Made by a program: the position numbers and the translations under genes | Notes under the pieces: generated by a model | What the model saw: only the letters and a program-made list of their open reading frames with translations | Told to the model about the DNA's origin: nothing | Databases searched by the model: none | DNA from: Salegentibacter mishustinae | GTDB taxonomy: Bacteria; Bacteroidota; Bacteroidia; Flavobacteriales; Flavobacteriaceae | Reading direction: 5' to 3' | Assembly: GCF_002900095.1 (NCBI RefSeq) | Contig: NZ_LLKN01000002.1 | Span: forward strand, 930,001 to 994,000 | DNA: 64,000 nt | Shown here: one piece after another, positions 1-64,000 of the stretch | Position numbering within the stretch: position 1 is the stretch's first letter | Layout of the letters: each line of letters begins with the position of its first letter

Positions 1-290
1 GCTTTATAGGCATTTTTGTCCATTCCGCCTTTTCCGCTATCTAAACTTTCAGCAGGAACGGTAACCTGTAGGCTGGAAATTCCTGTAAGCTTACCATCTT
101 CGGTAGTGATTGTGGCGCCTCCTTTTTTAGAATTTGCCTTCATTTCCCAATCGTGGATATTAGAAGTTCCTTCAACAATAATTTCTGAGGAATTATCCAT
201 TCTAAAATTTTGGCCAACCATGCTTCCCGCGGTTAGCAACATAAAAAATACGCCTGTAAGTATTACTTGGTATGATTTTAAAACTTTCAT
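1..290 (-). CDS. YceI-like family protein, N-terminal part (runs off the window)
   Basis: Reading leftwards from an ATG at 290 gives a Sec signal peptide of about 26 residues (MKVLKSYQ..., hydrophobic VILTGVFFMLLTAGSMV, then GQN) and the start of a mature domain containing VEGTSNIHDWEMKA. An SNIHDWE-type strand near the N-terminus, followed by a beta-rich stretch, is typical of YceI-like lipocalin-fold periplasmic proteins, which bind isoprenoid-type lipids. The rest of the gene lies beyond the window edge, so the family call rests on about 95 residues. It is transcribed in the same direction as ftsX but 268 bp downstream of it, so it probably has its own promoter. Function in this organism is unknown. 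Confidence 0.6.
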   Translation of the reverse strand, partial: MKVLKSYQVILTGVFFMLLTAGSMVGQNFRMDNSSEIIVEGTSNIHDWEMKANSKKGGATITTEDGKLTGISSLQVTVPAESLDSGKGGMDKNAYK

Positions 291-558
291 GATATTAGGT
301 TTTTAAGTTTGGTACAAAGTTGGGGTAGAAATGCAGCAGAATTTATGACGAGAGTCAGGTTTGAGAATATTTCTTACAAAGACTATTTTGGGCCATACTA
401 AAAGGGATTATAGTATTTACAGGGGTTTGCAGCGGCTAAAACGTTTTCGCGATACCAAAATAAAAAAAATATTTCTGCTGAAAAAACAGCAAAATAGGCT
501 AGAAATTATATCGAGATAATTCTATTTCTGAAGAAAAAGGGGGATAAAAACTCGCTTT

Positions 559-1437
559 TTAGTAATAAAGCTCGTCGGTTTTTAGGTTTAGAAATCTCGA
601 AGTGGCGAAAAATGTACTTAACCAGGTAATGAATATGCCCAACAGAAAAATTCCTATAAAAAGGCCCGCAAGTAGTTTTACATCTGAAGTTAGGGCGAGC
701 TGAGGAAAACTATTGTTAAGGTAATACAATGCACCGGCCATTCCAATAAGTGCTATTATGGCACCAATAATTCCCAGCTTTACACTTTGCCAGATAAATG
801 GCCTGCGAATAAAACCTTTGGTGGCACCTACCATTTGCATGGTTTTTATAATAAATCGTTTAGAATAAACCGAAAGCCTAATAGAGCTGTTGATAAGCAA
901 TACCGCAATAAATGTGAAAACTCCACTGGCAATAAGTATCCAAAAACTAATTTTCTTTACGTTTTCATTTAAAAGGGCAATAAGTGGTTTATCGTAAACC
1001 ACTTCATCTACAAAGTTTTTAGAAGTGAGATCGGCTGCAATTTCATCTACCTGCTCGCCAGAGACAAAATCGGCATTCATATAAACATCTATAGAGTTCT
1101 GTAAAGGATTATAACCCAAAAACTCCATAAAATCCTCGCCTATTTCCTTGCTATGCGCCTCGGCTGCTTCTTCTTTAGAAACATAGGTGGTAGATTTGGT
1201 ATAATCTGCCATCGCCAGGCTTTTCTTGAGTTGTTCTATTTCAACTTCTTTGGCGTTATCTTTTAAATATACCGTAAGCGCAATTTGTTCTTTAAAGTGA
1301 TCGGCTACTTTTTTGGTGTTTAGAACCAGCAATCCCAACATTCCCAATAAAAAAAGTACTAAAGCAATACTAATTACTACCGAAAAATAAGAAGATACCA
1401 GGCGGCGTTTCTGGTATTTTTCAAAGGATGTGCTCAT
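559..1437 (-). CDS. ftsX: Cell division protein FtsX (permease-like)
   Basis: 292 residues with the FtsX layout: a cytoplasmic N-terminus, TM1 at about 21-43, a periplasmic domain at about 44-165, and three further helices at about 166-188, 219-240 and 255-278. The conserved MQMVGATKGFIRRPF segment follows TM2, as in the FtsX/MacB permease fold. In the known system FtsX pairs with the ATPase FtsE and relays division signals to peptidoglycan hydrolases. No ftsE is adjacent, which is usual when ftsEX is split. The ATG at 1437 is the only Met before TM1. The family call is firm. Confidence 0.92.
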   Translation of the reverse strand: MSTSFEKYQKRRLVSSYFSVVISIALVLFLLGMLGLLVLNTKKVADHFKEQIALTVYLKDNAKEVEIEQLKKSLAMADYTKSTTYVSKEEAAEAHSKEIGEDFMEFLGYNPLQNSIDVYMNADFVSGEQVDEIAADLTSKNFVDEVVYDKPLIALLNENVKKISFWILIASGVFTFIAVLLINSSIRLSVYSKRFIIKTMQMVGATKGFIRRPFIWQSVKLGIIGAIIALIGMAGALYYLNNSFPQLALTSDVKLLAGLFIGIFLLGIFITWLSTFFATSRFLNLKTDELYY

Positions 1438-1585
1438 AGGGCGATCTCAGATTTTTTGTAAAAATAAAAAAGATAAGCTTGCAATATCTTTAAAACGTCT
1501 AAAGTTTAAAAAAATTAGCGAAGTATTAAATTTTTTATTTCGGAATGAAAAACTACTATAAGATGTCTGCGAAAAATTATTCGTC

Positions 1586-1618
1586 AAGCTGTCCCGACGC
1601 TTCGGGATGTTTCAGCTT
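1586..1618. repeat. REP-like palindrome with outer arms
   Basis: A TCCCGA/TCGGGA palindrome at 1592-1607 (core TCCCGACGCTTCGGGA) sits inside a wider inverted repeat AAGCTG (1586-1591) / CAGCTT (1613-1618). The core matches palindromes at 23361-23378, 34483-34498 and 34855-34870, so it belongs to a dispersed family. The minus-strand reading frame across this spacer is judged non-coding. Confidence 0.75.
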
Positions 1619-1691
1619 CTAATATGTTCATTAACTTAGAGGTTATGATAAGTTTAGAATCCTGGCTTATTGAAAGAGACCAAATTTTACA

Positions 1692-1766
1692 TCCTGCAAG
1701 GTTTGTGCAACCTTGTAGGTTTGGGAACTTTTTCAAACCTACGAGGTGTAAAAAAACCTTGCAGGA
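1692..1766. repeat. Nested double inverted repeat in the ftsX-panE spacer
   Basis: Outer arms TCCTGCAAGGTTT (1692-1704) and AAACCTTGCAGGA (1754-1766) are perfect 13-bp complements. Inside them lies a second pair, CAACCTTGTAGGTTTG (1708-1723) and CAAACCTACGAGGTG (1734-1748), complementary over about 13 of 15 positions. The inner arms resemble the outer arms, which suggests duplication of one palindromic unit. The 1438-1809 spacer holds nothing else recognisable. Such short palindromes are common between genes in flavobacteria; this one may be a MITE-like or REP-like element. Confidence 0.75.
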
Positions 1767-1809
1767 AGATGGGTTGATTTTTATATAGCAACGAAAAAAC
1801 ACAAATAAT

Positions 1810-2736
1810 ATGAAAATACTAATCTTCGGAATTGGTGGCGTAGGCGGCTATTTTGGCGGAAAACTTGCCCAGACAGGTTCCAATGTAACAATGATTGCCC
1901 GCAGAAAACACCTGGAGGCGATCAACAAAAACGGACTTGAAGTTGAAAGCATCAATGGGAATTTTAAAGTGAAACCAAACCTTGTTACCGATGAATTAGC
2001 TAAAGTTCCTACTCCAGATTTGGTGATTTTAGGGGTGAAATCCTGGCAAATCCAGGAAGTAGCAAATAAATTGAAGCCAATAATTTCTACCGAAACAATG
2101 GTTTTGCCTCTACAAAACGGGGCCAATAACGTAGAAAAACTGCTGGAAATTCTGCCGAAGCAAAATGTTTTGGCCGGGCTTTGCCATATTGTAAGTTTTC
2201 TAGAAAAACCCGGGAAGATAAAACACGTTTCTTTTGAACCGAGAATCACTTTCGGCGAAATTGATAATTCTACTTCAGAAAGAATTGAGCGTTTAAAGAC
2301 AGTTTTTGAAAAAGCCGGGATCACTAATTTTAATCCTGAAAATATTCAGCTGGAGATTTGGAAAAAGTTTCTGTTTATCGCCACTATCAGTGGCCTTGGC
2401 GGATTAACCAGGGTTTCTATAGATAAAATTAGGGAAAGCGAATATTTATATGATCTACTGCTAAAAACCGCTCAGGAAATTAAATTGGTAGCCAATGCTA
2501 AGGGAATTCCGCTAGCCGAGGGACATCTGGAAAAAGCCTTTGAAATTATTCAAAATCAACCGGCGGGAACTACGGCTTCTACACAAAGAGATATTATGGC
2601 GGGACGGCCTTCAGAATTAGAAAACTTCAACGGCTTTATCGTAAAAGAAGCCGAAAAATTAGGCATCGCAACACCCGTAAATAAAATGATCTACGAGTGT
2701 TTACTGCCTATGGAAAAGAAGGCGAGGAATTCTTAA
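1810..2736 (+). CDS. panE: 2-dehydropantoate 2-reductase (ketopantoate reductase)
   Basis: 308 residues, typical for PanE/ApbA. The N-terminus holds an NADPH-binding Rossmann fingerprint GIGGVG at residues 7-12 followed by GGKLAQTGSNVTMIAR. The middle carries LPLQNGANN. The C-terminal helical domain carries the catalytic-lysine region IWKKFLF and the signature QRDIMAGRPSELENFNG. The enzyme reduces 2-dehydropantoate to pantoate on the coenzyme A pathway in the cytoplasm; coaX, a later step, is at 35.4 kb. It stands alone, convergent with the glycogen cluster, and its stop codon abuts the stop codon of the GH31 gene. PanE paralogues with other 2-ketoacid substrates exist, so substrate is inferred. 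Confidence 0.88.
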   Translation: MKILIFGIGGVGGYFGGKLAQTGSNVTMIARRKHLEAINKNGLEVESINGNFKVKPNLVTDELAKVPTPDLVILGVKSWQIQEVANKLKPIISTETMVLPLQNGANNVEKLLEILPKQNVLAGLCHIVSFLEKPGKIKHVSFEPRITFGEIDNSTSERIERLKTVFEKAGITNFNPENIQLEIWKKFLFIATISGLGGLTRVSIDKIRESEYLYDLLLKTAQEIKLVANAKGIPLAEGHLEKAFEIIQNQPAGTTASTQRDIMAGRPSELENFNGFIVKEAEKLGIATPVNKMIYECLLPMEKKARNS

Positions 2737-2750
2737 TTATTCCTCGTTTT
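2723..2750. terminator. Bidirectional terminator spanning two abutting stop codons
   Basis: CGAGGAAT (2723-2730) pairs with ATTCCTCG (2739-2746) across an 8-base loop, followed by TTTT on the plus strand. The loop and inner arm contain the panE stop (2734-2736) and the GH31 stop (2737-2739), so the hairpin serves both convergent genes with no intergenic DNA. Confidence 0.6.
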
Positions 2751-5148
2751 CTCCATTTAAATCTAAAATTGAAAAGTTTTCATCTATCATTAGCGTAAGA
2801 CATCCGTTACTATGCAGCTGTTCCAAAGATTTGGTTTCATTGTCCAATTGAATATTTTTCACTTCAAACGGCAATCCGTGTATCTGTAACTTGAATATCT
2901 TGCAATCAGATTCATAAGAACCTTCTTTATGCTGCTGAATAACCAGCTGATTTTTTCTTCCGGTAAGTTTAAAGCTTCTCAAGCAAAAACGCCCTTTGGT
3001 ATAGTCGTAACCATCTTGCGCATCTTCGAAAAACTGGGAATCTTCTTTCCCTTTTTTGTAATAAATGTCTAAGGTGATCTCCTCTATTTTTCTTTCTCCC
3101 ACGTATTGTTGAACGGGATATTTTGGGATAATAGCACCTTCTTTTATAAATACAGGCATACTGTCTATATCGGCATCTACCCAAGTTTCTTTTCCGCCTT
3201 TAACTACTTCGTCGGTCCAGTAATTATACCATTCACCTCTTGGAATATACATACGTCTACCTTTTGCATTAGGCTCTTGAACAGGGCAGGCGAGTATACT
3301 ATCTCCAAAAATAAATTCGTCTATTCGGTAATGGGTGTTCACGTCTTCCTGGTCAAACATCACCAGAGATTTTATTAAAGGCACACCTCTTTCGGTGTAA
3401 TCCCAGAAAGCAGTGTATAAATAAGGCAATAGCTGGTAGCGCAATTCAATAAATTTACGCACTATATCGGTGATATCTTCATCAAAAGTCCAGGGTTCCT
3501 GGTCACCGTGATCTCCCGAAGAGTGCACTCTAAAGAATGGGTGAAAAGTTGCTAGCTGAATCCATCTTGCGTAGAGTTCGCCGTGTGGTTGTTCAGCAAA
3601 GCCGCCTATGTCGCTTCCGGCAAAGGAAAAACCAGACATAGCGAGACGCTGTACCTGTACATTAGCGATCCACAAATGCTCCCAATTCGCAATGTTATCT
3701 CCAGTCCAGGTAGAGGTATAGCGTTGAGTTCCTGAATAAGCAGCCCTGGTAATTACAAACGGGCGTTTAGGATGCGAGAATTTTTTAACGCCGTGGTAAG
3801 TTGCACGAGCCATTTGCATCCCGTAGATATTATGAGCTTTTCTATGGCTGCAGGGATTGCCGTCGTAATCGTGTCTTACATCGTGTGGAAAGGTTTTATT
3901 TGGTACTTCCATCACTGCAGGCTCGTTCATATCGTTCCAGATACCCTTAACGCCAATCTCTTCAATTAATTCTTTGAATAATCCAGACCACCATTCTCTT
4001 ACTTTAGGATTGGTGAAATCTGGGAAATAACATTCTCCCGGCCAAACTTTCCCTTTAATATAAGGGCCATCGGCACGCTTACAGAAATAATCGTTTTCCA
4101 GGCCTTCTTTGTATACCCAGTATTTTTTATCAATTTTAATCCCCGGATCTATGATCGCTACGGTTTTAAAACCATCTTCTTCAAGTTCTTTCACCATTCG
4201 TTTTGGATCTGGGAAATACTCTTTGTTCCAGGTAAAACAGCGAAAACCTTCCATATAATCAATATCCAAATAAATAGCATCACAAGGAATTTGTAATTCT
4301 CTGAATTTAGAAGTGATTGCCTTTACCTTACTTTCAGGATAGTAACTCCATTTACATTGGTGAAATCCTAAGGCCCAAAGTGGCGGTAAATCTGGTTTTC
4401 CGGTAAGATCGGTATAGTATTCTACTACATCGGTCATTTTAGGACCGTAGATAAAATAATAGTTCATCTCGCCACCCTGTGCCCAAAAGCTGGTTACAAA
4501 TCTTCTTTCCTGGGCAAAATCAAAATATGATCTAAAGGTGTTATCAAAGAAAATTCCGTAGGCTTTTTTGTTGTGAAGCCCGGTGTAAAACGGAATAGTT
4601 TTATAAATAGGATCGGTATCTTTTCCGTAAGCATAAGAGTCGGTAACCCAGTTTTCGAAGCGTTTTCCTTTTAAATTTAAATGCCCCGGTTTATCACCAA
4701 GACCAAAATAGCTCTCTCCATCGTGCGAGACCTTGCTCATTTTTACGATATCGCCTCCAAATTCATAACTTTCTTCCCAATGAAACCCCAGTTCATCCTG
4801 GTTTATAAGGCTTCCATCTGCCTTATCATAGATCTTAATGAGTAAACCTTTCCTGGAAACCTCGCATATAATTTTCGAAGTGGTAATAGTATAACAATCT
4901 TCTTTTTCTTCAATATCTAGCTGGTTATAACCAATACTCGCATATTTGGTGATTGCATAAGAAAAGTCCTTAGCAAACATTCCGGTTGTAGAATACCTAA
5001 ATCGAAGCAACCCATCTCTAAGAATTGTAATTTGCAAAGCCACATCGTTTTCTGTGGTAAAATAAAGCGTATCCACATCTTTGCGGAAAGAAATTACATT
5101 AGATGGAAATGCATTTCCTTTTTGTTCTAATTCGGTATTAGTGATCAT
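2737..5148 (-). CDS. Glycoside hydrolase family 31 alpha-glucosidase
   Basis: 803 residues. The catalytic (beta/alpha)8 barrel holds the GH31 nucleophile motif WNDMNEP with Asp at residue 406, and the acid/base region FRVHSSGDHGDQEPW further on. IYLDIDYM and TWTGDNIANW are also GH31 signatures, and an N-terminal beta-sandwich precedes the barrel. No signal peptide is visible, so it is probably cytoplasmic, releasing glucose from alpha-1,4 or alpha-1,6 oligosaccharides. It is the last gene of the glycogen cluster, 112 bp after glgB, which suggests a role in glycogen or maltooligosaccharide breakdown. Exact linkage specificity cannot be read from sequence. Confidence 0.9.
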   Translation of the reverse strand: MITNTELEQKGNAFPSNVISFRKDVDTLYFTTENDVALQITILRDGLLRFRYSTTGMFAKDFSYAITKYASIGYNQLDIEEKEDCYTITTSKIICEVSRKGLLIKIYDKADGSLINQDELGFHWEESYEFGGDIVKMSKVSHDGESYFGLGDKPGHLNLKGKRFENWVTDSYAYGKDTDPIYKTIPFYTGLHNKKAYGIFFDNTFRSYFDFAQERRFVTSFWAQGGEMNYYFIYGPKMTDVVEYYTDLTGKPDLPPLWALGFHQCKWSYYPESKVKAITSKFRELQIPCDAIYLDIDYMEGFRCFTWNKEYFPDPKRMVKELEEDGFKTVAIIDPGIKIDKKYWVYKEGLENDYFCKRADGPYIKGKVWPGECYFPDFTNPKVREWWSGLFKELIEEIGVKGIWNDMNEPAVMEVPNKTFPHDVRHDYDGNPCSHRKAHNIYGMQMARATYHGVKKFSHPKRPFVITRAAYSGTQRYTSTWTGDNIANWEHLWIANVQVQRLAMSGFSFAGSDIGGFAEQPHGELYARWIQLATFHPFFRVHSSGDHGDQEPWTFDEDITDIVRKFIELRYQLLPYLYTAFWDYTERGVPLIKSLVMFDQEDVNTHYRIDEFIFGDSILACPVQEPNAKGRRMYIPRGEWYNYWTDEVVKGGKETWVDADIDSMPVFIKEGAIIPKYPVQQYVGERKIEEITLDIYYKKGKEDSQFFEDAQDGYDYTKGRFCLRSFKLTGRKNQLVIQQHKEGSYESDCKIFKLQIHGLPFEVKNIQLDNETKSLEQLHSNGCLTLMIDENFSILDLNGENEE

Positions 5149-5260
5149 ATTTTATAATGGATTACTGTAGGGTAAAAAAACAGAATAGTTTGCAAATATA
5201 AGTTAGAATTATCAAAGTACTTATGAGTGTTTATTAACTATATCGTTGTTGTTCATTTAA

Positions 5261-7171
5261 CTAAGTAGAATATTTAAAGGCTACCATCGCTAAAGGCGGA
5301 ATATCTATTACTGCGGAATGGTTCCTGGAATGCCATTTATGCTCTGTAGTTTTTATGGATTTATTGATGTATTTGCCGGAACCATAAAATTTCTTTTTAT
5401 CGCTATTAAAAACTTCTTTTAGCACGCCTTTTTTAGGTAAGCCTACCCGGTAATTTTCCCGCGGAATTGGGGTTAGATTACAAACAATAATCAAATTGTC
5501 TTTAGGTTCGTTTCCCTTCCTAATAAAGCTAATCACAGAATTTTCGGCATCATTGTAATCTATCCATTCAAAACCATCGGGTACAAATTGATTTTCATAT
5601 AAAGCAGGCTCAGATCGATAGAATTCATTTAAAGCTTTAATTACCTCCTGAATTCCTTTATGTGGCGCATAATCCAGTAAATGCCAGTCTAAACTATTCT
5701 GGAAATTCCATTCTTCACTTTGCCCAAATTCACACCCCTGAAACAATAATTTAGTTCCCGGGTGGGTAAACATATATCCGTATAGCAGCCGTAGATTGGC
5801 AAAACGCTGCCATTCGTCTCCCGGCATTCTTCCTAAAATAGAATGCTTGCCGTAAACCACTTCATCGTGGGATAAAGGCAGCATAAAATTCTCGGTAAAT
5901 GTATAAGTGAGGGAAAAAGTAATGTTATTTTGATGATGTTTGCGGTATATGGGTTCTTTAGAGAAATACTGAAGCGTATCGTGCATCCAGCCCATCATCC
6001 ATTTCATCCCAAAACCAAGTCCGCCTAAAAACACGGGTTTTGAAACTCCGCTGTAAGCAGTAGATTCTTCGGCAATGGTTTGTACATCGGTAAAAGAAGC
6101 GTAAACTTCTTTGTTTAATTCTTCTAAAAACGAGATTGCTTCCAGGTTTTTATTTTCACCATACTCATTGGGGTCCCATTCGCCTTCATCCCGTGAATAA
6201 TCCAGGTAAAGAATAGAAGCTACGGCATCTACCCGCAAGGCATCGATGTGAAATTGTTCTAACCAGTATAAAGCGTTGCTAATCAAGAAAGCTCTTACTT
6301 CGTTTCGGCTGTAATTGAAGATCAAACTTTTCCAATCGGGATGGTAACCTCTTCTCGGGTCGGGGTGTTCGTAAAGATGTGTTCCATCAAAGTAACCAAG
6401 GCCGTGGCTGTCTTCCGGAAAATGTGAAGGCACCCAATCTAAAATTACTCCAATATCATTTTCGTGAAGTTTATCTACTAAAAATTTAAATTCATCTGGA
6501 TAGCCAAACCGTGAGGTTGGTGCAAAATAGCCGGTAATTTGATATCCCCAACTTGGATCGTAAGGATATTCCATAATAGGCATAAACTCTACATGAGTAA
6601 AGCCCATTTCTTTTACGTAGGAAACCAGATCGGTGGCAAGTTCCCAATAAGAAAGAGACCTGTTTTCTTCGGTTTTCTTCTTCCAGGAAGATAAATGCAC
6701 TTCGTAAACCGAATAAGGGGCTTGTAAAGAATTATTCTTTTTGCGTTTTTGCAGCCAGGATTTATCTTTCCATTTATAATCATCTTCCCAAACCACCGAA
6801 GCTGTATTTGGCGGATGTTCGCAGCGCCTCGCATAAGGATCGGCTTTCTCGGTAATAATTTCGTTATGGTTGCTACGGATTTTATACTTGTATAAATTTC
6901 CTTTTTCAACATTAGGAATAAAACCTTCCCAAATTCCACTACCATCCCAACGCACATCAAGTAAATGTTCGCCCTCTTTCCAGAAATTAAAGTCTCCAAT
7001 TACCGAAACCTGCTTCGCGCCCGGAGCCCAAACAGCGAAATATGTTCCCTTAACTTCATTTAAAGTAATTGGATGGGAGCCAAACTTCTCGTAAAGACGA
7101 TAGTGTTTCCCCGCCTTAAATAAATTAATATCAAATTCTGAAAATAAACTGTGCGTTATAACTTCTGCCAT
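5261..7171 (-). CDS. glgB: 1,4-alpha-glucan branching enzyme GlgB
   Basis: 636 residues: an N-terminal CBM48-like domain (about 30-130), a GH13 barrel, and a C-terminal beta domain. Catalytic motifs are IDALRVDAVAS with nucleophile Asp315, AEES with acid/base Glu368, and LPLSHDEVVYGKHSI with the transition-state Asp. The enzyme cuts alpha-1,4 chains and re-joins them as alpha-1,6 branches during glycogen synthesis. It starts 1 bp after the glgC stop, so the two are surely co-transcribed. It is slightly shorter than E. coli GlgB because it lacks the extra N-terminal module, as is common in this phylum. Confidence 0.96.
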   Translation of the reverse strand: MAEVITHSLFSEFDINLFKAGKHYRLYEKFGSHPITLNEVKGTYFAVWAPGAKQVSVIGDFNFWKEGEHLLDVRWDGSGIWEGFIPNVEKGNLYKYKIRSNHNEIITEKADPYARRCEHPPNTASVVWEDDYKWKDKSWLQKRKKNNSLQAPYSVYEVHLSSWKKKTEENRSLSYWELATDLVSYVKEMGFTHVEFMPIMEYPYDPSWGYQITGYFAPTSRFGYPDEFKFLVDKLHENDIGVILDWVPSHFPEDSHGLGYFDGTHLYEHPDPRRGYHPDWKSLIFNYSRNEVRAFLISNALYWLEQFHIDALRVDAVASILYLDYSRDEGEWDPNEYGENKNLEAISFLEELNKEVYASFTDVQTIAEESTAYSGVSKPVFLGGLGFGMKWMMGWMHDTLQYFSKEPIYRKHHQNNITFSLTYTFTENFMLPLSHDEVVYGKHSILGRMPGDEWQRFANLRLLYGYMFTHPGTKLLFQGCEFGQSEEWNFQNSLDWHLLDYAPHKGIQEVIKALNEFYRSEPALYENQFVPDGFEWIDYNDAENSVISFIRKGNEPKDNLIIVCNLTPIPRENYRVGLPKKGVLKEVFNSDKKKFYGSGKYINKSIKTTEHKWHSRNHSAVIDIPPLAMVAFKYST

Positions 7172-7172
7172 A

Positions 7173-8441
7173 TTATCCTATAGTTGTTCCGGGTGGGATT
7201 ACCGCCTCTTTTTTTAGTACTACAATACCTTCTTTAATTACATAAGAATCAGTTTCGGTATCTTCTAAATGCGGACCGCCATTTATAGAAGTATTGTCAC
7301 CAATTCTACAGTTTTTATCGATTATGGCATTATTTATCGTGCAATTTTCCCCTATTCCACAGAGTATTTCAATTTTATTCTTTTCAATTTCTTCTAAAGA
7401 TTCATAGAAATCGGTTCCCATCATATAGCAATTTTTTATAACTGAACCTTTTCCAATCCTGGACCTCACACCAATTACCGAAGACTCAATTCTATCGGCG
7501 TGAATAATGCAACCTTCAGCAATAACCGCTTTTTTGAGTTTGGTATTGGTATATTTGGAAGTTGGCAGAATCCTGGCGTGTGTATACACCTGGTTTTCCA
7601 TGTCATAAAGATTGAATTTTGGGATATTTTCGGTTAGACCAATATTTGCTTCAAAGAAAGATTCAATATTTCCAATATCTGTCCAATAACCTTCAAATTG
7701 ATAACCACAAACTTTTTTATTTCCTATAGCCTGCGGAATGATCTCTTTACCAAAATCTACGGTGTTGGGATCGTCCATTAAATTTTCCAACAATTTTCGG
7801 TTAAACACATAAATCCCCATGGAACCCAGATAATTTCTACCTTCAGCTTCCATTTCTGGTCCTACAGGCGAAGTCCAATCCGGTAAAAGTTCGGCTTTCG
7901 GTTTTTCGATGAATGACGTGATATTATTGTCTTGATCGGTTTTCATAATCCCGAAACTCGGGGCGTCTTTCGCATTAACAGGAACGGTGCCAATGGTAAT
8001 ATCGGCCCCGGTATCTATATGCTGCTGCACCATTAAGTTATAATCCATATGGTACAATTGATCTCCTGAAAGAATAAGAAAATAATCGAATTTGTGTTTT
8101 TTAAAATGATGCATTCCCTGTCTAACAGCATCTGCAGTTCCCTGGTACCAGGTTTTGTTATTCGGGGTTTGCTCTGCCGCCAGAACATCTACAAAAGCCG
8201 AACTAAAAAAGCTAAAGTGAAAGGTATTTTTAATGTGCTTATTGAGGGAAGCCGAATTGAACTGCGTTAACACATACATTCTTTTCATTTTAGAATTAAT
8301 ACAGTTGGAAATCGGAATATCTACCAGCCTGTATTTTCCTGCAATAGGAACGGCAGGCTTAGACCTGCTTTCTGTTAACGGATGAAGCCTGGTGCCCTGA
8401 CCGCCTCCTAGAATAACCGATAATACTTTGTCGTTTAGCAT
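7173..8441 (-). CDS. glgC: Glucose-1-phosphate adenylyltransferase GlgC
   Basis: 422 residues. The N-terminal nucleotidyltransferase fingerprint is GGGQGTRLHPLT at about 12-23, with SKPAVPIAGKYRLVDIPISNC after it and the sugar-phosphate motif SFIEKPKAE near 180. The C-terminal part is a left-handed beta-helix of hexapeptide repeats (IGENCTINNAIIDKNCRIGDN). It makes ADP-glucose from glucose-1-phosphate and ATP, the committed step of bacterial glycogen synthesis. It lies between glgA (2 bp upstream) and glgB (1 bp downstream), so the pathway is encoded in a single operon. Confidence 0.96.
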   Translation of the reverse strand: MLNDKVLSVILGGGQGTRLHPLTESRSKPAVPIAGKYRLVDIPISNCINSKMKRMYVLTQFNSASLNKHIKNTFHFSFFSSAFVDVLAAEQTPNNKTWYQGTADAVRQGMHHFKKHKFDYFLILSGDQLYHMDYNLMVQQHIDTGADITIGTVPVNAKDAPSFGIMKTDQDNNITSFIEKPKAELLPDWTSPVGPEMEAEGRNYLGSMGIYVFNRKLLENLMDDPNTVDFGKEIIPQAIGNKKVCGYQFEGYWTDIGNIESFFEANIGLTENIPKFNLYDMENQVYTHARILPTSKYTNTKLKKAVIAEGCIIHADRIESSVIGVRSRIGKGSVIKNCYMMGTDFYESLEEIEKNKIEILCGIGENCTINNAIIDKNCRIGDNTSINGGPHLEDTETDSYVIKEGIVVLKKEAVIPPGTTIG

Positions 8442-8443
8442 GA

Positions 8444-9853
8444 TTAGTCGCTTTTTAGTGAGTTATACAAATCGATATATTTTTGCGCCGAAACATTCCA
8501 CGAATGATCAATGCTCATAATATGTTTTCTGGTTTTTTTAAATTCAGGTTTATCATTGTAAAACGCAATAGCCCTGTTCAAAGTTTGAAGAATATTATCT
8601 CCTGAAGCATCCTGGTGTGAAAACCCAAAACCTCCATCTTCAACATCTATAACGGTATCTTTTAAACCACCAATACTTCGCACAACCGGGATGGTCCCGT
8701 ACCTAAGGGAATATAATTGATTAAGGCCACAGGGTTCTACACGGGAAGGCATTAATAGGAAATCTGCACCGGCATAGATGAGGTGCGAAAGTTTTTCATC
8801 ATAGCCAATAAAAGTATTATAAACGCCTTTATGTTTTTTCTTTAAAGCTTTTAAGCTGTCTTCTACTTCAGGATCTCCGGAACCTAAAACGAGGATGTTG
8901 CATTCTTTTTTTGAAAGAATTTCATCAAAAACTTCCGGGAGTAAATCGGCCCCTTTTTCAAGAACCAATCTTCCTATAAAAGCGAATAATGGTTTTGAAG
9001 CTGAAAAGCCAAATTCTTTACACAGCCTTTTTTTGTTGGCTGTTTTGCCGGTTTGAATATTTTTTGCTGAATAATTTTTAGTGATAAATTCATCGGTTTC
9101 GGGATTCCATACATCGGCGTCAATTCCGTTTAAAATTCCAACACATTTTTGATTTTCGTGGCTCAATAAACTTTCTAAACCATTCGCAGCTTGTTGTAAT
9201 TCTTCCATATAACTTGGGGAAACCGTAGTTACCCGCCAGGCACATTTTATTCCCGCGGCCAATGGATTTATAACACCGTCCCAATCCAATAAACCTATAT
9301 TAGAAATATCGAAAGCAGGAAGGTAATGTACTTTATCGTGCGCAAACCAACCCTGATACTGTGCATTGTGAATGGTAAGAATATTAGGGATTTTATTCAG
9401 CGATTCATATTTAAAGCATTCCTGCGCCATAAAAGGAATTAATCCTGTATGATGATCGTGGCAATGAATTATGGAAGGTTTGGTTTTTAGGGTCAACATC
9501 CAATCCATTACCGCAATTTGAAAAGCGGTAAAACGCGCCGTGTCATCTGCAGAATATACATAATCTTTAAAAAGAAGTTCAGGAATATCCACAAACAGGA
9601 CGTCGATATCTAAAACCTCCTTTTTTAATTTTAATATGCGATACGAGAAATTGTTCTCGCCCAGAACTAATTCTGATTCGTAAACACTTTCAAATTTGTG
9701 TGCAGCGGTAAATTTATTATCATAAAACGGCATCACTACCCTGGCGCCAACTCCTGCCTGTTGCTGATATTTTGGTAAAGAACCAACCACATCTCCCAGG
9801 CCTCCAACTTTTGCAATAGGGTAACATTCAGCGCTTACGTGTATCACGTTCAT
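8444..9853 (-). CDS. glgA: Glycogen synthase GlgA (ADP-glucose, GT5)
   Basis: 469 residues from the ATG at 9853. A TTG five codons upstream could extend it, but the ATG puts MNVIHVSAECYPIAKVGGLGDV at the N-terminus, the usual GT5 start. KVGGLGD is the ADP-glucose binding motif, and the C-terminal GT-B half carries FIGRLVLEKGADLLPE and MPSRVEPCGLNQLYSLRYGT with the conserved acidic residue for retaining glycosyl transfer. It extends alpha-1,4-glucan from ADP-glucose. First gene of the glgA-glgC-glgB-GH31 cluster; its promoter should lie in the 350-bp divergent spacer shared with leuS. Confidence 0.95.
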   Translation of the reverse strand: MNVIHVSAECYPIAKVGGLGDVVGSLPKYQQQAGVGARVVMPFYDNKFTAAHKFESVYESELVLGENNFSYRILKLKKEVLDIDVLFVDIPELLFKDYVYSADDTARFTAFQIAVMDWMLTLKTKPSIIHCHDHHTGLIPFMAQECFKYESLNKIPNILTIHNAQYQGWFAHDKVHYLPAFDISNIGLLDWDGVINPLAAGIKCAWRVTTVSPSYMEELQQAANGLESLLSHENQKCVGILNGIDADVWNPETDEFITKNYSAKNIQTGKTANKKRLCKEFGFSASKPLFAFIGRLVLEKGADLLPEVFDEILSKKECNILVLGSGDPEVEDSLKALKKKHKGVYNTFIGYDEKLSHLIYAGADFLLMPSRVEPCGLNQLYSLRYGTIPVVRSIGGLKDTVIDVEDGGFGFSHQDASGDNILQTLNRAIAFYNDKPEFKKTRKHIMSIDHSWNVSAQKYIDLYNSLKSD

Positions 9854-10204
9854 ATAGAAATTTTTCAAAAAAAATAGAGTTAGTCAGATTGTTGCGATTT
9901 TAATGGGCTAAATATTATAAAGCTTCTAAATTTATCCCTCTTTTATCGTCAATTCTCTATAAATTTAATGAAATAAAGGAATAGTCTACATTAATAAAGC
10001 CTTAAAATCCTTCGGTTTTATTATAAAAAGGAATTCAAAATTTTAAATGACAGGGATTTTAGAGTACAATAGGTTTTTATTGCGGTTTAAATTACATCTC
10101 AATCCATCCCATCTAAATTCCCATAAGTGGTTTAAAATTGTAAATTTGCAGGCATTAATATAAAGTCGCGTTGCGCGTAATCAGCAGGTAAGAAAAATAA
10201 AACA
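9854..10204. other. Divergent spacer between glgA and leuS
   Basis: A 351-bp non-coding stretch. A perfect match to the Bacteroidota -7 element (TAnnTTTG) is TAAATTTG at 10141-10148, about 57 bp before the leuS ATG, but no TTTG lies at the right distance upstream, so a leuS promoter here is only probable. I see no riboswitch, tRNA-like T-box or other gene. Confidence 0.4.
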
Positions 10205-13021
10205 ATGAGTTACAACTTTAACGAAATTGAAGCCAAATGGCAAAAATACTGGGCCGAAAATCAAACTTTTCGCGCCAGCAATTCATCAGATAAACCAAAG
10301 TATTACGTGCTGGATATGTTTCCATATCCTTCAGGTGCCGGGCTTCACGTTGGCCACCCACTTGGTTATATTGCCAGCGATATTTATGCACGCTACAAAC
10401 GCCATACAGGACATAATGTATTGCACCCTCAAGGTTATGATAGTTTTGGGCTGCCGGCCGAGCAGTATGCGATTCAAACCGGGCAACATCCTGCGCTTAC
10501 CACAGCTAAGAATATTAAAAGATATCGGGAGCAGCTCGATAAAATAGGCTTTTCCTTTGATTGGAGCAGGGAAGTGCGCACCAGCGATCCCGAATATTAT
10601 AAATGGACGCAGTGGATCTTTATTCAGCTTTTTGAGAGTTGGTATGATATGGAAGCTGAAAAATCAAGAGATATTTCAGAGCTTGAAGAAATCTTTTCTG
10701 CGGAAGGGAATTCGCGCCTAAATGCCGCTTGTGACGATGAGGTTGAGGAATTCTCAGCTGATGCCTGGAATGCTTTTTCTTCGGAAGAAAAACAACAAAT
10801 ATTACTAAAATACCGACTTACCTATTTAGCTGAAACCGAAGTAAACTGGTGCCCGCAACTGGGAACCGTTTTAGCTAACGACGAGATTGTTAACGGCGTT
10901 TCAGAACGTGGTGGCTATCCTGTTGTGCGCAAAAAAATGACGCAATGGAGTATGCGAATTTCGGCATTCTCAGAACGTTTATTACAAGGTTTAGATCAAC
11001 TGGACTGGACCGAGAGTTTAAAAGAAAGTCAGCGTAACTGGATCGGGAAATCGGTTGGGGCACACGTAGATTTCAATGTTCAGGATTCTGATGATAAAAT
11101 TGGTGTTTTCACCACCAGGCCCGATACTATTTTCGGAGTGACTTTTATGACTTTGGCTCCGGAACACGAACTGGTTAAAAAGATAACCACGCCTCAACAA
11201 AAAGAAGAAATTGAAGCCTATGTTGCCGCCAGTGCAAAACGCAGCGAACGCGAACGTATGGCCGATGTGAAAAGTATTACCGGGGTGTTTACCGGCGCTT
11301 ATGCCGAACATCCTTTTACCGGCGAGTCAATACCTATCTGGATTGGCGATTATGTGCTTGCAGGTTATGGAACCGGTGCCGTAATGGCTGTGCCTTGCGG
11401 AGACCAGCGGGACTATGATTTTGCCAGACATTTCGATATTCCGATTAAAAATATCTTTGAAAACGCTGATATTTCTGAAGCTGCTTTCTCCGGAAAAGAA
11501 GGAACGGTAATCGCAAATTCCGATTTCCTTAGCGGGCTAGAATATAAGGAAGCACTTCAAAAAGTGATTTTAGAATTGGAAAAAACCGGTCACGGTTATG
11601 GGAAAACCAATTATAGGTTGCGTGATGCGGTTTTTAGTCGCCAGCGTTATTGGGGTGAGCCATTCCCGGTGTATTACGTAAAGGGAATGCCGCAAATGAT
11701 AGATGCGCAACATTTGCCCTTGCATCTTCCTGAAGTAGAAAAATACCTTCCTACTGAAAGCGGGGAACCACCATTAGGAAATGCTACCGATTGGGCCTGG
11801 GATACAAAATCTAACGAGGTAGTGAGTAATGAGAAAATTGACGATGAAACAATATTCCCGCTAGAGCTGAATACTATGCCCGGTTGGGCCGGAAGTAGCT
11901 GGTATCTTTTCCGTTATATGGACTCGGGGAATGATAAAGAATTTGTGTCTAAAGAAGCTCAAAACTACTGGGAAAACGTAGATCTATATATAGGCGGAAG
12001 CGAGCACGCCACCGGCCATTTATTATATTCCCGTTTCTGGACAAAATTTCTTCACGACCGTGGATATCTTTCGGTAGAAGAGCCTTTTAAAAAGCTGATC
12101 AACCAGGGAATGATTTTAGGTCAGAGTGCTTTTGTTTATAGATTGGAAGGAGAAAATGTTTTTGTCTCTAAAAATCTGATAGGCGAAAATAATGTTCAGC
12201 CAATTCACGCCGATGTTTCTTTAGTAAATCATTCAGATGAACTGGATATTGAAGGTTTTAAAAAATGGCGTCCTGAGTTTAAGGATGCGAAATTTTTAAC
12301 CGAAAAAGAAGGAGCATACATAGTAGGACGCGAAGTCGAAAAAATGTCGAAATCTAAGTACAACGTGGTAAACCCCGATGATATTTGTGAAGATTACGGC
12401 GCTGATACCCTTAGAATGTACGAGATGTTCCTGGGGCCTTTGGAGCAGGCAAAACCCTGGAATACCGCAGGAATTACCGGCGTGCATAATTTTCTTAAAA
12501 AGCTTTGGAAATTGTATCACAACGGTGAGCAGTTTGAAGTTTCAGAAGAAAAAGCTTCAGCCGATTCTTTAAAAAGTCTGCATAAAACCATTAAAAAGGT
12601 TACTGAGGATATCGAGGAATTCAGTTTTAATACTTCGGTTTCTACTTTTATGATCTGTGTGAATGAACTTTCTGCACAAAAATGCAACAGCAGGGAAGTG
12701 TTGGAACCTCTCGTTATTTTGATAGCACCTTACGCGCCGCATATTGCTGAGGAACTATGGAGTAAATTAGGACATTCAGAGTCTGTGGTGACCGAAGAAT
12801 ACCCGGTTTTTGAAGAAAAATTCCTGGTAGAAAGCACTAAAAATTACCCGGTTTCTTTCAATGGTAAAATGCGTTTTACAATGGAGTTACCACTGGATAT
12901 GCCAAAAGACGAAATTGAAAAAACCGTAATGGCAGATGAACGAACTCAAAAACAATTAGACGGTAGAACACCTAAGAAAGTAATTGTGGTACCCGGAAAG
13001 ATTGTGAATATTGTAGGTTAA
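10205..13021 (+). CDS. leuS: Leucyl-tRNA synthetase
   Basis: 938 residues of class I LeuRS. The HIGH-type signature appears as HVGHPLGY at about 48-55, the editing (CP1) domain carries the threonine-rich motif TTRPDTIFGVTFM, and the KMSKS loop is EKMSKSKYN near 715. It charges tRNA-Leu with leucine and hydrolyses mischarged products. It is longer than E. coli LeuRS (860) owing to two inserts: an acidic segment at about 155-195 and a segment at about 640-710 just before KMSKS (VYRLEGENVFVSKN...), both typical of Bacteroidota. A terminator follows at 13048. Confidence 0.97.
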   Translation: MSYNFNEIEAKWQKYWAENQTFRASNSSDKPKYYVLDMFPYPSGAGLHVGHPLGYIASDIYARYKRHTGHNVLHPQGYDSFGLPAEQYAIQTGQHPALTTAKNIKRYREQLDKIGFSFDWSREVRTSDPEYYKWTQWIFIQLFESWYDMEAEKSRDISELEEIFSAEGNSRLNAACDDEVEEFSADAWNAFSSEEKQQILLKYRLTYLAETEVNWCPQLGTVLANDEIVNGVSERGGYPVVRKKMTQWSMRISAFSERLLQGLDQLDWTESLKESQRNWIGKSVGAHVDFNVQDSDDKIGVFTTRPDTIFGVTFMTLAPEHELVKKITTPQQKEEIEAYVAASAKRSERERMADVKSITGVFTGAYAEHPFTGESIPIWIGDYVLAGYGTGAVMAVPCGDQRDYDFARHFDIPIKNIFENADISEAAFSGKEGTVIANSDFLSGLEYKEALQKVILELEKTGHGYGKTNYRLRDAVFSRQRYWGEPFPVYYVKGMPQMIDAQHLPLHLPEVEKYLPTESGEPPLGNATDWAWDTKSNEVVSNEKIDDETIFPLELNTMPGWAGSSWYLFRYMDSGNDKEFVSKEAQNYWENVDLYIGGSEHATGHLLYSRFWTKFLHDRGYLSVEEPFKKLINQGMILGQSAFVYRLEGENVFVSKNLIGENNVQPIHADVSLVNHSDELDIEGFKKWRPEFKDAKFLTEKEGAYIVGREVEKMSKSKYNVVNPDDICEDYGADTLRMYEMFLGPLEQAKPWNTAGITGVHNFLKKLWKLYHNGEQFEVSEEKASADSLKSLHKTIKKVTEDIEEFSFNTSVSTFMICVNELSAQKCNSREVLEPLVILIAPYAPHIAEELWSKLGHSESVVTEEYPVFEEKFLVESTKNYPVSFNGKMRFTMELPLDMPKDEIEKTVMADERTQKQLDGRTPKKVIVVPGKIVNIVG

Positions 13022-13047
13022 AAATTTGAGAATTATATAATTTGAAG

Positions 13048-13082
13048 AATCCGTTTCCTTCTTTAGGGAACGGATTTTTTTA
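13048..13082 (+). terminator. leuS terminator
   Basis: AATCCGTTTCC (13048-13058) pairs with GGGAACGGATT (13066-13076) with one G-T pair, followed by a run of T to 13082, 26 bp after the leuS stop. Confidence 0.8.
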
Positions 13083-13107
13083 TTGGAACAATTTGTCACT
13101 TATCGTC

Positions 13108-13161
13108 ACCCTGAATTTATTTCAGGGTCTAAGTTGTTAGATGCTGAAACAAGTTCAGCAT
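13108..13161. repeat. Paired short palindromes (CCCTGAA / TGCTGAA type)
   Basis: Two hairpins stand 12 bp apart: ACCCTGAA (13108-13115)/TTCAGGGT (13121-13128) and ATGCTGAA (13141-13148)/TTCAGCAT (13154-13161). Both share the CTGAA/TTCAG core, so they look like a REP pair. They lie between the convergent leuS and rimM genes. Confidence 0.65.
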
Positions 13162-13230
13162 GAAAAATTATTATTAATGATTACGGATGAGGGGAAAATA
13201 ACATTACTGCAAACTGCCAATTAAAGACTG

Positions 13231-13758
13231 CTACCCAATATACAGCTCCACCAAACCTTCTGGAGTAGTTAGGTAGATGGTGTTATTTTCCTTATCTATT
13301 TTATCTATAAACTCATCGTTCATTGGGATAAGGATTTGCTTTTCGTCTTTCTGAATTTCAAAAAGAGCCTGTGCCGTACTGTCATTTATAGAAGTGATCT
13401 TGCCAATATTGCCATGAGTGGCATCTATAACGTCAAAACCTATAATTTCGTGAAAGTAGAATTGATCGTCTTCCAGTTCTGGAAGCATGGTAAGTGGAAG
13501 GTAAGTGAGAGCGCCTACAAGGTCTTCGGCGTCTTCTTCAGTCTCAATATCTTCAAATTTAACGCGTAGTAAAGTGCTTTTTTGCAGCGAACTGCGTTCA
13601 ATAAAAAATGGAACCAGGTTCTCATTATATTCAATGAGCACTGATTCCATTTCTAAATACATTTCAGGAACGTCGGTGTCTAATTTAATAAGCACCTCGC
13701 CCTTAAAGCTAAATTTACCAACGATTTTACCTAAAAAGAAGCATTCGTCTTTAGTCAT
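13231..13758 (-). CDS. rimM: Ribosome maturation factor RimM
   Basis: 175 residues, standard length. The N-terminal RimM barrel begins FLGKIVGKFSFKGEVLIKLDTD, and the C-terminal PRC-barrel contains FYFHEIIGFDVIDATHGNIGKITSI and ILIPMNDEFIDKIDKENNTIYL. RimM binds S19 in the 30S head and assists late 16S rRNA processing. It follows rpsP by 14 bp on the same strand, the classical rpsP-rimM pairing. I see no trmD beside it. Confidence 0.94.
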   Translation of the reverse strand: MTKDECFFLGKIVGKFSFKGEVLIKLDTDVPEMYLEMESVLIEYNENLVPFFIERSSLQKSTLLRVKFEDIETEEDAEDLVGALTYLPLTMLPELEDDQFYFHEIIGFDVIDATHGNIGKITSINDSTAQALFEIQKDEKQILIPMNDEFIDKIDKENNTIYLTTPEGLVELYIG

Positions 13759-13772
13759 CGCCAGTTAAGGTT

Positions 13773-14351
13773 TTAGCCTTTTTTTTCTTCGGTTTTTGCT
13801 TCTTCGGCAGTCTCTTGATCAACTTCCTTTTCCACATTAGCCTCTGGTTCACCTTCTTCGGTTACTGCAGCACCTTCAGCTTCTGCAGCAGCTGCCGCTT
13901 CGGCTTCTTTTGCTTCAGCTTCACGCTTAGCGCTAACCTCTTTTTCAGCATCAAGAGCTTTCTTTCTTGCTTCTTGTTCTTCTTTAGTTAGGTTGTCTTT
14001 CTTAGCAGCGATCTTAGCTTCTTTTTCTTCCAACCAGGCTTCGAATTTTTTCTCAGCTTCTTCTTCAGTTAAAGCACCTTTTTTAACGCCACCGGCAAGG
14101 TGTTTTTTAAGTAAAACTCCCTTGTAAGAAAGAATAGCACGAGCAGTATCTGTAGGCTGCGCACCATTTTCTAACCATTTTACCGCTCCGTCTACATCTA
14201 ATTCGATAGTAGCTGGGTTGGTGTTTGGATTGTAGATTCCTAATTTATCTAAGAATTTACCATCTCTTTTTGAGCGCGCATCTGCGGCTACGATCCAGAA
14301 AAAAGGTTTTCCTTTTTTACCGTGTCTTTGTAATCTTAATTTTACTGGCAT
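13773..14351 (-). CDS. rpsP: 30S ribosomal protein S16 with long acidic tail
   Basis: The first roughly 80 residues are a standard S16 (MPVKLRLQRHGKKGKPFFWIVAADARSKRDGKFLDKLGIYNP, then ARAILSYKGVLLKKHL). S16 is normally 80-90 residues; here a further 110 residues rich in Glu, Ala and Lys follow, ending in a strongly acidic stretch. Comparable extensions are known in other Bacteroidota S16 proteins, and their role is not established. S16 stabilises the 30S body. It leads the rpsP-rimM operon, with an ATG at 14351. Confidence 0.95.
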   Translation of the reverse strand: MPVKLRLQRHGKKGKPFFWIVAADARSKRDGKFLDKLGIYNPNTNPATIELDVDGAVKWLENGAQPTDTARAILSYKGVLLKKHLAGGVKKGALTEEEAEKKFEAWLEEKEAKIAAKKDNLTKEEQEARKKALDAEKEVSAKREAEAKEAEAAAAAEAEGAAVTEEGEPEANVEKEVDQETAEEAKTEEKKG

Positions 14352-14613
14352 AAAAATTAAATTGTGGGGTTCCCGACCCCGGTTATTAATAAGGCTGCAA
14401 AGATACTACATTTTTCTAATTCACAAGGAGTTGGCTGCAAATAAATTTAGCCTCTTAAAGAAGGCTAAAACAGTAAAAATTAGGAAGTTTTTATGTAAAA
14501 AAAGACTGCTGCTGTTAAAAGCAGTTAATTAGTGCTAAACCCTGTTAAACAGCTTGTTGCTGTGTTTCTTAGGTTATATCTTTAAACATCAAATTAAGTA
14601 AAAGTGAGATGCA

Positions 14614-15054
14614 ATGAATTACTCTGAGAAGGTTTCTGGAAAACTAAATGCCTTATTAGAAAAGAATAATGATGCCGAAAAAGGTTATAAATATGCTGCT
14701 GAAAATGCTAAGGATCCGCAATTGAAAGCTTTTTTTTCTGAACGGGCTCAAGAACGATACGATTTTAGCCACGAGCTTGAAACTGAAATCCGCGATTTCG
14801 GGGAAAACCCCGAGAAAGGTTCCAGTTTGGCCGGAGACGCTCATCGTACCTGGATGAATCTTAAAAGCAGCCTTTCTTCAAATAAAGATGAAGCTGCAAT
14901 GGAAGAAGCAGTAAGAGGGGAACAGGTGGCTGCAGATGAATATGAAGATGTATTAAAAGATCCTGATATTCCACCAACCACGGCAAATTTGTTGTTAAAA
15001 CAGAAAAATGGAATTGTAGCTGCGCTTAATAAATTGAAATCCATGGAAATTTAA
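14614..15054 (+). CDS. PA2169-family four-helix-bundle protein (DUF2383), copy 1
   Basis: 146 residues, entirely helical in appearance. It has the ferritin-like DUF2383/PA2169 pattern of repeated acidic helices: AEKGYKYAAENAKDPQLKAFFSERAQER, then a conserved SLAGDAHRTWMNLKSS, then EAVRGEQVAADEYEDVL. Glu and His residues at heptad-like spacing could bind a metal, but that is not shown. There is no signal peptide, so it is cytoplasmic. Related genes are often stress-induced, by family knowledge. The next gene, 30 bp on, is a paralogue, so the two probably form one transcript ending at the terminator at 15558. Confidence 0.82.
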   Translation: MNYSEKVSGKLNALLEKNNDAEKGYKYAAENAKDPQLKAFFSERAQERYDFSHELETEIRDFGENPEKGSSLAGDAHRTWMNLKSSLSSNKDEAAMEEAVRGEQVAADEYEDVLKDPDIPPTTANLLLKQKNGIVAALNKLKSMEI

Positions 15055-15084
15055 GTTTAGCTACAACCTAAAACCAATTTAAGT

Positions 15085-15531
15085 ATGAGAACAAAAGAAG
15101 AAATGGGCGAAAAGCTCAATGAAATTCTGGAAAAGAGTTACGACGCTAAAGAAGGATTTCACGCTGCCTCAAAAAATGCCAAAAATAAAAAGTTACAGGA
15201 ATACTTCAGGCAAAAAGCAGAAGAACGCGATATGTTTATCCAGGAATTGAAAGAAGAAATCAAAGGTTATGGACAGGAGCCAAAAGAAGATGGAAGTATA
15301 AAAGGTGATATGCATCGCACCTGGATGAATTTAAAATCTTCTGTAAGCGATAATGATGAAGCTATGCTGGAAGAAAGCCTTCGTGGAGAAAAAGCAGCGC
15401 TGGAAGATTACAAAGATATAACCAAAGAAAAAGATTTACCGCCCACACTTAGTTCTAAGCTTAACCGGCAGCAGCAAAATATTCAAAGCAGCATTAATAA
15501 TGTAAAAGTGTACGAACAGATGTTTGATTGA
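15085..15531 (+). CDS. PA2169-family four-helix-bundle protein (DUF2383), copy 2
   Basis: 148 residues, clearly homologous to the gene just upstream along its whole length: it shares the DAKEGFHAASKNAKNKKLQEYF pattern, the near-identical GDMHRTWMNLKSSVS segment and EESLRGEKAALEDYKD. The pair arose by tandem duplication and has since diverged considerably, so the two may have distinct partners or form a heteromer. Function is unknown beyond the fold. An intrinsic terminator follows 27 bp after the stop. Confidence 0.82.
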   Translation: MRTKEEMGEKLNEILEKSYDAKEGFHAASKNAKNKKLQEYFRQKAEERDMFIQELKEEIKGYGQEPKEDGSIKGDMHRTWMNLKSSVSDNDEAMLEESLRGEKAALEDYKDITKEKDLPPTLSSKLNRQQQNIQSSINNVKVYEQMFD

Positions 15532-15557
15532 AGTAGTAGTTTTTAGTGTTCGTATAG

Positions 15558-15599
15558 GCCTCACAGCTTACCGGAAACGGTGTTTGTGAGGCTTTTTTT
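15558..15599 (+). terminator. Terminator after the DUF2383 pair
   Basis: GCCTCACA (15558-15565) pairs with TGTGAGGC (15585-15592), followed by seven T. A weaker CCGG/ACGG pairing lies inside the loop. Confidence 0.85.
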
Positions 15600-15770
15600 A
15601 TTTCTAAAGATAAAAAATGGCCTAAGTACAAGGAACACAAACCGTTAATAAATCCTCAAAAATTAACTTGAGGCTGCGCTAAATAATATGTAATTTTAGC
15701 CTCAGATTAGATGGTTTTTCTTATGAAATAACCGCCTGATATTCAGCTTAATTCCTAATTTTAGCCGCAC

Positions 15771-18700
15771 ATGTACCTTATTTTTGATACCGAAACTACC
15801 GGTCTTCCCAAACGTTGGGATGCTCCCTTAACCGATTCTGATAACTGGCCAAGATGTATACAAATTGCCTGGCAGTTACATGATGAAATGGGAAGGCTGG
15901 TAGAAAGTCAGGATTATCTGGTAAAGCCCGAAGGTTTTAATATTCCATACGATGCTGAAAAAGTACACGGAATTTCTACCGAGCTTGCTGCCGAAGAGGG
16001 GATTTCTTTAACTGAAATGTTAGAGAAATTTCAGGAAGCGCTGAATAAAACCAAATTTGTAGTAGGGCAAAATGTAGGTTTTGACCTGAATATTATGGGA
16101 GCCGAATTCCATAGGGAAGCGATGGAAAATAACCTGCAGGAGTTACCGGTTTTGGATACCTGTACCGAGGTTACTGCCCAAATGTGTAAAATTCCCGGTG
16201 GGCGTGGCGGTAAATTTAAATTACCTACACTAACCGAATTACACGAATTTTTATTTGATGAACCTTTTGGTGAAGCCCACAACGCTACTGCCGATGTGGA
16301 GGCGACTACCAGGTGTTTTTTAGAATTGGTGCGCCAAAGAGCCTTTACAAAGGAGCAGCTAGATGTGCCTGAGAATTATTTTGAGAATTTTTCAGAAGCA
16401 AATCCACAGCGAATAGAGCTTATTGGGTTAAAACATATTAATCTTAAAAAGGCTTCCGAAGAAATAAGAAAGAGACTTCAGAAGCAGCAACCTACCGAAG
16501 AAATTACCACAGAAGAGATCGAGGAAAACCTCGAAAAGCTTGATGAGGTTTTATTTTCACATTTACACAATCACTCACAATTTTCGATATTACAATCTAC
16601 AATTAGCATTCAGGATCTGGTAAATGTTGCCGGGAAAGAAAATATGCCCGCAGTAGCATTAACCGATCACGGAAATATGATGGGAGCGTTTCACTTTGTG
16701 AAAGAAGTGGGCGCTTATAACAAATCGGTTAAAGAAAAAAATGAAGCTGCTCTTGCCAATAACGAACCGGCAGAGGCCAGGGAATTAAAAGCTATTGTAG
16801 GTTGTGAATTTTTTGTTTGTGAAAACCATGCCGATAAATCCCGGAAGGATAATGGCTACCAGGTGGTAATGTTGGCCAAGAATAAAAAAGGCTATCATAA
16901 CCTGGCAAAAATGTCTTCAAAAGCCTATACCGATGGGTTTTATTATGTTCCGCGAATTGATAAAGAAATCGTAAAGCAGTATAAGGAAGATATTATTGTG
17001 CTTACCGGTAACCTTTATGGGGAAGTGCCGAGTAAGGTTTTAAATGTTGGGGAGCACCAGGCTGAAGAAGCTTTGCTTTGGTGGAAAGAAGAATTTGGCG
17101 ACGATCTTTACATAGAGATTATGCGGCATGATCAGGAAGATGAAAATCGGGTAAATACGGTGTTGGTAGATTTTGCTAAAAAGCATAATGTAAAATTGGT
17201 AGCTACCAATAATACTTACTACTGCGCCAAAGAAGATGCTAATGCCCACGATATTTTATTGTGTATAAAAGACGGGGAAAAGCAGGCGACTCCAATAGGT
17301 CGCGGCCGTGGTTATCGGTACGGTTTACCTAACCAGGAATATTATTTTAAGAGTGGCGAAGAGATGAAAAATCTCTTTAAAGATCTACCCCAGGCAATTA
17401 GTAATGTGCAGGAGGTTGTAGATAAGATTGAGCCTTTTGAGCTGGCTCGAGATGTTTTATTACCTGCCTTTACCATTCCTGAAGAATTTTTAGTTGAAGA
17501 AGATAAAAACGATGGTGGTAAACGCGGGGAGAATGCTTACCTGAAACATATCACTTTTCTTGGTGCTAAAGAGCGCTACGAAGAAATTACACCAGATATT
17601 GAAGACCGACTTAATTTTGAGCTTTCGGTAATTGAAAATACCGGTTATCCCGGGTATTTCCTTATTGTAGAAGACTTTATTCGCGAAGCCCGAAATCTTG
17701 ATGTTTCGGTTGGGCCCGGGCGTGGTTCAGCGGCGGGAAGTGCGGTGGCCTATTGTTTGGGAATTACCAATATAGATCCTATTAAGTACGATCTGCTTTT
17801 TGAGCGTTTCCTGAATCCCGATCGTGTGAGTATGCCCGATATTGATATTGACTTTGATGATGAAGGTCGAAGTCGGGTTATGGATTATGTAATTCAAAAA
17901 TACGGTGCCAACCAGGTTGCGCAGATTATCACTTACGGTACTATGGCGGCAAAGTCCTCTATTAGGGATACGGCCAGGGTGCTGGATCTTCCGTTGGGCG
18001 ATGCCGATAGAATTTCGAAATTGATTCCTACCATGTCAAAGCTCGGGAAGATCTTTGGAATGGATGAGAAAGAGCTCAAAAAGAAATTCAGGAGTGAAGA
18101 TTTAGAAAAAGTAAACGAACTTTTAAATATTGCTGAAGGCGATGATCTGGAAGCGCAAACGGTAAACCAGGCGAGAATTCTTGAAGGTTCGGTTAGAAAT
18201 ACCGGGATTCACGCTTGTGGGGTAATTATTACACCGGGAGATATTACCAATTATGTACCGGTTTCGGTAGCAAAGGATTCCGATCTTTATGTAACCCAGT
18301 TTGATAACTCGGTTGTAGAAAGTGCCGGACTACTAAAAATGGACTTCCTGGGGTTAAAAACATTAACCCTTATTAAAGACACGGTTCAAATTGTAAAAGG
18401 CAGACATAATATAGATTTGGTGCCCGATGAATTTCCGCTAGATGATGAAGAAACCTACAAGCTCTTCCAACGTGGGGAAACGGTAGGGATTTTTCAATAT
18501 GAATCACCCGGGATGCAGAAGCATATGAAGGATCTTAAGCCTACGGTTTTTGACGACCTTATTGCTATGAACGCCTTGTATCGTCCCGGACCAATGGAAT
18601 ATATTCCGAGTTTTATTGCCCGAAAGCACGGCGATGAGGAGATTGCTTACGATTTACCTGAAATGGAGGAATATCTCCAGGAAACCTACGGAATTACCGT

Positions 18701-20162
18701 TTACCAGGAGCAGGTGATGTTACTCTCGCAAAAGCTGGCCGGCTTTAGTAAAGGTGAAGCCGATGTTTTGCGTAAAGCGATGGGTAAAAAGATCTTCGCT
18801 TTACTGGAACAATTAAAACCAAAATTTTTAGATGGAGGAGAGGCAAAAGGCCATCCAAGAGATGTTTTAGAGAAGATTTGGAAAGACTGGGAGGCTTTTG
18901 CGGCTTATGCTTTTAACAAATCGCACTCTACCTGTTATGCCTGGATTGCTTACCAAACCGCCTATTTAAAAGCACATTATCCTGCGGAATATATGGCGGC
19001 GGTACTTTCTAATAATATGAACGATATTAAGCAGGTTACTTTCTTTATGGAAGAATGTAAGCGAATGAAGCTTGATGTACTGGGCCCTGATGTAAATGAA
19101 TCTTTCTATAAGTTTTCGGTAAATAAAGATTATGCGGTTCGGTTTGGAATGGGCGCGATTAAAGGAGTAGGTTCGGGTGCAGTGGCTACTATTGTAGAGA
19201 ACAGAAAAACAGAAGCAGGGCCGTATAAATCTATTTTTGATATGGCCAAACGTATCGATTTGCGTTCGGCTAATAAAAAGGCTTTTGAAAACCTGGCGCT
19301 CGCTGGAGGTTTTGATGGATTTGGCGATACCCACCGTGCGCAATATTTTCACGACGATGGCGACGGAATTACCTTTTTGGAAAAAGTAATCAAGTATGCG
19401 GCGAAATTTCAGGAAAATGAGAACTCTTCCCAGGTAAGTTTATTTGGGGAAGCCAGTGAAGTACAAATTCCGGAACCTGTTGTGCCTCCTTGTGAAGAGT
19501 GGGGAACGATGGAAAAACTGAGAAGGGAACGCGAAGTGGTAGGAATCTATATTTCAGGTCACCCGCTGGATGATTTTAGGTATGAGATGGATTATTTCTG
19601 TAACTCTAAGTTGGGAGAATTCAATGATCTGGAAAGATGCGTAAACCGTGACCTTACCTTTGGTGGGGTGATTAGCGATGTGCAGCACAGGGTCTCAAAA
19701 ATGGGTAAAGGCTGGGCGATGTTTTCGGTGGAAGATTACACCGACACCTATGAGTTTAGAATGTTTGGCGAGGAATATTTAAAATTCAGACATTTCCTGG
19801 TGCCTAATTCGTTTGTGCATATCAAGATCTTTGTAAAAGAAGGCTGGACTAATAAAGAAACCGGTAAAAAGGGAGAACCAAGAATTCAGTTTAACAACAT
19901 TTATTTGTTGCACGATGTGATGGATCAGTTTGCGAAAAAGCTTACGATTCAATTGGATATTGCTGATCTGCACGAGGAGAAAATCAACTGGTTTAAAGAT
20001 GTTTTTAGAACCCACAGAGGTGACCATAAACTGAATTTTGTGGTTTATGAAATGAAAGAGCAGGTGAAATTACATATGCCGAGTAAGAAACAAAAAGTGA
20101 AAATTTCGCAAGAGCTTTTACATACTTTGGAAGATGAGCAGGTAATGTATAAGTTGAATTGA
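15771..20162 (+). CDS. dnaE: DNA polymerase III alpha subunit with fused N-terminal exonuclease
   Basis: 1463 residues. An epsilon-like DEDDh exonuclease fills residues 1-190: motif FDTETTGLP at 4-12 and HNATADVEA near 173 with the His and Asp of the last motif. A PHP domain begins near residue 264 with HLHNHS and ALTDHGNMMGAFHF. The polymerase palm carries VGPGRGSAAGS and catalytic aspartates in MPDIDIDFDDEGR near 687-697. A helix-hairpin-helix and an OB fold (LTFGGVISDVQHRVSKMGKGWAMF) close the C-terminus. It synthesises and proofreads the chromosome in one chain. This layout is known in flavobacteria and distinct from the E. coli DnaE/DnaQ split. Start at ATG 15771. Confidence 0.95.
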   Translation: MYLIFDTETTGLPKRWDAPLTDSDNWPRCIQIAWQLHDEMGRLVESQDYLVKPEGFNIPYDAEKVHGISTELAAEEGISLTEMLEKFQEALNKTKFVVGQNVGFDLNIMGAEFHREAMENNLQELPVLDTCTEVTAQMCKIPGGRGGKFKLPTLTELHEFLFDEPFGEAHNATADVEATTRCFLELVRQRAFTKEQLDVPENYFENFSEANPQRIELIGLKHINLKKASEEIRKRLQKQQPTEEITTEEIEENLEKLDEVLFSHLHNHSQFSILQSTISIQDLVNVAGKENMPAVALTDHGNMMGAFHFVKEVGAYNKSVKEKNEAALANNEPAEARELKAIVGCEFFVCENHADKSRKDNGYQVVMLAKNKKGYHNLAKMSSKAYTDGFYYVPRIDKEIVKQYKEDIIVLTGNLYGEVPSKVLNVGEHQAEEALLWWKEEFGDDLYIEIMRHDQEDENRVNTVLVDFAKKHNVKLVATNNTYYCAKEDANAHDILLCIKDGEKQATPIGRGRGYRYGLPNQEYYFKSGEEMKNLFKDLPQAISNVQEVVDKIEPFELARDVLLPAFTIPEEFLVEEDKNDGGKRGENAYLKHITFLGAKERYEEITPDIEDRLNFELSVIENTGYPGYFLIVEDFIREARNLDVSVGPGRGSAAGSAVAYCLGITNIDPIKYDLLFERFLNPDRVSMPDIDIDFDDEGRSRVMDYVIQKYGANQVAQIITYGTMAAKSSIRDTARVLDLPLGDADRISKLIPTMSKLGKIFGMDEKELKKKFRSEDLEKVNELLNIAEGDDLEAQTVNQARILEGSVRNTGIHACGVIITPGDITNYVPVSVAKDSDLYVTQFDNSVVESAGLLKMDFLGLKTLTLIKDTVQIVKGRHNIDLVPDEFPLDDEETYKLFQRGETVGIFQYESPGMQKHMKDLKPTVFDDLIAMNALYRPGPMEYIPSFIARKHGDEEIAYDLPEMEEYLQETYGITVYQEQVMLLSQKLAGFSKGEADVLRKAMGKKIFALLEQLKPKFLDGGEAKGHPRDVLEKIWKDWEAFAAYAFNKSHSTCYAWIAYQTAYLKAHYPAEYMAAVLSNNMNDIKQVTFFMEECKRMKLDVLGPDVNESFYKFSVNKDYAVRFGMGAIKGVGSGAVATIVENRKTEAGPYKSIFDMAKRIDLRSANKKAFENLALAGGFDGFGDTHRAQYFHDDGDGITFLEKVIKYAAKFQENENSSQVSLFGEASEVQIPEPVVPPCEEWGTMEKLRREREVVGIYISGHPLDDFRYEMDYFCNSKLGEFNDLERCVNRDLTFGGVISDVQHRVSKMGKGWAMFSVEDYTDTYEFRMFGEEYLKFRHFLVPNSFVHIKIFVKEGWTNKETGKKGEPRIQFNNIYLLHDVMDQFAKKLTIQLDIADLHEEKINWFKDVFRTHRGDHKLNFVVYEMKEQVKLHMPSKKQKVKISQELLHTLEDEQVMYKLN

Positions 20163-20484
20163 TTTCAGTTGGCAGTTTCCAGTAGCAGCAAGCAGTAATA
20201 AATTTTTAAAGCCACGAATGCACGAATATTTTTATCAACTGAGAACTGAGAACTGAGAAACTGCTTACTGCCAACTTAACAACTGCTCACTAATTTTTCC
20301 GGTTAGGGATTGAAGCAAGCTACCGTGTAGCGCTGAAAGCCCGACCCCGCGCTACGAGCGCGGGGTAACCGCCAAATAAACGTGATGAATAAGCGTATAA
20401 CCAAATACAATATCGCTTGTGTAAGGAAAGCAAAAATATTTGACTAATTTTACGAAATAAGTATAACAGAAAAAACAGACAATT
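20163..20484. other. dnaE-trxA spacer with repeats
   Basis: A 322-bp non-coding stretch. GTTGGCAGT (20168-20176) is matched by ACTGCCAAC (20267-20275), and a heptamer AACTGAG is repeated three times at 20237-20257. A GC-rich palindrome follows at 20345-20365. No gene or clear promoter is seen. Confidence 0.55.
20345..20365. repeat. GC-rich palindrome (REP-like)
   Basis: CCCCGCGCT (20345-20353) and AGCGCGGGG (20357-20365) are perfect 9-bp arms around a 3-base loop. The composition contrasts sharply with the AT-rich surroundings, which is typical of REP-type elements. It is preceded by a CTGAAAGCCCGA stretch (20332-20344) that I recall flanking similar repeats in other flavobacteria. Confidence 0.65.
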
Positions 20485-20802
20485 ATGGCTATTGAAATAA
20501 CTGACGCGAATTTTGAAGAACAGGTGCTAAAAAGCGAAAAGCCTGTAATGGTAGATTTTTGGGCTGCATGGTGCGGACCTTGTAGAATGGTAGGACCAAT
20601 TATTGACGAAATTAGTACTGAATATGACGGGAAAGCCGTGGTAGGAAAACTAGATGTTGATGCAAACCAGGAATTTGCTGCTAAGTATGGTGTAAGAAAC
20701 ATTCCAACTGTACTTATTTTTCAAAATGGAGAAGTAGTAGGCCGCCAGGTAGGCGTTGCGCCAAAAAATACTTACGCTGAAGCTTTAGACGAATTGCTAT
20801 AA
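20485..20802 (+). CDS. trxA: Thioredoxin
   Basis: 105 residues with the redox motif WCGPC at 29-33 in VMVDFWAAWCGPCRMVGP, the cis-proline segment RNIPTVLIFQNGE, and the C-terminal helix. No signal peptide, so it is a cytoplasmic disulfide reductase for ribonucleotide reductase, peroxiredoxins and others. It is a single-gene unit with an intrinsic terminator 23 bp downstream. The call is firm. Confidence 0.97.
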   Translation: MAIEITDANFEEQVLKSEKPVMVDFWAAWCGPCRMVGPIIDEISTEYDGKAVVGKLDVDANQEFAAKYGVRNIPTVLIFQNGEVVGRQVGVAPKNTYAEALDELL

Positions 20803-20825
20803 GTTTTAGCATTTATATAATTATT

Positions 20826-20852
20826 AAAACCCGGTCTTGTGCCGGGTTTTTT
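20826..20852 (+). terminator. trxA terminator
   Basis: AAAACCCGG (20826-20834) pairs with CCGGGTTTT (20842-20850), with the T tract continuing to 20852. Confidence 0.85.
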
Positions 20853-20905
20853 ATTTGAAGGCTATTGGAGTGCGGTAATTCGCGCTTTTCTTATATTAGT
20901 GGAGT

Positions 20906-21838
20906 ATGAATTTAAAAGATGAAATATATAGTTCGGCTGCGGGGTTTACACAGTTAGAACTCCTGGCGAGACAGGTTGTGGAAGGTTATATTTCGGGAAT
21001 TCATAGGAGTCCGTTTCACGGGTTCTCTGCTGAATTTGCCGAACATAAGATTTACAATAATGGCGAAAGCACCAAACATATAGACTGGAAGCTTTTTGCT
21101 AAAACCGATAAGCTCTACACGAAACGCTACGAAGAGGAAACGAATTTACGTTGCCATTTTATTATGGATAATTCGGCTTCGATGCATTATCCCGAGGTGG
21201 ATAAATTTTCGGTGAACTCTCTTAATAAGATTGGTTTTTCGGTATTATCCATAGCCAGTATAATGCAGATTTTAAAGCGCCAACGGGACGCGGTGGGTCT
21301 TAGCATATATAGCGATGAATTTGAGTTCTACGCGCCTGAAAAAGGCAGCGATCGGCATCAGCATATGTTACTGGACGCCCTAAATAAAAGCCTGGAGAAG
21401 AAAACCAATCATAAAGCAACTAAAACCTATACTTTTCTACATCAAATTGCCGAAAAGTTGAAAAGACGCTCCCTGGTGTTTTTGTTTACCGATATGTTCC
21501 AGGCCGATACCGAAGAAGCAGCACTTTTTGAAGCTTTGCGGCATTTAAAATATAACAGGCATGAAGTTGTTTTGTTTCACGTGATGGATAAAAAGCGAGA
21601 ATTCGATTTTGACTTTGAAAATATTCCGAAGCGATTTACCGATGTGGAAACGGGAGCTGAAATAGATCTTTATTCTGAAAATATTCGAGAAAGTTACCAA
21701 AAGGCGGTACAGAAATATGTTGCTGACCTCAAAATGGAATGCGCTAAATACAAGATCAATTATGTAGAAGCGGATATTAATAAAAACTTCGATAAAATTT
21801 TGACGACCTATTTTGTTGAAAGACAAAAGTTTGCCTAA
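20906..21838 (+). CDS. DUF58 / von Willebrand factor A-like protein
   Basis: 310 residues. The DUF58 signature is RSPFHGFSAEFAEHKIYNNGESTKHIDWKLFAKTDKLYTKRYEEETNL. It is followed by a vWA-like fold with HFIMDNSASM, a degenerate MIDAS (DxSxS-like). No transmembrane helices are present, unlike the longer membrane-bound DUF58 proteins. In many Bacteroidota DUF58 genes sit beside a MoxR ATPase and BatA/BatB; here it stands alone between trxA and tRNA-Asp, so its partner must be encoded elsewhere. It probably assists protein-complex maturation or metal insertion; the precise role is unknown. Confidence 0.85.
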   Translation: MNLKDEIYSSAAGFTQLELLARQVVEGYISGIHRSPFHGFSAEFAEHKIYNNGESTKHIDWKLFAKTDKLYTKRYEEETNLRCHFIMDNSASMHYPEVDKFSVNSLNKIGFSVLSIASIMQILKRQRDAVGLSIYSDEFEFYAPEKGSDRHQHMLLDALNKSLEKKTNHKATKTYTFLHQIAEKLKRRSLVFLFTDMFQADTEEAALFEALRHLKYNRHEVVLFHVMDKKREFDFDFENIPKRFTDVETGAEIDLYSENIRESYQKAVQKYVADLKMECAKYKINYVEADINKNFDKILTTYFVERQKFA

Positions 21839-21876
21839 AGCAAAGAAAAAAAGCTGAAAAAAACTTTATAAAAAGG

Positions 21877-21907
21877 TTTGTGTAATTATAAAACAGGTGT
21901 ATATTTG
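21877..21907 (+). promoter_or_regulatory. tRNA-Asp promoter (Bacteroidota consensus)
   Basis: TTTG at 21877-21880, a spacer of exactly 19 bases, then TATATTTG at 21900-21907: a perfect match to the Bacteroidota sigma-ABfr -33/-7 consensus TTTG-N19-TAnnTTTG. It lies 18 bp before the tRNA. Confidence 0.88.
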
Positions 21908-21925
21908 CACTCGCAATAACGCAAC

Positions 21926-21999
21926 GGTCTGGTAGTTCAGTTGGTTAGAATACCTGCCTGTCACGCAGGGGGTCGCGAGTTCGAGTCTCGTCCAGACCG
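21926..21999 (+). tRNA. tRNA-Asp (GUC)
   Basis: 74 nt. Acceptor GGTCTGG (21926-21932) pairs with CCAGACC (21992-21998), with discriminator G at 21999. The anticodon arm CCTGC-CTGTCAC-GCAGG gives anticodon GTC (Asp), and the T-loop is TTCGAGT. CCA is not encoded. A REP-like palindrome starts 3 bases after the tRNA end. Confidence 0.97.
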
Positions 22000-22001
22000 C
22001 A

Positions 22002-22017
22002 TTCCGAAGCATCGGAA
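22002..22017. repeat. REP-like palindrome directly behind tRNA-Asp
   Basis: TTCCGAAGCATCGGAA is a near copy of the REP core CCCGAAGCATCGGG found in the GIY-YIG array behind tRNA-Phe. It starts 3 bases after the tRNA 3' end. Confidence 0.7.
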
Positions 22018-22020
22018 GTA

Positions 22021-22047
22021 AAAGCTCCTCAATCGAGGGGCTTTTTT
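22021..22047 (+). terminator. tRNA-Asp terminator
   Basis: AAAGCTCCTC (22021-22030) pairs with GAGGGGCTTT (22035-22044) with one G-T pair and a 4-base loop, followed by a T tract. The remaining spacer to 22295 holds nothing I can recognise. Confidence 0.85.
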
Positions 22048-22295
22048 TATGGAGTAAATTGAGTGGGTTTAATGTAAATTTTGGCTAATTTTTTGAGCTA
22101 AAGATTGCAGATAAGTAAGTCGAAAGGCTCTTTTTACTAATAATTAGTTCAATAGAAAATATTAAGAAATAGTTATTCTTTTTAATATTCAAAGGTTTAC
22201 CATGTTAGTAAATGCTGTAAAGTTTGAAAGTAAATTCTACTAAAATCAATACAGGCTGGCTGGTTGGTGTTTTAAAGCAGAAAAAATGGAATTGG

Positions 22296-23372
22296 TTATC
22301 CTTTCAACTTAGACATGCTGAATAAAGCCGCACCAGTCAAAGCTGTTTTATCATTCAAAATCACTTTAACCGGAATTTGCTCAAGAAGCGGGTTCATTTT
22401 ATTTGAATCAACAAAATTCTTTTTGAACAATTGGTTATCTAAAAGTTCAAGATTTTTAGGAAGAATACCACCTCCAATATAAATACCTTTTGTCGCTTTA
22501 AATTTTAAAGCCAGTTGTGCAGATTCTATTGCCAGGAATCTTATAAATAAATCGATAGTTTCTTTACAAACGGGATATTTAGAATCTTTGGCACATTTAC
22601 TTATAACAAGAGTTGGGTCTGTGTTTTTAATTTCAGTTGAAAACCACTTTGGTTCTGCAATCTTTCTGTATTCAAGCAGGAATAAGTATAAATTATAAAT
22701 CCCTGGGCCTGAAATGATTCTTTCCCAGCTTACGTGCCCAAATTTTTTATTTAAATAGTGCCACAAAGCCCGGTCTAACTCTGTTCTTGGACTAAAATCA
22801 CAATGTCCTCCTTCTGAGGCAAAAGGAATAAAATGTGTATCTTCCCACAAAATTCCTGCTTCGCCCAGGCCTGTACCCGGAGAAATTAAGCCTGCATTTC
22901 CCCTTGAAGTTGTGCCCTTTTTGATTTCATAGTAATCGCTAGGCTTCAATTTTTTTAAAGCATAAGCATGGGCTTCCATATCGTTTAGTATCCATACCTG
23001 CTGGATGTTGGTTTCTTTAATAATTTCGGCTCTATCAATTAGCCAGGGAGAATTGGTTAATTGAGCTTTGCCCTTCGAAACCGGTCCTGCTACTCCAATA
23101 CAGACACTTTCAATATTCTTTAAATCAGTTCCGCAAAAGTCTTTGAGCACTTTTAAAAAAGAATAATCTTCTTTTGTTTTGTAAGATTTTTCTTTAAAAA
23201 GTTTTAATTCTTCATTTACTAATTCAAATAAAGCAAAACGTGCATTAGTTCCACCAATATCAGCGGCTAGAATATAACCTGATAAAAATTCGGTTTTGGT
23301 ATTTTTTCTATGATCCACAGGGCTAAAATTTTTTACTCGATAATCGAGATTAAATGCTCTATCCCGAAGCAT
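22296..23372 (-). CDS. glk: Glucokinase (bacterial Glk type)
   Basis: The phosphate-1/adenosine fingerprint LAADIGGTNARFALFE starts near residue 34. WILNDMEAHAYAL, the LISPGTGLGEAGI ATP motif and IYIGGGILPKN are characteristic of the Glk family rather than ROK. It phosphorylates glucose to glucose-6-phosphate in the cytoplasm, feeding the glycogen genes or glycolysis. The start is uncertain: the only upstream ATG (23372) lies inside a REP-like palindrome, and the predicted first 33 residues are not Glk-like. A GTG at codon 19 (23318) would give a more usual length. It stands alone between tRNA-Asp and a stress protein. Confidence 0.88.
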   Translation of the reverse strand: MLRDRAFNLDYRVKNFSPVDHRKNTKTEFLSGYILAADIGGTNARFALFELVNEELKLFKEKSYKTKEDYSFLKVLKDFCGTDLKNIESVCIGVAGPVSKGKAQLTNSPWLIDRAEIIKETNIQQVWILNDMEAHAYALKKLKPSDYYEIKKGTTSRGNAGLISPGTGLGEAGILWEDTHFIPFASEGGHCDFSPRTELDRALWHYLNKKFGHVSWERIISGPGIYNLYLFLLEYRKIAEPKWFSTEIKNTDPTLVISKCAKDSKYPVCKETIDLFIRFLAIESAQLALKFKATKGIYIGGGILPKNLELLDNQLFKKNFVDSNKMNPLLEQIPVKVILNDKTALTGAALFSMSKLKG

Positions 23373-23378
23373 CGGGAT
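23361..23378. repeat. REP-like palindrome overlapping the predicted glk start
   Basis: ATCCCGAAGCATCGGGAT is a perfect 18-bp palindrome apart from its central bases, of the same family as the palindromes at 1592, 34483 and 34855. The predicted glk ATG (23370-23372) is within it. Confidence 0.75.
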
Positions 23379-23438
23379 GTCTCGAAATCAAATTGTATTT
23401 TCTAATAATAATGCTTGGTGAGCTTGATTTGTTGTAGC

Positions 23439-24254
23439 TTACTTGAAAATTAATAGGGGTACTTTTACAGAAGAATATATTTGTTTTACCACGTCTTTGT
23501 GTAGCAAATTACTTTTCTGTTGGTTTTTTCTTTCAAGCATCGCCACAATATCTATATCTTCTTCTTTAATAAACTTAGATAAAGCGTCTACCACATTATT
23601 AGAATAAATAAGTTCGTATTCCAGTTTGGAAGAATCGAAATTAGCCGATTTTAACCATTTAAACTTTTCCTCTTGCTCTTTTATTTTTTCCGGTCTGTCG
23701 TCTTTCTTAATAATGTGAACCACGCTTATCTTTGAGCTATGCGTAGAGAAGGTTTCCACCAGTTTTTTTAAGTAAAAAACATCTTCTTCTTCAAAATCTG
23801 TGGTGTACAAAATCTTTTTTGGAGTTTTGACTTCATAAGCCTGTGGGATAGTAAGAATAGGAAATTCAGGATGGGTGATCATTTCCTTTGCCGTGCTTCC
23901 AAAAAGAAGTTCTCTAATAGGTCTTGCTCCACAAGCGCCTATAACCAGCATCTGTAAATTCATGTCTTTTACGAAATCCTGTATTCCTTTTATAGGAGAT
24001 TCTCCGGTGACCACCGAGATAGTAAGATCAAGATTTTCTAAACTATCTCCTAATTGTGAACTACAAAAATCTGCCACTCGATGTTTTTCTTCAGTAAGCA
24101 GCTTTGCAGTTTCTTTTTTCGATAATTTCTGGGCGCTGGTCACTACGTGTAAAACAATTAAATCAGCATCAAAGATTTTCCTGTTAGCGTAGGTATATTT
24201 CAAAGCTGTACTGGAATTTTCCGTACAATTTGTAGCATAAACAATCTTCTTCAT
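23439..24254 (-). CDS. Universal stress protein, two tandem Usp domains
   Basis: 271 residues: two UspA-like domains at about 1-140 and 145-271. The first ends with the ATP-binding pattern G-x2-G-x9-G-S (GACGARPIRELLFGS) and FPILTIP. The second has the fold (KILYTTDFEEEDVF ... VKVPLLIFK) but lacks that glycine motif, so it probably does not bind nucleotide. Tandem Usp proteins are common in Bacteroidota and respond to starvation or oxidative stress by family knowledge. Single gene on the minus strand, with no linked partner. Confidence 0.88.
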   Translation of the reverse strand: MKKIVYATNCTENSSTALKYTYANRKIFDADLIVLHVVTSAQKLSKKETAKLLTEEKHRVADFCSSQLGDSLENLDLTISVVTGESPIKGIQDFVKDMNLQMLVIGACGARPIRELLFGSTAKEMITHPEFPILTIPQAYEVKTPKKILYTTDFEEEDVFYLKKLVETFSTHSSKISVVHIIKKDDRPEKIKEQEEKFKWLKSANFDSSKLEYELIYSNNVVDALSKFIKEEDIDIVAMLERKNQQKSNLLHKDVVKQIYSSVKVPLLIFK

Positions 24255-24600
24255 GATATTAAAATTTATACTTTAAAATAAGCGCTTATTCACACGAAAA
24301 AGAATGATTTTAATCAGCTATATGGAGATTGTTTGAGTTCTGTGCTATTTTATTCTTCGATCCGGGAATTTTTGTGTTTTTATTTCTGCTTAAGAAGGGT
24401 ATTCGCCTTATCTATAGCTTTCTAGGCATACTAAAATCATTCAAAAAAATACCGCAATAAAATTACATTGGATTAAAATCAACGTAATGGAAGGTAATGT
24501 TTATCAAATCTGGCCTAAGAATTTTATAAGAAAAATTTGAAAATTTAGGGGACCGTACATTATTCTGCTATTTTAGCATTTCAAATTTAAAACTACCATA
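24255..24600. other. Spacer between usp and the H1-like gene
   Basis: 346 bp with no gene. A short dyad TGCTA-TTT-TAGCA lies at 24567-24579 just before the H1-like gene; TATTTTAG in it is one mismatch from the -7 consensus. Nothing else is recognisable. Confidence 0.35.
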
Positions 24601-24777
24601 ATGAAAGAACTAGTTGAAAACATTCAAACTACATTTGAAAATTTCCAAACTGAGGCTAACGCTCAATTAGAGACTGGCAATAAAAGCGCCGGGACCAGAG
24701 CAAGAAAATCTTCTTTAGAGTTGGAAAAACTTTTAAAAGAGTTTAGAAAAGTTTCAGTTGCTGAATCTAAGAAGTAA
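24601..24777 (+). CDS. Histone H1-like small protein (Hc1-type)
   Basis: A 58-residue frame starting MKELVENIQTTFENFQ and ending FRKVSVAESKK. The middle GNKSAGTRARKSSLELEKLLKEFRK is a basic amphipathic helix that matches the small Bacteroidota proteins annotated as histone-H1-like (Hc1) in my recollection: GNKAAGxRARKxxLEx...KEFRK. It is proposed to bind DNA or nucleoid components; direct evidence of function is scarce. It is a single-gene unit with its own intrinsic terminator, consistent with strong expression. ATG at 24601. Confidence 0.82.
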   Translation: MKELVENIQTTFENFQTEANAQLETGNKSAGTRARKSSLELEKLLKEFRKVSVAESKK

Positions 24778-24782
24778 AGAAT

Positions 24783-24811
24783 AAGGCTGTCTGAAGAGGC
24801 AGCCTTTTTTC
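24783..24811 (+). terminator. Terminator of the H1-like gene
   Basis: AAGGCTG (24783-24789) pairs with CAGCCTT (24800-24806), then a T tract, 6 bp after the stop codon. Confidence 0.85.
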
Positions 24812-24905
24812 TATACCTCCATCTAAAATTGAAAATTTAGTAGATTATTTTAGGCCCGATTCAGCTATTTTAGACCTCATCTAATTTGGTTATAAGGTTT
24901 ACTGA

Positions 24906-25580
24906 TTATTTGATTATTCGACCGTCTTCCAGGTAAATGGTTCGGTCTGTTCTTTTGGCAAGATCTTCGTCATGCGTTACCATAAGTAGGGAGAGTCCTT
25001 TTTCCTCTTTTAAGTTTTTTAAGAGTTGAAATAAATTCTCTGAATTAAAACTATCCAGGTTACCGGTAGGTTCATCTCCAATTAATAACATAGGTTCATT
25101 TATTAGTGCTCTGGCTACGGCAACTCTTTGCTTTTCTCCTCCTGATATTTTTGATGCTTTTTTAGAAACTAGATGACCAAGATGAAGTTTGGTAAGTAAA
25201 TCTATGGCGTCTTCTTCAATTTGTTCGACCGATTTTATCGCTAACTTTTTTGCCGGAAGCATTACATTTTCCAACACACTAAATTCTGGAAGGAGATAGT
25301 GAAACTGAAATATAAAGCCTATTTTTTTGTTTCTGATATAGGATAATTCCTTCTGAGATTTCCCTGTTACTAATTCATTCTGAAGATAAAGTTCGCCGCT
25401 ATAATCGGTATCCATGGTAGAAAGAATGTATAAAAGAGTAGATTTTCCTGAACCCGACTTGCCCATTATACTGGTGAATTCTTCTTTTTTAACGCCCATA
25501 TAGATGTCCTTAAGAACATGAAAGGGTTTCTCTTTACCGAAGAGCTTGTTGATATTTTTTGTTTCCAGAATGTAGCTCAT
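24906..25580 (-). CDS. ABC transporter ATPase (MacB/LolD-type)
   Basis: 224 residues: Walker [10 protein letters not shown] near 39-47, Q-loop [19 protein letters not shown], signature [16 protein letters not shown] and Walker [13 protein letters not shown]. The [11 protein letters not shown] and TGNLDS wording is that of the LolD/MacB/FtsE family that pairs with FtsX-like permeases. It is the last gene of a three-gene unit (adaptor, permease, ATPase), 7 bp after the permease. The unit would drive export or extrusion across the envelope using a mechanotransmission permease. Substrate unknown. Confidence 0.92.
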
Positions 25581-25587
25581 AGTTCTA

Positions 25588-26850
25588 TTAGTTACCTCTT
25601 ATTATTTGTACCGGATCTATAGCTCGAGCCTTTTTAGAAGGAAAATAGGCTGCAATAAAAGTGCATAGGAGCGCAAAAACTAATCCTATAAGATAATCAG
25701 TGGGATTATAAATTATAGGATATGTTGTGATGGTAGGTAAAGCTTCGGTTTCAAATGGAATAGTGTCAATAAGGCGCGATAAGCCCAAACCCAAAATAAG
25801 ACCTAAAATTCCTCCTGCAACACCAATAAATGTTGCCTGACTTAAAAAAATCCATTGTACATCTGATCCGGAAAAACCAATAGCTTTAAGTATCGCTATA
25901 TCATTCATCTTTTCATAAATAAGCATATTTTGGATATTATAAATGCCAAAACCCGCAACTATTAAGAGCGTTATAGAAACGGCATAGGTAATAAGGTTAC
26001 GAATGTTAGAACCGGTTTCAAATTGGGCATTCATTTGGTTAATATCAATAGCAGATACATTGTATTTCTTTTCCAACACTCCGGCCAGGGCTGGAGCATC
26101 TGAAATATCAAATAGCTTTATATTAATATCGGTAATATAGTTTTCGGCCTCCCCTAAAATTCTTTGTACGGTTTTTAAGTTTGTATAACTCTGTATATTA
26201 TCTATATCTGCTATTCCACTTTGGTAAATCCCAACCACCTTTAGGGGAAATTTATCACCTTTTGCGGTACTCACAATTACTTTTCTACCTCGAGAAATTG
26301 ACATTTTTTCGGCTATTCCGGCGCCGAGTAAAATACCGTTTTCAGTATTTTTTAGATCCAGAATGCTACCCTCAATAATATAATCCTGAATATTGGAAAG
26401 TTTTGATTCTTTAATAATATCTACTCCCACTAAATTTCCTCCAAGTTCTATATTCCCGGATAGGTAGAAAATCTGGGTTTGAAGCTGTGGTGTAGCTCCC
26501 TGTACTTTTTTATTTTTCTCTAGATCGTTTAAAATTGGAAATGCATTATGGATCTTAATCTGATTTTGTTTGGGCTTTATAGAATGTATTATGGGAACAG
26601 CATCTTCAAAATCTTTGTATAGCGCAATTGCCTGCTTTTCGCTAGGTTTTATTTCGTTGAAGAGATGAATATGTGATACCTGGTTTAGTATAAGATCGTC
26701 AAGCATGGTGTTGAGACCGGTCATAAAACTTACCAAAGTTATATAGGCTGCAATCCCAAAGGTGACACCAATTGAAGCAGTGATCGTAGACTTCAGCTTA
26801 GAAAACAAGTGAGTTTTTGCTATTTCCAGTATAACTTTCCAGGATCTCAT
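25588..26850 (-). CDS. ABC transporter permease (MacB/FtsX-like)
   Basis: 420 residues. TM1 lies at about 18-42, a large periplasmic domain at about 43-280, then three C-terminal helices. The sequence IYEKMNDIAILKAIGFSGSDVQWIFLSQ is the typical FtsX-fold coupling region, and the end FPSKKARAIDPVQIIRGN is diagnostic for LolE/MacB-type permeases. It works with the ATPase downstream and the lipid-anchored adaptor upstream; its ATG overlaps the adaptor's stop codon. The adaptor partner favours MacAB-like efflux over lipoprotein transport. Confidence 0.9.
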   Translation of the reverse strand: MRSWKVILEIAKTHLFSKLKSTITASIGVTFGIAAYITLVSFMTGLNTMLDDLILNQVSHIHLFNEIKPSEKQAIALYKDFEDAVPIIHSIKPKQNQIKIHNAFPILNDLEKNKKVQGATPQLQTQIFYLSGNIELGGNLVGVDIIKESKLSNIQDYIIEGSILDLKNTENGILLGAGIAEKMSISRGRKVIVSTAKGDKFPLKVVGIYQSGIADIDNIQSYTNLKTVQRILGEAENYITDINIKLFDISDAPALAGVLEKKYNVSAIDINQMNAQFETGSNIRNLITYAVSITLLIVAGFGIYNIQNMLIYEKMNDIAILKAIGFSGSDVQWIFLSQATFIGVAGGILGLILGLGLSRLIDTIPFETEALPTITTYPIIYNPTDYLIGLVFALLCTFIAAYFPSKKARAIDPVQIIRGN

Positions 26851-27929
26851 TATTCTGGTTTGTAAAGGGTTTCATTTTCATCAATTCCAGAAATAATCTC
26901 TACGTGCTCCAGGTCTTGCAACCCCGTTACGATTTCTACAGGACCATCCTCAGTGAGGACATTATTTTCATCTATAAGAAATTCCTTTGGAATAATTAGA
27001 GCATCCTGTTTTTCAGCAATTATAATATTTGCTTCCCCGCCCAGACCTGGAAATAGTTTAGGCGGATTCTTTATAAATACAGCTTCAATCTTAAAAGTTT
27101 GGCTTCCCTCATTTTTAGCCGGAAATATTTTTTTTACGGTAGCCTCAAAAACCTGGGAGCCATAAGCATCTAAAGTTAGCAGGGTTTTTTGCCCTATTTC
27201 CAGTTTAACGATGTCCATCTCATCTACCATTAACTCTATCACAAAATTATTGGTGCTTCCAATTAAGGCAAGTGGTTCTATGGTGTTTACGATTTCTCCC
27301 GGCTGTTTGTATAAAGCGTAGATAGTTCCGTTTATTTTGCTGTGTATGGTAAATTCTTCAGAAGAATAAGCCGACGATCTGTAATTATTCAATGCTTGAG
27401 TAACTTGAATGGAAAGCTCATTCCTGGTGCGCTCATATTCTTCTTTTAGTAGCTGAAGATTATTGCTGGATAGTTCGTAAGCTAGCTTTTGGTTTTCATA
27501 ATTAAGCTTTGAACCAATATTTTGTTCCCACAATCTTTTTTGCCGCAAGAAATTAACCGAATCATTTCGCAACCTTAATTTCGCTGCTTTTATTTCTTTT
27601 TCTAATGATTTAAGTATAGCTGATGGGCCCGATAAATTATCCCTGGCTTTTTCTACATTCAGTTTTGCATTTTTTACGTTCAATTCAGGGGCGATATTTA
27701 TTAATCTAATAATAGGTGTTCCAGCACCTACCTGGTCGTTTTCTTCTACAAGATTATTTTCCAGTATACCAATTACATTCGCATAAGCTTTATATAAACT
27801 ATCGGGTTGGACAACCGCAGAAGAATAGACAGATTCTACAAGCTTAGCTCGCCTTGGGGTAATCTCTTCTACTGGCTCAGAGCACGAAATAAAAAATAAA
27901 ATAATAAAAATCAGCGTGAAGATTTTCAT
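26850..27929 (-). CDS. Periplasmic adaptor (membrane fusion protein), lipoprotein
   Basis: 359 residues. Signal peptide MKIFTLIFIILFFISC with lipobox FISC (Cys16). The order is barrel, coiled-coil hairpin at about 80-175 (NAKLNVEKARDNLSGPSAILKSLEKEI), lipoyl half-motif (SKINGTIYALYKQPGEIV) and beta domain, the HlyD/MacA pattern. It would link the FtsX-like permease to an outer-membrane channel; no TolC gene is in this operon, so the TolC at 30.4 kb or another may be borrowed. First gene of the operon. Confidence 0.88.
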   Translation of the reverse strand: MKIFTLIFIILFFISCSEPVEEITPRRAKLVESVYSSAVVQPDSLYKAYANVIGILENNLVEENDQVGAGTPIIRLINIAPELNVKNAKLNVEKARDNLSGPSAILKSLEKEIKAAKLRLRNDSVNFLRQKRLWEQNIGSKLNYENQKLAYELSSNNLQLLKEEYERTRNELSIQVTQALNNYRSSAYSSEEFTIHSKINGTIYALYKQPGEIVNTIEPLALIGSTNNFVIELMVDEMDIVKLEIGQKTLLTLDAYGSQVFEATVKKIFPAKNEGSQTFKIEAVFIKNPPKLFPGLGGEANIIIAEKQDALIIPKEFLIDENNVLTEDGPVEIVTGLQDLEHVEIISGIDENETLYKPE

Positions 27930-28192
27930 GATATAGATAATTTTATTTTATCGAGCTACACCATTCATAATATGTTGACGATTTTTTCGAAATGCCCAAT
28001 TCGCAATACATTCAAGGCAAAGATTGATTAGCTATATTAAAAGTACAGGTTGTGCTGTAGATTAAAAATGATTTCCATCAGCAAACCACCTCTGATAGAG
28101 AGAATTAAATTTAATAATACAGGGGGGAGGTTCCCTCTTTCCATTTTAGAAAAAAGAAGGAACCATAAGCTTTTGATGATAAATGAAGATGG

Positions 28193-28708
28193 TTATTTTG
28201 AATAAGCACCAGAGGAGTAGGTCAATTCGTAACTGTGAGTGTAAATTTCAAAAACAATCCCGAAAGGATCTTCAACATAACACATTTTATAAGGTTTCTC
28301 GTTGGGGTAATATTCCCTAATGGGCATTCGTTGTTTTCCGCCAAAGGAAACTATTTTATCGATTAGATTTTCTATGTCCGGGTCCTGGACGCAAAAATGA
28401 AAAAGTCCGGTATTAAAAGGGTTAAATTCAGGTGCCTTTTTTATTCCGTGTGGAAAAGAAAATAACTCAATTCCAATGCCGTCAGAGGTAGACAAATGAG
28501 CGATCTCAAATTCTTCCCAATCTTCACCAAAAACGTCTATGCACATTTGTCCAATTGCTGTATCTCTTTCCTTTTTTACAGTGGAAGGTTTCATAATAAT
28601 ATACCATCCCATAACCTCTGAGTAAAAACGAACAGCTTCTTTTATATTGGGGACGGTTATCCCAATATGGGAAAATGATTTTGGATAAGTTTCTTGTTTT
28701 TTCATCAT
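28193..28708 (-). CDS. VOC-family (glyoxalase/dioxygenase-like) protein
   Basis: 171 residues, two beta-alpha-beta-beta-beta modules. Possible metal ligands: His in FSHIGITVPNIKEAVRFYSEVMGWY, Glu in IGIELFSFP, His in GLFHFCVQDPDIE and Glu in EDPFGIVFEIYTH. The YVEDPFGIVFE ending is a strong VOC signature. Substrate is unknown; VOC proteins include lactoylglutathione lyases, dioxygenases and resistance proteins. A broken HxlR-type regulator gene lies divergently 120 bp away, as often seen for HxlR-controlled detoxification genes, so this gene was probably its target. Confidence 0.85.
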   Translation of the reverse strand: MMKKQETYPKSFSHIGITVPNIKEAVRFYSEVMGWYIIMKPSTVKKERDTAIGQMCIDVFGEDWEEFEIAHLSTSDGIGIELFSFPHGIKKAPEFNPFNTGLFHFCVQDPDIENLIDKIVSFGGKQRMPIREYYPNEKPYKMCYVEDPFGIVFEIYTHSYELTYSSGAYSK

Positions 28709-28828
28709 TATTTAATTTTTACAGTGCAAATTAAGATTATATTTGTCTGTAAAACAATAAGTTACCTAAAAGTGATATAGGTGACTAAACGGGTTAAATG
28801 CTATTAACCAGATATTTATAATTTTAAA

Positions 28829-29140
28829 ATGACTAAAATTTATTGCCCTCTTAACTACACTATGAACCTGATTGGCACAAAATGGAAGCCTTTAGTCTTG
28901 TTTCATCTTCTGGAAGGTCCAGTTCGCTCTGGAGTGTTGTAGAAGAAAATCCCAGAAATTTCCAATAAGATGTTTACCCAAACAGTTAGGGAATTAGAAA
29001 GGGATAAACTTATAAGCAGGCAGGTATTTCCGGTTGTTCCTCCAAAAGTAGAATATGAATTAACAGCAAAGGGTAAATCTCTGGAAGTTATATTAAAAGG
29101 TATGGATGCCTGGGGAAAAGAAATGTCTGCCCACAATTAA
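28829..29140 (+). pseudogene. HxlR-family transcriptional regulator broken by an in-frame stop
   Basis: The frame from ATG 28829 reads CPLNYTMNLIGTKWKPLVLFHLLEGPVRSGVL, then TAG at 28940-28942, then continues in the same frame [48 protein letters not shown] to TAA at 29138. This is a complete winged-helix HxlR domain of 103 codons with codon 38, usually Gln or Arg, changed to a stop. There is no frameshift, so a single substitution (such as CAG to TAG) explains it. It lies between the helices that form the DNA-binding domain, so any product would be non-functional. A sequencing error or stop read-through cannot be excluded. Confidence 0.85.
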
Positions 29141-29199
29141 ACACCATAAATCAAATTGTCTCATATTTCAGCGTAAAAATAAAATCCAGGAAATCTCAT

Positions 29200-29577
29200 C
29201 TAAATCACCTTCTCTGCCAGATAGCGTTGTACAGCATAGATATCAATACTTTTGTTGAACTTTTTACTTACACTGGGTTCATTTTCACTGGAGATCCAGA
29301 TCTTAAGTTCGGCATCAAGATCAAAAGTGCCGGCGGTTTCCAAAGAAAAACGTGAAATATGGCGGTAAGGCAGGGAAAGATATTCCTGTTTTTTTCCTGT
29401 TAAACCTTGAATATCTATTAGAATTAGGCGTTTATTGGTGAACATAAAGATATCGCGAAGTAGAGAAAATCCCAGTTCTATTTCTTCTGATTCGGTGAGT
29501 AAACGACCATATTTTTCATCTAATTGTTCTTTGGAAATACTCCCTGCATTTCCCATAATCTTATTAAATAAACTCAT
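29200..29577 (-). CDS. Bacterial PH-domain protein (DUF1696-like)
   Basis: 125 residues covering almost exactly one bacterial PH domain (bPH_1). LTESEEIELGFSLLRDIFMFTNKRLILIDIQGLTGKKQEYLSLPYRHISRFSLETAGTFDLDAELKIWI is the family signature: a strand pattern with DIFMFTNKRL and the conserved SLPY turn. No signal or TM helix, so it is cytoplasmic. Function of these domains is poorly known; ring-shaped oligomers have been described in the family. Single gene. Confidence 0.85.
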   Translation of the reverse strand: MSLFNKIMGNAGSISKEQLDEKYGRLLTESEEIELGFSLLRDIFMFTNKRLILIDIQGLTGKKQEYLSLPYRHISRFSLETAGTFDLDAELKIWISSENEPSVSKKFNKSIDIYAVQRYLAEKVI

Positions 29578-29747
29578 ATTTAAAGTATTTGGTTTCTAAA
29601 GGTAACAGTATTTTACAATTATTTGCAGTCAGTTTTCGAGTGCTGTTTATGAAATAATTCCATGGGTAAAATCTTATTGCTTTGTTTTTCTAATAAAAGA
29701 AACACTCAATTGCTTATTTTTAAGCCCTGAAGTAGTAAAACCCGTCT

Positions 29748-30326
29748 ATGAACCTCACTGATTTTCTAAAGAATATTGTTCCCTTTTCTCCTGAAGAATT
29801 AGCAGATATCACTGCCCATTTTGAGCGAGAGATAGTTTCGAAAAATCAAATCTTGGTAAAAGAACAACAGGTTTGTACTAAACTTTATTTCGTTGAAAAG
29901 GGTGTGGGAAGAAGTTATTATTTAAAAGAAGACGGGAAAGAAGTGACGCAATGGTTTTTTATGGAAGGCAAATTTATGTCTAGTATAGAAAGCTTCTTTC
30001 AGCAAAGTCCCAGCCTTTATTACCTGGAAATGCTTGAAGAGTCTGTTCTTTATAGCATATCAAGAGAAAATCTTGATCTGCTATTTGCGCGCTACCATAA
30101 TATGGAAAAACTGGGTAGACTATTATCTACCGAAATGCTTACCCGGGTTGTGAATAAATTAAATGCCGTTCAATTCCAAACTGCCAGGGAACGCTATGAT
30201 TATATGCTTACTGAATTTCCTTCTATTTCAAGCAGGGTTTCTCTTGGTTCAATTGCTTCTTACCTCGGCATGACGCAGGAAACGCTTAGCCGAATTCGGA
30301 GAGCTGACACTTCAAAAAAATCCTGA
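29748..30326 (+). CDS. Crp/Fnr-family transcriptional regulator
   Basis: 192 residues. The N-terminal cyclic-nucleotide-binding-like beta-roll covers about 20-115 (ILVKEQQVCTKLYFVEKGVGRSYYL), and the C-terminal HTH ends LGSIASYLGMTQETLSRIRR. Only one Cys is present, so there is no FNR-type iron-sulfur cluster, and cNMP contact residues are not evident, so the signal is unknown. The recognition helix carries E-x-x-S-R, the contacts FNR uses for TTGA half-sites. A TTTGAC-N4-GTCAAA palindrome occurs 10 bp after its stop codon, ahead of the efflux operon it probably controls. Confidence 0.87.
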   Translation: MNLTDFLKNIVPFSPEELADITAHFEREIVSKNQILVKEQQVCTKLYFVEKGVGRSYYLKEDGKEVTQWFFMEGKFMSSIESFFQQSPSLYYLEMLEESVLYSISRENLDLLFARYHNMEKLGRLLSTEMLTRVVNKLNAVQFQTARERYDYMLTEFPSISSRVSLGSIASYLGMTQETLSRIRRADTSKKS

Positions 30327-30335
30327 GCTGCACTA

Positions 30336-30351
30336 TTTGACATAGGTCAAA
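30336..30351. promoter_or_regulatory. FNR/Crp-like operator before the efflux operon
   Basis: TTTGAC-ATAG-GTCAAA is a perfect dyad that contains the FNR/DNR-type box TTGAC-N4-GTCAA. A GAAATTTG -7-like element (one mismatch, first base) lies at 30373-30380. If transcription starts about 5 bases after it, the dyad is centred about 41.5 bp upstream, the class II activator position. The upstream gene encodes a matching regulator type. Confidence 0.55.
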
Positions 30352-30402
30352 GGATACCTCTCTTTTAGTAAGGAAATTTGCACTAATAAAAATATTGGTG
30401 TA

Positions 30403-31773
30403 ATGAACATAAGCTCACTAAAAACAAAGTTACTTTACTTTTTGCTTGCAGGCCTTATTCCGGCTACTGCGCTTTCCCAGGAGATAGATCCTACTTTAGA
30501 AATTCTTATTCAAAAAGCTCTTGAAAAGAATCACGGTTTAAATGTTAATCAATTAGAAGGTGAACAGGCACGGGTAGATCAAAAACAAGCCAAGGCAGTA
30601 TTTCTTCCCGAGATTACTTTAAACGGAAGTTATACCAGGCTCAATGATGATATTACTTTTGATGAGGACACTCAAAACCTATTGATGTCTACCCAGAAGT
30701 TACTTATTAAAGAAGCTGCAGGGCTTCCTTTTAATGCCGACTTCCCGGAGAATATTCCATTACAGCCCGCCAGTAATCTTCAGGATAAGAATTTTTTGAA
30801 ATCTTCGGTAGATCTGGACTGGGTGCTCTTTAGTGGGTTTGAGGCCACAAATGCTCTTAAAGCCGCGAAACATAAAGAAGCATCTCTAAATTTTGTAGGT
30901 GAGGCTGAAAAAGACAAGATAGTCCTCAATCTTATGGAAACTTATGATAAACTGGCTTTGGTGAACGCCTCTCAAGAGGTACTGGCTGCTTCAGAAGATC
31001 ATCTAAAAGATCAGGAGCGCTTTGTGAAGAAAGCAATAGAAAATGGTCTTGCCACTCCTATAAGTCGGAAAAAGATCGAATTAGCTCAGCAACAACTGGA
31101 GGCAAAGCAGCTTGAATTCAGGCAAAATAAACGTTTACTTATTGAGGTTCTACACCAGATCACCGGTGAAAACCGAGAGATTTTGCGTTCGCTTTCTCCT
31201 CAACTTAATGCTATTTCTTTCACCGGAAATTCGGCAGAAAAAAGAGCAGAAATACAGGCTCTTGAAGAGGCAGAAAAAGCCGCGACCTACAAATCTAAAA
31301 TGGAAAAAAGCAACTTTATTCCGAAGCTGGCATTAAAGGGACATTACGAGTTTCTTGAAGATGATCTTTCGTTACTTGACCCGCAGTGGTATGTTGGGGT
31401 TGGAATTAAATGGAATGTTTTTGATGGCGGAAAAAGCAAATTAAAAAGCCGAAAATCTCAACTGGAGGCACAAAAATATCAGGAAAAAATTAAAGAAGCT
31501 GAAGAGATGATTTCTTTAAGCATTGTAAAAGCAGAAATGTCTTATGAAGCTGCTCTTCAAAATACAAGAATTGCACAAAAAGAAATAGAACTGGCAGAAG
31601 CCACTTTTGAAATGCTGAAAAAGCAGCATAGAAATGACCTGGCTTCTATAAGCGATGTGCTGGATGGTTTAAGAGACCTGGAAAGTGCAAACTTTAAACT
31701 CCAGGAGTCTTATTTCGATCAAAGCAAAGCTGCTGTTACGCTTATGCACGCAAAAGGAATACTTAATTACTAA
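30403..31773 (+). CDS. TolC-family outer-membrane efflux channel
   Basis: 456 residues. A Sec signal peptide (to about residue 25, LSQEID) is followed by two OEP repeats of long alpha-helices with beta segments, including the internally repeated LNLMETYDKLALVNASQEVLAASEDHL pattern and GVGIKWNVFDGGKSKLKSRKSQLEAQKYQ, typical of TolC proteins. It forms the outer-membrane duct for a tripartite pump. It is the first gene of an operon with a HlyD adaptor and an ABC-2 permease; the Crp/Fnr box is just upstream. Confidence 0.9.
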   Translation: MNISSLKTKLLYFLLAGLIPATALSQEIDPTLEILIQKALEKNHGLNVNQLEGEQARVDQKQAKAVFLPEITLNGSYTRLNDDITFDEDTQNLLMSTQKLLIKEAAGLPFNADFPENIPLQPASNLQDKNFLKSSVDLDWVLFSGFEATNALKAAKHKEASLNFVGEAEKDKIVLNLMETYDKLALVNASQEVLAASEDHLKDQERFVKKAIENGLATPISRKKIELAQQQLEAKQLEFRQNKRLLIEVLHQITGENREILRSLSPQLNAISFTGNSAEKRAEIQALEEAEKAATYKSKMEKSNFIPKLALKGHYEFLEDDLSLLDPQWYVGVGIKWNVFDGGKSKLKSRKSQLEAQKYQEKIKEAEEMISLSIVKAEMSYEAALQNTRIAQKEIELAEATFEMLKKQHRNDLASISDVLDGLRDLESANFKLQESYFDQSKAAVTLMHAKGILNY

Positions 31774-31790
31774 TTACATTATAAAAAGAT

Positions 31791-32753
31791 ATGAAGAACA
31801 TTAAAATTGGTTTTATACTGCTTGGTTTGCTAAGCCTTGGATCTTGTAATAATCAGGAAGAAATTTCCCCGGTGAGAGGAAAAGTGAAATTTGAAACTAT
31901 TTCAGTGAGCAGTAAGCTCGCTGGACGCGTTAATAAATTATTCGTAGCTGAAGGCGATGAGGTAAGCAAAGGAGATACCCTGGCATTTCTTGATATTCCG
32001 GAAATTAGCGCAAAGATGTTACAGGCAGAGGGTGCTTTAAAGGCTGCGAAAGGCCAACTCAATATGGCTAATGTAGGAGCAACAGAAGAGCAATTAATCC
32101 AGATTGAAGGAAAGTTGAATGCTGCAAAAGCAGAACAGGAGTTTGCAAGGGAATCTTATAAAAGACTCAATAATATGTATAAAGATTCATTGATAAGTCG
32201 CCAGCAACTAGATGAGGTAAAGATGAAGTTAGAGATGGCCAATGCCCAGGTAAGTGCTGTAGAGGCTAAACGCCAGGAGGCGGGGAATAGAGCCAGAACA
32301 GAACAAATAGATCAGGCACAGGGGCAATTGGATAGAGCCCGGGGAGCCAGGGAAGAAGTGCTAACCGCTTCAGATGAAAAGTACCTTATTTCTCCTACTA
32401 ACATGAGTATTGAAACTATTAGCCTGGTAGAGGGAGAACTCTTAAGCCCAGGGTATACCTTGATTAATGGGTATAAGAAAAGCAGCCTTTACTTCAGGTT
32501 CACCATAAACGAATCCAGGATCTACGATTTTAAGAAAGGAGATGAACTAAGCCTGGTTAATCCTTATACCGAAGAGGAGTTTAAAGGAAAGATAGTAAGC
32601 ATAAAACAGCTGCCTCAATATGCTGATATTACAAGTACTGCACCTTTGTATGATCTTTCAGAATCTGTTTATGAACTTAAGGTGATCCCAACTTCAGATA
32701 TTTCTGGAAGTAACTTTTATACCAATGCTACTATTCTATTAAAAGACCAATAG
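31791..32753 (+). CDS. HlyD-family secretion adaptor, lipoprotein
   Basis: 320 residues. Signal peptide with lipobox GSC (Cys20: LLSLGSCNNQEE). Lipoyl half-motif KFETISVSSKLAGRVNKLFVAEGDEVSKGDTLAFLDIPE, then a coiled-coil hairpin at about 85-190 (LNAAKAEQEFARESYKRLNNMYKDSLISRQQLDEVKMKLEMANAQ) and a second half-lipoyl plus barrel. It bridges the inner-membrane permease and TolC. It overlaps nothing but lies 17 bp after tolC and 1 bp before the permease, so it is co-translated. Confidence 0.9.
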   Translation: MKNIKIGFILLGLLSLGSCNNQEEISPVRGKVKFETISVSSKLAGRVNKLFVAEGDEVSKGDTLAFLDIPEISAKMLQAEGALKAAKGQLNMANVGATEEQLIQIEGKLNAAKAEQEFARESYKRLNNMYKDSLISRQQLDEVKMKLEMANAQVSAVEAKRQEAGNRARTEQIDQAQGQLDRARGAREEVLTASDEKYLISPTNMSIETISLVEGELLSPGYTLINGYKKSSLYFRFTINESRIYDFKKGDELSLVNPYTEEEFKGKIVSIKQLPQYADITSTAPLYDLSESVYELKVIPTSDISGSNFYTNATILLKDQ

Positions 32754-32754
32754 T

Positions 32755-33918
32755 ATGAAAGAATTTTTTGAACTTTTAAAAATAGAATTCAAACGAATTT
32801 TCTCCAACTCTGTACTATGCGCCATATTTTTTGGGGCGCCAGTGCTTTATGGGATCTTGTTTGGCTATGTATATCAGCAGGCAAAAGTGGTAGATTTACC
32901 CATTGTTATAGTAGATCAGGATAATAGCCCACTGTCCAATACCATTATTGATGCTTTTGAAGATAATGAAGCATTGCTGGTAAAAGACCGTAGGTATGCA
33001 CCAGGGGACATCTTGGAAGAAATGCCGGTAGAGCAGTATGCGGCCGTCGTAACCCTGCCTTCAGGATTTGAGGGAGATATCCTTCAAAAGAGATATCCAG
33101 AGGTAAGAGTAGATCTCAATATGGCCAATATTCTTAATGCGAATACTGCCAGCAAGAATATTCAGCAGGTATTGATGACCCTTAATGCAGGGATTGAGAT
33201 CGAAGGTCTTCAAAAACAGGGCTTATCTCCATCCCAGGCAAAAGTAAGCTATGAGAGTTTTAAGGTGAATTTCAATAAATTGTACAATTCTACAGGCAAC
33301 TATTTGAGTTTTATGCTGCCGGGATTGTTGGGTGCTATTATGCAACAAGTAATTTTCCTGGCAATGGCTTTGGTGTTTTCGCGTGATTTTGAAGACGGAT
33401 ATTTTAAAAGCCTGGTAAAAAAGAATAAATCATCCTGGTATCTTATCGCTTTAAAAGTAACTCCTTTTTTGTTGTTTCTTCCGCTAATGTGGTTTATAGT
33501 AAGTAGGCTTTTTGTATTCTTTAATGTTGAAGCAGCTATTTTTAATATTCCTATGCTTGTGTTAGTGAGCTTATTGAGCCTGGCTTCAATGGGAATTGGA
33601 ATGCTGTTTTCAATCGCAATTCCAAATCAATTAAAAGCTACCGAACTCTTAATGGTAATCTCAACCCCGGCCTTTGTTTTAAGCGGATTTACCTGGCCAA
33701 GTCTTGCCATACCGGGATTTATAAATGGTATTGCGCAATCTATTCCCGTAACCCAATTTTTGGCTGCTTTTAGGAAGGTGGCTTATTATGGAGGCGATAT
33801 GGCCGATATACTTCCTGAAATTAAAATGTTGCTAATTATTATACTGGTAAGCTTTGTGGCTATGCTATTGCTGCTTCAGCTTAAGATTAATAAAAGCAAA
33901 AAGCGAATAGCTGGTTAA
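32755..33918 (+). CDS. ABC-2-type transporter permease
   Basis: 387 residues. TM1 lies at about 18-40, a periplasmic domain at about 41-180, then five further helices from about 185. The signatures are LPIVIVDQDNSPLSNTIIDAFEDNEALLV and the C-terminal GFTWPSLAIPGFINGIAQSIPVTQFL with the conserved TWP, as in YhhJ/YbhR permeases. No ATP-binding protein is encoded in the operon, so it must use an ATPase from elsewhere or act differently. Related flavobacterial operons often carry two such permeases; here only one is present. Confidence 0.85.
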   Translation: MKEFFELLKIEFKRIFSNSVLCAIFFGAPVLYGILFGYVYQQAKVVDLPIVIVDQDNSPLSNTIIDAFEDNEALLVKDRRYAPGDILEEMPVEQYAAVVTLPSGFEGDILQKRYPEVRVDLNMANILNANTASKNIQQVLMTLNAGIEIEGLQKQGLSPSQAKVSYESFKVNFNKLYNSTGNYLSFMLPGLLGAIMQQVIFLAMALVFSRDFEDGYFKSLVKKNKSSWYLIALKVTPFLLFLPLMWFIVSRLFVFFNVEAAIFNIPMLVLVSLLSLASMGIGMLFSIAIPNQLKATELLMVISTPAFVLSGFTWPSLAIPGFINGIAQSIPVTQFLAAFRKVAYYGGDMADILPEIKMLLIIILVSFVAMLLLLQLKINKSKKRIAG

Positions 33919-33965
33919 AAATAGGTTATAAGTATTATTAGTTAAAATGAAAACCCAGATTTTTA

Positions 33966-33998
33966 TTTGTTTAATAGAAATAAGAAATTGTATATTTG
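33966..33998 (+). promoter_or_regulatory. Orphan Bacteroidota promoter facing a non-coding stretch
   Basis: TTTG (33966-33969), a 21-base spacer, then TATATTTG (33991-33998). The -7 element is perfect and identical to those of the two tRNA genes here; spacing is 2 longer than optimal. No plus-strand ORF follows, so it likely drives the RNA at 34003. Confidence 0.6.
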
Positions 33999-34002
33999 CC
34001 AG

Positions 34003-34105
34003 CCCTCTTTTAGAATCACAGTTTCTAGAGCTAAAATTTAGAAATAGTATTTTGAAAGGGATTCCTTATTTAAAGATATAATTACAGGTTTTAGAAAACC
34101 TTTTC
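34003..34105 (+). ncRNA. Candidate small RNA with rod-like hairpin
   Basis: Starting 5 bases after the orphan promoter, CCCT (34003-34006), TTT (34008-34010) and AGAAT (34012-34016) pair in order with AGGG (34057-34060), GAA (34054-34056) and ATTTT (34049-34053), with single bulged bases between. A terminal stem TTTCTA (34022-34027)/TAGAAA (34039-34044) closes the rod. A hairpin GGTTT (34087-34091)/AAACC (34096-34100) with a T run ends it near 34105. The rod with bulges recalls 6S-type RNAs, but I cannot assign a family. No coding frame is present. Confidence 0.42.
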
Positions 34106-34136
34106 AATAAAAAATGGCGGTTTTTTTAAGCCGTGT

Positions 34137-34166
34137 GATAAAAATCACTTTGAGTTGATTTTTATC
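34137..34166. repeat. Perfect 11-bp inverted repeat
   Basis: GATAAAAATCA (34137-34147) and TGATTTTTATC (34156-34166) flank an 8-base loop. It lies between the small-RNA candidate and the REP palindrome at 34190. Operator or hairpin; role unknown. Confidence 0.55.
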
Positions 34167-34189
34167 GTAAAATTAAGTTGTGTTGTTTG

Positions 34190-34206
34190 TCCCGAAATTA
34201 TCGGGA
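34190..34206. repeat. REP-like palindrome at the far end of the GIY-YIG array
   Basis: TCCCGA (34190-34195) / TCGGGA (34201-34206) with a 5-base loop, matching the stem of the REP family found inside the array units. It marks the distal edge of the decayed third unit. Confidence 0.65.
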
Positions 34207-34221
34207 TGTGTAGTTAGCCAG

Positions 34222-34419
34222 TTATTGTCTTGTGTTGTGAAGATTTTGGCTAACCAATGAGAAGCTTTTTTCCGTGTATTCGGAAAGAGGCTTTTTTGTT
34301 TTAGGGACTTTTCTCAAAAGGGAACTCCAAAAATTTTCCAATTGCACTATCCACTTAGCAGTCTCACCAATATAAAATCTATCTAATTTTTTATTATAAA
34401 GAATATAGAGGTAGTGCAT
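34222..34419 (-). pseudogene. Truncated third copy of the tRNA-linked GIY-YIG nuclease gene
   Basis: The first roughly 21 codons (MHYLYILYNKKLDRFYIGET) are almost identical in DNA and protein to the two complete copies to the right; homology stops abruptly near 34356. The rest of the open frame is unrelated and runs through a terminator-like hairpin (34264-34297: CTTTTTTCCG and CGGAAAGAGGCTTTTTT). The catalytic Arg and Glu regions are missing, so this is a remnant rather than a gene. Confidence 0.75.
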
Positions 34420-34431
34420 AGCATAGAATTA

Positions 34432-34468
34432 AAAAAGCCCGAAAACACAAAGTGTATCGGGCTTTTAA
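34432..34468. terminator. Terminator copy, unit 1
   Basis: AAAAAAGCCCGA and TCGGGCTTTT arms with an AAACACAAAGTGTA-type loop, a copy of the tRNA-Phe terminator. T tracts on both strands make it bidirectional. Confidence 0.8.
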
Positions 34469-34508
34469 GGTGGTGCCTCCAGCCCCGACGCTTCGGGGGG
34501 AACCAGGG
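34469..34508 (-). repeat. tRNA-Phe 3'-end fragment with T-loop replaced by REP, unit 1
   Basis: GGTGGTGCCTCCAG (34469-34482) and GAACCAGGG (34500-34508) are identical to the 3' end and 5' T-stem of tRNA-Phe (at 35212-35240 on the same strand). In the tRNA they are separated by GAATC; here that is replaced by CCCCGACGCTTCGGGG (34483-34498) plus a G. Confidence 0.85.
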
Positions 34509-34509
34509 G

Positions 34510-34791
34510 CTATTTTTTCTCAAGAATATCTTCTAATATCCCGGGATTGTCGACTATTTTTCTAATGAATTTCTTGCTCTTCATTCGTTTGATGAATTTT
34601 TCCAGGAAAATTGCATCTTCTTTACTAAGATTTTCAACTTTTAGCACAAGTTCCCAGTCGTCTGCTTTTCCGGTGAATGCTTGCTTATAATGTTTAGAGT
34701 GATGCTTTTGTATTCTAGCTTTAATGTTAAATGTTTCACCAGTATAAAATCTATCTAATTTTTTACTATAAAGAATATAGAGGTAGTGCAT
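34510..34791 (-). CDS. Small GIY-YIG nuclease, tandem copy A
   Basis: 93 residues forming a single GIY-YIG domain: YLYILYSKKLDRFYTG in the first two strands, the catalytic Arg in IKARIQKHH (about 26), FTGKADDWELVLKVE, and the conserved Glu in IFLEKFIKRMKS (about 64). The YIG of the family reads YTG here, a substitution absent from copy B. It shares about 87 of 93 residues with copy B, 371 bp to the right. It begins a few bases after a terminator T tract with no clear ribosome-binding site, so it may be translated from read-through tRNA-Phe transcripts. Its stop is 1-2 bp from the tRNA fragment. Confidence 0.85.
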   Translation of the reverse strand: MHYLYILYSKKLDRFYTGETFNIKARIQKHHSKHYKQAFTGKADDWELVLKVENLSKEDAIFLEKFIKRMKSKKFIRKIVDNPGILEDILEKK

Positions 34792-34802
34792 AGTATAGAA
34801 TT

Positions 34803-34840
34803 AAAAAAGCCCGAAAAAACAAAGTATATCGGGCTTTTAG
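34803..34840. terminator. Terminator copy, unit 2
   Basis: AAAAAAGCCCGA and TCGGGCTTTT arms, with small loop differences from the copies at 34432 and 35174. Confidence 0.8.
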
Positions 34841-34879
34841 GGTGGTGCCTCCAGCCCCGATGCTTCGGGGGAACCAGGG
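34841..34879 (-). repeat. tRNA-Phe 3'-end fragment with T-loop replaced by REP, unit 2
   Basis: GGTGGTGCCTCCAG (34841-34854), REP CCCCGATGCTTCGGGG (34855-34870), GAACCAGGG (34871-34879). The REP occupies exactly the place of the five T-loop bases GAATC in the intact gene, while the flanks are unchanged. It lies 1 bp from the stop codon of GIY-YIG copy B. Confidence 0.87.
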
Positions 34880-34880
34880 T

Positions 34881-35162
34881 CTATTTTTTCTCAAGAATAT
34901 CTTTTAATATCCCGGGATTGTCGACTATTTTTCTAATGAATTTCTTGCTCTTCATTCGTTTAATAAATTTTTCCAGAAAAATTGCATCTTCTTTACTGAG
35001 AGTTTCAAATTTTAGTACTAGTTCCCAGTCGTCTGCTTTTCCGGTAAATGCTTGCTTGTAATGTTTAGAGTGATGCTTTTGTATTCTAGCTTTAATGTCA
35101 GATGTCTCACCAATATAAAATCTATCTAATTTTTTACTATAAAGAATATAGAGGTAGTGCAT
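34881..35162 (-). CDS. Small GIY-YIG nuclease, tandem copy B (tRNA-proximal)
   Basis: 93 residues, one GIY-YIG domain with the canonical YLYILYSKKLDRFYIG start, Arg in IKARIQKHH, and Glu in FLEKFIKRMKS. Such stand-alone domains are structure- or sequence-dependent endonucleases by family knowledge, often in mobile elements. It begins 52 bp after the end of tRNA-Phe, just past the tRNA's terminator, on the same strand. Six residues differ from copy A (17, 21, 22, 52, 54, 87). All catalytic positions seem intact, so this is the copy most likely to be active. Confidence 0.87.
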   Translation of the reverse strand: MHYLYILYSKKLDRFYIGETSDIKARIQKHHSKHYKQAFTGKADDWELVLKFETLSKEDAIFLEKFIKRMKSKKFIRKIVDNPGILKDILEKK

Positions 35163-35173
35163 AGCATAAAATT

Positions 35174-35209
35174 AAAAAAGCCCGAAAACACAAAGTGTAT
35201 CGGGCTTTT
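35174..35209. terminator. tRNA-Phe terminator
   Basis: AAAAAGCCCG (35175-35184) pairs with CGGGCTTTT (35201-35209); a T tract on the minus strand terminates the tRNA transcript just before the GIY-YIG start codon (35162). Confidence 0.87.
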
Positions 35210-35213
35210 AAGG

Positions 35214-35286
35214 TGGTGCCTCCAGGAATCGAACCAGGGACACAAGGATTTTCAGTCCTTTGCTCTACCAACTGAGCTAAGGCACC
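35214..35286 (-). tRNA. tRNA-Phe (GAA)
   Basis: 73 nt, read right to left. Acceptor GGTGCCT pairs with AGGCACC, discriminator A (35214). The anticodon loop CTGAAAA gives GAA (Phe), and the T-loop is TTCGATT. The T-stem has a T-T mismatch in its middle pair. CCA is not encoded. Fragments of its 3' end recur in the array to the left. Confidence 0.97.
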
Positions 35287-35311
35287 AGTTGCTTATTGTT
35301 GTAAGCGGGTG

Positions 35312-35343
35312 CAAATATATATTCATTTTTATAATCTCACAAA
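35312..35343 (-). promoter_or_regulatory. tRNA-Phe promoter
   Basis: On the minus strand TTTG (35343-35340), a 20-base spacer, TATATTTG (35319-35312): the Bacteroidota -33/-7 consensus, 26 bp before the tRNA. Confidence 0.85.
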
Positions 35344-35394
35344 GGAAATTTTAAAAAAATGCTTTTGTAATTTAGCCAACACAATCAAATTGCT

Positions 35395-36126
35395 ATGAAT
35401 TTAATCGTTGACGTAGGGAATTCTTCCGTAAAACTTGCTGTTTTTCAGGACTATAAACTTTTGGAATCTTACACATCTTCAATCGAAAAATTTTTTGAAA
35501 AATTTCAGGAAATAAAAAAAGATTATCCGCAAATCGCGTTTTCCATTCTTTCTTCAGTAATAAAAGATACTTCAGAGCTTGAAAAAATCCTGGAAAAAGA
35601 AGCTAAGCTCTATGTTTTAAACGAAAGCACTAAGCTTCCGTTCAAAAACAATTATGCTTCATCTCAAACTTTAGGAAAAGATCGATTGGCGTTAGTTGCA
35701 GCCGGTTCTTTAAAGTTTCAGGATGAAAATTTATTGATTATAGATGCTGGCACGTGTATAACTTTCGATTTTAAGAATAATGCGAATGAATATTTAGGGG
35801 GCGCTATTTCTCCCGGTTTGCAGATGAGGTTAAAAGCGCTTAATCATTTTACCGCTAAACTTCCGCTGGTTGATTTAGATGAAAATGTCCCGCTAATAGG
35901 CGATTCTACTCAAAATAGTATTTTATCTGGGGTGTTGAATGGGGTAAGTGCAGAGCTTGATGGAATTATTGATCGCTACAAGGCTGGTTATAAATATTTA
36001 ACAGTTATTTTAACAGGAGGGGATACGCAAATTTTGTCAAAGCGGGTAAAAAATAGCATATTTGCCAACCCGAATTTTCTTTTAGAGGGTTTAAACTACA
36101 TTTTAGAATTTAACAAGACTCAATGA
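35395..36126 (+). CDS. coaX: Type III pantothenate kinase
   Basis: 243 residues. ASKHA fold: phosphate-1 motif IVDVGNSSVKLAVF at 4-17, the segment SQTLGKDRLALVAAG (GxDR), and the phosphate-2 motif IIDAGTCITFDF followed by GGAISPGLQMR. It phosphorylates pantothenate to 4'-phosphopantothenate at the start of CoA synthesis in the cytoplasm. The next gene's ATG overlaps its stop (ATGA), so it leads the 35.4-43 kb operon. A typical length for CoaX. Confidence 0.95.
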   Translation: MNLIVDVGNSSVKLAVFQDYKLLESYTSSIEKFFEKFQEIKKDYPQIAFSILSSVIKDTSELEKILEKEAKLYVLNESTKLPFKNNYASSQTLGKDRLALVAAGSLKFQDENLLIIDAGTCITFDFKNNANEYLGGAISPGLQMRLKALNHFTAKLPLVDLDENVPLIGDSTQNSILSGVLNGVSAELDGIIDRYKAGYKYLTVILTGGDTQILSKRVKNSIFANPNFLLEGLNYILEFNKTQ

Positions 36127-37376
36127 TTAAACGATTTATAGTAATCGTAGCTGTTTTTTTTACAGTGGTTGCTACAGCTCAGGAGAATGTATCATCGCCC
36201 TATTCTTATTACGGGATTGGACTTAACACTTTTAAAGGAACTGTAGAAAACAGGTCTATGGGTGGTTTAAGTATGTTTTCTGATAGTATTCACCTGAACC
36301 TTAGAAATCCTGCCGGTTACGGTAGGTTAAGAAGAACCACTTACGCTGTTGGGGGATCTCACGAGCGACTCAGTCTAAATTCAGATGCTGGAGAGGATAA
36401 TGCAAAAGTTTCGTCTCTGGATTATTTGGCAATAGGAGTGCCTGTTGGAGGGAATCTTGGATTTGGTATTGGGGTTTTACCATATACTTCGGTGGGATAT
36501 CAAATTTTAGACATTAGAGAATCTGTTGCCAGCAGGCTGGAAGGTCGTGGCGGAATGAATAAAGTATTTCTTTCGGCAGGTTATCAGGTGCTTCCATCCT
36601 TGAGTATTGGTGTAGATGCTAATTATAACTTCGGAAACCTTCAAAACCAAAGAACACTTATTCGTGAAGAAGTGCAATTGGGTTCTCGTGATGTAAGTAG
36701 AACAGATCTTTTGGGCTTTAGTTATAATTTTGGAGTTGATTTTCAGGAAAAACTAAAAAACGGACTTAACTTACACGCAGCAGCTACTTATTCACCAACT
36801 ACAAATATAGATGCAGAGAATTCCAGGCAACTGGCAACAATAGCCTTTTCTGGTAGTGGAGGTGAAACAGTAGTTGAAGAGCATGATCTAAACGTTCCCG
36901 ATTCTGAATTAACGCTTCCTGCAAAGTATACCATTGGTCTTGGATTAGGAAGATCTAATAAATGGTTTTTTGGTGGGGAATATGTAAGTACAGACGATAA
37001 TTCATTTTTAAGTGTGAGTGGTGCAGGAGGAGGAAACGCGAATTTTGAAAATGCTGCACAATATAAATTTGGTGGGTATTTTATTCCACAATATAATTCT
37101 ATTACAAATTACTTTAACCGCATTGTTTATAGGGCTGGATTTAGGTATGAGGAGACCGGTTTAAGTATCAATAGCCAGGACATTAATGAGTTTGGCATCA
37201 CTTTTGGAGTTGGACTACCTGTAGGACCGGGATTTTCTAATATAAACCTTGGATTTGAGTATGGTCAGCGCGGTACAACAGATTCAAGTTTAATTCAGGA
37301 AGATTACTTTAGGTTTTCAGTAGGGCTTTCCCTAACCGAAGCCAGAAGATGGTTCGAAAGAAGAAAATTTAATTAA
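36123..37376 (+). CDS. Outer-membrane beta-barrel protein
   Basis: 417 residues with a signal peptide (MIKRFIVIVAVFFTVVATAQE) and a beta-rich mature part: repeated amphipathic strands, PSIGVDANYNFGNL, SVGLSLTEARRWFERRKFN at the end. It begins with SSPYSYYGIGL and MGGLSMF, as in flavobacterial PorV/FadL-like outer-membrane proteins. No named family assignment can be made; a role in the outer membrane is inferred. It overlaps coaX by four bases and precedes a TPR protein and lptC, which ties it to envelope assembly. Confidence 0.78.
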   Translation: MIKRFIVIVAVFFTVVATAQENVSSPYSYYGIGLNTFKGTVENRSMGGLSMFSDSIHLNLRNPAGYGRLRRTTYAVGGSHERLSLNSDAGEDNAKVSSLDYLAIGVPVGGNLGFGIGVLPYTSVGYQILDIRESVASRLEGRGGMNKVFLSAGYQVLPSLSIGVDANYNFGNLQNQRTLIREEVQLGSRDVSRTDLLGFSYNFGVDFQEKLKNGLNLHAAATYSPTTNIDAENSRQLATIAFSGSGGETVVEEHDLNVPDSELTLPAKYTIGLGLGRSNKWFFGGEYVSTDDNSFLSVSGAGGGNANFENAAQYKFGGYFIPQYNSITNYFNRIVYRAGFRYEETGLSINSQDINEFGITFGVGLPVGPGFSNINLGFEYGQRGTTDSSLIQEDYFRFSVGLSLTEARRWFERRKFN

Positions 37377-37397
37377 CCACGATAATAAAACAAGAAA

Positions 37398-38771
37398 ATG
37401 AAAGCGAGATTTATAGCATTAATTACAGGAGCCGTTCTAGGTTCAAGTGTTCTAAGCGCCCAGTCTAATGATTGTGCAACAATGGCTGCTTTGGCTTACG
37501 ATGATGCCAAGGCTAAAAATTATGATGCAGCTTACGAGCCGTTGATGAAAGTTAGAGAGGAATGTCCAAAATATAGTTTGGCTACTTTCCAATATGGGGA
37601 GCGCGCTCTTGAATATAAAATTGAAAATACCGAAGGTGCAGAAAAAGAGCAGTATATAAAAGAGCTTATTGGTCTTTGGGAAGAGCGTTTGGAGTTATTT
37701 CCAGATAAAACTTCAAAAGGTAAAATTTATTCTGATATCGCTCAGTTAAAGTTTGATCATAAATTAGGTGATACAGAAGAATTATATAATGCTTTTGATA
37801 AAGCTTATACAGAAGATCGCGAAAACTTTACAAGTCCAAAAGGTCTTTATGCTTATTTCCAGTTAATGGTAGATATGCAGGATGCTGGCGATAGAGAGCT
37901 TCAGGATGTTTTTGATAATTACGATAAAGTAATGGCGAAAATTGAAGAAGAAGAAAACCAGGCAGCTGTAAAACTTGCACCGCTTATTGAAAAGCAAGAA
38001 GCTGGAGAGGAACTTACTTCTAAAGAGGAGAAGCAAATTAAATATGCTGAAATTAATTTGAATAATTATAACAGTGTAAAAAATGCTTTAAACGCTAAGC
38101 TTGGTGCCAGAGCAGATTGTGATAACCTTATCCCTCTTTACAAGAAAGATTTTAATGAGAAAAAATCTGATGTAAATTGGTTACAGAATGCAAACGCAAG
38201 ATTGTCGGCTAAAGATTGTACTGAAGATCCATTGTTCTTCCAGGTTTCTGAAGCATTACACCAATTAGAGCCTTCTGCAAACTCTGCTTACTCTTTAGGG
38301 CAGTTAGCTGAAGCCGATGGCGATAGAGCAAAAGCTTTAGAATATTATACTGAAGCTGCTGAGCTAGAAGAAGATCCTAGTGATCAGGCTAGAATTTACT
38401 ATAGAATTGCTACTAACTATAAAGAAAGAGGAAGTTTTTCTCAGGCAAGAAACTTTTATAGAAAAGGAATTAGTGCCAAGCCATCTTTAGGTAGAGCATA
38501 TTTACAGATAGCTAATATGATTGCACAAAGTGCAAACAGCTGTGGAGAAACTACTTTCGATAAAAGAGCCGTGTATTGGTTAGCTGCAGATTATGCTGCA
38601 AGAGCTGCAAGGGTAGATCCATCTATCGCATCTAATGCAAACCAAACTGCTACTGCTTATAGAGGTAGAGCACCCCAAAAAGCTGATGTGTTTCAACAAG
38701 GTAGAAGTGCAGGTGAAGCTATAAATATTGGTTGTTGGATTGGGGAAACCGTTCGTATCCCACAAATGTAA
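37398..38771 (+). CDS. Tetratricopeptide-repeat protein, exported
   Basis: 457 residues with a signal peptide ending near LSAQ (residue 22). TPR-like helices run from about 40 to 190 (YDDAKAKNYDAAYEPLMKVREE), with clearer repeats at about 290-375 (NSAYSLGQLAEADGDRAKALEYYTEAAEL, QARIYYRIATNYKERGSFSQARNFYRKGI). It is probably periplasmic, a scaffold for an envelope complex. Position between an outer-membrane barrel and lptC is conserved in flavobacteria as far as I recall. The partner is unknown. Confidence 0.82.
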   Translation: MKARFIALITGAVLGSSVLSAQSNDCATMAALAYDDAKAKNYDAAYEPLMKVREECPKYSLATFQYGERALEYKIENTEGAEKEQYIKELIGLWEERLELFPDKTSKGKIYSDIAQLKFDHKLGDTEELYNAFDKAYTEDRENFTSPKGLYAYFQLMVDMQDAGDRELQDVFDNYDKVMAKIEEEENQAAVKLAPLIEKQEAGEELTSKEEKQIKYAEINLNNYNSVKNALNAKLGARADCDNLIPLYKKDFNEKKSDVNWLQNANARLSAKDCTEDPLFFQVSEALHQLEPSANSAYSLGQLAEADGDRAKALEYYTEAAELEEDPSDQARIYYRIATNYKERGSFSQARNFYRKGISAKPSLGRAYLQIANMIAQSANSCGETTFDKRAVYWLAADYAARAARVDPSIASNANQTATAYRGRAPQKADVFQQGRSAGEAINIGCWIGETVRIPQM

Positions 38772-38772
38772 T

Positions 38773-39345
38773 ATGAGCTTAACATATAAGGAAATAATAA
38801 CTGGCATTGTCACGCTTATCGGCGTGACAATGCTTTTTTCATGTCAGGGTAATCTAAACGAAATAAGAGCGTTGGATATTGAAGGCGACGCACCACAAGC
38901 CATTGCCGAAGGGATTAATCTGAAGTATACAGATTCCGGCAGAATGGTGGCGAACTTAAAAAGCCCTAAAATGAAGGATTTTACCAACAAAGAATTTCCT
39001 TACCGCGAGTTTCCTGAAGGACTGGAATTAGAGATCTACGACGAAAATAACGAGAAAAGTACGGTAACTTCAGATTACGGAATTATTTACGATGGTACCA
39101 ATCTTATAGATCTACAGGGAAACGTGGTGATCTTTACAGCCGATAGTATGCGCCTGGAAGCTTCGCAGTTATTTTGGGATCAAAATATTAACTGGATTTT
39201 TACCGATAAACCCAACACTATTAAATTTCCAAATGGTGCGCTTAATGAAGGAGAAGGTTTTGATGCTAATCAAAATTTCGGTAATTTTCGGTCACGAACC
39301 AATGTTGGGGTTCAAATAATTAAAGACGATAAACCCGATGAGTAA
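38773..39345 (+). CDS. lptC: LPS export ABC transporter periplasmic protein LptC
   Basis: 190 residues from ATG 38773, 1 bp after the TPR stop; an upstream in-frame ATG at 38728 would run through the TPR gene and is unlikely. The signal is MSLTYKEIITGIVTLIGVTMLFSC with lipobox LFSC, so this LptC is a lipoprotein rather than the TM-anchored E. coli type. The LptC beta-jellyroll is recognisable: KYTDSGRMVANLKSPKMKDF, YREFPEGLELEIYDENNE, STVTSDYGIIYDG, LIDLQGNVVI. It passes LPS to LptA. Codons 11-22 contain a complete intrinsic terminator (38804-38839). Confidence 0.87.
   Translation: MSLTYKEIITGIVTLIGVTMLFSCQGNLNEIRALDIEGDAPQAIAEGINLKYTDSGRMVANLKSPKMKDFTNKEFPYREFPEGLELEIYDENNEKSTVTSDYGIIYDGTNLIDLQGNVVIFTADSMRLEASQLFWDQNINWIFTDKPNTIKFPNGALNEGEGFDANQNFGNFRSRTNVGVQIIKDDKPDE
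38804..38839 (+). terminator. Intrinsic terminator inside the lptC coding region
   Basis: GCATTGTCACGC (38804-38815) pairs perfectly with GCGTGACAATGC (38822-38833), a 12-bp stem with a 6-base loop, followed at once by TTTTTT (38834-38839). It starts 31 bases into the lptC frame and 32 bases after the upstream TPR stop. As strong as any terminator in this window. Confidence 0.75.
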
Positions 39346-39535
39346 ATATTTTAGATATTTTGAATACGCTTATTTATTTATAGCTGCATTTTTTCTTTTC
39401 GAAAGTTTCAGAATTTGGAATACCGAGCGTAGCAGGGCCTATTTATTTATCTTTTTTGTCTTTATATCTATACTTATGTTCTTTTTTAAAAGGCGGTTTA
39501 GGCGTAAGATCGAAGAGCGTAACAAGAAGCAGTAA
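39338..39535 (+). CDS. Small membrane protein
   Basis: 65 residues with two predicted helices (about 8-24 and 33-50: YAYLFIAAFFLFESFRIW, AYLFIFFVFISILMFFF) and a highly basic C-terminus KRRFRRKIEERNKKQ. Its start overlaps the lptC stop by eight bases and its TAATG overlaps the next ATG, so translational coupling is likely. No function is recognisable; the position suggests a membrane partner of LptC or the CNNM protein. Confidence 0.75.
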   Translation: MSKYFRYFEYAYLFIAAFFLFESFRIWNTERSRAYLFIFFVFISILMFFFKRRFRRKIEERNKKQ

Positions 39536-40824
39536 TGGAGGTTGAAATTCTTATAATTGTTCTTTCCTTAATTTTATCTGCTTTCTTTTCTGGGATGGAG
39601 ATCGCCTATATTTCTTCTAATAAGATCTATATTGAAATTGAAAAGCGGCAGAACGACTTCCTGGCCACTATTTTAAAGAGACTAACTAAAAAACCCTCAA
39701 AGTTTATAGCTACTATGTTAGTGGGTAATAATATTGCCCTGGTAGTTTATGGATTTTTTATGGGCGATTTGCTTATGAACTGGCTTCATGGGCTTCAACC
39801 GCTAAACAGTGCTTTTTTAGAGTATATTGTGGTAGATCTAAGCTTATTTACCCAAACGGTAATTTCTACTCTGGTTATTTTGCTTACTGCTGAGTTTCTT
39901 CCGAAGGTATTTTTCCAAATCTACGCGAATTCAATGCTAAAATTTTTCGCGGTCCCGGCCTATATATTCTATATGCTGTTCAGTTTTGTATCATCTTTTG
40001 TGATATGGGTTTCCGATTTTATTCTGAAAAGATTCTTTAAAACCGAAGGGGACGAAGTGCAACTCGCTTTTAGTAAAGTAGAATTGGGGAATTTCATCAA
40101 CGAGCAGATGGAAACCGTAGAAGACGATGAAGAAGTGGATTCTGAAATTCAAATTTTTCAAAATGCCCTGCAGTTTTCAGATATAAAAGCAAGAGAAGTA
40201 ATGGTGCCAAGAACCGAGATTATTGCGGTAGATCAACACCAGGCGCCAAAAGACCTTGTAAATACTTTTACTGAAACCGGTCTTTCAAAACTGTTGATTT
40301 ATAATGAAACCATAGACGATGTAATTGGGTATGTGCATTCCTTCGAACTTTTTAAAAAGCCTGAATCTATAAAATCTATACTGCTGCCGGTAGTTTTTGT
40401 GCCGGAAACGATGTGGGTGAAAGATGTGTTAAATAACCTTACCAAAAAGCGTAAAAGTATTGCTGTAGTAATAGATGAATACGGCGGGACCAGTGGAATG
40501 ATTACCGTAGAGGATATTGTAGAAGAACTTTTTGGGGAAATCCAGGACGAACACGATCCTGTTGTTCTTACCGAAGAGGAATTAGGGGAATCGCATTATA
40601 AATTTTCAGCAAGGTTAGAAGTAGATTATCTAAATGAGAACTATAAATTAAATATTCCCGAAGGGGAGAATTACGAAACCCTTGGCGGTTATATTGTGAA
40701 CCATACCGAAGAAATTCCCCAGCAAAATGAAGAATTGCAGATAGATGATTTTTCATTTAAAATATTAGAAGTTTCCAATACCAAAATAGAATTGGTAGAA
40801 TTAAAAATAAAGTCTGCAGATTAA
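39535..40824 (+). CDS. CNNM/CorC-type hemolysin-family protein (DUF21-CBS)
   Basis: 429 residues: DUF21 transmembrane domain (about 1-170, four hydrophobic segments, starting ILSAFFSGMEIAYISSNK), paired CBS domains at about 210-330 (VMVPRTEIIAVDQ..., KSIAVVIDEYGGTSGMITVEDIVEELFGEIQDEHD), and a C-terminal transporter-associated CorC domain (LEVDYLNENYKLNIPEGENYETLGGYIV). This is the CorC/CNNM family, implicated in magnesium or cobalt transport. It is translationally coupled to the small membrane protein before it. Confidence 0.9.
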   Translation: MEVEILIIVLSLILSAFFSGMEIAYISSNKIYIEIEKRQNDFLATILKRLTKKPSKFIATMLVGNNIALVVYGFFMGDLLMNWLHGLQPLNSAFLEYIVVDLSLFTQTVISTLVILLTAEFLPKVFFQIYANSMLKFFAVPAYIFYMLFSFVSSFVIWVSDFILKRFFKTEGDEVQLAFSKVELGNFINEQMETVEDDEEVDSEIQIFQNALQFSDIKAREVMVPRTEIIAVDQHQAPKDLVNTFTETGLSKLLIYNETIDDVIGYVHSFELFKKPESIKSILLPVVFVPETMWVKDVLNNLTKKRKSIAVVIDEYGGTSGMITVEDIVEELFGEIQDEHDPVVLTEEELGESHYKFSARLEVDYLNENYKLNIPEGENYETLGGYIVNHTEEIPQQNEELQIDDFSFKILEVSNTKIELVELKIKSAD

Positions 40825-40919
40825 ATAGCGATTAGTTAATATTTTGCTAATTATAAGTTTTATAATTAGGTTAAAAACATTATTTTCGCCCACTATATTT
40901 CGATAAATAACAACTACAA

Positions 40920-43040
40920 ATGGCAGTATTAAATAAAATCAGACAGCGTTCTGTTTTCTTGATCATCATCATTGCATTGGCACTTTTCTCTTTTGTGCTT
41001 GCCGATGTAATTCGTAACGGAGGCTTTTCTTCACAAAAAGACCAAAACACTATCGCAACCATAAACGGTGAAGAAGTGAGCAGAGAAGACTTTGCCCGGC
41101 AGGTAGAAGGTTATCAGCGTCAAATGGGTGCTAATGCAAGCACCAGTCAGGCTGTAAACCAGGTTTGGGAACAAACGCTTCGCGAAACTATTCTTAAAGA
41201 AGAATTAGAAAAGCTTGGAATTAGAGCTGGGAAAGCTCAAATAAGAGAGGTGATGCGCGTGCAAATGGGGAACAATCCTGCTTTTAGAAACGAAGCCGGT
41301 ATGTTTGATGAGAACCGCGTGCGTGAATATATTGCCAGCCTAAGATCTACACAGCCTGAGGCTTACGAGCAATGGCTGCAAATGGAAGAAAACATGGGTG
41401 ATATTGCTCGCCAAAATATGTATTTCTCTATGGTAACCGCCGGGATTGGTGCAACGATTACAGAGGCTGAGCAGGCTTACCGTTTTCAGAATAATAGCGT
41501 AGATCTTCGTTTTGTACAGTTGCCATATTCTTCTGTATCAGATGATGAAGTAGAGGTGACTAAAGATGAAATTAGAGCTTATATAAAAGAGAATCCTTCA
41601 CAATTTCAAACCGAAGCTTCAAGAAATATCAGGTATGTTTATTTTGAAGAAAAAGCTTCAGATGAAGATGTAAAAGAAACTGAAGAGGCGTTAAATTCAA
41701 TGCGAGAAAACCGTGTAGAATATAATGCTGTAACTAGCAGTAACGACACCTTACCAGGATTTAATACTACAAATGACTATGAAGATTTTGTAGAAGCAAA
41801 TTCAGATCTTCCTTATGATGATAGGTTTAAGTTTAAAAACGAACTGCCTTCAGAATTTGCTGATGATCTTTTCAATTTAAATGAAGGTGAAACTTTTGGA
41901 CCTTACAAGCACGATGGTTATTTCAAGCTTTCTAAATTGGTAGAGACCAAAGAAATTCCAGATTCAACTAAAGCTAGTCATATTCTTGTCGCTTACCAGG
42001 GGCAACAATTTGCACCAGATGTAACCAGAAGCAAAGAAGAAGCGAAGGCATTAGCCGATAGTCTTGCAAATGTAATTAGAGGAAATAAAGAGAAATTCGC
42101 TGAATTAGCAGCTGAATTTTCATCAGACCGTTCTAACAACCAGGATGGCGGAGATCTTGGCTATTTTGGACCTGGAGATATGGTTTCAGAATTTGATAAC
42201 TACGTTTTAGAGAATAACCCTGGAGGTGTTGGTGTTGTAGAAACAGATTTCGGTTTCCACGTAATTCATATTGAAGAGCAAACCGAAAGAGAAAAAGCAG
42301 TGAAAATTGCTACTATCGCGAGAGAATTAGAAGCTTCAGAACGTTCCAGAAACAACCTGTTCAACGAAACTACTAAGTTTGAGATCGCTGCAGGAGAAGG
42401 AGATTTTACCAAGGTTGCTAAAGAAGGTAATTATAATATTAGAACCGTTAATAACGTAAAAGCTTTAGATGAAAATATCCCCGGAGTTGGACAGCAAAGA
42501 AGAATTGTTCAGTGGGCTTTTGAGGACGAAGCCAGTGTTGGTGATATTAAACGTTTTGACATTCCATCGGGATATGTTGTTGCGCAGTTAACAGCTAAGA
42601 ATAAAGAAGGATTAATGACTGCTGAAAATGCGTCCTCTAAAGTACTTCCAATCCTTACAAAAGAAAAAAAGGCTGAAATTCTTAAAGGAAAAATTAATAG
42701 TAAAAACCTTCAGAAGATCGCTTCTAAGAATAATACTATAGTGCAAACTGCAAATGCGGTTAACCTTGGTAGCCCAACATTACCGGGCGCAGGTAGAGAA
42801 CCAGAAGTTGTAGGATCTGTATTTGCTTTAGAGCCGGGTAGTGTAAGTAATCCTATTGCAGGAAACAATGGAGTTTACGTTGTAGAACTTGAAAGTAAGA
42901 ATGAAGCTCCGGCAATGAATTCTTACCAGGGAATTGCACAACAGGAAACTGCACAAAGAAGACAGAATGCTTCTCAAAGACTTTTTGAAGCACTTCGTGA
43001 AAAAGCAGAGATTGAAGATAATCGTGCAAGATTCTACTAG
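40920..43040 (+). CDS. Peptidylprolyl isomerase, PpiD/SurA-like
   Basis: 706 residues. One N-terminal TM helix (about 12-31, FLIIIIALALFSFVLADVI) anchors it in the inner membrane, a SurA-like helical chaperone domain follows, and a parvulin PPIase domain lies at about 345-460 (KASHILVAYQGQ, DLGYFGPGDMVSEFDNYVL, ETDFGFHVIHIEE). It folds outer-membrane or periplasmic proteins. Architecture matches PpiD. It is the last gene of the coaX-lptC operon region, with a strong terminator right behind. Confidence 0.9.
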   Translation: MAVLNKIRQRSVFLIIIIALALFSFVLADVIRNGGFSSQKDQNTIATINGEEVSREDFARQVEGYQRQMGANASTSQAVNQVWEQTLRETILKEELEKLGIRAGKAQIREVMRVQMGNNPAFRNEAGMFDENRVREYIASLRSTQPEAYEQWLQMEENMGDIARQNMYFSMVTAGIGATITEAEQAYRFQNNSVDLRFVQLPYSSVSDDEVEVTKDEIRAYIKENPSQFQTEASRNIRYVYFEEKASDEDVKETEEALNSMRENRVEYNAVTSSNDTLPGFNTTNDYEDFVEANSDLPYDDRFKFKNELPSEFADDLFNLNEGETFGPYKHDGYFKLSKLVETKEIPDSTKASHILVAYQGQQFAPDVTRSKEEAKALADSLANVIRGNKEKFAELAAEFSSDRSNNQDGGDLGYFGPGDMVSEFDNYVLENNPGGVGVVETDFGFHVIHIEEQTEREKAVKIATIARELEASERSRNNLFNETTKFEIAAGEGDFTKVAKEGNYNIRTVNNVKALDENIPGVGQQRRIVQWAFEDEASVGDIKRFDIPSGYVVAQLTAKNKEGLMTAENASSKVLPILTKEKKAEILKGKINSKNLQKIASKNNTIVQTANAVNLGSPTLPGAGREPEVVGSVFALEPGSVSNPIAGNNGVYVVELESKNEAPAMNSYQGIAQQETAQRRQNASQRLFEALREKAEIEDNRARFY

Positions 43041-43060
43041 TAGAATAAGCGTTTAGATAT

Positions 43061-43096
43061 AAAAAAGCCCCGGTAAATTTTACCGGGGCTTTTTTA
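43061..43096. terminator. Strong bidirectional terminator after ppiD-like gene
   Basis: AAAAAAGCCCCGGTAAA is answered by TTTACCGGGGCTTTTTT around 43077-43080, giving a long GC-rich stem with A and T tracts on both sides. It serves the isomerase gene and may also serve the convergent GHMP kinase. Confidence 0.9.
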
Positions 43097-43115
43097 TGTG
43101 GTTTTTTCGAGTAAA

Positions 43116-43145
43116 TTAGATTCCCGAAAATCTTCGGGAGTCTAA
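43116..43145. repeat. Nested palindrome with REP-like core
   Basis: TTAGA (43116-43120) / TCTAA (43141-43145) enclose TTCCCGA (43121-43127) / TCGGGAG (43134-43140). The CCCGA/TCGGG core matches the dispersed REP family. It lies between converging genes. Confidence 0.6.
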
Positions 43146-43164
43146 GATCTCTTACAGTCGGTTT

Positions 43165-44085
43165 TTATAGCACAATATCTTGAAAAGCAAAAATCGTTTT
43201 GAAACCTTTGTTCTCAAAATATTCAAAAACCGCTGCTTGGTCTCCGGTAACCATTATAAAGTCGCCGCCCCAGCCGCCAAGGCTTTTAATCGCTCCCGGA
43301 AATTCAGGGAAGCGTTCTTGTTTTACTTTTGGTGTTTGGAGCGTCCTGGATAATAAAGTCTCGTGAATATTGATAAGCAATTCAAATTCAGTTAGTGTAG
43401 TACAATTCAAAAACTGCTCGGTAAGTGAAGAGATTTTTTCTGATAAACCGGTTTTGTTTGTTTCAGGTAAGGCTTTGTAATGTTCAATCGCATCCCGACT
43501 ATTCTTTTTCTCATTTAGGTAAACAAAAAATATATTATCAGAGTAATCTGGGTGAAAATTGCTTCTTAAAACCGAAGGTTCATTTTGGGTAAGCTGGTAA
43601 GTGATCGCCTGCTCATTTTGCGCGGCAGCAATGTCATAACCACTGCCTCCAAAGGTGTTTTTAAGCAATTTAAAGGCATCTACGCCAAACCAGTTAGCAA
43701 TATTGTTGATTAAAGTTGAAGAGGTTCCCAGACCCCAATTTCTATTGAAATTTAAACGGGTATTCACTCTAATTCCGGTTTTTCCAGTCGAGAATATTTC
43801 CGGGTTTAATTTATTTGCTTCATTTAGGATCTCTACTAGTCGTTCTGAAACTTCTTGCTCTCCTTTTATCTGCTGAAATTCCCCATTTTTAAAATTAAAT
43901 TCTCCCTGAAACCATAAATTACCATGTTCATCAAAACTATTCCATTCAATATTTTTGCCTTCAGAAGTTTCTATTTCCAGGGATTGGCCGAATTTTGTAG
44001 GAACCGCCAGAGCCTTTGCACCATCTAAAACAGCATATTCTCCCGTAATTAAAAGTTTGCCATTACTGTAAAACTCTTTCTTCAT
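43165..44085 (-). CDS. GYDIA-type GHMP kinase (mevalonate kinase candidate)
   Basis: 306 residues. The N-terminus FYSNGKLLITGEYAVLDGAKALAVPT is the mevalonate-kinase start, WGLGTSSTLINNIANWF is the GHMP ATP motif, and GGSGYDIAAAQ holds the GYDIA signature that names the group. The C-terminal motif KSLGGWGGDFIMVTG is also GHMP-like. It overlaps HMG-CoA reductase by four bases (ATGA), so it almost certainly acts in the mevalonate route to isoprenoids. The exact phosphorylation step (mevalonate or phosphomevalonate) cannot be decided from sequence. Confidence 0.83.
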   Translation of the reverse strand: MKKEFYSNGKLLITGEYAVLDGAKALAVPTKFGQSLEIETSEGKNIEWNSFDEHGNLWFQGEFNFKNGEFQQIKGEQEVSERLVEILNEANKLNPEIFSTGKTGIRVNTRLNFNRNWGLGTSSTLINNIANWFGVDAFKLLKNTFGGSGYDIAAAQNEQAITYQLTQNEPSVLRSNFHPDYSDNIFFVYLNEKKNSRDAIEHYKALPETNKTGLSEKISSLTEQFLNCTTLTEFELLINIHETLLSRTLQTPKVKQERFPEFPGAIKSLGGWGGDFIMVTGDQAAVFEYFENKGFKTIFAFQDIVL

Positions 44086-45401
44086 GAATTCCTCAATTTG
44101 TTTAACTCTTCAACAGCGCTGCTGTGGGTTACGGTGTGTTTAGTAAAATGTTTAGTAAGGGTTTTCTTTTCAGCTTCAGTAGCATTATGCTGATTTAAAA
44201 TATTCATCAAATGCATTTTCATATGTCCTTGCTGAATTCCCGTAGTGGTTAAAGAATTAATTGCAGCGAAGTTTTGGGCCAGGCCGGCAACGGCTACAAT
44301 TTTCATCAATTCTTTAGCGCTGGGTTGTTGTAAAATATCCAGGGCCAGTTTAACTAAAGGATGTAAACTCGTTAATCCGCCAACGGTACCCAGGGCCAAA
44401 GGAATTTCTATCCAGAATTTAAAAATACCGTTTTCAAGGCTGGCGTGGGTTAAGCTAGAGTATTTTCCATTTCTGGCGGCATAAGCATGAATTCCGGCTT
44501 CTACCGCTCTAAAATCGTTTCCGGTAGCCAGAACCACGGCGTCAATGCCGTTCATAATCCCTTTATTGTGGGTTACAGCTCGATAAGGTTCTACTTCGGC
44601 AATATTTACGGCCTGTATAAATTTCTTTGCGAAGTCCTCTCCATTTAGATCTTTATTTTCATTGAGTTCTTCTACCGGGCAGGAAACTTCAGCTCTCACT
44701 AAACATTCCGGCACATAGTTAGAAAGAATACTCATAATAATTTCTATATCCTTCTCTTCCGAAGAGAAATCCGAATAATCCCGGGCTTCATTCTGGAAAA
44801 CTTCTGCGAATTTTTCGAGGCAGGAATTTATAAAATTCGCACCCATGGAATCTTTAGTTTCAAACTCGCAATGCAGCTGGTAGTAATTATCAATTTCAGC
44901 AGTTTTATCTTTCAATTTTATATCTAAAACCCCGCCGCCGCGTTTTTCCATATTACGGGTAATAGGTTTTACCGCTTCCAAAAGTTTAGGTTTGGTAGTT
45001 TTAAAAAACTGCTCCAGCTTTTGCTTATTTCCAAAGAAATTAAAATGAACCTGGCCTATTTTTTTTGTATCAATTACTTCAGCTTTAAATCCGCCTCGGG
45101 TTCTCCAGAATTTAGCGGCTTTACTAGCTGCTGCAATTACCGAGCTTTCTTCAATAGCCATAGGAATAGCGAGTAAATCTCCGTTGATCAGGAAATTTGG
45201 TGCCAGCCCAAAAGGCAGGTAGAAATTAGATAAAGTATTTTCGGTAAATTCGTCGTGTAACTGTTGCAACCTGGAATCTTCGTTCCAGTATTGCCTAAGA
45301 ACTGCCACATCTTCGGGACGGTCTTTAAGGTAGGTTTCAGCTAGCCAGTCTATTTTCTCCTTCTTGGTGAGCCTGGAAAAGCCGGTGATAGGTTTTATCA
45401 T
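44082..45401 (-). CDS. Hydroxymethylglutaryl-CoA reductase, class II
   Basis: 439 residues from ATG 45401 (a GTG eight codons earlier is possible). DSMGANFINS (DAMGxN motif), VTHNKGIMNGIDAV with the catalytic Lys and His, and the C-terminal TTGIQQGHMKMHL are class II HMGR signatures. Class II enzymes were first described as degradative, but in Bacteroidota with a mevalonate pathway they are biosynthetic, forming mevalonate from HMG-CoA with NAD(P)H. The gene is coupled to a GHMP kinase, which supports synthesis rather than breakdown. Confidence 0.92.
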   Translation of the reverse strand: MIKPITGFSRLTKKEKIDWLAETYLKDRPEDVAVLRQYWNEDSRLQQLHDEFTENTLSNFYLPFGLAPNFLINGDLLAIPMAIEESSVIAAASKAAKFWRTRGGFKAEVIDTKKIGQVHFNFFGNKQKLEQFFKTTKPKLLEAVKPITRNMEKRGGGVLDIKLKDKTAEIDNYYQLHCEFETKDSMGANFINSCLEKFAEVFQNEARDYSDFSSEEKDIEIIMSILSNYVPECLVRAEVSCPVEELNENKDLNGEDFAKKFIQAVNIAEVEPYRAVTHNKGIMNGIDAVVLATGNDFRAVEAGIHAYAARNGKYSSLTHASLENGIFKFWIEIPLALGTVGGLTSLHPLVKLALDILQQPSAKELMKIVAVAGLAQNFAAINSLTTTGIQQGHMKMHLMNILNQHNATEAEKKTLTKHFTKHTVTHSSAVEELNKLRNS

Positions 45402-45581
45402 TTTTGAAGCTAATTTAGAGTGCACAAAGATACAATTGTTATTTAAGGGAATTGTGCTTTAGGTTTTGAGAAAGTTTAAGCGATTTATCTTTAACAAATC
45501 CTTAGTATTTAACACTCAAATGCTACTCTTTTTGCTGAAATTTTAGTAAACTTGGCAATCAAAATTCATTTTATAAATTTT

Positions 45582-47753
45582 ATGAAGTTCTCAAAAATAT
45601 TGGTTGGGTTGTTAATTACGGCAACCTCAACAATTTACGCGCAGGATAAAGAAATTAGCCTCGAAGAAATCTACGACGGCACCTTTAGACAGGAACGTTT
45701 ACAATCCCTACAATCTTTAGACAATGGTAAGGAATACGTGGTTTTAAATCGCGATCGCAATGCTAACACCAGTAGCATAGATGTTTATTCCTATAAAAGT
45801 GGTGAGAAGGTTAGAAGTCTTTTAAATAGTAAAGATCTTAGTGAAATTTCCAGGTTCCAGGGATTTGAGCTTAGTGAAAATGAAGATAAGATTTTGCTTT
45901 CTACCAATATGGAGCAAATTTACCGCCGTTCTTCTCGCGGAATTTATTATATCTACGATGTAGAAGGTAAAACGCTTACCAAATTAAGCGACAATAAAGT
46001 TCAGGAGCCAACTTTCTCTCCAGATGCTTCTAAAGTGGCTTACGTTTTTGAAAATAATATTTACACTTACGATATCGCTTCAGGCGAAGAAACTCAGGTG
46101 ACTACAGATGGAGAGAAAAACAAACTAATCAATGGGGTAACCGATTGGGTTTATGAAGAAGAATTTGCTTTTGTAAGAGCTTTCGACTGGAATAAAACCG
46201 GAACTCATTTAGCTTACCTTAAATTTGATGAATCTGAAGTTCCTGAATTTTCTATGGATATGTTTGGGCAGGATCTATACCCGAGTCAGCAGGTTTTTAA
46301 ATATCCAAAAGCCGGAGAAGCAAATTCTGAAGTTTCCCTTTATACTTATGAGTTAGCTGCTGAAGAAAGTGAAAAAGTTGAACTTGGAGACTATGAAGAT
46401 TTTTATATCCCAAGAATTAAGTGGACACAGGATCCTGAGATTTTAAGTGTACAGGTTTTAAACAGACACCAAAACGATCTGGATCTTATTTTCGTTGATG
46501 CTGAAGATAATGAAACTGAAGTGGTAATGAATGAGACCGATGAAGCCTATATAGATATCACAAACAACCTTACTTTTCTTGAAGACAATAGTTTTATTTG
46601 GACTAGCGAAAAGGATGGTTGGAATCATATTTACCTTTATGATGAAGACGGCGAGCTGGAAAATCAGGTTACCGAAGGAAACTGGGAAGTAACTGACTAT
46701 TATGGTTACGATGAAGATTCTAAGAAGATCTTTTATCAGAGTACAGAAAACGGAAGCGTAAACCGTGATGTATATTCTATAAAGATTAACGGTAAGAACA
46801 AAACCCGTTTAACTGAAAAAGAAGGAATGAACAGCGCCGATTTTAGCGCAGACTATACCTATTTTATCAATTCTTACACAAGCACCGAAACTCCTTATGA
46901 GTTCACATTACATAATGCGAAAAATGGTAAACTGGTAAGAAAGATCAAAGATAATTCGGCTTTATTGGAAAAAGAAGCGGCTTATAATTTTGCTCCAAAA
47001 GAACTTAGCACTATTGAAGTGAATGGTAATGAGCTTAATATGTGGATAATCAAGCCAAATGATTTTGACGAGAATAAAGAATATCCATTATTAATGTTTC
47101 AATATTCGGGTCCAGGTTCTCAGGAGGTTTCTAATTCTTACTTCGGCACTAACGACTACTGGTATCAGTTACTCGCTAACGAAGGCTATATTATAGCAGC
47201 CGTAGACGGCCGTGGTACAGGCTTTAAAGGTGCAGCCTTTAAAAAAGTAACCCAGAATGAACTCGGTAAATATGAAGTTGAAGACCAAATAGCTGCGGCG
47301 AAAAAATTTGGCGAAATGGATTATATAGATGAAGACCGAATTGGAATTTGGGGATGGAGCTACGGAGGTTTTATGTCTTCTAACGCCATTCTTAAAGGAA
47401 ACGATACTTTCTCTATGGCCATAGCCGTAGCGCCGGTAATTAGCTGGAGATTTTACGATACCATCTATACCGAAAGATATATGACTACGCCTCAGGAAAA
47501 TCCTTCAGGTTATGATGAGAATTCACCTATAAACCACGTAGAGAAATTAAAAGGCGATTACCTTTTAATTCACGGTGGAGGAGACGATAATGTACATCTA
47601 CAGAACACCATGAGAATGGTTGAAGCTTTAGTGCAGGCGAATAAGCAATTTGACTGGGCTATCTATCCAGACAGAAACCACGGTATCTATGGCGGTAACA
47701 CGAGATTACACCTATATACAATGATGACCGATTTTATTAAAGAAAAACTATAA
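45582..47753 (+). CDS. Dipeptidyl peptidase IV (S9B serine peptidase)
   Basis: 723 residues from ATG 45582, chosen because MKFSKILVGLLITATSTIYAQD is a clean signal peptide; a TTG ten codons upstream is less likely. N-terminal eight-bladed propeller (DPPIV N, about 85-450) with EEFAFVRAFDW near the conserved Glu-Glu, and a C-terminal alpha/beta-hydrolase with the triad Ser593 (GWSYGG), Asp668 (GGGDDNVH) and His700 (RNHGIYG). It cuts X-Pro or X-Ala dipeptides from the N-terminus in the periplasm. A peptide transporter follows 15 bp downstream. Confidence 0.93.
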   Translation: MKFSKILVGLLITATSTIYAQDKEISLEEIYDGTFRQERLQSLQSLDNGKEYVVLNRDRNANTSSIDVYSYKSGEKVRSLLNSKDLSEISRFQGFELSENEDKILLSTNMEQIYRRSSRGIYYIYDVEGKTLTKLSDNKVQEPTFSPDASKVAYVFENNIYTYDIASGEETQVTTDGEKNKLINGVTDWVYEEEFAFVRAFDWNKTGTHLAYLKFDESEVPEFSMDMFGQDLYPSQQVFKYPKAGEANSEVSLYTYELAAEESEKVELGDYEDFYIPRIKWTQDPEILSVQVLNRHQNDLDLIFVDAEDNETEVVMNETDEAYIDITNNLTFLEDNSFIWTSEKDGWNHIYLYDEDGELENQVTEGNWEVTDYYGYDEDSKKIFYQSTENGSVNRDVYSIKINGKNKTRLTEKEGMNSADFSADYTYFINSYTSTETPYEFTLHNAKNGKLVRKIKDNSALLEKEAAYNFAPKELSTIEVNGNELNMWIIKPNDFDENKEYPLLMFQYSGPGSQEVSNSYFGTNDYWYQLLANEGYIIAAVDGRGTGFKGAAFKKVTQNELGKYEVEDQIAAAKKFGEMDYIDEDRIGIWGWSYGGFMSSNAILKGNDTFSMAIAVAPVISWRFYDTIYTERYMTTPQENPSGYDENSPINHVEKLKGDYLLIHGGGDDNVHLQNTMRMVEALVQANKQFDWAIYPDRNHGIYGGNTRLHLYTMMTDFIKEKL

Positions 47754-47768
47754 TCAAAACAAAAAAAA

Positions 47769-49382
47769 ATGGAATTTAAATTCGGAGGATCTGAATATAA
47801 TCAAAGAACTGTACTGGGACACCCTTCTGGTTTATTTGTTCTCTTCTTCACAGAAATGTGGGAACGCTTTTCTTATTATGGTATGCGTGCATTGCTTGTT
47901 CTTTTTCTTACTGCTTCTATAATGGAAAATGGTTGGGCATGGGAAAGACAGGATGCTCTTATACTTTATGGTTGGTACATAGGGCTTGTTTACATCACTC
48001 CAATATTTGGGGGATTGATAGCAGATAAGTTTCTTGGTTATCGACGCGCTGTAGTCGTAGGGGCCTTAATAATGACCTTAGGTCATGCTTCAATGGCTCT
48101 TGAAGGTTTTACAAATGTTTTTTTCTATTTAGGATTACTTCTTTTGATATTAGGCAATGGTTTATTTAAGCCAAATATTTCTTCAATTGTGGGGCAACTT
48201 TATAAAACTGACGATAAAGAGAAAGATGCCGGATACACAATTTTCTATATGGGTATCAATGCCGGAGCTTTTCTTGGTATTTTACTTTGCGGATATATTG
48301 GAGAAAAAGTGGGATGGCATTGGGGTTTTGGTCTCGCCGGGATTTTTATGTTTTTTGGAATGTTGCAATTCTACTTTGCACAGAAGATATTTGGTAAGAT
48401 TGGTCTTACCCCTAAGAAAGCCGATGATTATGTAGATGATCATACTATAAAAGGAGAAGTTGAAGATAATACGGGAAAACCTATTTTAGAAGATAATCTT
48501 GAAAACTCGGTGAAACCTGAGCCTGCAGCCAAGGTCAAAAAAGATCGAATAATTGTAATCTCAGTTTTTGCATTTTTTACAATATTTTTTTGGTGGGCTT
48601 TTGAACAGGCCGGTGGGTCTATGACTATTTTTGCAGCAGATTATACTGATAGGGATCTATTAGGAGGTGAGGCAATTACTTTTAAAATAATTAATGCTTT
48701 TATTACAGTAATACCATTAATGGTAATTACCTGGGTTCTTCTTATGTTGTTCAAACAAACCTTTGGTAGATATGCTAAATCCAATATTTTTCTGGGAACC
48801 AGTTTTGTAATAATATGGGGTATTGTTATTTGGATGCTATATAATGAATTTCAGGTGGATACTGCTGAAGTGCCGGCTTCATGGTTTTCAGTTTTGAACT
48901 CCTTATTCATAATATTATTTGCTCCTGTATTCTCTAAAATTTGGGAAAGTAGATTTAATCCTTCTGGCCCTGTTAAGTTCGGAATAGGACTGATACTACT
49001 TGGAATCGGATTCGCATCTTTAGCCTACGGTGCCTTTGGAATTCCCCAGGGAGCTGAAACTGCCACTGTAAGTATGATATGGTTAATTTTAGCGTATTTC
49101 TTTCACACAATAGGTGAACTTTGTGTTTCACCGGTAGGTCTTAGTTATGTAAGCAAATTATCTCCTCCCAAACTGGTAGGACTTATGTTTGGAATTTGGT
49201 TTTTAGCAAATTTTATAGCTGGCATTCTTGGAGGTTATACCGGTGGCTACATAGACAGCATCTCTGAACAATATGGATTATCGGTGTTTTTCTTAATCTT
49301 TACTTTGATTCCAATTTTTATGGGCTTGTTAATGGTGGCAATAAATAAATTCCTGATAAAAAAGATGCACGGAATAAGATAG
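47769..49382 (+). CDS. POT-family proton-coupled di/tripeptide transporter
   Basis: 537 residues with 12-14 hydrophobic segments. The POT motifs are visible: ERFSYYGMRALLVLFL (ExxERFxYYG-type), GGLIADKFLGYRRAVVVG, FYMGINAGAFLG (PTR2 signature) and FHTIGELCVSPVGLS. A cytoplasmic loop at about 225-255 is rich in charged residues. It imports di- and tripeptides, most sensibly the products of the upstream dipeptidyl peptidase. Both genes probably share a transcript ending at 49461. Confidence 0.92.
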   Translation: MEFKFGGSEYNQRTVLGHPSGLFVLFFTEMWERFSYYGMRALLVLFLTASIMENGWAWERQDALILYGWYIGLVYITPIFGGLIADKFLGYRRAVVVGALIMTLGHASMALEGFTNVFFYLGLLLLILGNGLFKPNISSIVGQLYKTDDKEKDAGYTIFYMGINAGAFLGILLCGYIGEKVGWHWGFGLAGIFMFFGMLQFYFAQKIFGKIGLTPKKADDYVDDHTIKGEVEDNTGKPILEDNLENSVKPEPAAKVKKDRIIVISVFAFFTIFFWWAFEQAGGSMTIFAADYTDRDLLGGEAITFKIINAFITVIPLMVITWVLLMLFKQTFGRYAKSNIFLGTSFVIIWGIVIWMLYNEFQVDTAEVPASWFSVLNSLFIILFAPVFSKIWESRFNPSGPVKFGIGLILLGIGFASLAYGAFGIPQGAETATVSMIWLILAYFFHTIGELCVSPVGLSYVSKLSPPKLVGLMFGIWFLANFIAGILGGYTGGYIDSISEQYGLSVFFLIFTLIPIFMGLLMVAINKFLIKKMHGIR

Positions 49383-49460
49383 AGGCAGAAAATTTCCTTC
49401 TAATGGTTTCTAAAATATATACTTTCAATGATATATCATTAGTTAAAAATCAATTCACTA

Positions 49461-49492
49461 AAAAAGGTGGAGCTTAAAACTCCACCTTTTTA
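49461..49492. terminator. Shared bidirectional terminator
   Basis: AAAAAGGTGGAG (49461-49472) pairs with CTCCACCTTTTT (49480-49491). It closes both the peptide transporter (plus) and the double-glycine peptide operon (minus, last stop at 49516). Confidence 0.88.
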
Positions 49493-49515
49493 CTTCTTGA
49501 TTATTTCGAAATTTA

Positions 49516-49707
49516 CTATTTCGCTCCACCCGGACTTCCGGATGCTAATAATCTCCTTCCGTGTGCTTCATTGTCCATGAATCCTTTTGCCATATAACCA
49601 ATACCATACATTAGATAATACCACCCGGAACGACCATCTCCGCCTGTAATTTCATATGATTCATCTAAGGATATTTCTGTAACTGAGTAATTATTAAGAT
49701 TTTTCAT
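49516..49707 (-). CDS. Double-glycine-leader peptide 1 (bacteriocin-like)
   Basis: 63 residues. MKNLNNYSVTEISLDESYEITGG is a 23-residue leader that ends in Gly-Gly, with hydrophobic residues at the spacing needed by C39 peptidase transporters. The mature part would start DGRSGWYYLMYGIGYMAKGF, with aromatic residues and small-residue G-x-x-x-K/G spacing, then a basic, glycine-rich tail. It is 27 bp downstream of a second double-glycine peptide and ends at a terminator. No C39 transporter or immunity gene is evident nearby. The processing and antibacterial activity are inferred. Confidence 0.68.
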   Translation of the reverse strand: MKNLNNYSVTEISLDESYEITGGDGRSGWYYLMYGIGYMAKGFMDNEAHGRRLLASGSPGGAK

Positions 49708-49734
49708 GTTATTTATTTAAGGTTATTAATTAGT

Positions 49735-49911
49735 TTATCTATTATCATAAGCTGCTGCACCATCGCTTAGACCATCTTTGATATCATCAAAGTTTTCCCA
49801 GGCAGACCATAAAACCGCAACAGGCCACCATGGACCAGCTTTGCCGCCATTTATATTTCGTAAATCCTCTTTTTTGAGAATTGATACCCCATAATTTTCA
49901 GTATTTTTCAT
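49735..49911 (-). CDS. Double-glycine-leader peptide 2 (bacteriocin-like)
   Basis: 58 residues read from ATG 49911 to TAA 49735. The leader MKNTENYGVSILKKEDLRNINGG is also 23 residues with an ...NGG end, closely matching the length and start of peptide 1. The mature part KAGPWWPVAVLWSAWENFDD is rich in Trp and amphipathic, then acidic. The two peptides are unrelated after the leader, which is the arrangement of two-component class IIb bacteriocins. It is the first gene of the pair. Confidence 0.68.
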   Translation of the reverse strand: MKNTENYGVSILKKEDLRNINGGKAGPWWPVAVLWSAWENFDDIKDGLSDGAAAYDNR

Positions 49912-49994
49912 AAAGAATGTTTTAATTAATATTTGATTATTAAATTAGATCTATGCGCATGAAATGATCTGATTCAACGAATATAATCTCGTTC

Positions 49995-50013
49995 ACTGCA
50001 TAATCATTGCAGT
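49995..50013. promoter_or_regulatory. Dyad upstream of the double-glycine peptides
   Basis: ACTGCA (49995-50000) / TGCAGT (50008-50013) with a 7-base spacer, about 85 bp upstream of peptide 2. TATATTCG (one mismatch from the -7 consensus) lies just downstream on the minus strand at about 49980-49987. Possible operator; unproven. Confidence 0.4.
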
Positions 50014-50123
50014 TTGTTATAAACTTAAATTTTATCTACTTTATCTTTTTCTTATGTTACTTTAAGTTTTATTTTCACACTTTAGGAACGTTTTTTGTTT
50101 TACAAACATTCTAAAAGCGATAC

Positions 50124-50663
50124 ATGATTAGAGTAATTACCATATTTTTTCTGTTTATAGGAATTAATAGCCAGGCCCAGGAGATTAACTGGATGAGTAT
50201 GAATGAGGCTCTGGCAGCACAGGAAAAAGAACCTAAAAAGATTTTTATGGATGCCTATACCGTTTGGTGCGGCCCCTGTAAAATGTTAGATAAGAATACT
50301 TTTACCAACAACGATGTAATCGAGTTTGTAAATGAAAATTATTATCCTGTAAAGTTTAATGCTGAAGGTCCTGAGGAAATTGATTTTAAAGGACAGCTAT
50401 TTAAAAATCCGCAATACGATCCTGAAAAGAAACAAAGGAGAAATTCGCCACACCAGTTAGCGAGGGCTTTAAAGATTACCGGCTATCCAAGCCTTGTTTT
50501 TTTTGATGAAGAAGCCAATTTAATTGCTCCTATTCCGGGATATAGAACCCCAAAACAGCTTGAGCTTTATTTAAAACTCTTTGCGGAAGATGAATATAAA
50601 AAAATGACTTCTAAAGAAGCTTTTGCGGAATACCAGGAAAATTTTGAAGGTTCTTTTGAGTAA
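50124..50663 (+). CDS. Exported thioredoxin-like protein
   Basis: 179 residues with a signal peptide (MIRVITIFFLFIGINSQAQE). Thioredoxin fold with VWCGPCKMLDKNTF, a WCGPC redox motif as in trxA but within a Thioredoxin_7/DUF255-like frame (MDAYTVWCGPC), and TGYPSLVFFDEEANL holding the cis-Pro. Located in the periplasm or outer-membrane face, it could reduce or isomerise disulfides or act as a heme or cytochrome maturation helper. It stands alone. Its terminator lies inside the convergent comEC gene. Confidence 0.85.
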   Translation: MIRVITIFFLFIGINSQAQEINWMSMNEALAAQEKEPKKIFMDAYTVWCGPCKMLDKNTFTNNDVIEFVNENYYPVKFNAEGPEEIDFKGQLFKNPQYDPEKKQRRNSPHQLARALKITGYPSLVFFDEEANLIAPIPGYRTPKQLELYLKLFAEDEYKKMTSKEAFAEYQENFEGSFE

Positions 50664-50710
50664 AATATTTCAGTTTCAAGTAAAATTTAAGTGTTAGTTG
50701 ATAGTGGGCC

Positions 50711-52756
50711 TTATGGTTCAGTAGAGATGCGAAAAGCCCCGTTTTTACCTGTATGGTGAAAACGGGTTTTTTGTTTTTTGGCGGTTTTTGCCCAACGGGA
50801 TACGTAACTATGATAGTTGCTCGCATCGGCAACAATTATTTTAGGCTTTAAAACTCTAATTAGCCTTTCTAAGTTGATTTTAGGGGAGTCTCGAAGTAAG
50901 ACTAAATCTGGATTAAAATCATTCAACTTGTAAACTGCGCTGCTATCAACAATTAAAATTGATGCCATGGAAGTATTCAGAATATCAGGAATTATCTTTT
51001 CTTCAATTTTGTTAATATTTCTTCCCGTTTTATAATCTTTTAGCCGAATTTCATCTTGCAGCCTGTCTTCTAAATTATGGTAAAGTGTGAAATTTTTTGG
51101 CTCGTCAATACCTATCATAGTTTTTCTGGGCTTATGAAAAACGATATTTTCTAAAGTTGAATGCTGTATTTTGCTGTAGAGCATACTGCTTTGAAATATT
51201 ACAATTCCGCAAAGAAAGAAAACTAGATTCCTGAAGTTTTTTTGATAGAGTAAAAGAATAAAAAAGAAAACCAATAAATAGGCACTAAGGTTTTGCCAGA
51301 TATTAAAATGAATATTGGTAAACACAAAATCTTCTTTCCCTGCAACCCATGCAATAAACTTATTCATTAACCCAATGAGGTTTCCATAGATTTCGGCTAG
51401 AATGTCGGGCAATAGATTTAATAAAGCTAGTAGAATAACAAGAATTCCCAGGCCTAGAATTAGTCCCAGAACCGGTAAAACTACCAGGTTAGAAAGAAAG
51501 AATAAACCCGGAAATTGATGAAAATAAAATAAGCTTAAAGGTAAAACCCCAATTTGCGCAGCGATGCTCACCGTGAATAAACTCCAAAAATATTTTACGA
51601 TTTTAAACTTTGGTTGCCAAAGTTTAAAAAGTTTAAGTTGAATGGTGACAATGGCAAAAACCGCAAGATAACTCAGTTGAAAACCAACCTGAAATATAAA
51701 ATAAGGATTTACAAGTAGTAAAATAAACAACGAAATAAACAAACTGTTCAAAACACTGGTTTTCCGCCGCATTTGCATCCCAATAGTAATAAAAGAAAAC
51801 ATCGTCACCGCCCGAACTACCGAAGGCGAAAGTCCTGCCAACATAGCGAAACCCCACATTAATAAAATTAAAATGATGGTTTTTAAAACAAGCCCGTTTT
51901 TTAGATAATTAAGAGGAGTGAAGAGCCAATTTAAAATGAGCAAAATAATCCCAACGTGGAGACCAGAAACGGCTAGGATATGAATAGCACCTGCCGCTGC
52001 ATATTCATCGTAAATTTCTTTTGAAATATCTTGCCGTTGCCCTAATAATAAAGCCTGCATTATGGCTAATTCATCTTTGCTGAATTTAGCTTCTGATAGG
52101 TTTTGGATTAATTGCTCCCTGAAATTAGAAATATGAGTTAGCAGCCTCTTTTCTGTATGCGGTAAAATTTGGATCTCGGTTTTTCGCAACTGTAATTGCT
52201 TTTCTACCTTTTGCTTCTGCATAAACTTTCGGTAATTAAACCGGTAGGGATTTAAAGGCTCAGCAATATTTGTAAGCTTGCCTGGAACTAGCAATTTCAT
52301 TCCTGACTTTATATCTTGCTGGATAGAATCTTTGGAAATGTTGAGTAAAACTTTTCCCTTTGCTGGAATTGAATTTTTACCTAAAAATATCGTTTCTACT
52401 TCAGCGATATATGGCTGGTTATAGAGATTGGGTTTCAGGATTTCAATGACACGAATTTGTATGACATCTGCTTCAGCAGTTTGAAGATTGATATAATGTT
52501 GCGGCTGATTTTTAGGCTGATGAAGATAAGCGGTTGCTATTCCCAATGTGAAGATCAAACTCCAGGTGCATATTCCGAAGAAGATATCGTCGAATATCTT
52601 TCTACGGGCTCTTAAAAAGCTTATACAGAAAATAAGAAATAAGGAAGCAAAAAATATAAAAAGTAAGTTTGTTGGCAGATCTATAGAAAATCCGGTAATG
52701 ATTCCCAGGATTAGGAATATGGAAAGCTTTATGATGGTAAAATTCAAAAATTGCAT
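50711..52756 (-). CDS. comEC: ComEC/Rec2-family DNA uptake channel
   Basis: 681 residues. N-terminal hydrophobic segments and an OB-like domain (about 100-200) precede the competence domain; AGAIHILAVSGLHVGIILLILNWL and GLSPSVVRAVTMFSFITIGMQMRRKTS are the ComEC signatures, with eight or more helices. ComEC carries single-stranded DNA across the inner membrane during transformation. The C-terminal region (about 520-681) resembles a metallo-beta-lactamase fold remnant but I find no HxHxDH metal motif, so that nuclease domain is probably degenerate, as in many Bacteroidota. No other competence gene is adjacent. Confidence 0.88.
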   Translation of the reverse strand: MQFLNFTIIKLSIFLILGIITGFSIDLPTNLLFIFFASLFLIFCISFLRARRKIFDDIFFGICTWSLIFTLGIATAYLHQPKNQPQHYINLQTAEADVIQIRVIEILKPNLYNQPYIAEVETIFLGKNSIPAKGKVLLNISKDSIQQDIKSGMKLLVPGKLTNIAEPLNPYRFNYRKFMQKQKVEKQLQLRKTEIQILPHTEKRLLTHISNFREQLIQNLSEAKFSKDELAIMQALLLGQRQDISKEIYDEYAAAGAIHILAVSGLHVGIILLILNWLFTPLNYLKNGLVLKTIILILLMWGFAMLAGLSPSVVRAVTMFSFITIGMQMRRKTSVLNSLFISLFILLLVNPYFIFQVGFQLSYLAVFAIVTIQLKLFKLWQPKFKIVKYFWSLFTVSIAAQIGVLPLSLFYFHQFPGLFFLSNLVVLPVLGLILGLGILVILLALLNLLPDILAEIYGNLIGLMNKFIAWVAGKEDFVFTNIHFNIWQNLSAYLLVFFFILLLYQKNFRNLVFFLCGIVIFQSSMLYSKIQHSTLENIVFHKPRKTMIGIDEPKNFTLYHNLEDRLQDEIRLKDYKTGRNINKIEEKIIPDILNTSMASILIVDSSAVYKLNDFNPDLVLLRDSPKINLERLIRVLKPKIIVADASNYHSYVSRWAKTAKKQKTRFHHTGKNGAFRISTEP
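50738..50772 (+). terminator. Terminator of the thioredoxin-like gene, inside comEC
   Basis: CCCGTTTTTACC (50738-50749) pairs with GGTGAAAACGGG (50755-50766) with one mismatch, then TTTTTT. It is on the plus strand, 75 bp after the thioredoxin-like stop and within the last 20 codons of comEC on the other strand. Confidence 0.72.
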
Positions 52757-52805
52757 CCCTGTTGTTTTTTGTAGGGCAGCAATTATCTAATGAAGATACT
52801 AAAAA

Positions 52806-53345
52806 TTATAAAATGCGACGTGCCATAACAAAATTACCATTCCAATATGGCTCAGAAAGAGAGGATACAATAACACCCCGGGAGGTAGAGGCGTGAATAA
52901 AATAGATGTCGTCACGTTCTATTTCTACCACCAAACCAACGTGATTAATAACTTTGCGATTCTTGTTGGTTTCAAAAAAAAGTAGGTCGCCGGGATTTAC
53001 TTCTTTTAAATAAAGACGCTCACCTTCCAGAGACATTGCACGAGAAGTTCTGGGAATGGCGATATCTTCTTCTAAAAATGCGGTGTAAATAAGTCCGGAG
53101 CAATCCATACCTCGCTTTGTAGTGCCGCCGTATTTATAGCGCGTGCCTTCAAATCTTTTTGCATTAGAAATAATATTGTAAACCTTTTCATTGGCAGGTT
53201 GAATTTCAGGATTTTCGGGGCGGGAATATCTCTCTGAACGATTTTCTTCACTTTTAGTAGTGATAACCTTAGAGCGTGAGCTTCCGCAGGAAATAAGGCT
53301 TATAAGGAAAAGGCCTAAAAAAAGTGATTTAAAAACTTTCAACAT
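52806..53345 (-). CDS. NlpC/P60 (C40) family lipoprotein
   Basis: 179 residues. Signal peptide with lipobox ISC (Cys20: LFLISLISCGSS). The NlpC/P60 catalytic Cys lies in GMDCSGLIYTAF, a His in INHVGLVVEIE and a second in FIHASTSRG. It hydrolyses gamma-D-glutamyl-diaminopimelate bonds in peptidoglycan peptides by family knowledge. It is anchored to an envelope membrane. It lies between comEC and lpxB on the same strand, with moderate gaps, so operon membership is uncertain. Confidence 0.92.
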   Translation of the reverse strand: MLKVFKSLFLGLFLISLISCGSSRSKVITTKSEENRSERYSRPENPEIQPANEKVYNIISNAKRFEGTRYKYGGTTKRGMDCSGLIYTAFLEEDIAIPRTSRAMSLEGERLYLKEVNPGDLLFFETNKNRKVINHVGLVVEIERDDIYFIHASTSRGVIVSSLSEPYWNGNFVMARRIL

Positions 53346-53417
53346 AGATCAATTTTTAATCCCTCATTGAGGTTTTAAATTTTTCCGAGGCTTGGCTCGA
53401 AATTAAAAAAATACCTA

Positions 53418-54557
53418 TTAATTTCTCCTGGCTTTAACTCCAGGTTTTTGAATGGATTTTACAATAAGTTTCGCTGTTTTCTCGCTGGCGCCTTTTCCGC
53501 CTAATTTTTGTTCCAATTCAAAATAATCTTTAAAGATTTTGGTGCGGTGCTCGTGCTCCAGTATTTTCTTAAACTCTTTTTTAAGTGTTTTAGTATTGAA
53601 ATCGTTCTGAATTAACTCCTTCACTACCTCTCGATTCATAATGAGGTTTACCAGTGAGATATAATCTAAATTTACAATTCTACGAGCAATTTGGTAGGAA
53701 ACATAGCTGCCTTTATAGCAAACCACTTCCGGGATTTTAAATAAAGCGGTTTCTAAAGTCGCTGTACCCGAAGTTACCATAGCCGCGTGAGCAAGACTTA
53801 ATACATCATAGGTTTTATTCATGATGAGTTTGATGTTCTTTTGCTTAATAAAAGGAGCGTAGAACTCTGCATCCTGGCTGGGTGCGCCTGCAATTACAAA
53901 TTGGTATCCAGGAAAATCTGGAGTTATGCTTAACATAACCTCCAGCATTTTTGAAATTTCCTGTTTTCGACTTCCGGGTAAAACGGCAATTATAGGTCTT
54001 TCGTCCAGGTCATACTCTTTTTTTAGTATGGGTACATTTGGAAGCTTTTTCTGGCCAATGGCATCAATAAGCGGGTGCCCTACAAAATGAACCGGAAAAT
54101 TATGTTTTTCTTCATAAAACTCTTTTTCAAATGGCAATATCACGTACATATGATCTATATCCCGTTTTATCGCATTGATCCTGTTTTCTTTCCAGGCCCA
54201 GATTTGTGGAGAAATATAATAATGTGTCTGGTAGCCTTGTTCTCTAGCCCATTTTGCGATCCTTAAATTGAAGCCGGGATAATCTACAAAAATGATGGCA
54301 TCAGGATTAAAAGCACTGATATCTTCCTTGCAAAAGGAAATATTTTTAAGAATGGTTTTTAGATTGAAAAGCACCTCTACAAAACCCATAAAAGCTAATT
54401 CTCGATAATGCTTTACCAGCTGCCCGCCCTGTTCCTGCATAAGATCGCCACCCCAAAACCTGAATTCAGCCTGGGAATCGTTCTCTTTTAAAGCGCGCAT
54501 CAGGTTAGATGCGTGAAGATCTCCAGAAGCTTCACCGGCAATAATGTAGTATTTCAT
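53418..54557 (-). CDS. lpxB: Lipid-A-disaccharide synthase
   Basis: 379 residues of GT19. MKYYIIAGEASGDLHASNLMRALKEN at the start, FVDYPGFNLRIAKWAREQG, YISPQIWAWKENRINAIKRD and VLPGSRKQEISKMLEVM are LpxB motifs. It transfers UDP-2,3-diacylglucosamine to lipid X to form the lipid A disaccharide at the inner membrane. The window thus carries both lipid A synthesis (lpxB) and LPS transport (lptC). Same strand as surE and a small membrane gene upstream. Confidence 0.96.
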   Translation of the reverse strand: MKYYIIAGEASGDLHASNLMRALKENDSQAEFRFWGGDLMQEQGGQLVKHYRELAFMGFVEVLFNLKTILKNISFCKEDISAFNPDAIIFVDYPGFNLRIAKWAREQGYQTHYYISPQIWAWKENRINAIKRDIDHMYVILPFEKEFYEEKHNFPVHFVGHPLIDAIGQKKLPNVPILKKEYDLDERPIIAVLPGSRKQEISKMLEVMLSITPDFPGYQFVIAGAPSQDAEFYAPFIKQKNIKLIMNKTYDVLSLAHAAMVTSGTATLETALFKIPEVVCYKGSYVSYQIARRIVNLDYISLVNLIMNREVVKELIQNDFNTKTLKKEFKKILEHEHRTKIFKDYFELEQKLGGKGASEKTAKLIVKSIQKPGVKARRN

Positions 54558-54656
54558 GAGTTTATAAATTTTTTCCGCTTCAGGAATTGGTGACAGGTGC
54601 TCGTTATCTGCCTATTTACCATTCCTGTTTTGTTTCCAGCATCAGGCTGATTTTAG

Positions 54657-54938
54657 TTAAACAATTTTAGAAATAAAAATGCTTATCGCAGCTATAATGG
54701 TGGCAAATAATACACCTCTTGCGTGATAGTTTTGCTTTTTTCTAATAAAAACGAAAAAAGGTAAAAAGTTTAAGATTGCCCCCAGGGCAATTAGTTTTCC
54801 AATATACCCCTGGGCAATGGCATCGTCCAGGGTTTCATCTATTCCCATTTCAGAGAAAAGAAGGGTATAAAGAAAAATACCGCCAATATTGGCAGAAAGT
54901 CCTGTTAGAAATCCTATAAAAATGTTTTGCTTAATCAT
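54657..54938 (-). CDS. Small three-helix membrane protein
   Basis: 93 residues with three hydrophobic segments (about 5-27, 46-65, 74-92: FLTGLSANIGGIFLYTLLF, LIALGAILNFLPFFVFI, VLFATIIAAISIFISKI). The gene overlaps the end of surE by eight bases and precedes lpxB by 99 bp. No family is recognised. Being between surE and lpxB suggests a membrane or envelope role. Some Bacteroidota carry a similar-sized protein in this place. Confidence 0.75.
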   Translation of the reverse strand: MIKQNIFIGFLTGLSANIGGIFLYTLLFSEMGIDETLDDAIAQGYIGKLIALGAILNFLPFFVFIRKKQNYHARGVLFATIIAAISIFISKIV

Positions 54939-55713
54939 TAAGCTCCCAGGTGTTTAAATCGTCTAAAAAGTGATGAGCGGTTAAATCAAATTGTACCGGT
55001 ACCACTGAAACGTAGCCGTTTTGCAATGCCCATTCATCGGTATCTTCCCCTTTATCTTTATTCACAAATGTACCGGTAAGCCAGTAATAATCGCGTCCCT
55101 GCGGGTTGGTTCTTTTATCAAATTCTTCTTCCCAATGGGCGTTCGCCTGTCTACAAACTTTCATTCCTTTAATTTCTGAGGCAGATAATTTCGGAATATT
55201 TACATTTAGAACAACGCCGGTTGGCAAACCATTTTTAATGACATTTTTGGTAATGGCCTTTACATATTTTTTCGTAGGCTCAAAATCTGCATTTAAAGAA
55301 TAATCCAGTAGCGAAAATCCAATAGCGGGAATTCCTTCTACACCGGCTTCTACTGCAGCACTCATAGTTCCAGAATAGATCACGTTTATAGAAGAATTAG
55401 AGCCGTGGTTAATTCCGCTAACACAAAGATCGGGTTTGCGGTGCAGAATCTCCTGTGTGGCGATCTTCACACAATCTGCCGGAGTGCCCGAGCAGCTGTA
55501 TTCTTTATGCTTGTAATTTTCTTTTATGGTTACCTGTTCACAAAATAAGGTGTCGCTAATAGTGATGGCGTGTCCCATTCCGCTTTGTGGACTATCGGGT
55601 GCCACAACCACTACATCGCCCAACTCTTTCATCACTTCTATTAGAGTTCTTATCCCGGGGGCGGTTATACCATCGTCGTTGGTTACTAGAATTAAAGGTC
55701 TCTTCTTCGTCAT
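54931..55713 (-). CDS. surE: 5'/3'-nucleotidase SurE
   Basis: 260 residues. LVTNDDGITAPGIRTLIEVMKELGDVVVVAPDSPQSGMGHAIT holds the acidic metal-binding TNDDG pair and the Ser of PQSGMG, and CSGTPADCVKIA and VSGINHGSNSSINVIYSGTMSAA are SurE signatures. A metal-dependent phosphatase on nucleoside monophosphates, acting in the cytoplasm. It is co-directional and overlapping with the small membrane gene, then lpxB. Confidence 0.95.
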   Translation of the reverse strand: MTKKRPLILVTNDDGITAPGIRTLIEVMKELGDVVVVAPDSPQSGMGHAITISDTLFCEQVTIKENYKHKEYSCSGTPADCVKIATQEILHRKPDLCVSGINHGSNSSINVIYSGTMSAAVEAGVEGIPAIGFSLLDYSLNADFEPTKKYVKAITKNVIKNGLPTGVVLNVNIPKLSASEIKGMKVCRQANAHWEEEFDKRTNPQGRDYYWLTGTFVNKDKGEDTDEWALQNGYVSVVPVQFDLTAHHFLDDLNTWELND

Positions 55714-55836
55714 AGCTTATTTTATATAGGCTAAAATAGTAATTTCAGCAAGAAACCTTATCTTAGTAGTTTAACAAATTATTATTACCTGTTAGCTTTA
55801 TTGGCACAATTTTTAATGTATTTTGGAGAGCTGTTA

Positions 55837-57993
55837 ATGATGAAATTTATGCGATTTATGAAAAGGAATTTAAAAATCTTAGTGGTAGTGCTACTAATGG
55901 CTGCCACTTCCTGTAGTTTCACTACTAAAAAATTTGACGACCCTAATAAAGATAAACTTCTTATAGACCTTATTACTTACGTTCTTAACGAAGGGCACTA
56001 CGATGCCCGGGATATTAATGACGAATTTTCTGAAGGGGTTTATGATAAATATCTTGAAGGTTTAGATGGGTCTAAACGTTTCTTTTACGAAAGTGACATT
56101 GAAGAATTCAATGCTTACCGGGATAAAATAGATGACCAGATCAAGGAAAAGCAAATTGACTTTTTTGATCTGACTTACAACCGACTTTTAAAGCGATCTG
56201 AAGAAGCAAGGGATATCTATAGAGAAATCCTTGAAAAACCTTTTGATTTCTCTAAAACAGAAGATATAAATACTGATTTTTCTGAAGCCGAGTATGTTTC
56301 TTCTAAAAAAGAACTGAAAGAACGTTGGAGAAAGCAGCTTAAATTTTCTACGCTTATCACCTATTTCGATAAAATTGAAGAAGAAGAGCAGAAAAAAGAA
56401 GAAGACCCAGATTACGAAATGAAATCTAAAGAAGAGCTTGAAAAAGAAGCCCGCGAGGTAACTTTAAGTTCTCTAGAAGAGTATTATGATTTTACAGATG
56501 ATCTTGAGCGTAAAGATTATTTTTCAGTGTATTTAAATTCAATTGTAGAAGCTTTTGATCCTCATACCTTTTATTTCGCCCCTCAGGATAAAGATAGATT
56601 TGATATTGCAATGTCTGGTAAATTAGAGGGAATTGGAGCCAGGCTGCAAAAGAAAAGCGATAATATTACCATTACCGAAGTGATTTCCGGCGGTCCCGCC
56701 TGGAGAAGTGAAGAGCTTTCTGAAGGAGATGAGATCTTAAAAGTACAGCAGGAAGACGAAGATGATCCTGTGAGTATCGTGGGTATGCGTTTAGAAGATG
56801 CTGTAGATTTAATTAAAGGCCCAAAAGACTCTAAAGTGACCTTAACAGTTCGTAAAAAATTAATGGGTAATATTGAAGAGATTACACTTACCCGTGATAT
56901 TGTTGAAATTGAAGAAACCTATGCTAAGACAGCTATGGTTCAGGAAGAAGGTAAGAATTTTGGGATAATCAATTTGCCTAAATTCTACTTTAATATGGAA
57001 GATTATGAAGAGCGGAATGCTGCTTCAGATATCAGAAAAGACATTATTAGATTGAAAGAACAAAATATGGACGGCCTCGTGCTTGACCTTAGAAATAACG
57101 GCGGCGGATCCTTGAAAACGGTGGTTGATATCGCCGGACTTTTTATTGAAGAAGGTCCAATTGTTCAGGTAAAATCTAACGGACAAAGAAAAGATGTACT
57201 ATCAGATGAAGATCCTTCTGTTTTGTGGGATGGCCCGCTTGTGATTTTGGTAAACGAACTTTCGGCTTCAGCTTCAGAAATTCTGGCTGCTGCAATGCAG
57301 GATTATAAAAGAGCAATTATTATTGGTAGTAAACAAACCTATGGAAAAGGTACTGTTCAAAATGTGATAGACCTTAATCGTTGGTTAAGAAGTAATGAAT
57401 TTGGAGATGTAGGAGCGCTTAAATTAACTACCCAAAAGTTTTACAGGGTAAACGGTGGTTCTACTCAATTAGAAGGTGTAAAAAGTGATGTAGTTGTTCC
57501 AGACCGTTACAGCTTTGTAGATATTGGGGAAAAAGATCAGGATAATCCTTTACCGTGGGATAAAATTGATCCTGCTAACTACCGTGTTTGGGATGGTTAT
57601 GTGAACTTTGAAAAAACCATTACTGAAAGTAAAGAAAGAATGGATACCAATCAGCAATTAAAGCTTATAGAACAGCACGCTAAATGGATTAAAGATCAAA
57701 GCGAGAATAGTTTCCATTCTCTTAATTTTGAAGAATATGCTTCAACGGCTGAAAGGAACCAGGAAATGGCAAAAAGGTTTGATTCTATAAAAAATTATAA
57801 AACTAATCTTACTTTTACTTCTTTGCCCTACGAAGAGGAGTTGTTCCAAAACGATACTATTTTAAAGGAAAAAAGAGATCGCTGGCATTCTAGCTTGAGC
57901 AAAGATGTTTATGTAGAAGAAGCAATCCACGTGCTGGCTGATATGAAAAAAAATAATATAAGGCAGGATAAATTGGCCAAGGTTCAGGACTAA
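55837..57993 (+). CDS. prc: C-terminal (tail-specific) processing protease
   Basis: 718 residues from ATG 55837, chosen because GGAGAG (55825-55830) sits at ribosome-binding distance; ATGs at 55840 and 55858 are alternatives. The signal MKRNLKILVVVLLMAATSCS ends in a lipobox (TSC). PDZ domain at about 235-330 (GIGARLQKKSDNITITEVISGGPA), then the S41 core with VNELSASASEILAAAMQDYKRAIIIGSKQTYGKGTVQ carrying catalytic Ser and Lys, and a C-terminal helical region. It trims C-terminal tails of envelope proteins. Long Prc form. Confidence 0.92.
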   Translation: MMKFMRFMKRNLKILVVVLLMAATSCSFTTKKFDDPNKDKLLIDLITYVLNEGHYDARDINDEFSEGVYDKYLEGLDGSKRFFYESDIEEFNAYRDKIDDQIKEKQIDFFDLTYNRLLKRSEEARDIYREILEKPFDFSKTEDINTDFSEAEYVSSKKELKERWRKQLKFSTLITYFDKIEEEEQKKEEDPDYEMKSKEELEKEAREVTLSSLEEYYDFTDDLERKDYFSVYLNSIVEAFDPHTFYFAPQDKDRFDIAMSGKLEGIGARLQKKSDNITITEVISGGPAWRSEELSEGDEILKVQQEDEDDPVSIVGMRLEDAVDLIKGPKDSKVTLTVRKKLMGNIEEITLTRDIVEIEETYAKTAMVQEEGKNFGIINLPKFYFNMEDYEERNAASDIRKDIIRLKEQNMDGLVLDLRNNGGGSLKTVVDIAGLFIEEGPIVQVKSNGQRKDVLSDEDPSVLWDGPLVILVNELSASASEILAAAMQDYKRAIIIGSKQTYGKGTVQNVIDLNRWLRSNEFGDVGALKLTTQKFYRVNGGSTQLEGVKSDVVVPDRYSFVDIGEKDQDNPLPWDKIDPANYRVWDGYVNFEKTITESKERMDTNQQLKLIEQHAKWIKDQSENSFHSLNFEEYASTAERNQEMAKRFDSIKNYKTNLTFTSLPYEEELFQNDTILKEKRDRWHSSLSKDVYVEEAIHVLADMKKNNIRQDKLAKVQD

Positions 57994-58012
57994 TTTTCCT
58001 ATAAGAAAGATA

Positions 58013-58043
58013 AAAGCGCTTCAGAAATGAGGCGCTTTTTTTA
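58013..58043 (+). terminator. prc terminator
   Basis: AAAGCGC-T-TC (58013-58022) pairs with GA-G-GCGCTTT (58029-58038), then a T tract. Confidence 0.8.
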
Positions 58044-58137
58044 TGCCTTAGAGTCTTAGATTATTTTCAAAATGAATTGCTCTCATTCATTTCATTTATG
58101 GCAGATAATTTTCTTCTGAAAAACTTAGATTTGCATT

Positions 58138-58218
58138 ATGTTGAAACGAAAATATATTTATCCGTTAGTCATATTAATTGTAGCTGCGATTTTACTTATG
58201 GTAGAACGCTGTAATTAA
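58138..58218 (+). CDS. Possible 26-residue membrane peptide
   Basis: A short frame MLKRKYIYPLVILIVAAILLMVERCN, positively charged then one hydrophobic helix. It follows a -7-like TAGATTTG (58126-58133) by only four bases, and its stop overlaps the end of the convergent rodA by four bases. Size and composition suit a membrane microprotein, but conservation is unknown. Confidence 0.22.
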   Translation: MLKRKYIYPLVILIVAAILLMVERCN

Positions 58219-59462
58219 AATGACATCCTATCTGAATCCAGTTTTATAAAAATAAAGAGTAGGATAGTAAATGCCCAAAGACCCGAGCCTCCGTAACTCA
58301 AGAAAGGCAAAGGAATACCTACAGTAGGGAAGATACCAATAACCATCCCTATATTTACCAGAAAGTGCATAAAAATGATTCCTATTACCCCATAACCATA
58401 AACCCTGGTAAAAGTAGACCTTTGCCGTTCTGCAAGGTAGAGTAGGCGTAACATAAGCATGACGAAAAGGCCAAGGATAAAAGTACTGCCTAAAAATCCC
58501 CATTCTTCTCCTACGGTGCTAAAAATATAGTCTGTATGTTGTTCTGGGACAAAATGCCCTTTGGTTTGAGTTCCTTCGGTCCAGCCTTTTCCAAATAAGC
58601 CGCCACTACCAATTGCAATTTCACTTTGATTGGTATTATAACCAATTCCGCGGGAATCCACTTCTTTGCCCAGTACTATATTAAAACGATCCCTGTGGTG
58701 TTGTTTAAAAACATTTTCAAAAACATAATTTACCGAAAGGGAAAATCCTATGGCTACTGCAGCAAAGAATAGGTATTTAAGGAGGTTTGGTCTTCGCTTT
58801 AAGTTTTTGAGGTAAACCAATACAGCGATTAATAAAACGCCGCCAATAACCCACGCGGGACCAAAAGCAAGAGTGGCTACAAAAAGTGTAGCTGCAAAAA
58901 ATCCTAATAATAGATAAGCAAAATGAAGACCTTCGCGATAAAGGGCGAAAGCAAATGAAAAATATACCATAGCACTCCCTGCATCTGGCTGTAACAGCAC
59001 TAAGATCATTGGAAGGCCAATTATTAGAAAAACCCTTAATTGATGCTTAAAATCTTTAATATTGGTTTGTATGCCGCTTAAGTATTTCGCGACGGCAAGT
59101 GCAGTTGCTGCTTTTGCAAACTCTGCCGGTTGGATACTAATAGGACCTATTTGGTACCAGGCAGTTTGGCCGGCAATTGTGCTACCAAAAACAAACAATC
59201 CTGCTAAGCTTAGCAGGCTTATGGCATAAATAACACTGGAAAATCTTTGGTAAAATTTAGCTTCAATAGATAATAATATAATTATTAAAAGAAAGCTTAA
59301 AATGATCCATAGTCCCTGTTTGCTATATATTTGATTGAATTCAAAAAAACTGGTATGACTTTCAGCCAGGGAAGCTGAGTAAATATTAGCCCAGCCAAAT
59401 CCAACTAATAAGAGATAAATTAAAATAGTAAGCCAATCGAATCCCGCTACACTTTTCCCCAT
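58215..59462 (-). CDS. rodA: Rod-shape peptidoglycan glycosyltransferase RodA (SEDS)
   Basis: 415 residues with about ten membrane helices. SEDS motifs: GPISIQPAEFAKAATALAVAKYL, VLLQPDAGSAMVYFSFAF, HTDYIFSTVGEEWGFLGS and a C-terminal GIPLPFLSYGGSGL. RodA polymerises glycan strands with PBP2. The mrdA gene ends 0 bp upstream, so the pair is co-translated. Last gene in mreB-mreC-mreD-mrdA-rodA. Confidence 0.95.
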   Translation of the reverse strand: MGKSVAGFDWLTILIYLLLVGFGWANIYSASLAESHTSFFEFNQIYSKQGLWIILSFLLIIILLSIEAKFYQRFSSVIYAISLLSLAGLFVFGSTIAGQTAWYQIGPISIQPAEFAKAATALAVAKYLSGIQTNIKDFKHQLRVFLIIGLPMILVLLQPDAGSAMVYFSFAFALYREGLHFAYLLLGFFAATLFVATLAFGPAWVIGGVLLIAVLVYLKNLKRRPNLLKYLFFAAVAIGFSLSVNYVFENVFKQHHRDRFNIVLGKEVDSRGIGYNTNQSEIAIGSGGLFGKGWTEGTQTKGHFVPEQHTDYIFSTVGEEWGFLGSTFILGLFVMLMLRLLYLAERQRSTFTRVYGYGVIGIIFMHFLVNIGMVIGIFPTVGIPLPFLSYGGSGLWAFTILLFIFIKLDSDRMSF

Positions 59463-61331
59463 TTATCGATTAATTATAAAAGGTTCCCCGCTTAATGGTT
59501 TTGCATACTCTTCTTCAAGACTGTTGTTTAAGATCCAGTCTTCCATATCTGTTCGGGTTATTTCTTTTTTAATATATTTTTCAACCATTAGGCTTGCAAT
59601 TCTTCCTGCATAACGGCTTCCCCAATATCCGTTTTCTACAAATACGGCAATTGCTATTTTGGGGTTATCTACCGGTGCAAAAGCCACAAAAATGGAGTGA
59701 TCTGTAAGTTGGGTTCGCTTACCATCTATTTTTGTGTAGTTTTCAGCAGTACCGGTTTTTCCGGCAATTTCAATACCCGGTATTTGCAAACTTCTGGCGG
59801 TACCATTTTTATAAACCTCGTGCATTCCTTCAACTACTGGATCAAAATGCTCTCTGTCTATAGTAGTTTGATTCTTCACCGTGAATTTTTCTTCCTTTAT
59901 AGGGTCTCCATCAATTTCTTTTAAAATATGCGGAGTATAATACCAGCCACGATTGGCAATGGTGGCTGTCATGTTCGCTAATTGAATAGGAGTCATTAAA
60001 ATTTCACCCTGGCCAATGGCATTAGAAATTGTAGCCGTAGAGTACCACTTATAGGTTGGGTAATTATAAATTCGGTTATAATAATCGGCATCGGGTATTT
60101 TTCCCGGTCTACCGGTACTGAGGTCATTCCCCATAAACTGCCCAAGTCCAAAACTTTGTAAGTGCTTGTTCCATGTGTCCATTCCTTCCTGCGGAGTTGG
60201 ATATTTTTCTATCGTTTTTCGATAAACCTGAGCAAAGTAAGAATTACAGGAGTGTGCAATTCCCGGCACCAAATTAAGTGGACTGGGATGCGAGTGGCAT
60301 CCTAAAGGGCGTCTTGCACCATAATGGTAACCATTATTACAGGAGAATCTGTCGTCTGTATCTATAACTCCTTCCTGAAGTGCTATTAGTCCGGTTAAGG
60401 TTTTAAAAGGAGATCCGGGAGGGTATTCGGCTAAAAGTCCGCGATCGTAAAGTGGCTGGGCAATAGAATCGTAGTAAAGTCTGGTGTAGTTGGGAGATCT
60501 CTTGCGGCCCACCAGTAATGCCGGATCGTAAGTGGGAGCAGTTACCAAAGATAGAATTTCACCGCTTTCTGGCTCTATGGCAACAATTCCGCCGCGTTTG
60601 TTTTTCATTAATTTTTCTCCATAGGCCTGAAGCTCGGCATCTATGGTAATGCTGATATCCTTTCCTTTGGTTGGCAATGTATCGTAAATACCGTCTTTAT
60701 ATGGCCCAATATCCCGGTTAAACCTATCTTTCTGAATGTATTTCACCCCTTTCTCACCACGTAGTAATTCTTCGTAAACTTTTTCTACACCACTTCGGCC
60801 AATAAGGTCACCAGAAATATAATACGGGTCTTCGTTAACTTTCTTCTGATTTACCTGTGCAATATAACCCAGCACATTTGCGCTGTGGTCTACCTGGTAA
60901 TCTCTTAAGGAACGCTTTTGAATATAGAAACCTTCATATTTACGCATTTTCTCCTGTAAATAGGCATATTCAGCTTTGGTAAGCTGCGGAATAATTACCG
61001 AAGGAAGAATAGGCGAGTAGATCTTTGCTTTATCTAGGCGACGGCCCAGTTCCTCAGGTTCTATGCTTAGAATCTTACAAAATTCGGTAGTGTCAAAAGG
61101 TTTTAGGTTTCTGGGAATCGCCATCACATCGTAAGAAGGCTGGTTAGAAACCATTAATTTCCCATTTCTGTCAGAAATATAACCGCGTTGCGGATAATCG
61201 TAAACAACTTCTATGGCATTATCCTGCGATCTTACCGCAAGAGAATCGTCCATTATTTGTAAATAGAAAAGACGGGCAAGAAAAATAAGGCCCGTGGTAA
61301 AGATAATAATGTAAAGAAGTAATTTTCTCAT
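59463..61331 (-). CDS. mrdA: Penicillin-binding protein 2 (transpeptidase MrdA)
   Basis: 622 residues. N-terminal TM helix (about 3-20), a PBP dimerisation domain (about 50-210) and a transpeptidase domain with SxxK as GSPFKTLTG, SxN as SCNSYFAQ, and KTG as AGKTGTAEN. It cross-links peptidoglycan during elongation together with RodA. Its ATG overlaps mreD by four bases. Length fits PBP2. Confidence 0.95.
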   Translation of the reverse strand: MRKLLLYIIIFTTGLIFLARLFYLQIMDDSLAVRSQDNAIEVVYDYPQRGYISDRNGKLMVSNQPSYDVMAIPRNLKPFDTTEFCKILSIEPEELGRRLDKAKIYSPILPSVIIPQLTKAEYAYLQEKMRKYEGFYIQKRSLRDYQVDHSANVLGYIAQVNQKKVNEDPYYISGDLIGRSGVEKVYEELLRGEKGVKYIQKDRFNRDIGPYKDGIYDTLPTKGKDISITIDAELQAYGEKLMKNKRGGIVAIEPESGEILSLVTAPTYDPALLVGRKRSPNYTRLYYDSIAQPLYDRGLLAEYPPGSPFKTLTGLIALQEGVIDTDDRFSCNNGYHYGARRPLGCHSHPSPLNLVPGIAHSCNSYFAQVYRKTIEKYPTPQEGMDTWNKHLQSFGLGQFMGNDLSTGRPGKIPDADYYNRIYNYPTYKWYSTATISNAIGQGEILMTPIQLANMTATIANRGWYYTPHILKEIDGDPIKEEKFTVKNQTTIDREHFDPVVEGMHEVYKNGTARSLQIPGIEIAGKTGTAENYTKIDGKRTQLTDHSIFVAFAPVDNPKIAIAVFVENGYWGSRYAGRIASLMVEKYIKKEITRTDMEDWILNNSLEEEYAKPLSGEPFIINR

Positions 61332-61834
61332 CTATATTTTTTGCTGAAAACTGCTAAACTAAGCATGATCATAATAACACTGAAGATCCCTGAAAATAAC
61401 GTTTTCTTGAGAACTATTATTATATGACTTAAGCTAAACATTTCCAAGAAAAATAATATAAAATGATGGATTAAAATACTAATAAAAATATAGCTTAATC
61501 TTGCCCCAATTGGGGTGGTAGAAAGTCTTAAGTTTTGATGGTCATAACTTATTCCAAATGAAAATCTAAGCAAGTTAGGTCTAATAAAAGCAATTACTGT
61601 ACAGGCAGCTGCGTGAATCCCGCCACTATCCTCAAAAAGATCTATACTAAAGCCTAATAAAAATGCCAGGACTAAAAAAATGCTTTGGTTTCCATTAAAT
61701 GGGTAAAGCAAGATAAACAGGACGTATAGATATGGATTTATATAACCCAGAAAATTAATATTGTTGAGGATTAGTACCTGTATAAATACTAAGCCAACAA
61801 ACCTGATGATATTTTTTAGAATACTATTGTTCAT
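61328..61834 (-). CDS. mreD: Rod-shape-determining protein MreD
   Basis: 168 residues, five to six predicted helices, e.g. VGLVFIQVLILNNINFLGYINPYLYVLFILLYPF; the NPYLYVLFILLYP part is MreD-like. Divergent in sequence as MreD usually is, so recognition depends on its position between mreC (overlapping 11 bases) and mrdA. It scaffolds the elongasome. Confidence 0.87.
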   Translation of the reverse strand: MNNSILKNIIRFVGLVFIQVLILNNINFLGYINPYLYVLFILLYPFNGNQSIFLVLAFLLGFSIDLFEDSGGIHAAACTVIAFIRPNLLRFSFGISYDHQNLRLSTTPIGARLSYIFISILIHHFILFFLEMFSLSHIIIVLKKTLFSGIFSVIMIMLSLAVFSKKYR

Positions 61835-62651
61835 CTTCCTGCTCCTCTAATTCCAGTATTTCTTCCCGCTCCAGGTTCTCGATAACATACACATAACCAA
61901 TATTGGTCATATCATTAAAGAGCTTAACATTAATAGTGTAATAACTCTCGCTTTGGTCTAATTTAAAATCTTCAATGCTACCAATAGGAATTCCTTCAGG
62001 AAAAATTAAAGATTTACCTCCGGTTACAATGGTATCTCCCTCTTTAACAGGTGCCTGCCTGGGAACATCAATTAACTGTACAATATTGGGGTTTTTGCCA
62101 TTCCATATTAAACTTCCAAAATGATTGGTTTTACTCAATTGGGCATTAATCCGGGATTCTGAATTCAATATGGAAATTACCCGGGAAAACCTGTTGTTAA
62201 CCCTGTCTATAATTCCAATTACTCCTTTGCTGGTAATAACTCCAAATTCAGATTTTATGCCGGCTTCTTTTCCCTGGTTAAGGGTTAGGAAATTATTTCG
62301 CTTGGCATAATTATTATTAATCACTCTTGCAGTTCTAAAATAATAAGTGCCATCAAAACTGGAAGTATCGGTATAGTTTTCTACCGAAATTGTGTCGTTT
62401 AAATTGGTGAGTACGTTACGCAACTGCTTATTCTCTTCCATGAGTCGCTTGTTGTACTCATCTAAATGCATGTACTTATCAAAATCGTTAGCCCAGGAAT
62501 AGATGCCACCGGTAAGACTGTTGGCCGAACTTATAAAGCTACTCTTGTGATAAGAATGGGTTTGAATAGTGAAAAATACAGCTAATGACAGCAGAAATAA
62601 GAATAGAATATTATTCTTATTCCGAATAAGAAAATTGAAAATTTGCTGCAT
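61824..62651 (-). CDS. mreC: Rod-shape-determining protein MreC
   Basis: 275 residues. N-terminal TM (about 14-30), a coiled coil (about 60-95, DEYNKRLMEENKQLRNVLTNLND), and two beta-barrels ending KEGDTIVTGGKSLIFPEGIPIGSIEDF, which is the MreC signature. Periplasmic scaffold linking MreB to PBP2 and RodA. It overlaps mreD and follows mreB by 15 bp. Confidence 0.92.
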   Translation of the reverse strand: MQQIFNFLIRNKNNILFLFLLSLAVFFTIQTHSYHKSSFISSANSLTGGIYSWANDFDKYMHLDEYNKRLMEENKQLRNVLTNLNDTISVENYTDTSSFDGTYYFRTARVINNNYAKRNNFLTLNQGKEAGIKSEFGVITSKGVIGIIDRVNNRFSRVISILNSESRINAQLSKTNHFGSLIWNGKNPNIVQLIDVPRQAPVKEGDTIVTGGKSLIFPEGIPIGSIEDFKLDQSESYYTINVKLFNDMTNIGYVYVIENLEREEILELEEQEDEQ

Positions 62652-62666
62652 AAAAAACTACTTCTC

Positions 62667-63695
62667 CTACTTTATCAAAATTCCCTTATATCTATTTAGG
62701 GTTTTTAAGCATATTCCGGTTCCTCTTACTACCGCTCTTAATGGATCTTCGGCGATATAAACCGGAAGATCGGTTTTTTGAGATAACCTTTTATCCAAAC
62801 CTCTAAGCATAGATCCACCACCAGCAAGATAAATACCGGTATTGTAAATATCGGCAGCAAGTTCTGGAGGGGTTTGCGATAAGGTTTCCATTACCGCATC
62901 CTCAATCCTTAGAATTGATTTATCCAGGGCTTTAGCAATTTCACGATAAGAAATGTTTACCTGTTTGGGTTTTCCTGTTAAAAGGTCACGTCCCTGAACA
63001 CTCATTTCTTCTGGCGGAACTTCTAAATCTTCAGTCGCTGCACCAATCTGTATTTTTATTTTTTCAGCAGTACGCTCTCCAACATATAAGTTGTGCTGTG
63101 TACGCATATAATAAACAATATCATTTGTAAATACATCACCGGCGATTTTAACCGATTTATCGCAAACAATCCCGCCAAGCGCAATTACGGCGATTTCGGT
63201 AGTACCACCACCTATGTCTACGATCATATTTCCTTTAGGCTGCATAATATCTACGCCAATACCAATTGCAGCCGCCATAGGCTCGTGAATAAGGTAAACC
63301 TCTTTCCCGTTCACACGCTCTGCACTTTCTTTTACCGCACGCATTTCTACTTCGGTAATGCCAGATGGAATACAAATTACCATTCTAAGCGCCGGCGTAA
63401 ACATCTTCTTTTTAAGCGCCGGAATTTCTTTAATGAACATGGTGAGCATTTTCTCACTAGCATCAAAATCGGCAATTACCCCATCTTTCAATGGGCGAAT
63501 GGTTTTTATATTCTCATGGGTTTTTCCCTGCATCATCGCAGCTTCTTTCCCTACTGCGGTTATTTTTCCCGTAGTACGGTCTCTTGCAACAATAGAGGGA
63601 CTGTCTACCACCACCTTATCATTATGAATTATAAGGGTGTTCGCAGTTCCTAAATCTATTGCTATTTCTTCAATGAGAAAGTCAAAAAATCCCAT
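62667..63695 (-). CDS. mreB: Rod-shape-determining protein MreB (actin-like)
   Basis: 342 residues. The start IAIDLGTANTLI is the actin-fold phosphate-1 motif; IVDIGGGTTEIAVIALGG is phosphate-2; and LAGGGSMLRGLD is the adenosine motif. MreB forms membrane filaments that orient cell-wall synthesis. First gene in the minus-strand shape operon, 38 bp after the purH stop, so promoter signals may lie inside or ahead of purH. Confidence 0.97.
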   Translation of the reverse strand: MGFFDFLIEEIAIDLGTANTLIIHNDKVVVDSPSIVARDRTTGKITAVGKEAAMMQGKTHENIKTIRPLKDGVIADFDASEKMLTMFIKEIPALKKKMFTPALRMVICIPSGITEVEMRAVKESAERVNGKEVYLIHEPMAAAIGIGVDIMQPKGNMIVDIGGGTTEIAVIALGGIVCDKSVKIAGDVFTNDIVYYMRTQHNLYVGERTAEKIKIQIGAATEDLEVPPEEMSVQGRDLLTGKPKQVNISYREIAKALDKSILRIEDAVMETLSQTPPELAADIYNTGIYLAGGGSMLRGLDKRLSQKTDLPVYIAEDPLRAVVRGTGICLKTLNRYKGILIK

Positions 63696-63733
63696 GGTTT
63701 ATTTGGTATTGAGGTTTGGTAAATGTACTAAAA

Positions 63734-64000
63734 TTAATGTTTAAAATGGCGTGTTCCAGTCATCACCATCGCTATATTATTTTCGTTGCAATAATCTATA
63801 CTAAGTTGATCTTTTATTGATCCTCCCGGCTGAATTACCGCTGAAATTCCTTCGTTTCCGGCAATCTCCACACAATCAGGAAATGGGAAAAATGCATCAC
63901 TCGCCATTACCGCTCCTTTTAAACTGAAATTAAAAGATTTTGCCTTCTCGATACTTTGTTTTAAAGCGTCTACACGAGAAGTTTGCCCGGTACCGCTGGC
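63734..64000 (-). CDS. purH: Bifunctional purine biosynthesis protein PurH, C-terminal end
   Basis: The last 88 codons: [83 protein letters not shown], the end of the AICAR formyltransferase domain. FFPFPD and IQPGGSIKD are diagnostic. PurH runs the last two steps to IMP. The 5' part lies beyond the window; the stop is 38 bp from mreB. Confidence 0.95.

What the first reader, a model, noticed from the sequence alone, without database searches (positions are those of the whole stretch)
34190..35286. Tandem array of GIY-YIG nuclease units stacked behind tRNA-Phe, each with a copy of the tRNA 3' end
Seen: intact tRNA-Phe, terminator, GIY-YIG gene, tRNA 3'-end fragment plus REP, terminator, second GIY-YIG gene, second fragment plus REP, terminator, truncated third gene, then a terminal REP-like palindrome. 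The period is 371 bp. Inference: a nuclease-bearing element inserts into the T-loop of a tRNA gene, brings its own 3' end and terminator to restore the tRNA, and pushes the old 3' end downstream; repeated insertion or duplication then stacks units. This resembles integrase-type elements in tRNA genes, but with a single GIY-YIG nuclease and a REP hairpin. Simple tandem duplication of one 371-bp unit is the main alternative.
Basis: partly seen in the sequence, partly recalled or inferred. Interest (0 to 1): 0.82.

Follow-up and report, generated by a model that had tools for sequence, protein, structure and literature searches.

The report
Selfish nuclease units parked at tRNAs
A tiny gene for a presumed DNA-cutting enzyme sits in repeated 0.4-kb units right beside a tRNA gene, each unit ending in a dead tRNA copy that carries a palindrome; relatives of the gene occur beside many different tRNA genes in related bacteria, which points to an undescribed kind of tRNA-homing selfish element.

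Summary
Behind tRNA-Phe lie two intact 93-aa GIY-YIG genes and a truncated third, 371 and 372 bp apart, separated by tRNA-Phe 3'-end copies whose T-loop is replaced by a palindrome. It is not a local oddity. The same genome has a second array behind tRNA-Val, and a search by protein found relatives in 76 of 397 family genomes. Of 94 loci examined, 80 lie within 300 bp of a tRNA or tRNA-like call; of 23 other GIY-YIG loci, none has a tRNA in the stretch. The displaced tRNA copy carries a conserved palindrome in 84 of 109 regions (shuffles 0.08), at a position typical of tRNA type. Protein clades follow tRNA type (28 label changes, 82.7 shuffled). Occupied and empty sites differ by one unit of about 380 bp with the tRNA kept intact. 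dN/dS is mostly 0.06-0.29. I read it as a minimal homing-like element that uses tRNA sequence as landing homology. Cutting and movement are inferred; vertical descent with loss is the main rival. Nine literature searches listed no description of it.

The parts
35212..35286 (-). intact tRNA-Phe(gaa)
   Evidence: ARAGORN; held next to the upstream gene (35395-36126) in 14 of 15 genus genomes
35174..35209 (-). terminator 1 (hairpin plus T-run) between tRNA-Phe and gene A
   Evidence: sequence; same terminator in 12 of 14 genus members (by eye)
34881..35162 (-). GIY-YIG gene A, 93 aa, intact
   Evidence: PF01541 E 2e-12; model pLDDT 93.3
34841..34880 (-). displaced tRNA-Phe 3' copy 1; palindrome CCCCGAAGCATCGGGG at 34855-34870 in place of t57-61 (T-loop)
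34803..34838 (-). terminator 2
   Evidence: sequence
34510..34791 (-). GIY-YIG gene B, 93 aa, intact frame (94% identical to A)
34469..34509 (-). displaced tRNA-Phe 3' copy 2; palindrome CCCCGAAGCGTCGGGG at 34483-34498
34431..34466 (-). terminator 3
   Evidence: sequence
34330..34419 (-). truncated third gene (first 30 codons matched)
   Evidence: 63% identity over residues 1-30; repeat family D2
34190..34206 (.). palindrome TCCCGAAATTATCGGGA in the flank; not counted as part of the array
   Evidence: compared by eye with relatives without the array

Best explanation
The array is a stack of copies of a minimal selfish element of about 370-380 bp. One unit is a small GIY-YIG nuclease gene joined to a partial, palindrome-bearing copy of one tRNA gene and its terminator. 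SHOWN by sequence: the protein family sits at tRNA genes of many types; occupied sites keep an intact tRNA plus, in most cases, one displaced copy; occupied and empty sites differ by one unit; the palindrome is conserved and its position goes with tRNA type; the gene is under purifying selection; in arrays, broken units are more often at the end away from the intact tRNA. INFERRED: the nuclease cuts DNA at or near a tRNA locus that lacks the unit, and host recombination repairs the break from an occupied locus with the tRNA halves as homology arms, so that the unit spreads while the tRNA survives. The gene, packed behind the terminator or inside the tRNA transcript, would be expressed at a low level from the tRNA promoter. 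The palindrome is most likely a site read by the nuclease or by a partner (my estimate 0.45), otherwise an overwritten cut site that protects the old copy (0.3), otherwise a host repeat that settled there (0.25). Tandem arrays then grow by repeated entry at the intact tRNA or by recombination between units.
For: tRNA association: 80 of 94 loci (87 clusters of the family search, 7 from the window's genome and genus, all drawn by protein similarity) have the gene less than 300 bp from a tRNA or tRNA-like call. 43 of 53 loci from named genomes within 600 bp (at least five of these are genomes already in the first set). 28 of 30 loci of the phylum search have a tRNA in the stretch (three of the genomes, G000, G143 and G184, were in the first set). 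Control: of 30 GIY-YIG (PF01541) loci taken from 102 matches in 21 genomes, 7 of 7 with 60 bits or more on this family's profile lie by a tRNA or tRNA-like call (four of the seven are loci that had seeded the profile, three are new), 0 of 23 with less or no score have one in the stretch. Second array in the same genome behind tRNA-Val. Palindrome in 84 of 109 displaced-side regions, shuffle mean 0.08, maximum 1 of 100 (motif chosen; one locus, G316, counted twice). Where tRNA anchors were found on both sides (42 of 64 loci of five groups), 41 of 42 have six perfect outer pairs, and pairs vary in step (same double count). Tree of 123 proteins: 28 changes of tRNA label against 82.7 shuffled; the 19 Phe rows on one side of a branch, support 98 (one Phe label, L048, set by hand). 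Insertion: tRNA-Phe in 30 loci of genus g126, 3 occupied, 27 without the gene; units 379-380 bp; in L300 and L310 the native flank follows the displaced copy plus terminator. tRNA-Asn: 3 occupied and 9 clean empty of 17. dN/dS 0.06-0.29 in 14 of 16 pairs (pairs share sequences). Decay polarity 13 distal, 3 proximal of 43 arrays.
Against: No cutting, expression or movement was measured. The intact tRNA-Phe reads the same in the carrier as in the 13 relatives compared (by eye), so a nuclease that cuts the tRNA sequence alone would also cut its own host; extra flank, low expression or another cut site is needed. Empty sites can be clean losses, since recombination between the two terminators would restore them. 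The scatter of carriers on the flank tree (3 changes) is what shuffles give (mean 2.9) and does not tell gain from loss. Gene identity between carriers (0.76, 0.78, 0.84, ungapped) is below that of their flank in two pairs and about equal in the third (0.883, 0.852, 0.832), so recent horizontal movement is not shown. In the window's genus the Val gene looks ancestral and decaying in most members, which vertical descent with loss also explains. No phage or plasmid record matches copy A. 25 of 109 regions lack the palindrome motif. 14 of 94 loci miss the 300-bp limit. A second attempt at a downstream-type empty site (genus of G209, 4 genomes, 3 matched) was inconclusive. The exact join within the tRNA is not fixed.
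Confidence: 0.58

Rival explanations
1. Resident gene with vertical descent: the nuclease gene is an old tRNA-linked chromosomal gene that duplicates in place by unequal recombination and is lost often. No active movement.
For: In the window's genus the Val gene is intact in 4, altered in 1, a remnant in 7 and absent in 2 of 14 genomes (by eye). Five units of one long array give the same score (G167). Carrier genes are not closer than their flanks.
Against: One protein family sits at many different tRNA types, with type switches on the tree (28 changes where 14 is the least possible). Single-unit differences occur at two tRNA types in two other genera. Duplication alone does not make the conserved palindrome.
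Confidence: 0.2
2. tRNA amplifier useful to the host: as phage SegB does with tRNA-Tyr, the nuclease drives tandem copying of a tRNA region and so guards tRNA supply, for example against tRNA-cutting defences or toxins.
For: SegB, also GIY-YIG, sits by tRNAs and drives tandem amplification of segB plus tRNA-Tyr (PMC13096335; outline with abstract, sections 9 and 10 read). Arrays are common: 43 loci with a tRNA within 300 bp hold two or more matches.
Against: The extra tRNA copies in the arrays printed are partial or interrupted by the palindrome, so they add no usable tRNA. No detectable sequence kinship to T4 SegB in the profile comparison.
Confidence: 0.1
3. The palindrome is the mobile thing: a dispersed REP-like palindrome of the host inserts into hairpin-forming DNA, including spare tRNA copies, and the nuclease gene is a passenger or its helper.
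For: 77 CCCGA(2-8)TCGGG palindromes in the window's genome against 3 for the reversed control. The 15 contexts inspected (of 77) show no clear tRNA-Phe, -Val or -Asp stretch (best local score 9.1); a few lie inside other inverted repeats (by eye).
Against: 140 of 149 family genomes have only 0-3 copies of the pattern TCCCGANNNNTCGGGA (other loop lengths not counted), yet units carry the palindrome at a position that goes with tRNA type. The Pro lineage carries a different palindrome, GTCACGC...GCGTGAC.
Confidence: 0.1

Closest known systems
Phage T4/T6 SegB, free-standing GIY-YIG homing endonuclease in a tRNA cluster
   Same: GIY-YIG nuclease gene beside tRNA genes; cuts within tRNA genes; tandem copies of nuclease plus tRNA region arise (PMC13096335, abstract and sections 9 and 10 read)
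   Different: phage, 221 aa, one gene in a tRNA cluster. Here: bacterial chromosomes, about 80-93 aa, unit of about 380 bp with a displaced tRNA copy and conserved palindrome; profile comparison with T4 SegB gives probability 4%
Integrase elements and genomic islands in tRNA genes (recalled)
   Same: use a tRNA gene as target and leave one intact tRNA
   Different: no integrase: the inserted unit is 379-380 bp and holds one GIY-YIG gene
UPF0213-type small GIY-YIG proteins (BH0048, 1zg2)
   Same: closest solved structure by sequence (2e-11) and by fold (E 8.7e-4)
   Different: GIY-YIG loci scoring below 57 bits on this profile in 21 genomes had no tRNA in the stretch: 0 of 23; whether those are UPF0213 was not tested
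REP elements with RAYT transposases (recalled)
   Same: short palindromes in intergenic DNA
   Different: no second gene in the unit; palindrome position goes with tRNA type
SLX1 and I-TevI GIY-YIG nucleases
   Same: same fold, at weak scores (SLX1 E 0.042, I-TevI E 0.086); GIY-YIG residues conserved
   Different: other partners or extra domains, not tRNA-linked single-gene units (recalled)

Membership tests
GIY-YIG nuclease superfamily | GIY-YIG domain and catalytic residues | tested here: met
   PF01541 2e-12; Y5, Y16, G18, H30, E64 invariant and R26 nearly so in 26 sequences; fold match best to 1zg2. Which residues are catalytic is recalled.
Free-standing homing endonuclease gene | nuclease gene present or absent at one site, with a clean empty site | tested here: met
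   tRNA-Phe 3 occupied of 30; tRNA-Asn 3 occupied, 9 clean empty of 17
Free-standing homing endonuclease gene | protein cuts the allele that lacks the gene | not testable with these tools
   needs purified protein
Free-standing homing endonuclease gene | super-Mendelian spread or transfer between lineages | tested here: inconclusive
   carriers scattered on the flank tree as chance would give (3 changes, shuffled 2.9); gene identity not above flank identity
SegB family | sequence homology to SegB beyond the fold | tested here: not met
   hhalign probability 4.1
tRNA-integrase mobile element | site-specific recombinase in the element | tested here: not met
   380-bp insertion with a single GIY-YIG gene; window units likewise
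tRNA-integrase mobile element | target tRNA left intact with a leftover tRNA piece at the other end | tested here: met
Simple tandem duplication of one local unit | no insertion; relatives confined to this locus | tested here: not met
   many tRNA types and genera; single-unit differences between species
REP/RAYT system | Y1 (HUH) transposase linked to the palindromes | tested here: not met
   none inside the window's units; not sought elsewhere in the genome

The most novel reading that the evidence does not exclude
A phylum-wide class of integrase-free mobile elements in which a nuclease of about 90 aa, through the palindrome that it keeps inside a sacrificed tRNA copy, makes the break that drives its own copying, and borrows tRNA sequence itself as homology arms, so that any cell's tRNA gene is a ready landing site and the intact tRNA is never lost. 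Gene-less palindrome-tRNA repeats beside them would be its non-autonomous passengers.
Probability: 0.33. Interest if true: 0.92.

Novelty: new variant of a known kind. Interest (0 to 1): 0.84.

Why it matters
tRNA genes are the classic docking sites of mobile DNA, but those elements carry integrases and many kilobases (recalled). Here a single gene of about 280 bp appears enough, in many bacteria and at many tRNA types. If confirmed it would be among the smallest autonomous mobile elements, would give a bacterial counterpart to phage SegB, would explain some tRNA look-alikes that a gene finder calls stop or selenocysteine tRNAs, and would offer a natural, palindrome-marked system for insertion at tRNA loci. 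It can be tested with one purified protein and a few short DNA substrates.

Tried and rejected
Simple duplication as the whole story: rejected, because the family sits at many tRNA types with single-unit differences from empty sites. Integrase island: rejected, no integrase in the unit. rRNA linkage for loci without a near tRNA: Rfam on 12 such loci found tRNAs in four and one riboswitch, no rRNA. Phage or plasmid origin: no tblastn match for copy A in either collection; 4 weak viral contig relatives at 30-34%, not followed up. Kinship with SegB: not detected. Element-specific terminator: rejected for Phe in the window's genus. Empty site in the genus of G209: inconclusive. The summary line ('both 0') was wrong (a Boolean sum) and was replaced. 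Searches found nothing because of my search pattern and were redone. ARAGORN's tRNA-Stop and tRNA-SeC calls are palindrome-bearing copies; three of the 80 loci (L087, L088, L096) were counted through such a call.

Because the control rests on three new positives instead of seven and the scatter is at chance level, I lowered confidence from 0.60 to 0.58 and the novel case from 0.35 to 0.33.

Rows dropped: the tree used one full-length gene per locus, 123 of 126 loci given; one search used the 109 of 126 loci with a tRNA within 310 bp; one search used 64 of those 109, of which 42 could be anchored. Loci outside the 300-bp count (14 of 94): L048, L058, L066, L067, L072, L073, L080, L113, L114, L115, L119, L120, L123, L124. 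Of these, L073, L080, L113, L114 and L123 show palindrome-bearing tRNA pieces (by eye), L067 has a tRNA cut by the contig end, L048 has tRNA-Phe 3' pieces between its units and L115 and L119 have partial tRNA-Pro copies.
Full report
CHECK. The array is as described. On the minus strand tRNA-Phe (35212-35286) is followed by a terminator, gene A, a tRNA-Phe 3' copy with palindrome, a terminator, gene B, a second such copy, a terminator and a truncated gene. Spacing is 371 and 372 bp. Both full genes match the GIY-YIG domain. The palindrome at 34190 lies in flank that some relatives without the array also have in a diverged form (by eye).

SAME GENOME. A search of the whole genome gave 7 matches at E 0.01: the three units here, two at a second place, and two distant GIY-YIG genes. 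The second place is another array, behind tRNA-Val: tRNA, terminator, gene, damaged tRNA-Val copy with palindrome, terminator, gene, copy, terminator, truncated gene. The two distant genes (L006, L007) have no tRNA in the stretch.

FAMILY AND PHYLUM. With copy A as query, 76 of 397 family genomes have a match at E 1e-12, in 60 of 231 genera. I grouped the matches by hand into clusters, fetched 87 with flanks and added 7 loci of the window's genome and genus. In 80 of these 94 loci the gene lies less than 300 bp from a tRNA or tRNA-like call on the same strand: mostly Phe, Asn, Val, Arg, Pro and Met, with single cases of Ser, Leu and Asp. At phylum level 91 of 392 genomes match the profile at E 1e-20, and 28 of the 30 loci fetched have a tRNA in the stretch, now also Ala(ggc), Arg(acg), Pro(cgg) and more Asp; three of those genomes were in the first set. 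In named genomes 43 of 53 loci lie within 600 bp of a same-strand tRNA, 32 of them Phe, in Flavobacterium, Maribacter, Psychroflexus, Christiangramia and others, and by tRNA-Asp in Balneolaceae assemblies. That match also places the window's family as that of Christiangramia. Several misses lie on short stretches at contig ends.

CONTROL. I took 30 loci out of 102 matches of any GIY-YIG protein (PF01541) in 21 genomes. The 7 with 60 bits or more on this family's profile all lie by a tRNA or tRNA-like call, strand not checked; four of the seven had seeded the profile, so three are new. Of the 23 others none has a tRNA in the stretch. The tRNA link belongs to this family, not to GIY-YIG proteins at large.

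ANATOMY. In the set the gene follows the tRNA in 91 of 109 loci, in about 70 of these at 30-60 bp (profile match to tRNA end); the 18 loci printed show a terminator in that gap where the gene follows. In 18 of 109 (Asn, Pro, Arg-cct, Asp) it precedes the tRNA, and the damaged piece is then at the tRNA's 5' side. In 84 of 109 far-side regions there is a palindrome, with ends TCCCG (59), CCCCG (17), TTCCG (2) or, in the Pro lineage including L101, GTCAC (6); shuffles give 0.08. The motif was chosen, and the locus of G316 is in the set twice (L060, L162). Its place goes with tRNA type: Phe t56/t62 (T loop), Val t28/t46, Arg-tct and Ala t27/t45 (anticodon arm), Asn t14/t18 (D loop) when the gene is upstream and often t45/t51 when downstream, Met t35/t41 (one t50/t58), Pro after t50. 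Of 64 loci in five groups, 42 could be anchored on both sides, and 41 of these 42 have six perfect outer pairs, with up to two bases of trimming allowed; pairs vary in step. In some loci the tRNA copy supplies the gene's stop codon (by eye).

TREE. For 123 proteins the tRNA label needs 28 changes, with unlabelled rows as a group, against 82.7 when shuffled (0 of 200 as low); all 19 Phe rows fall on one side of a branch with support 98. One of these labels (L048, tRNA-Phe 1.5 kb away) was set by hand. The alignment is short and 54 of 119 forks are open.

EMPTY SITES. (a) Window genus, tRNA-Phe: 14 of 15 genomes hold the locus in full; only the window's genome has the gene, one relative keeps its first 11 codons (L134), and 12 of 14 share the terminator. 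(b) Same genus, tRNA-Val, by eye: of 14, 4 intact, 1 altered, 7 remnants, 2 none. (c) Genus of G316, tRNA-Asn with the gene upstream: of 17, 3 occupied, 9 clean empty, 1 decayed, 1 empty with another flank, 3 without the tRNA in the stretch. (d) Genus g126, tRNA-Phe: 116 of 121 genomes match; of the 30 loci fetched, 3 are occupied and 27 lack the gene. I read three occupied (L300, L310, L316) and four empty loci (L301, L302, L305, L307) in full: in L300 and L310 the native flank follows the displaced copy and terminator, as it follows the single tRNA and terminator in the empty ones; in L316 the bases just after the terminators are alike, so the join is less clear. Units are 380, 380 and twice 379 bp. 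The distance to a downstream anchor is 693 in L300 against 312 in empty L302, but it varies from 312 to 1049 among the empty loci in which it was found. (e) Genus of G209, tRNA-Asn: 3 of 4 genomes matched, inconclusive.

SELECTION AND DECAY. dN/dS is 0.06-0.29 in 14 of 16 pairs, 0.52 in one and not computable in one. Of 43 arrays with a tRNA within 300 bp, 13 are broken at the far end and whole at the near end, 3 the reverse, 26 all full, 1 mixed. This fits entry at the intact tRNA, or selection on the near copy.

PROTEIN. The model of copy A is confident (pLDDT 93.3). The nearest fold is UPF0213 BH0048; SLX1 and I-TevI follow at weak E-values. There is no detectable kinship to T4 SegB.

MECHANISM. 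Shown: tRNA linkage by descent, single-unit differences with a preserved tRNA, conserved palindrome, selected protein. Inferred: DNA cutting, repair with tRNA arms, low expression by read-through. The intact tRNA reads the same in carrier and non-carriers, which argues against a cut in the tRNA alone, and the palindrome's conserved letters across tRNA types argue that it is read by something. SegB's reported motif RAWTSGAAC (section 9 of PMC13096335) is, on the other strand, a T-loop-like sequence (my inference), and the Phe palindrome replaces part of just that stretch; this favours protection instead. Both readings stay open.

LITERATURE. Nine searches listed no paper that I recognised, from titles and abstract starts, as describing such units in bacterial chromosomes; several searches listed only the top of longer lists. 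The library holds only open-licence papers. One paper was read in part (PMC13096335: outline with abstract, sections 9 and 10).

Noticed in passing
L134, L147, L148, L153, L156, L158: Sequence beginning GGATCAAG, which continues in some loci into what looks like an IS end, cuts off the GIY-YIG gene within about its first 15-35 bases at tRNA-Val in five genomes and at tRNA-Phe in one (by eye). The spot seems to be hit repeatedly.
   Followed up: no
L150 (three 118-bp repeats), L115, L119, L078, L109: Tandem repeats of partial tRNA copies without a nuclease gene inside; the palindrome is seen in L150, L115 and L119, not checked in L078 and L109. They may be non-autonomous derivatives.
   Followed up: partly
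window 1592, 23362, 43122 and 77 places genome-wide: Dispersed CCCGA(2-8)TCGGG palindromes, 77 against 3 for the reversed control; a few lie inside other inverted repeats, e.g. AAGCTG...CAGCTT around 1592.
   Followed up: partly
L087, L088, L096: ARAGORN calls the palindrome-bearing tRNA copies tRNA-Stop(tta) or tRNA-SeC(tca); such calls in related genomes may be false.
   Followed up: no
L120 (G021:C24): The C-terminal half of the GIY-YIG profile matches inside a 477-residue open frame, 1.2 kb from tRNA-Phe.
   Followed up: no
L011: At tRNA-Asp of a genus relative the gene's reading frame runs into the intact tRNA, whose sequence supplies the stop codon; the tRNA 5' piece with palindrome lies upstream.
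   Followed up: partly
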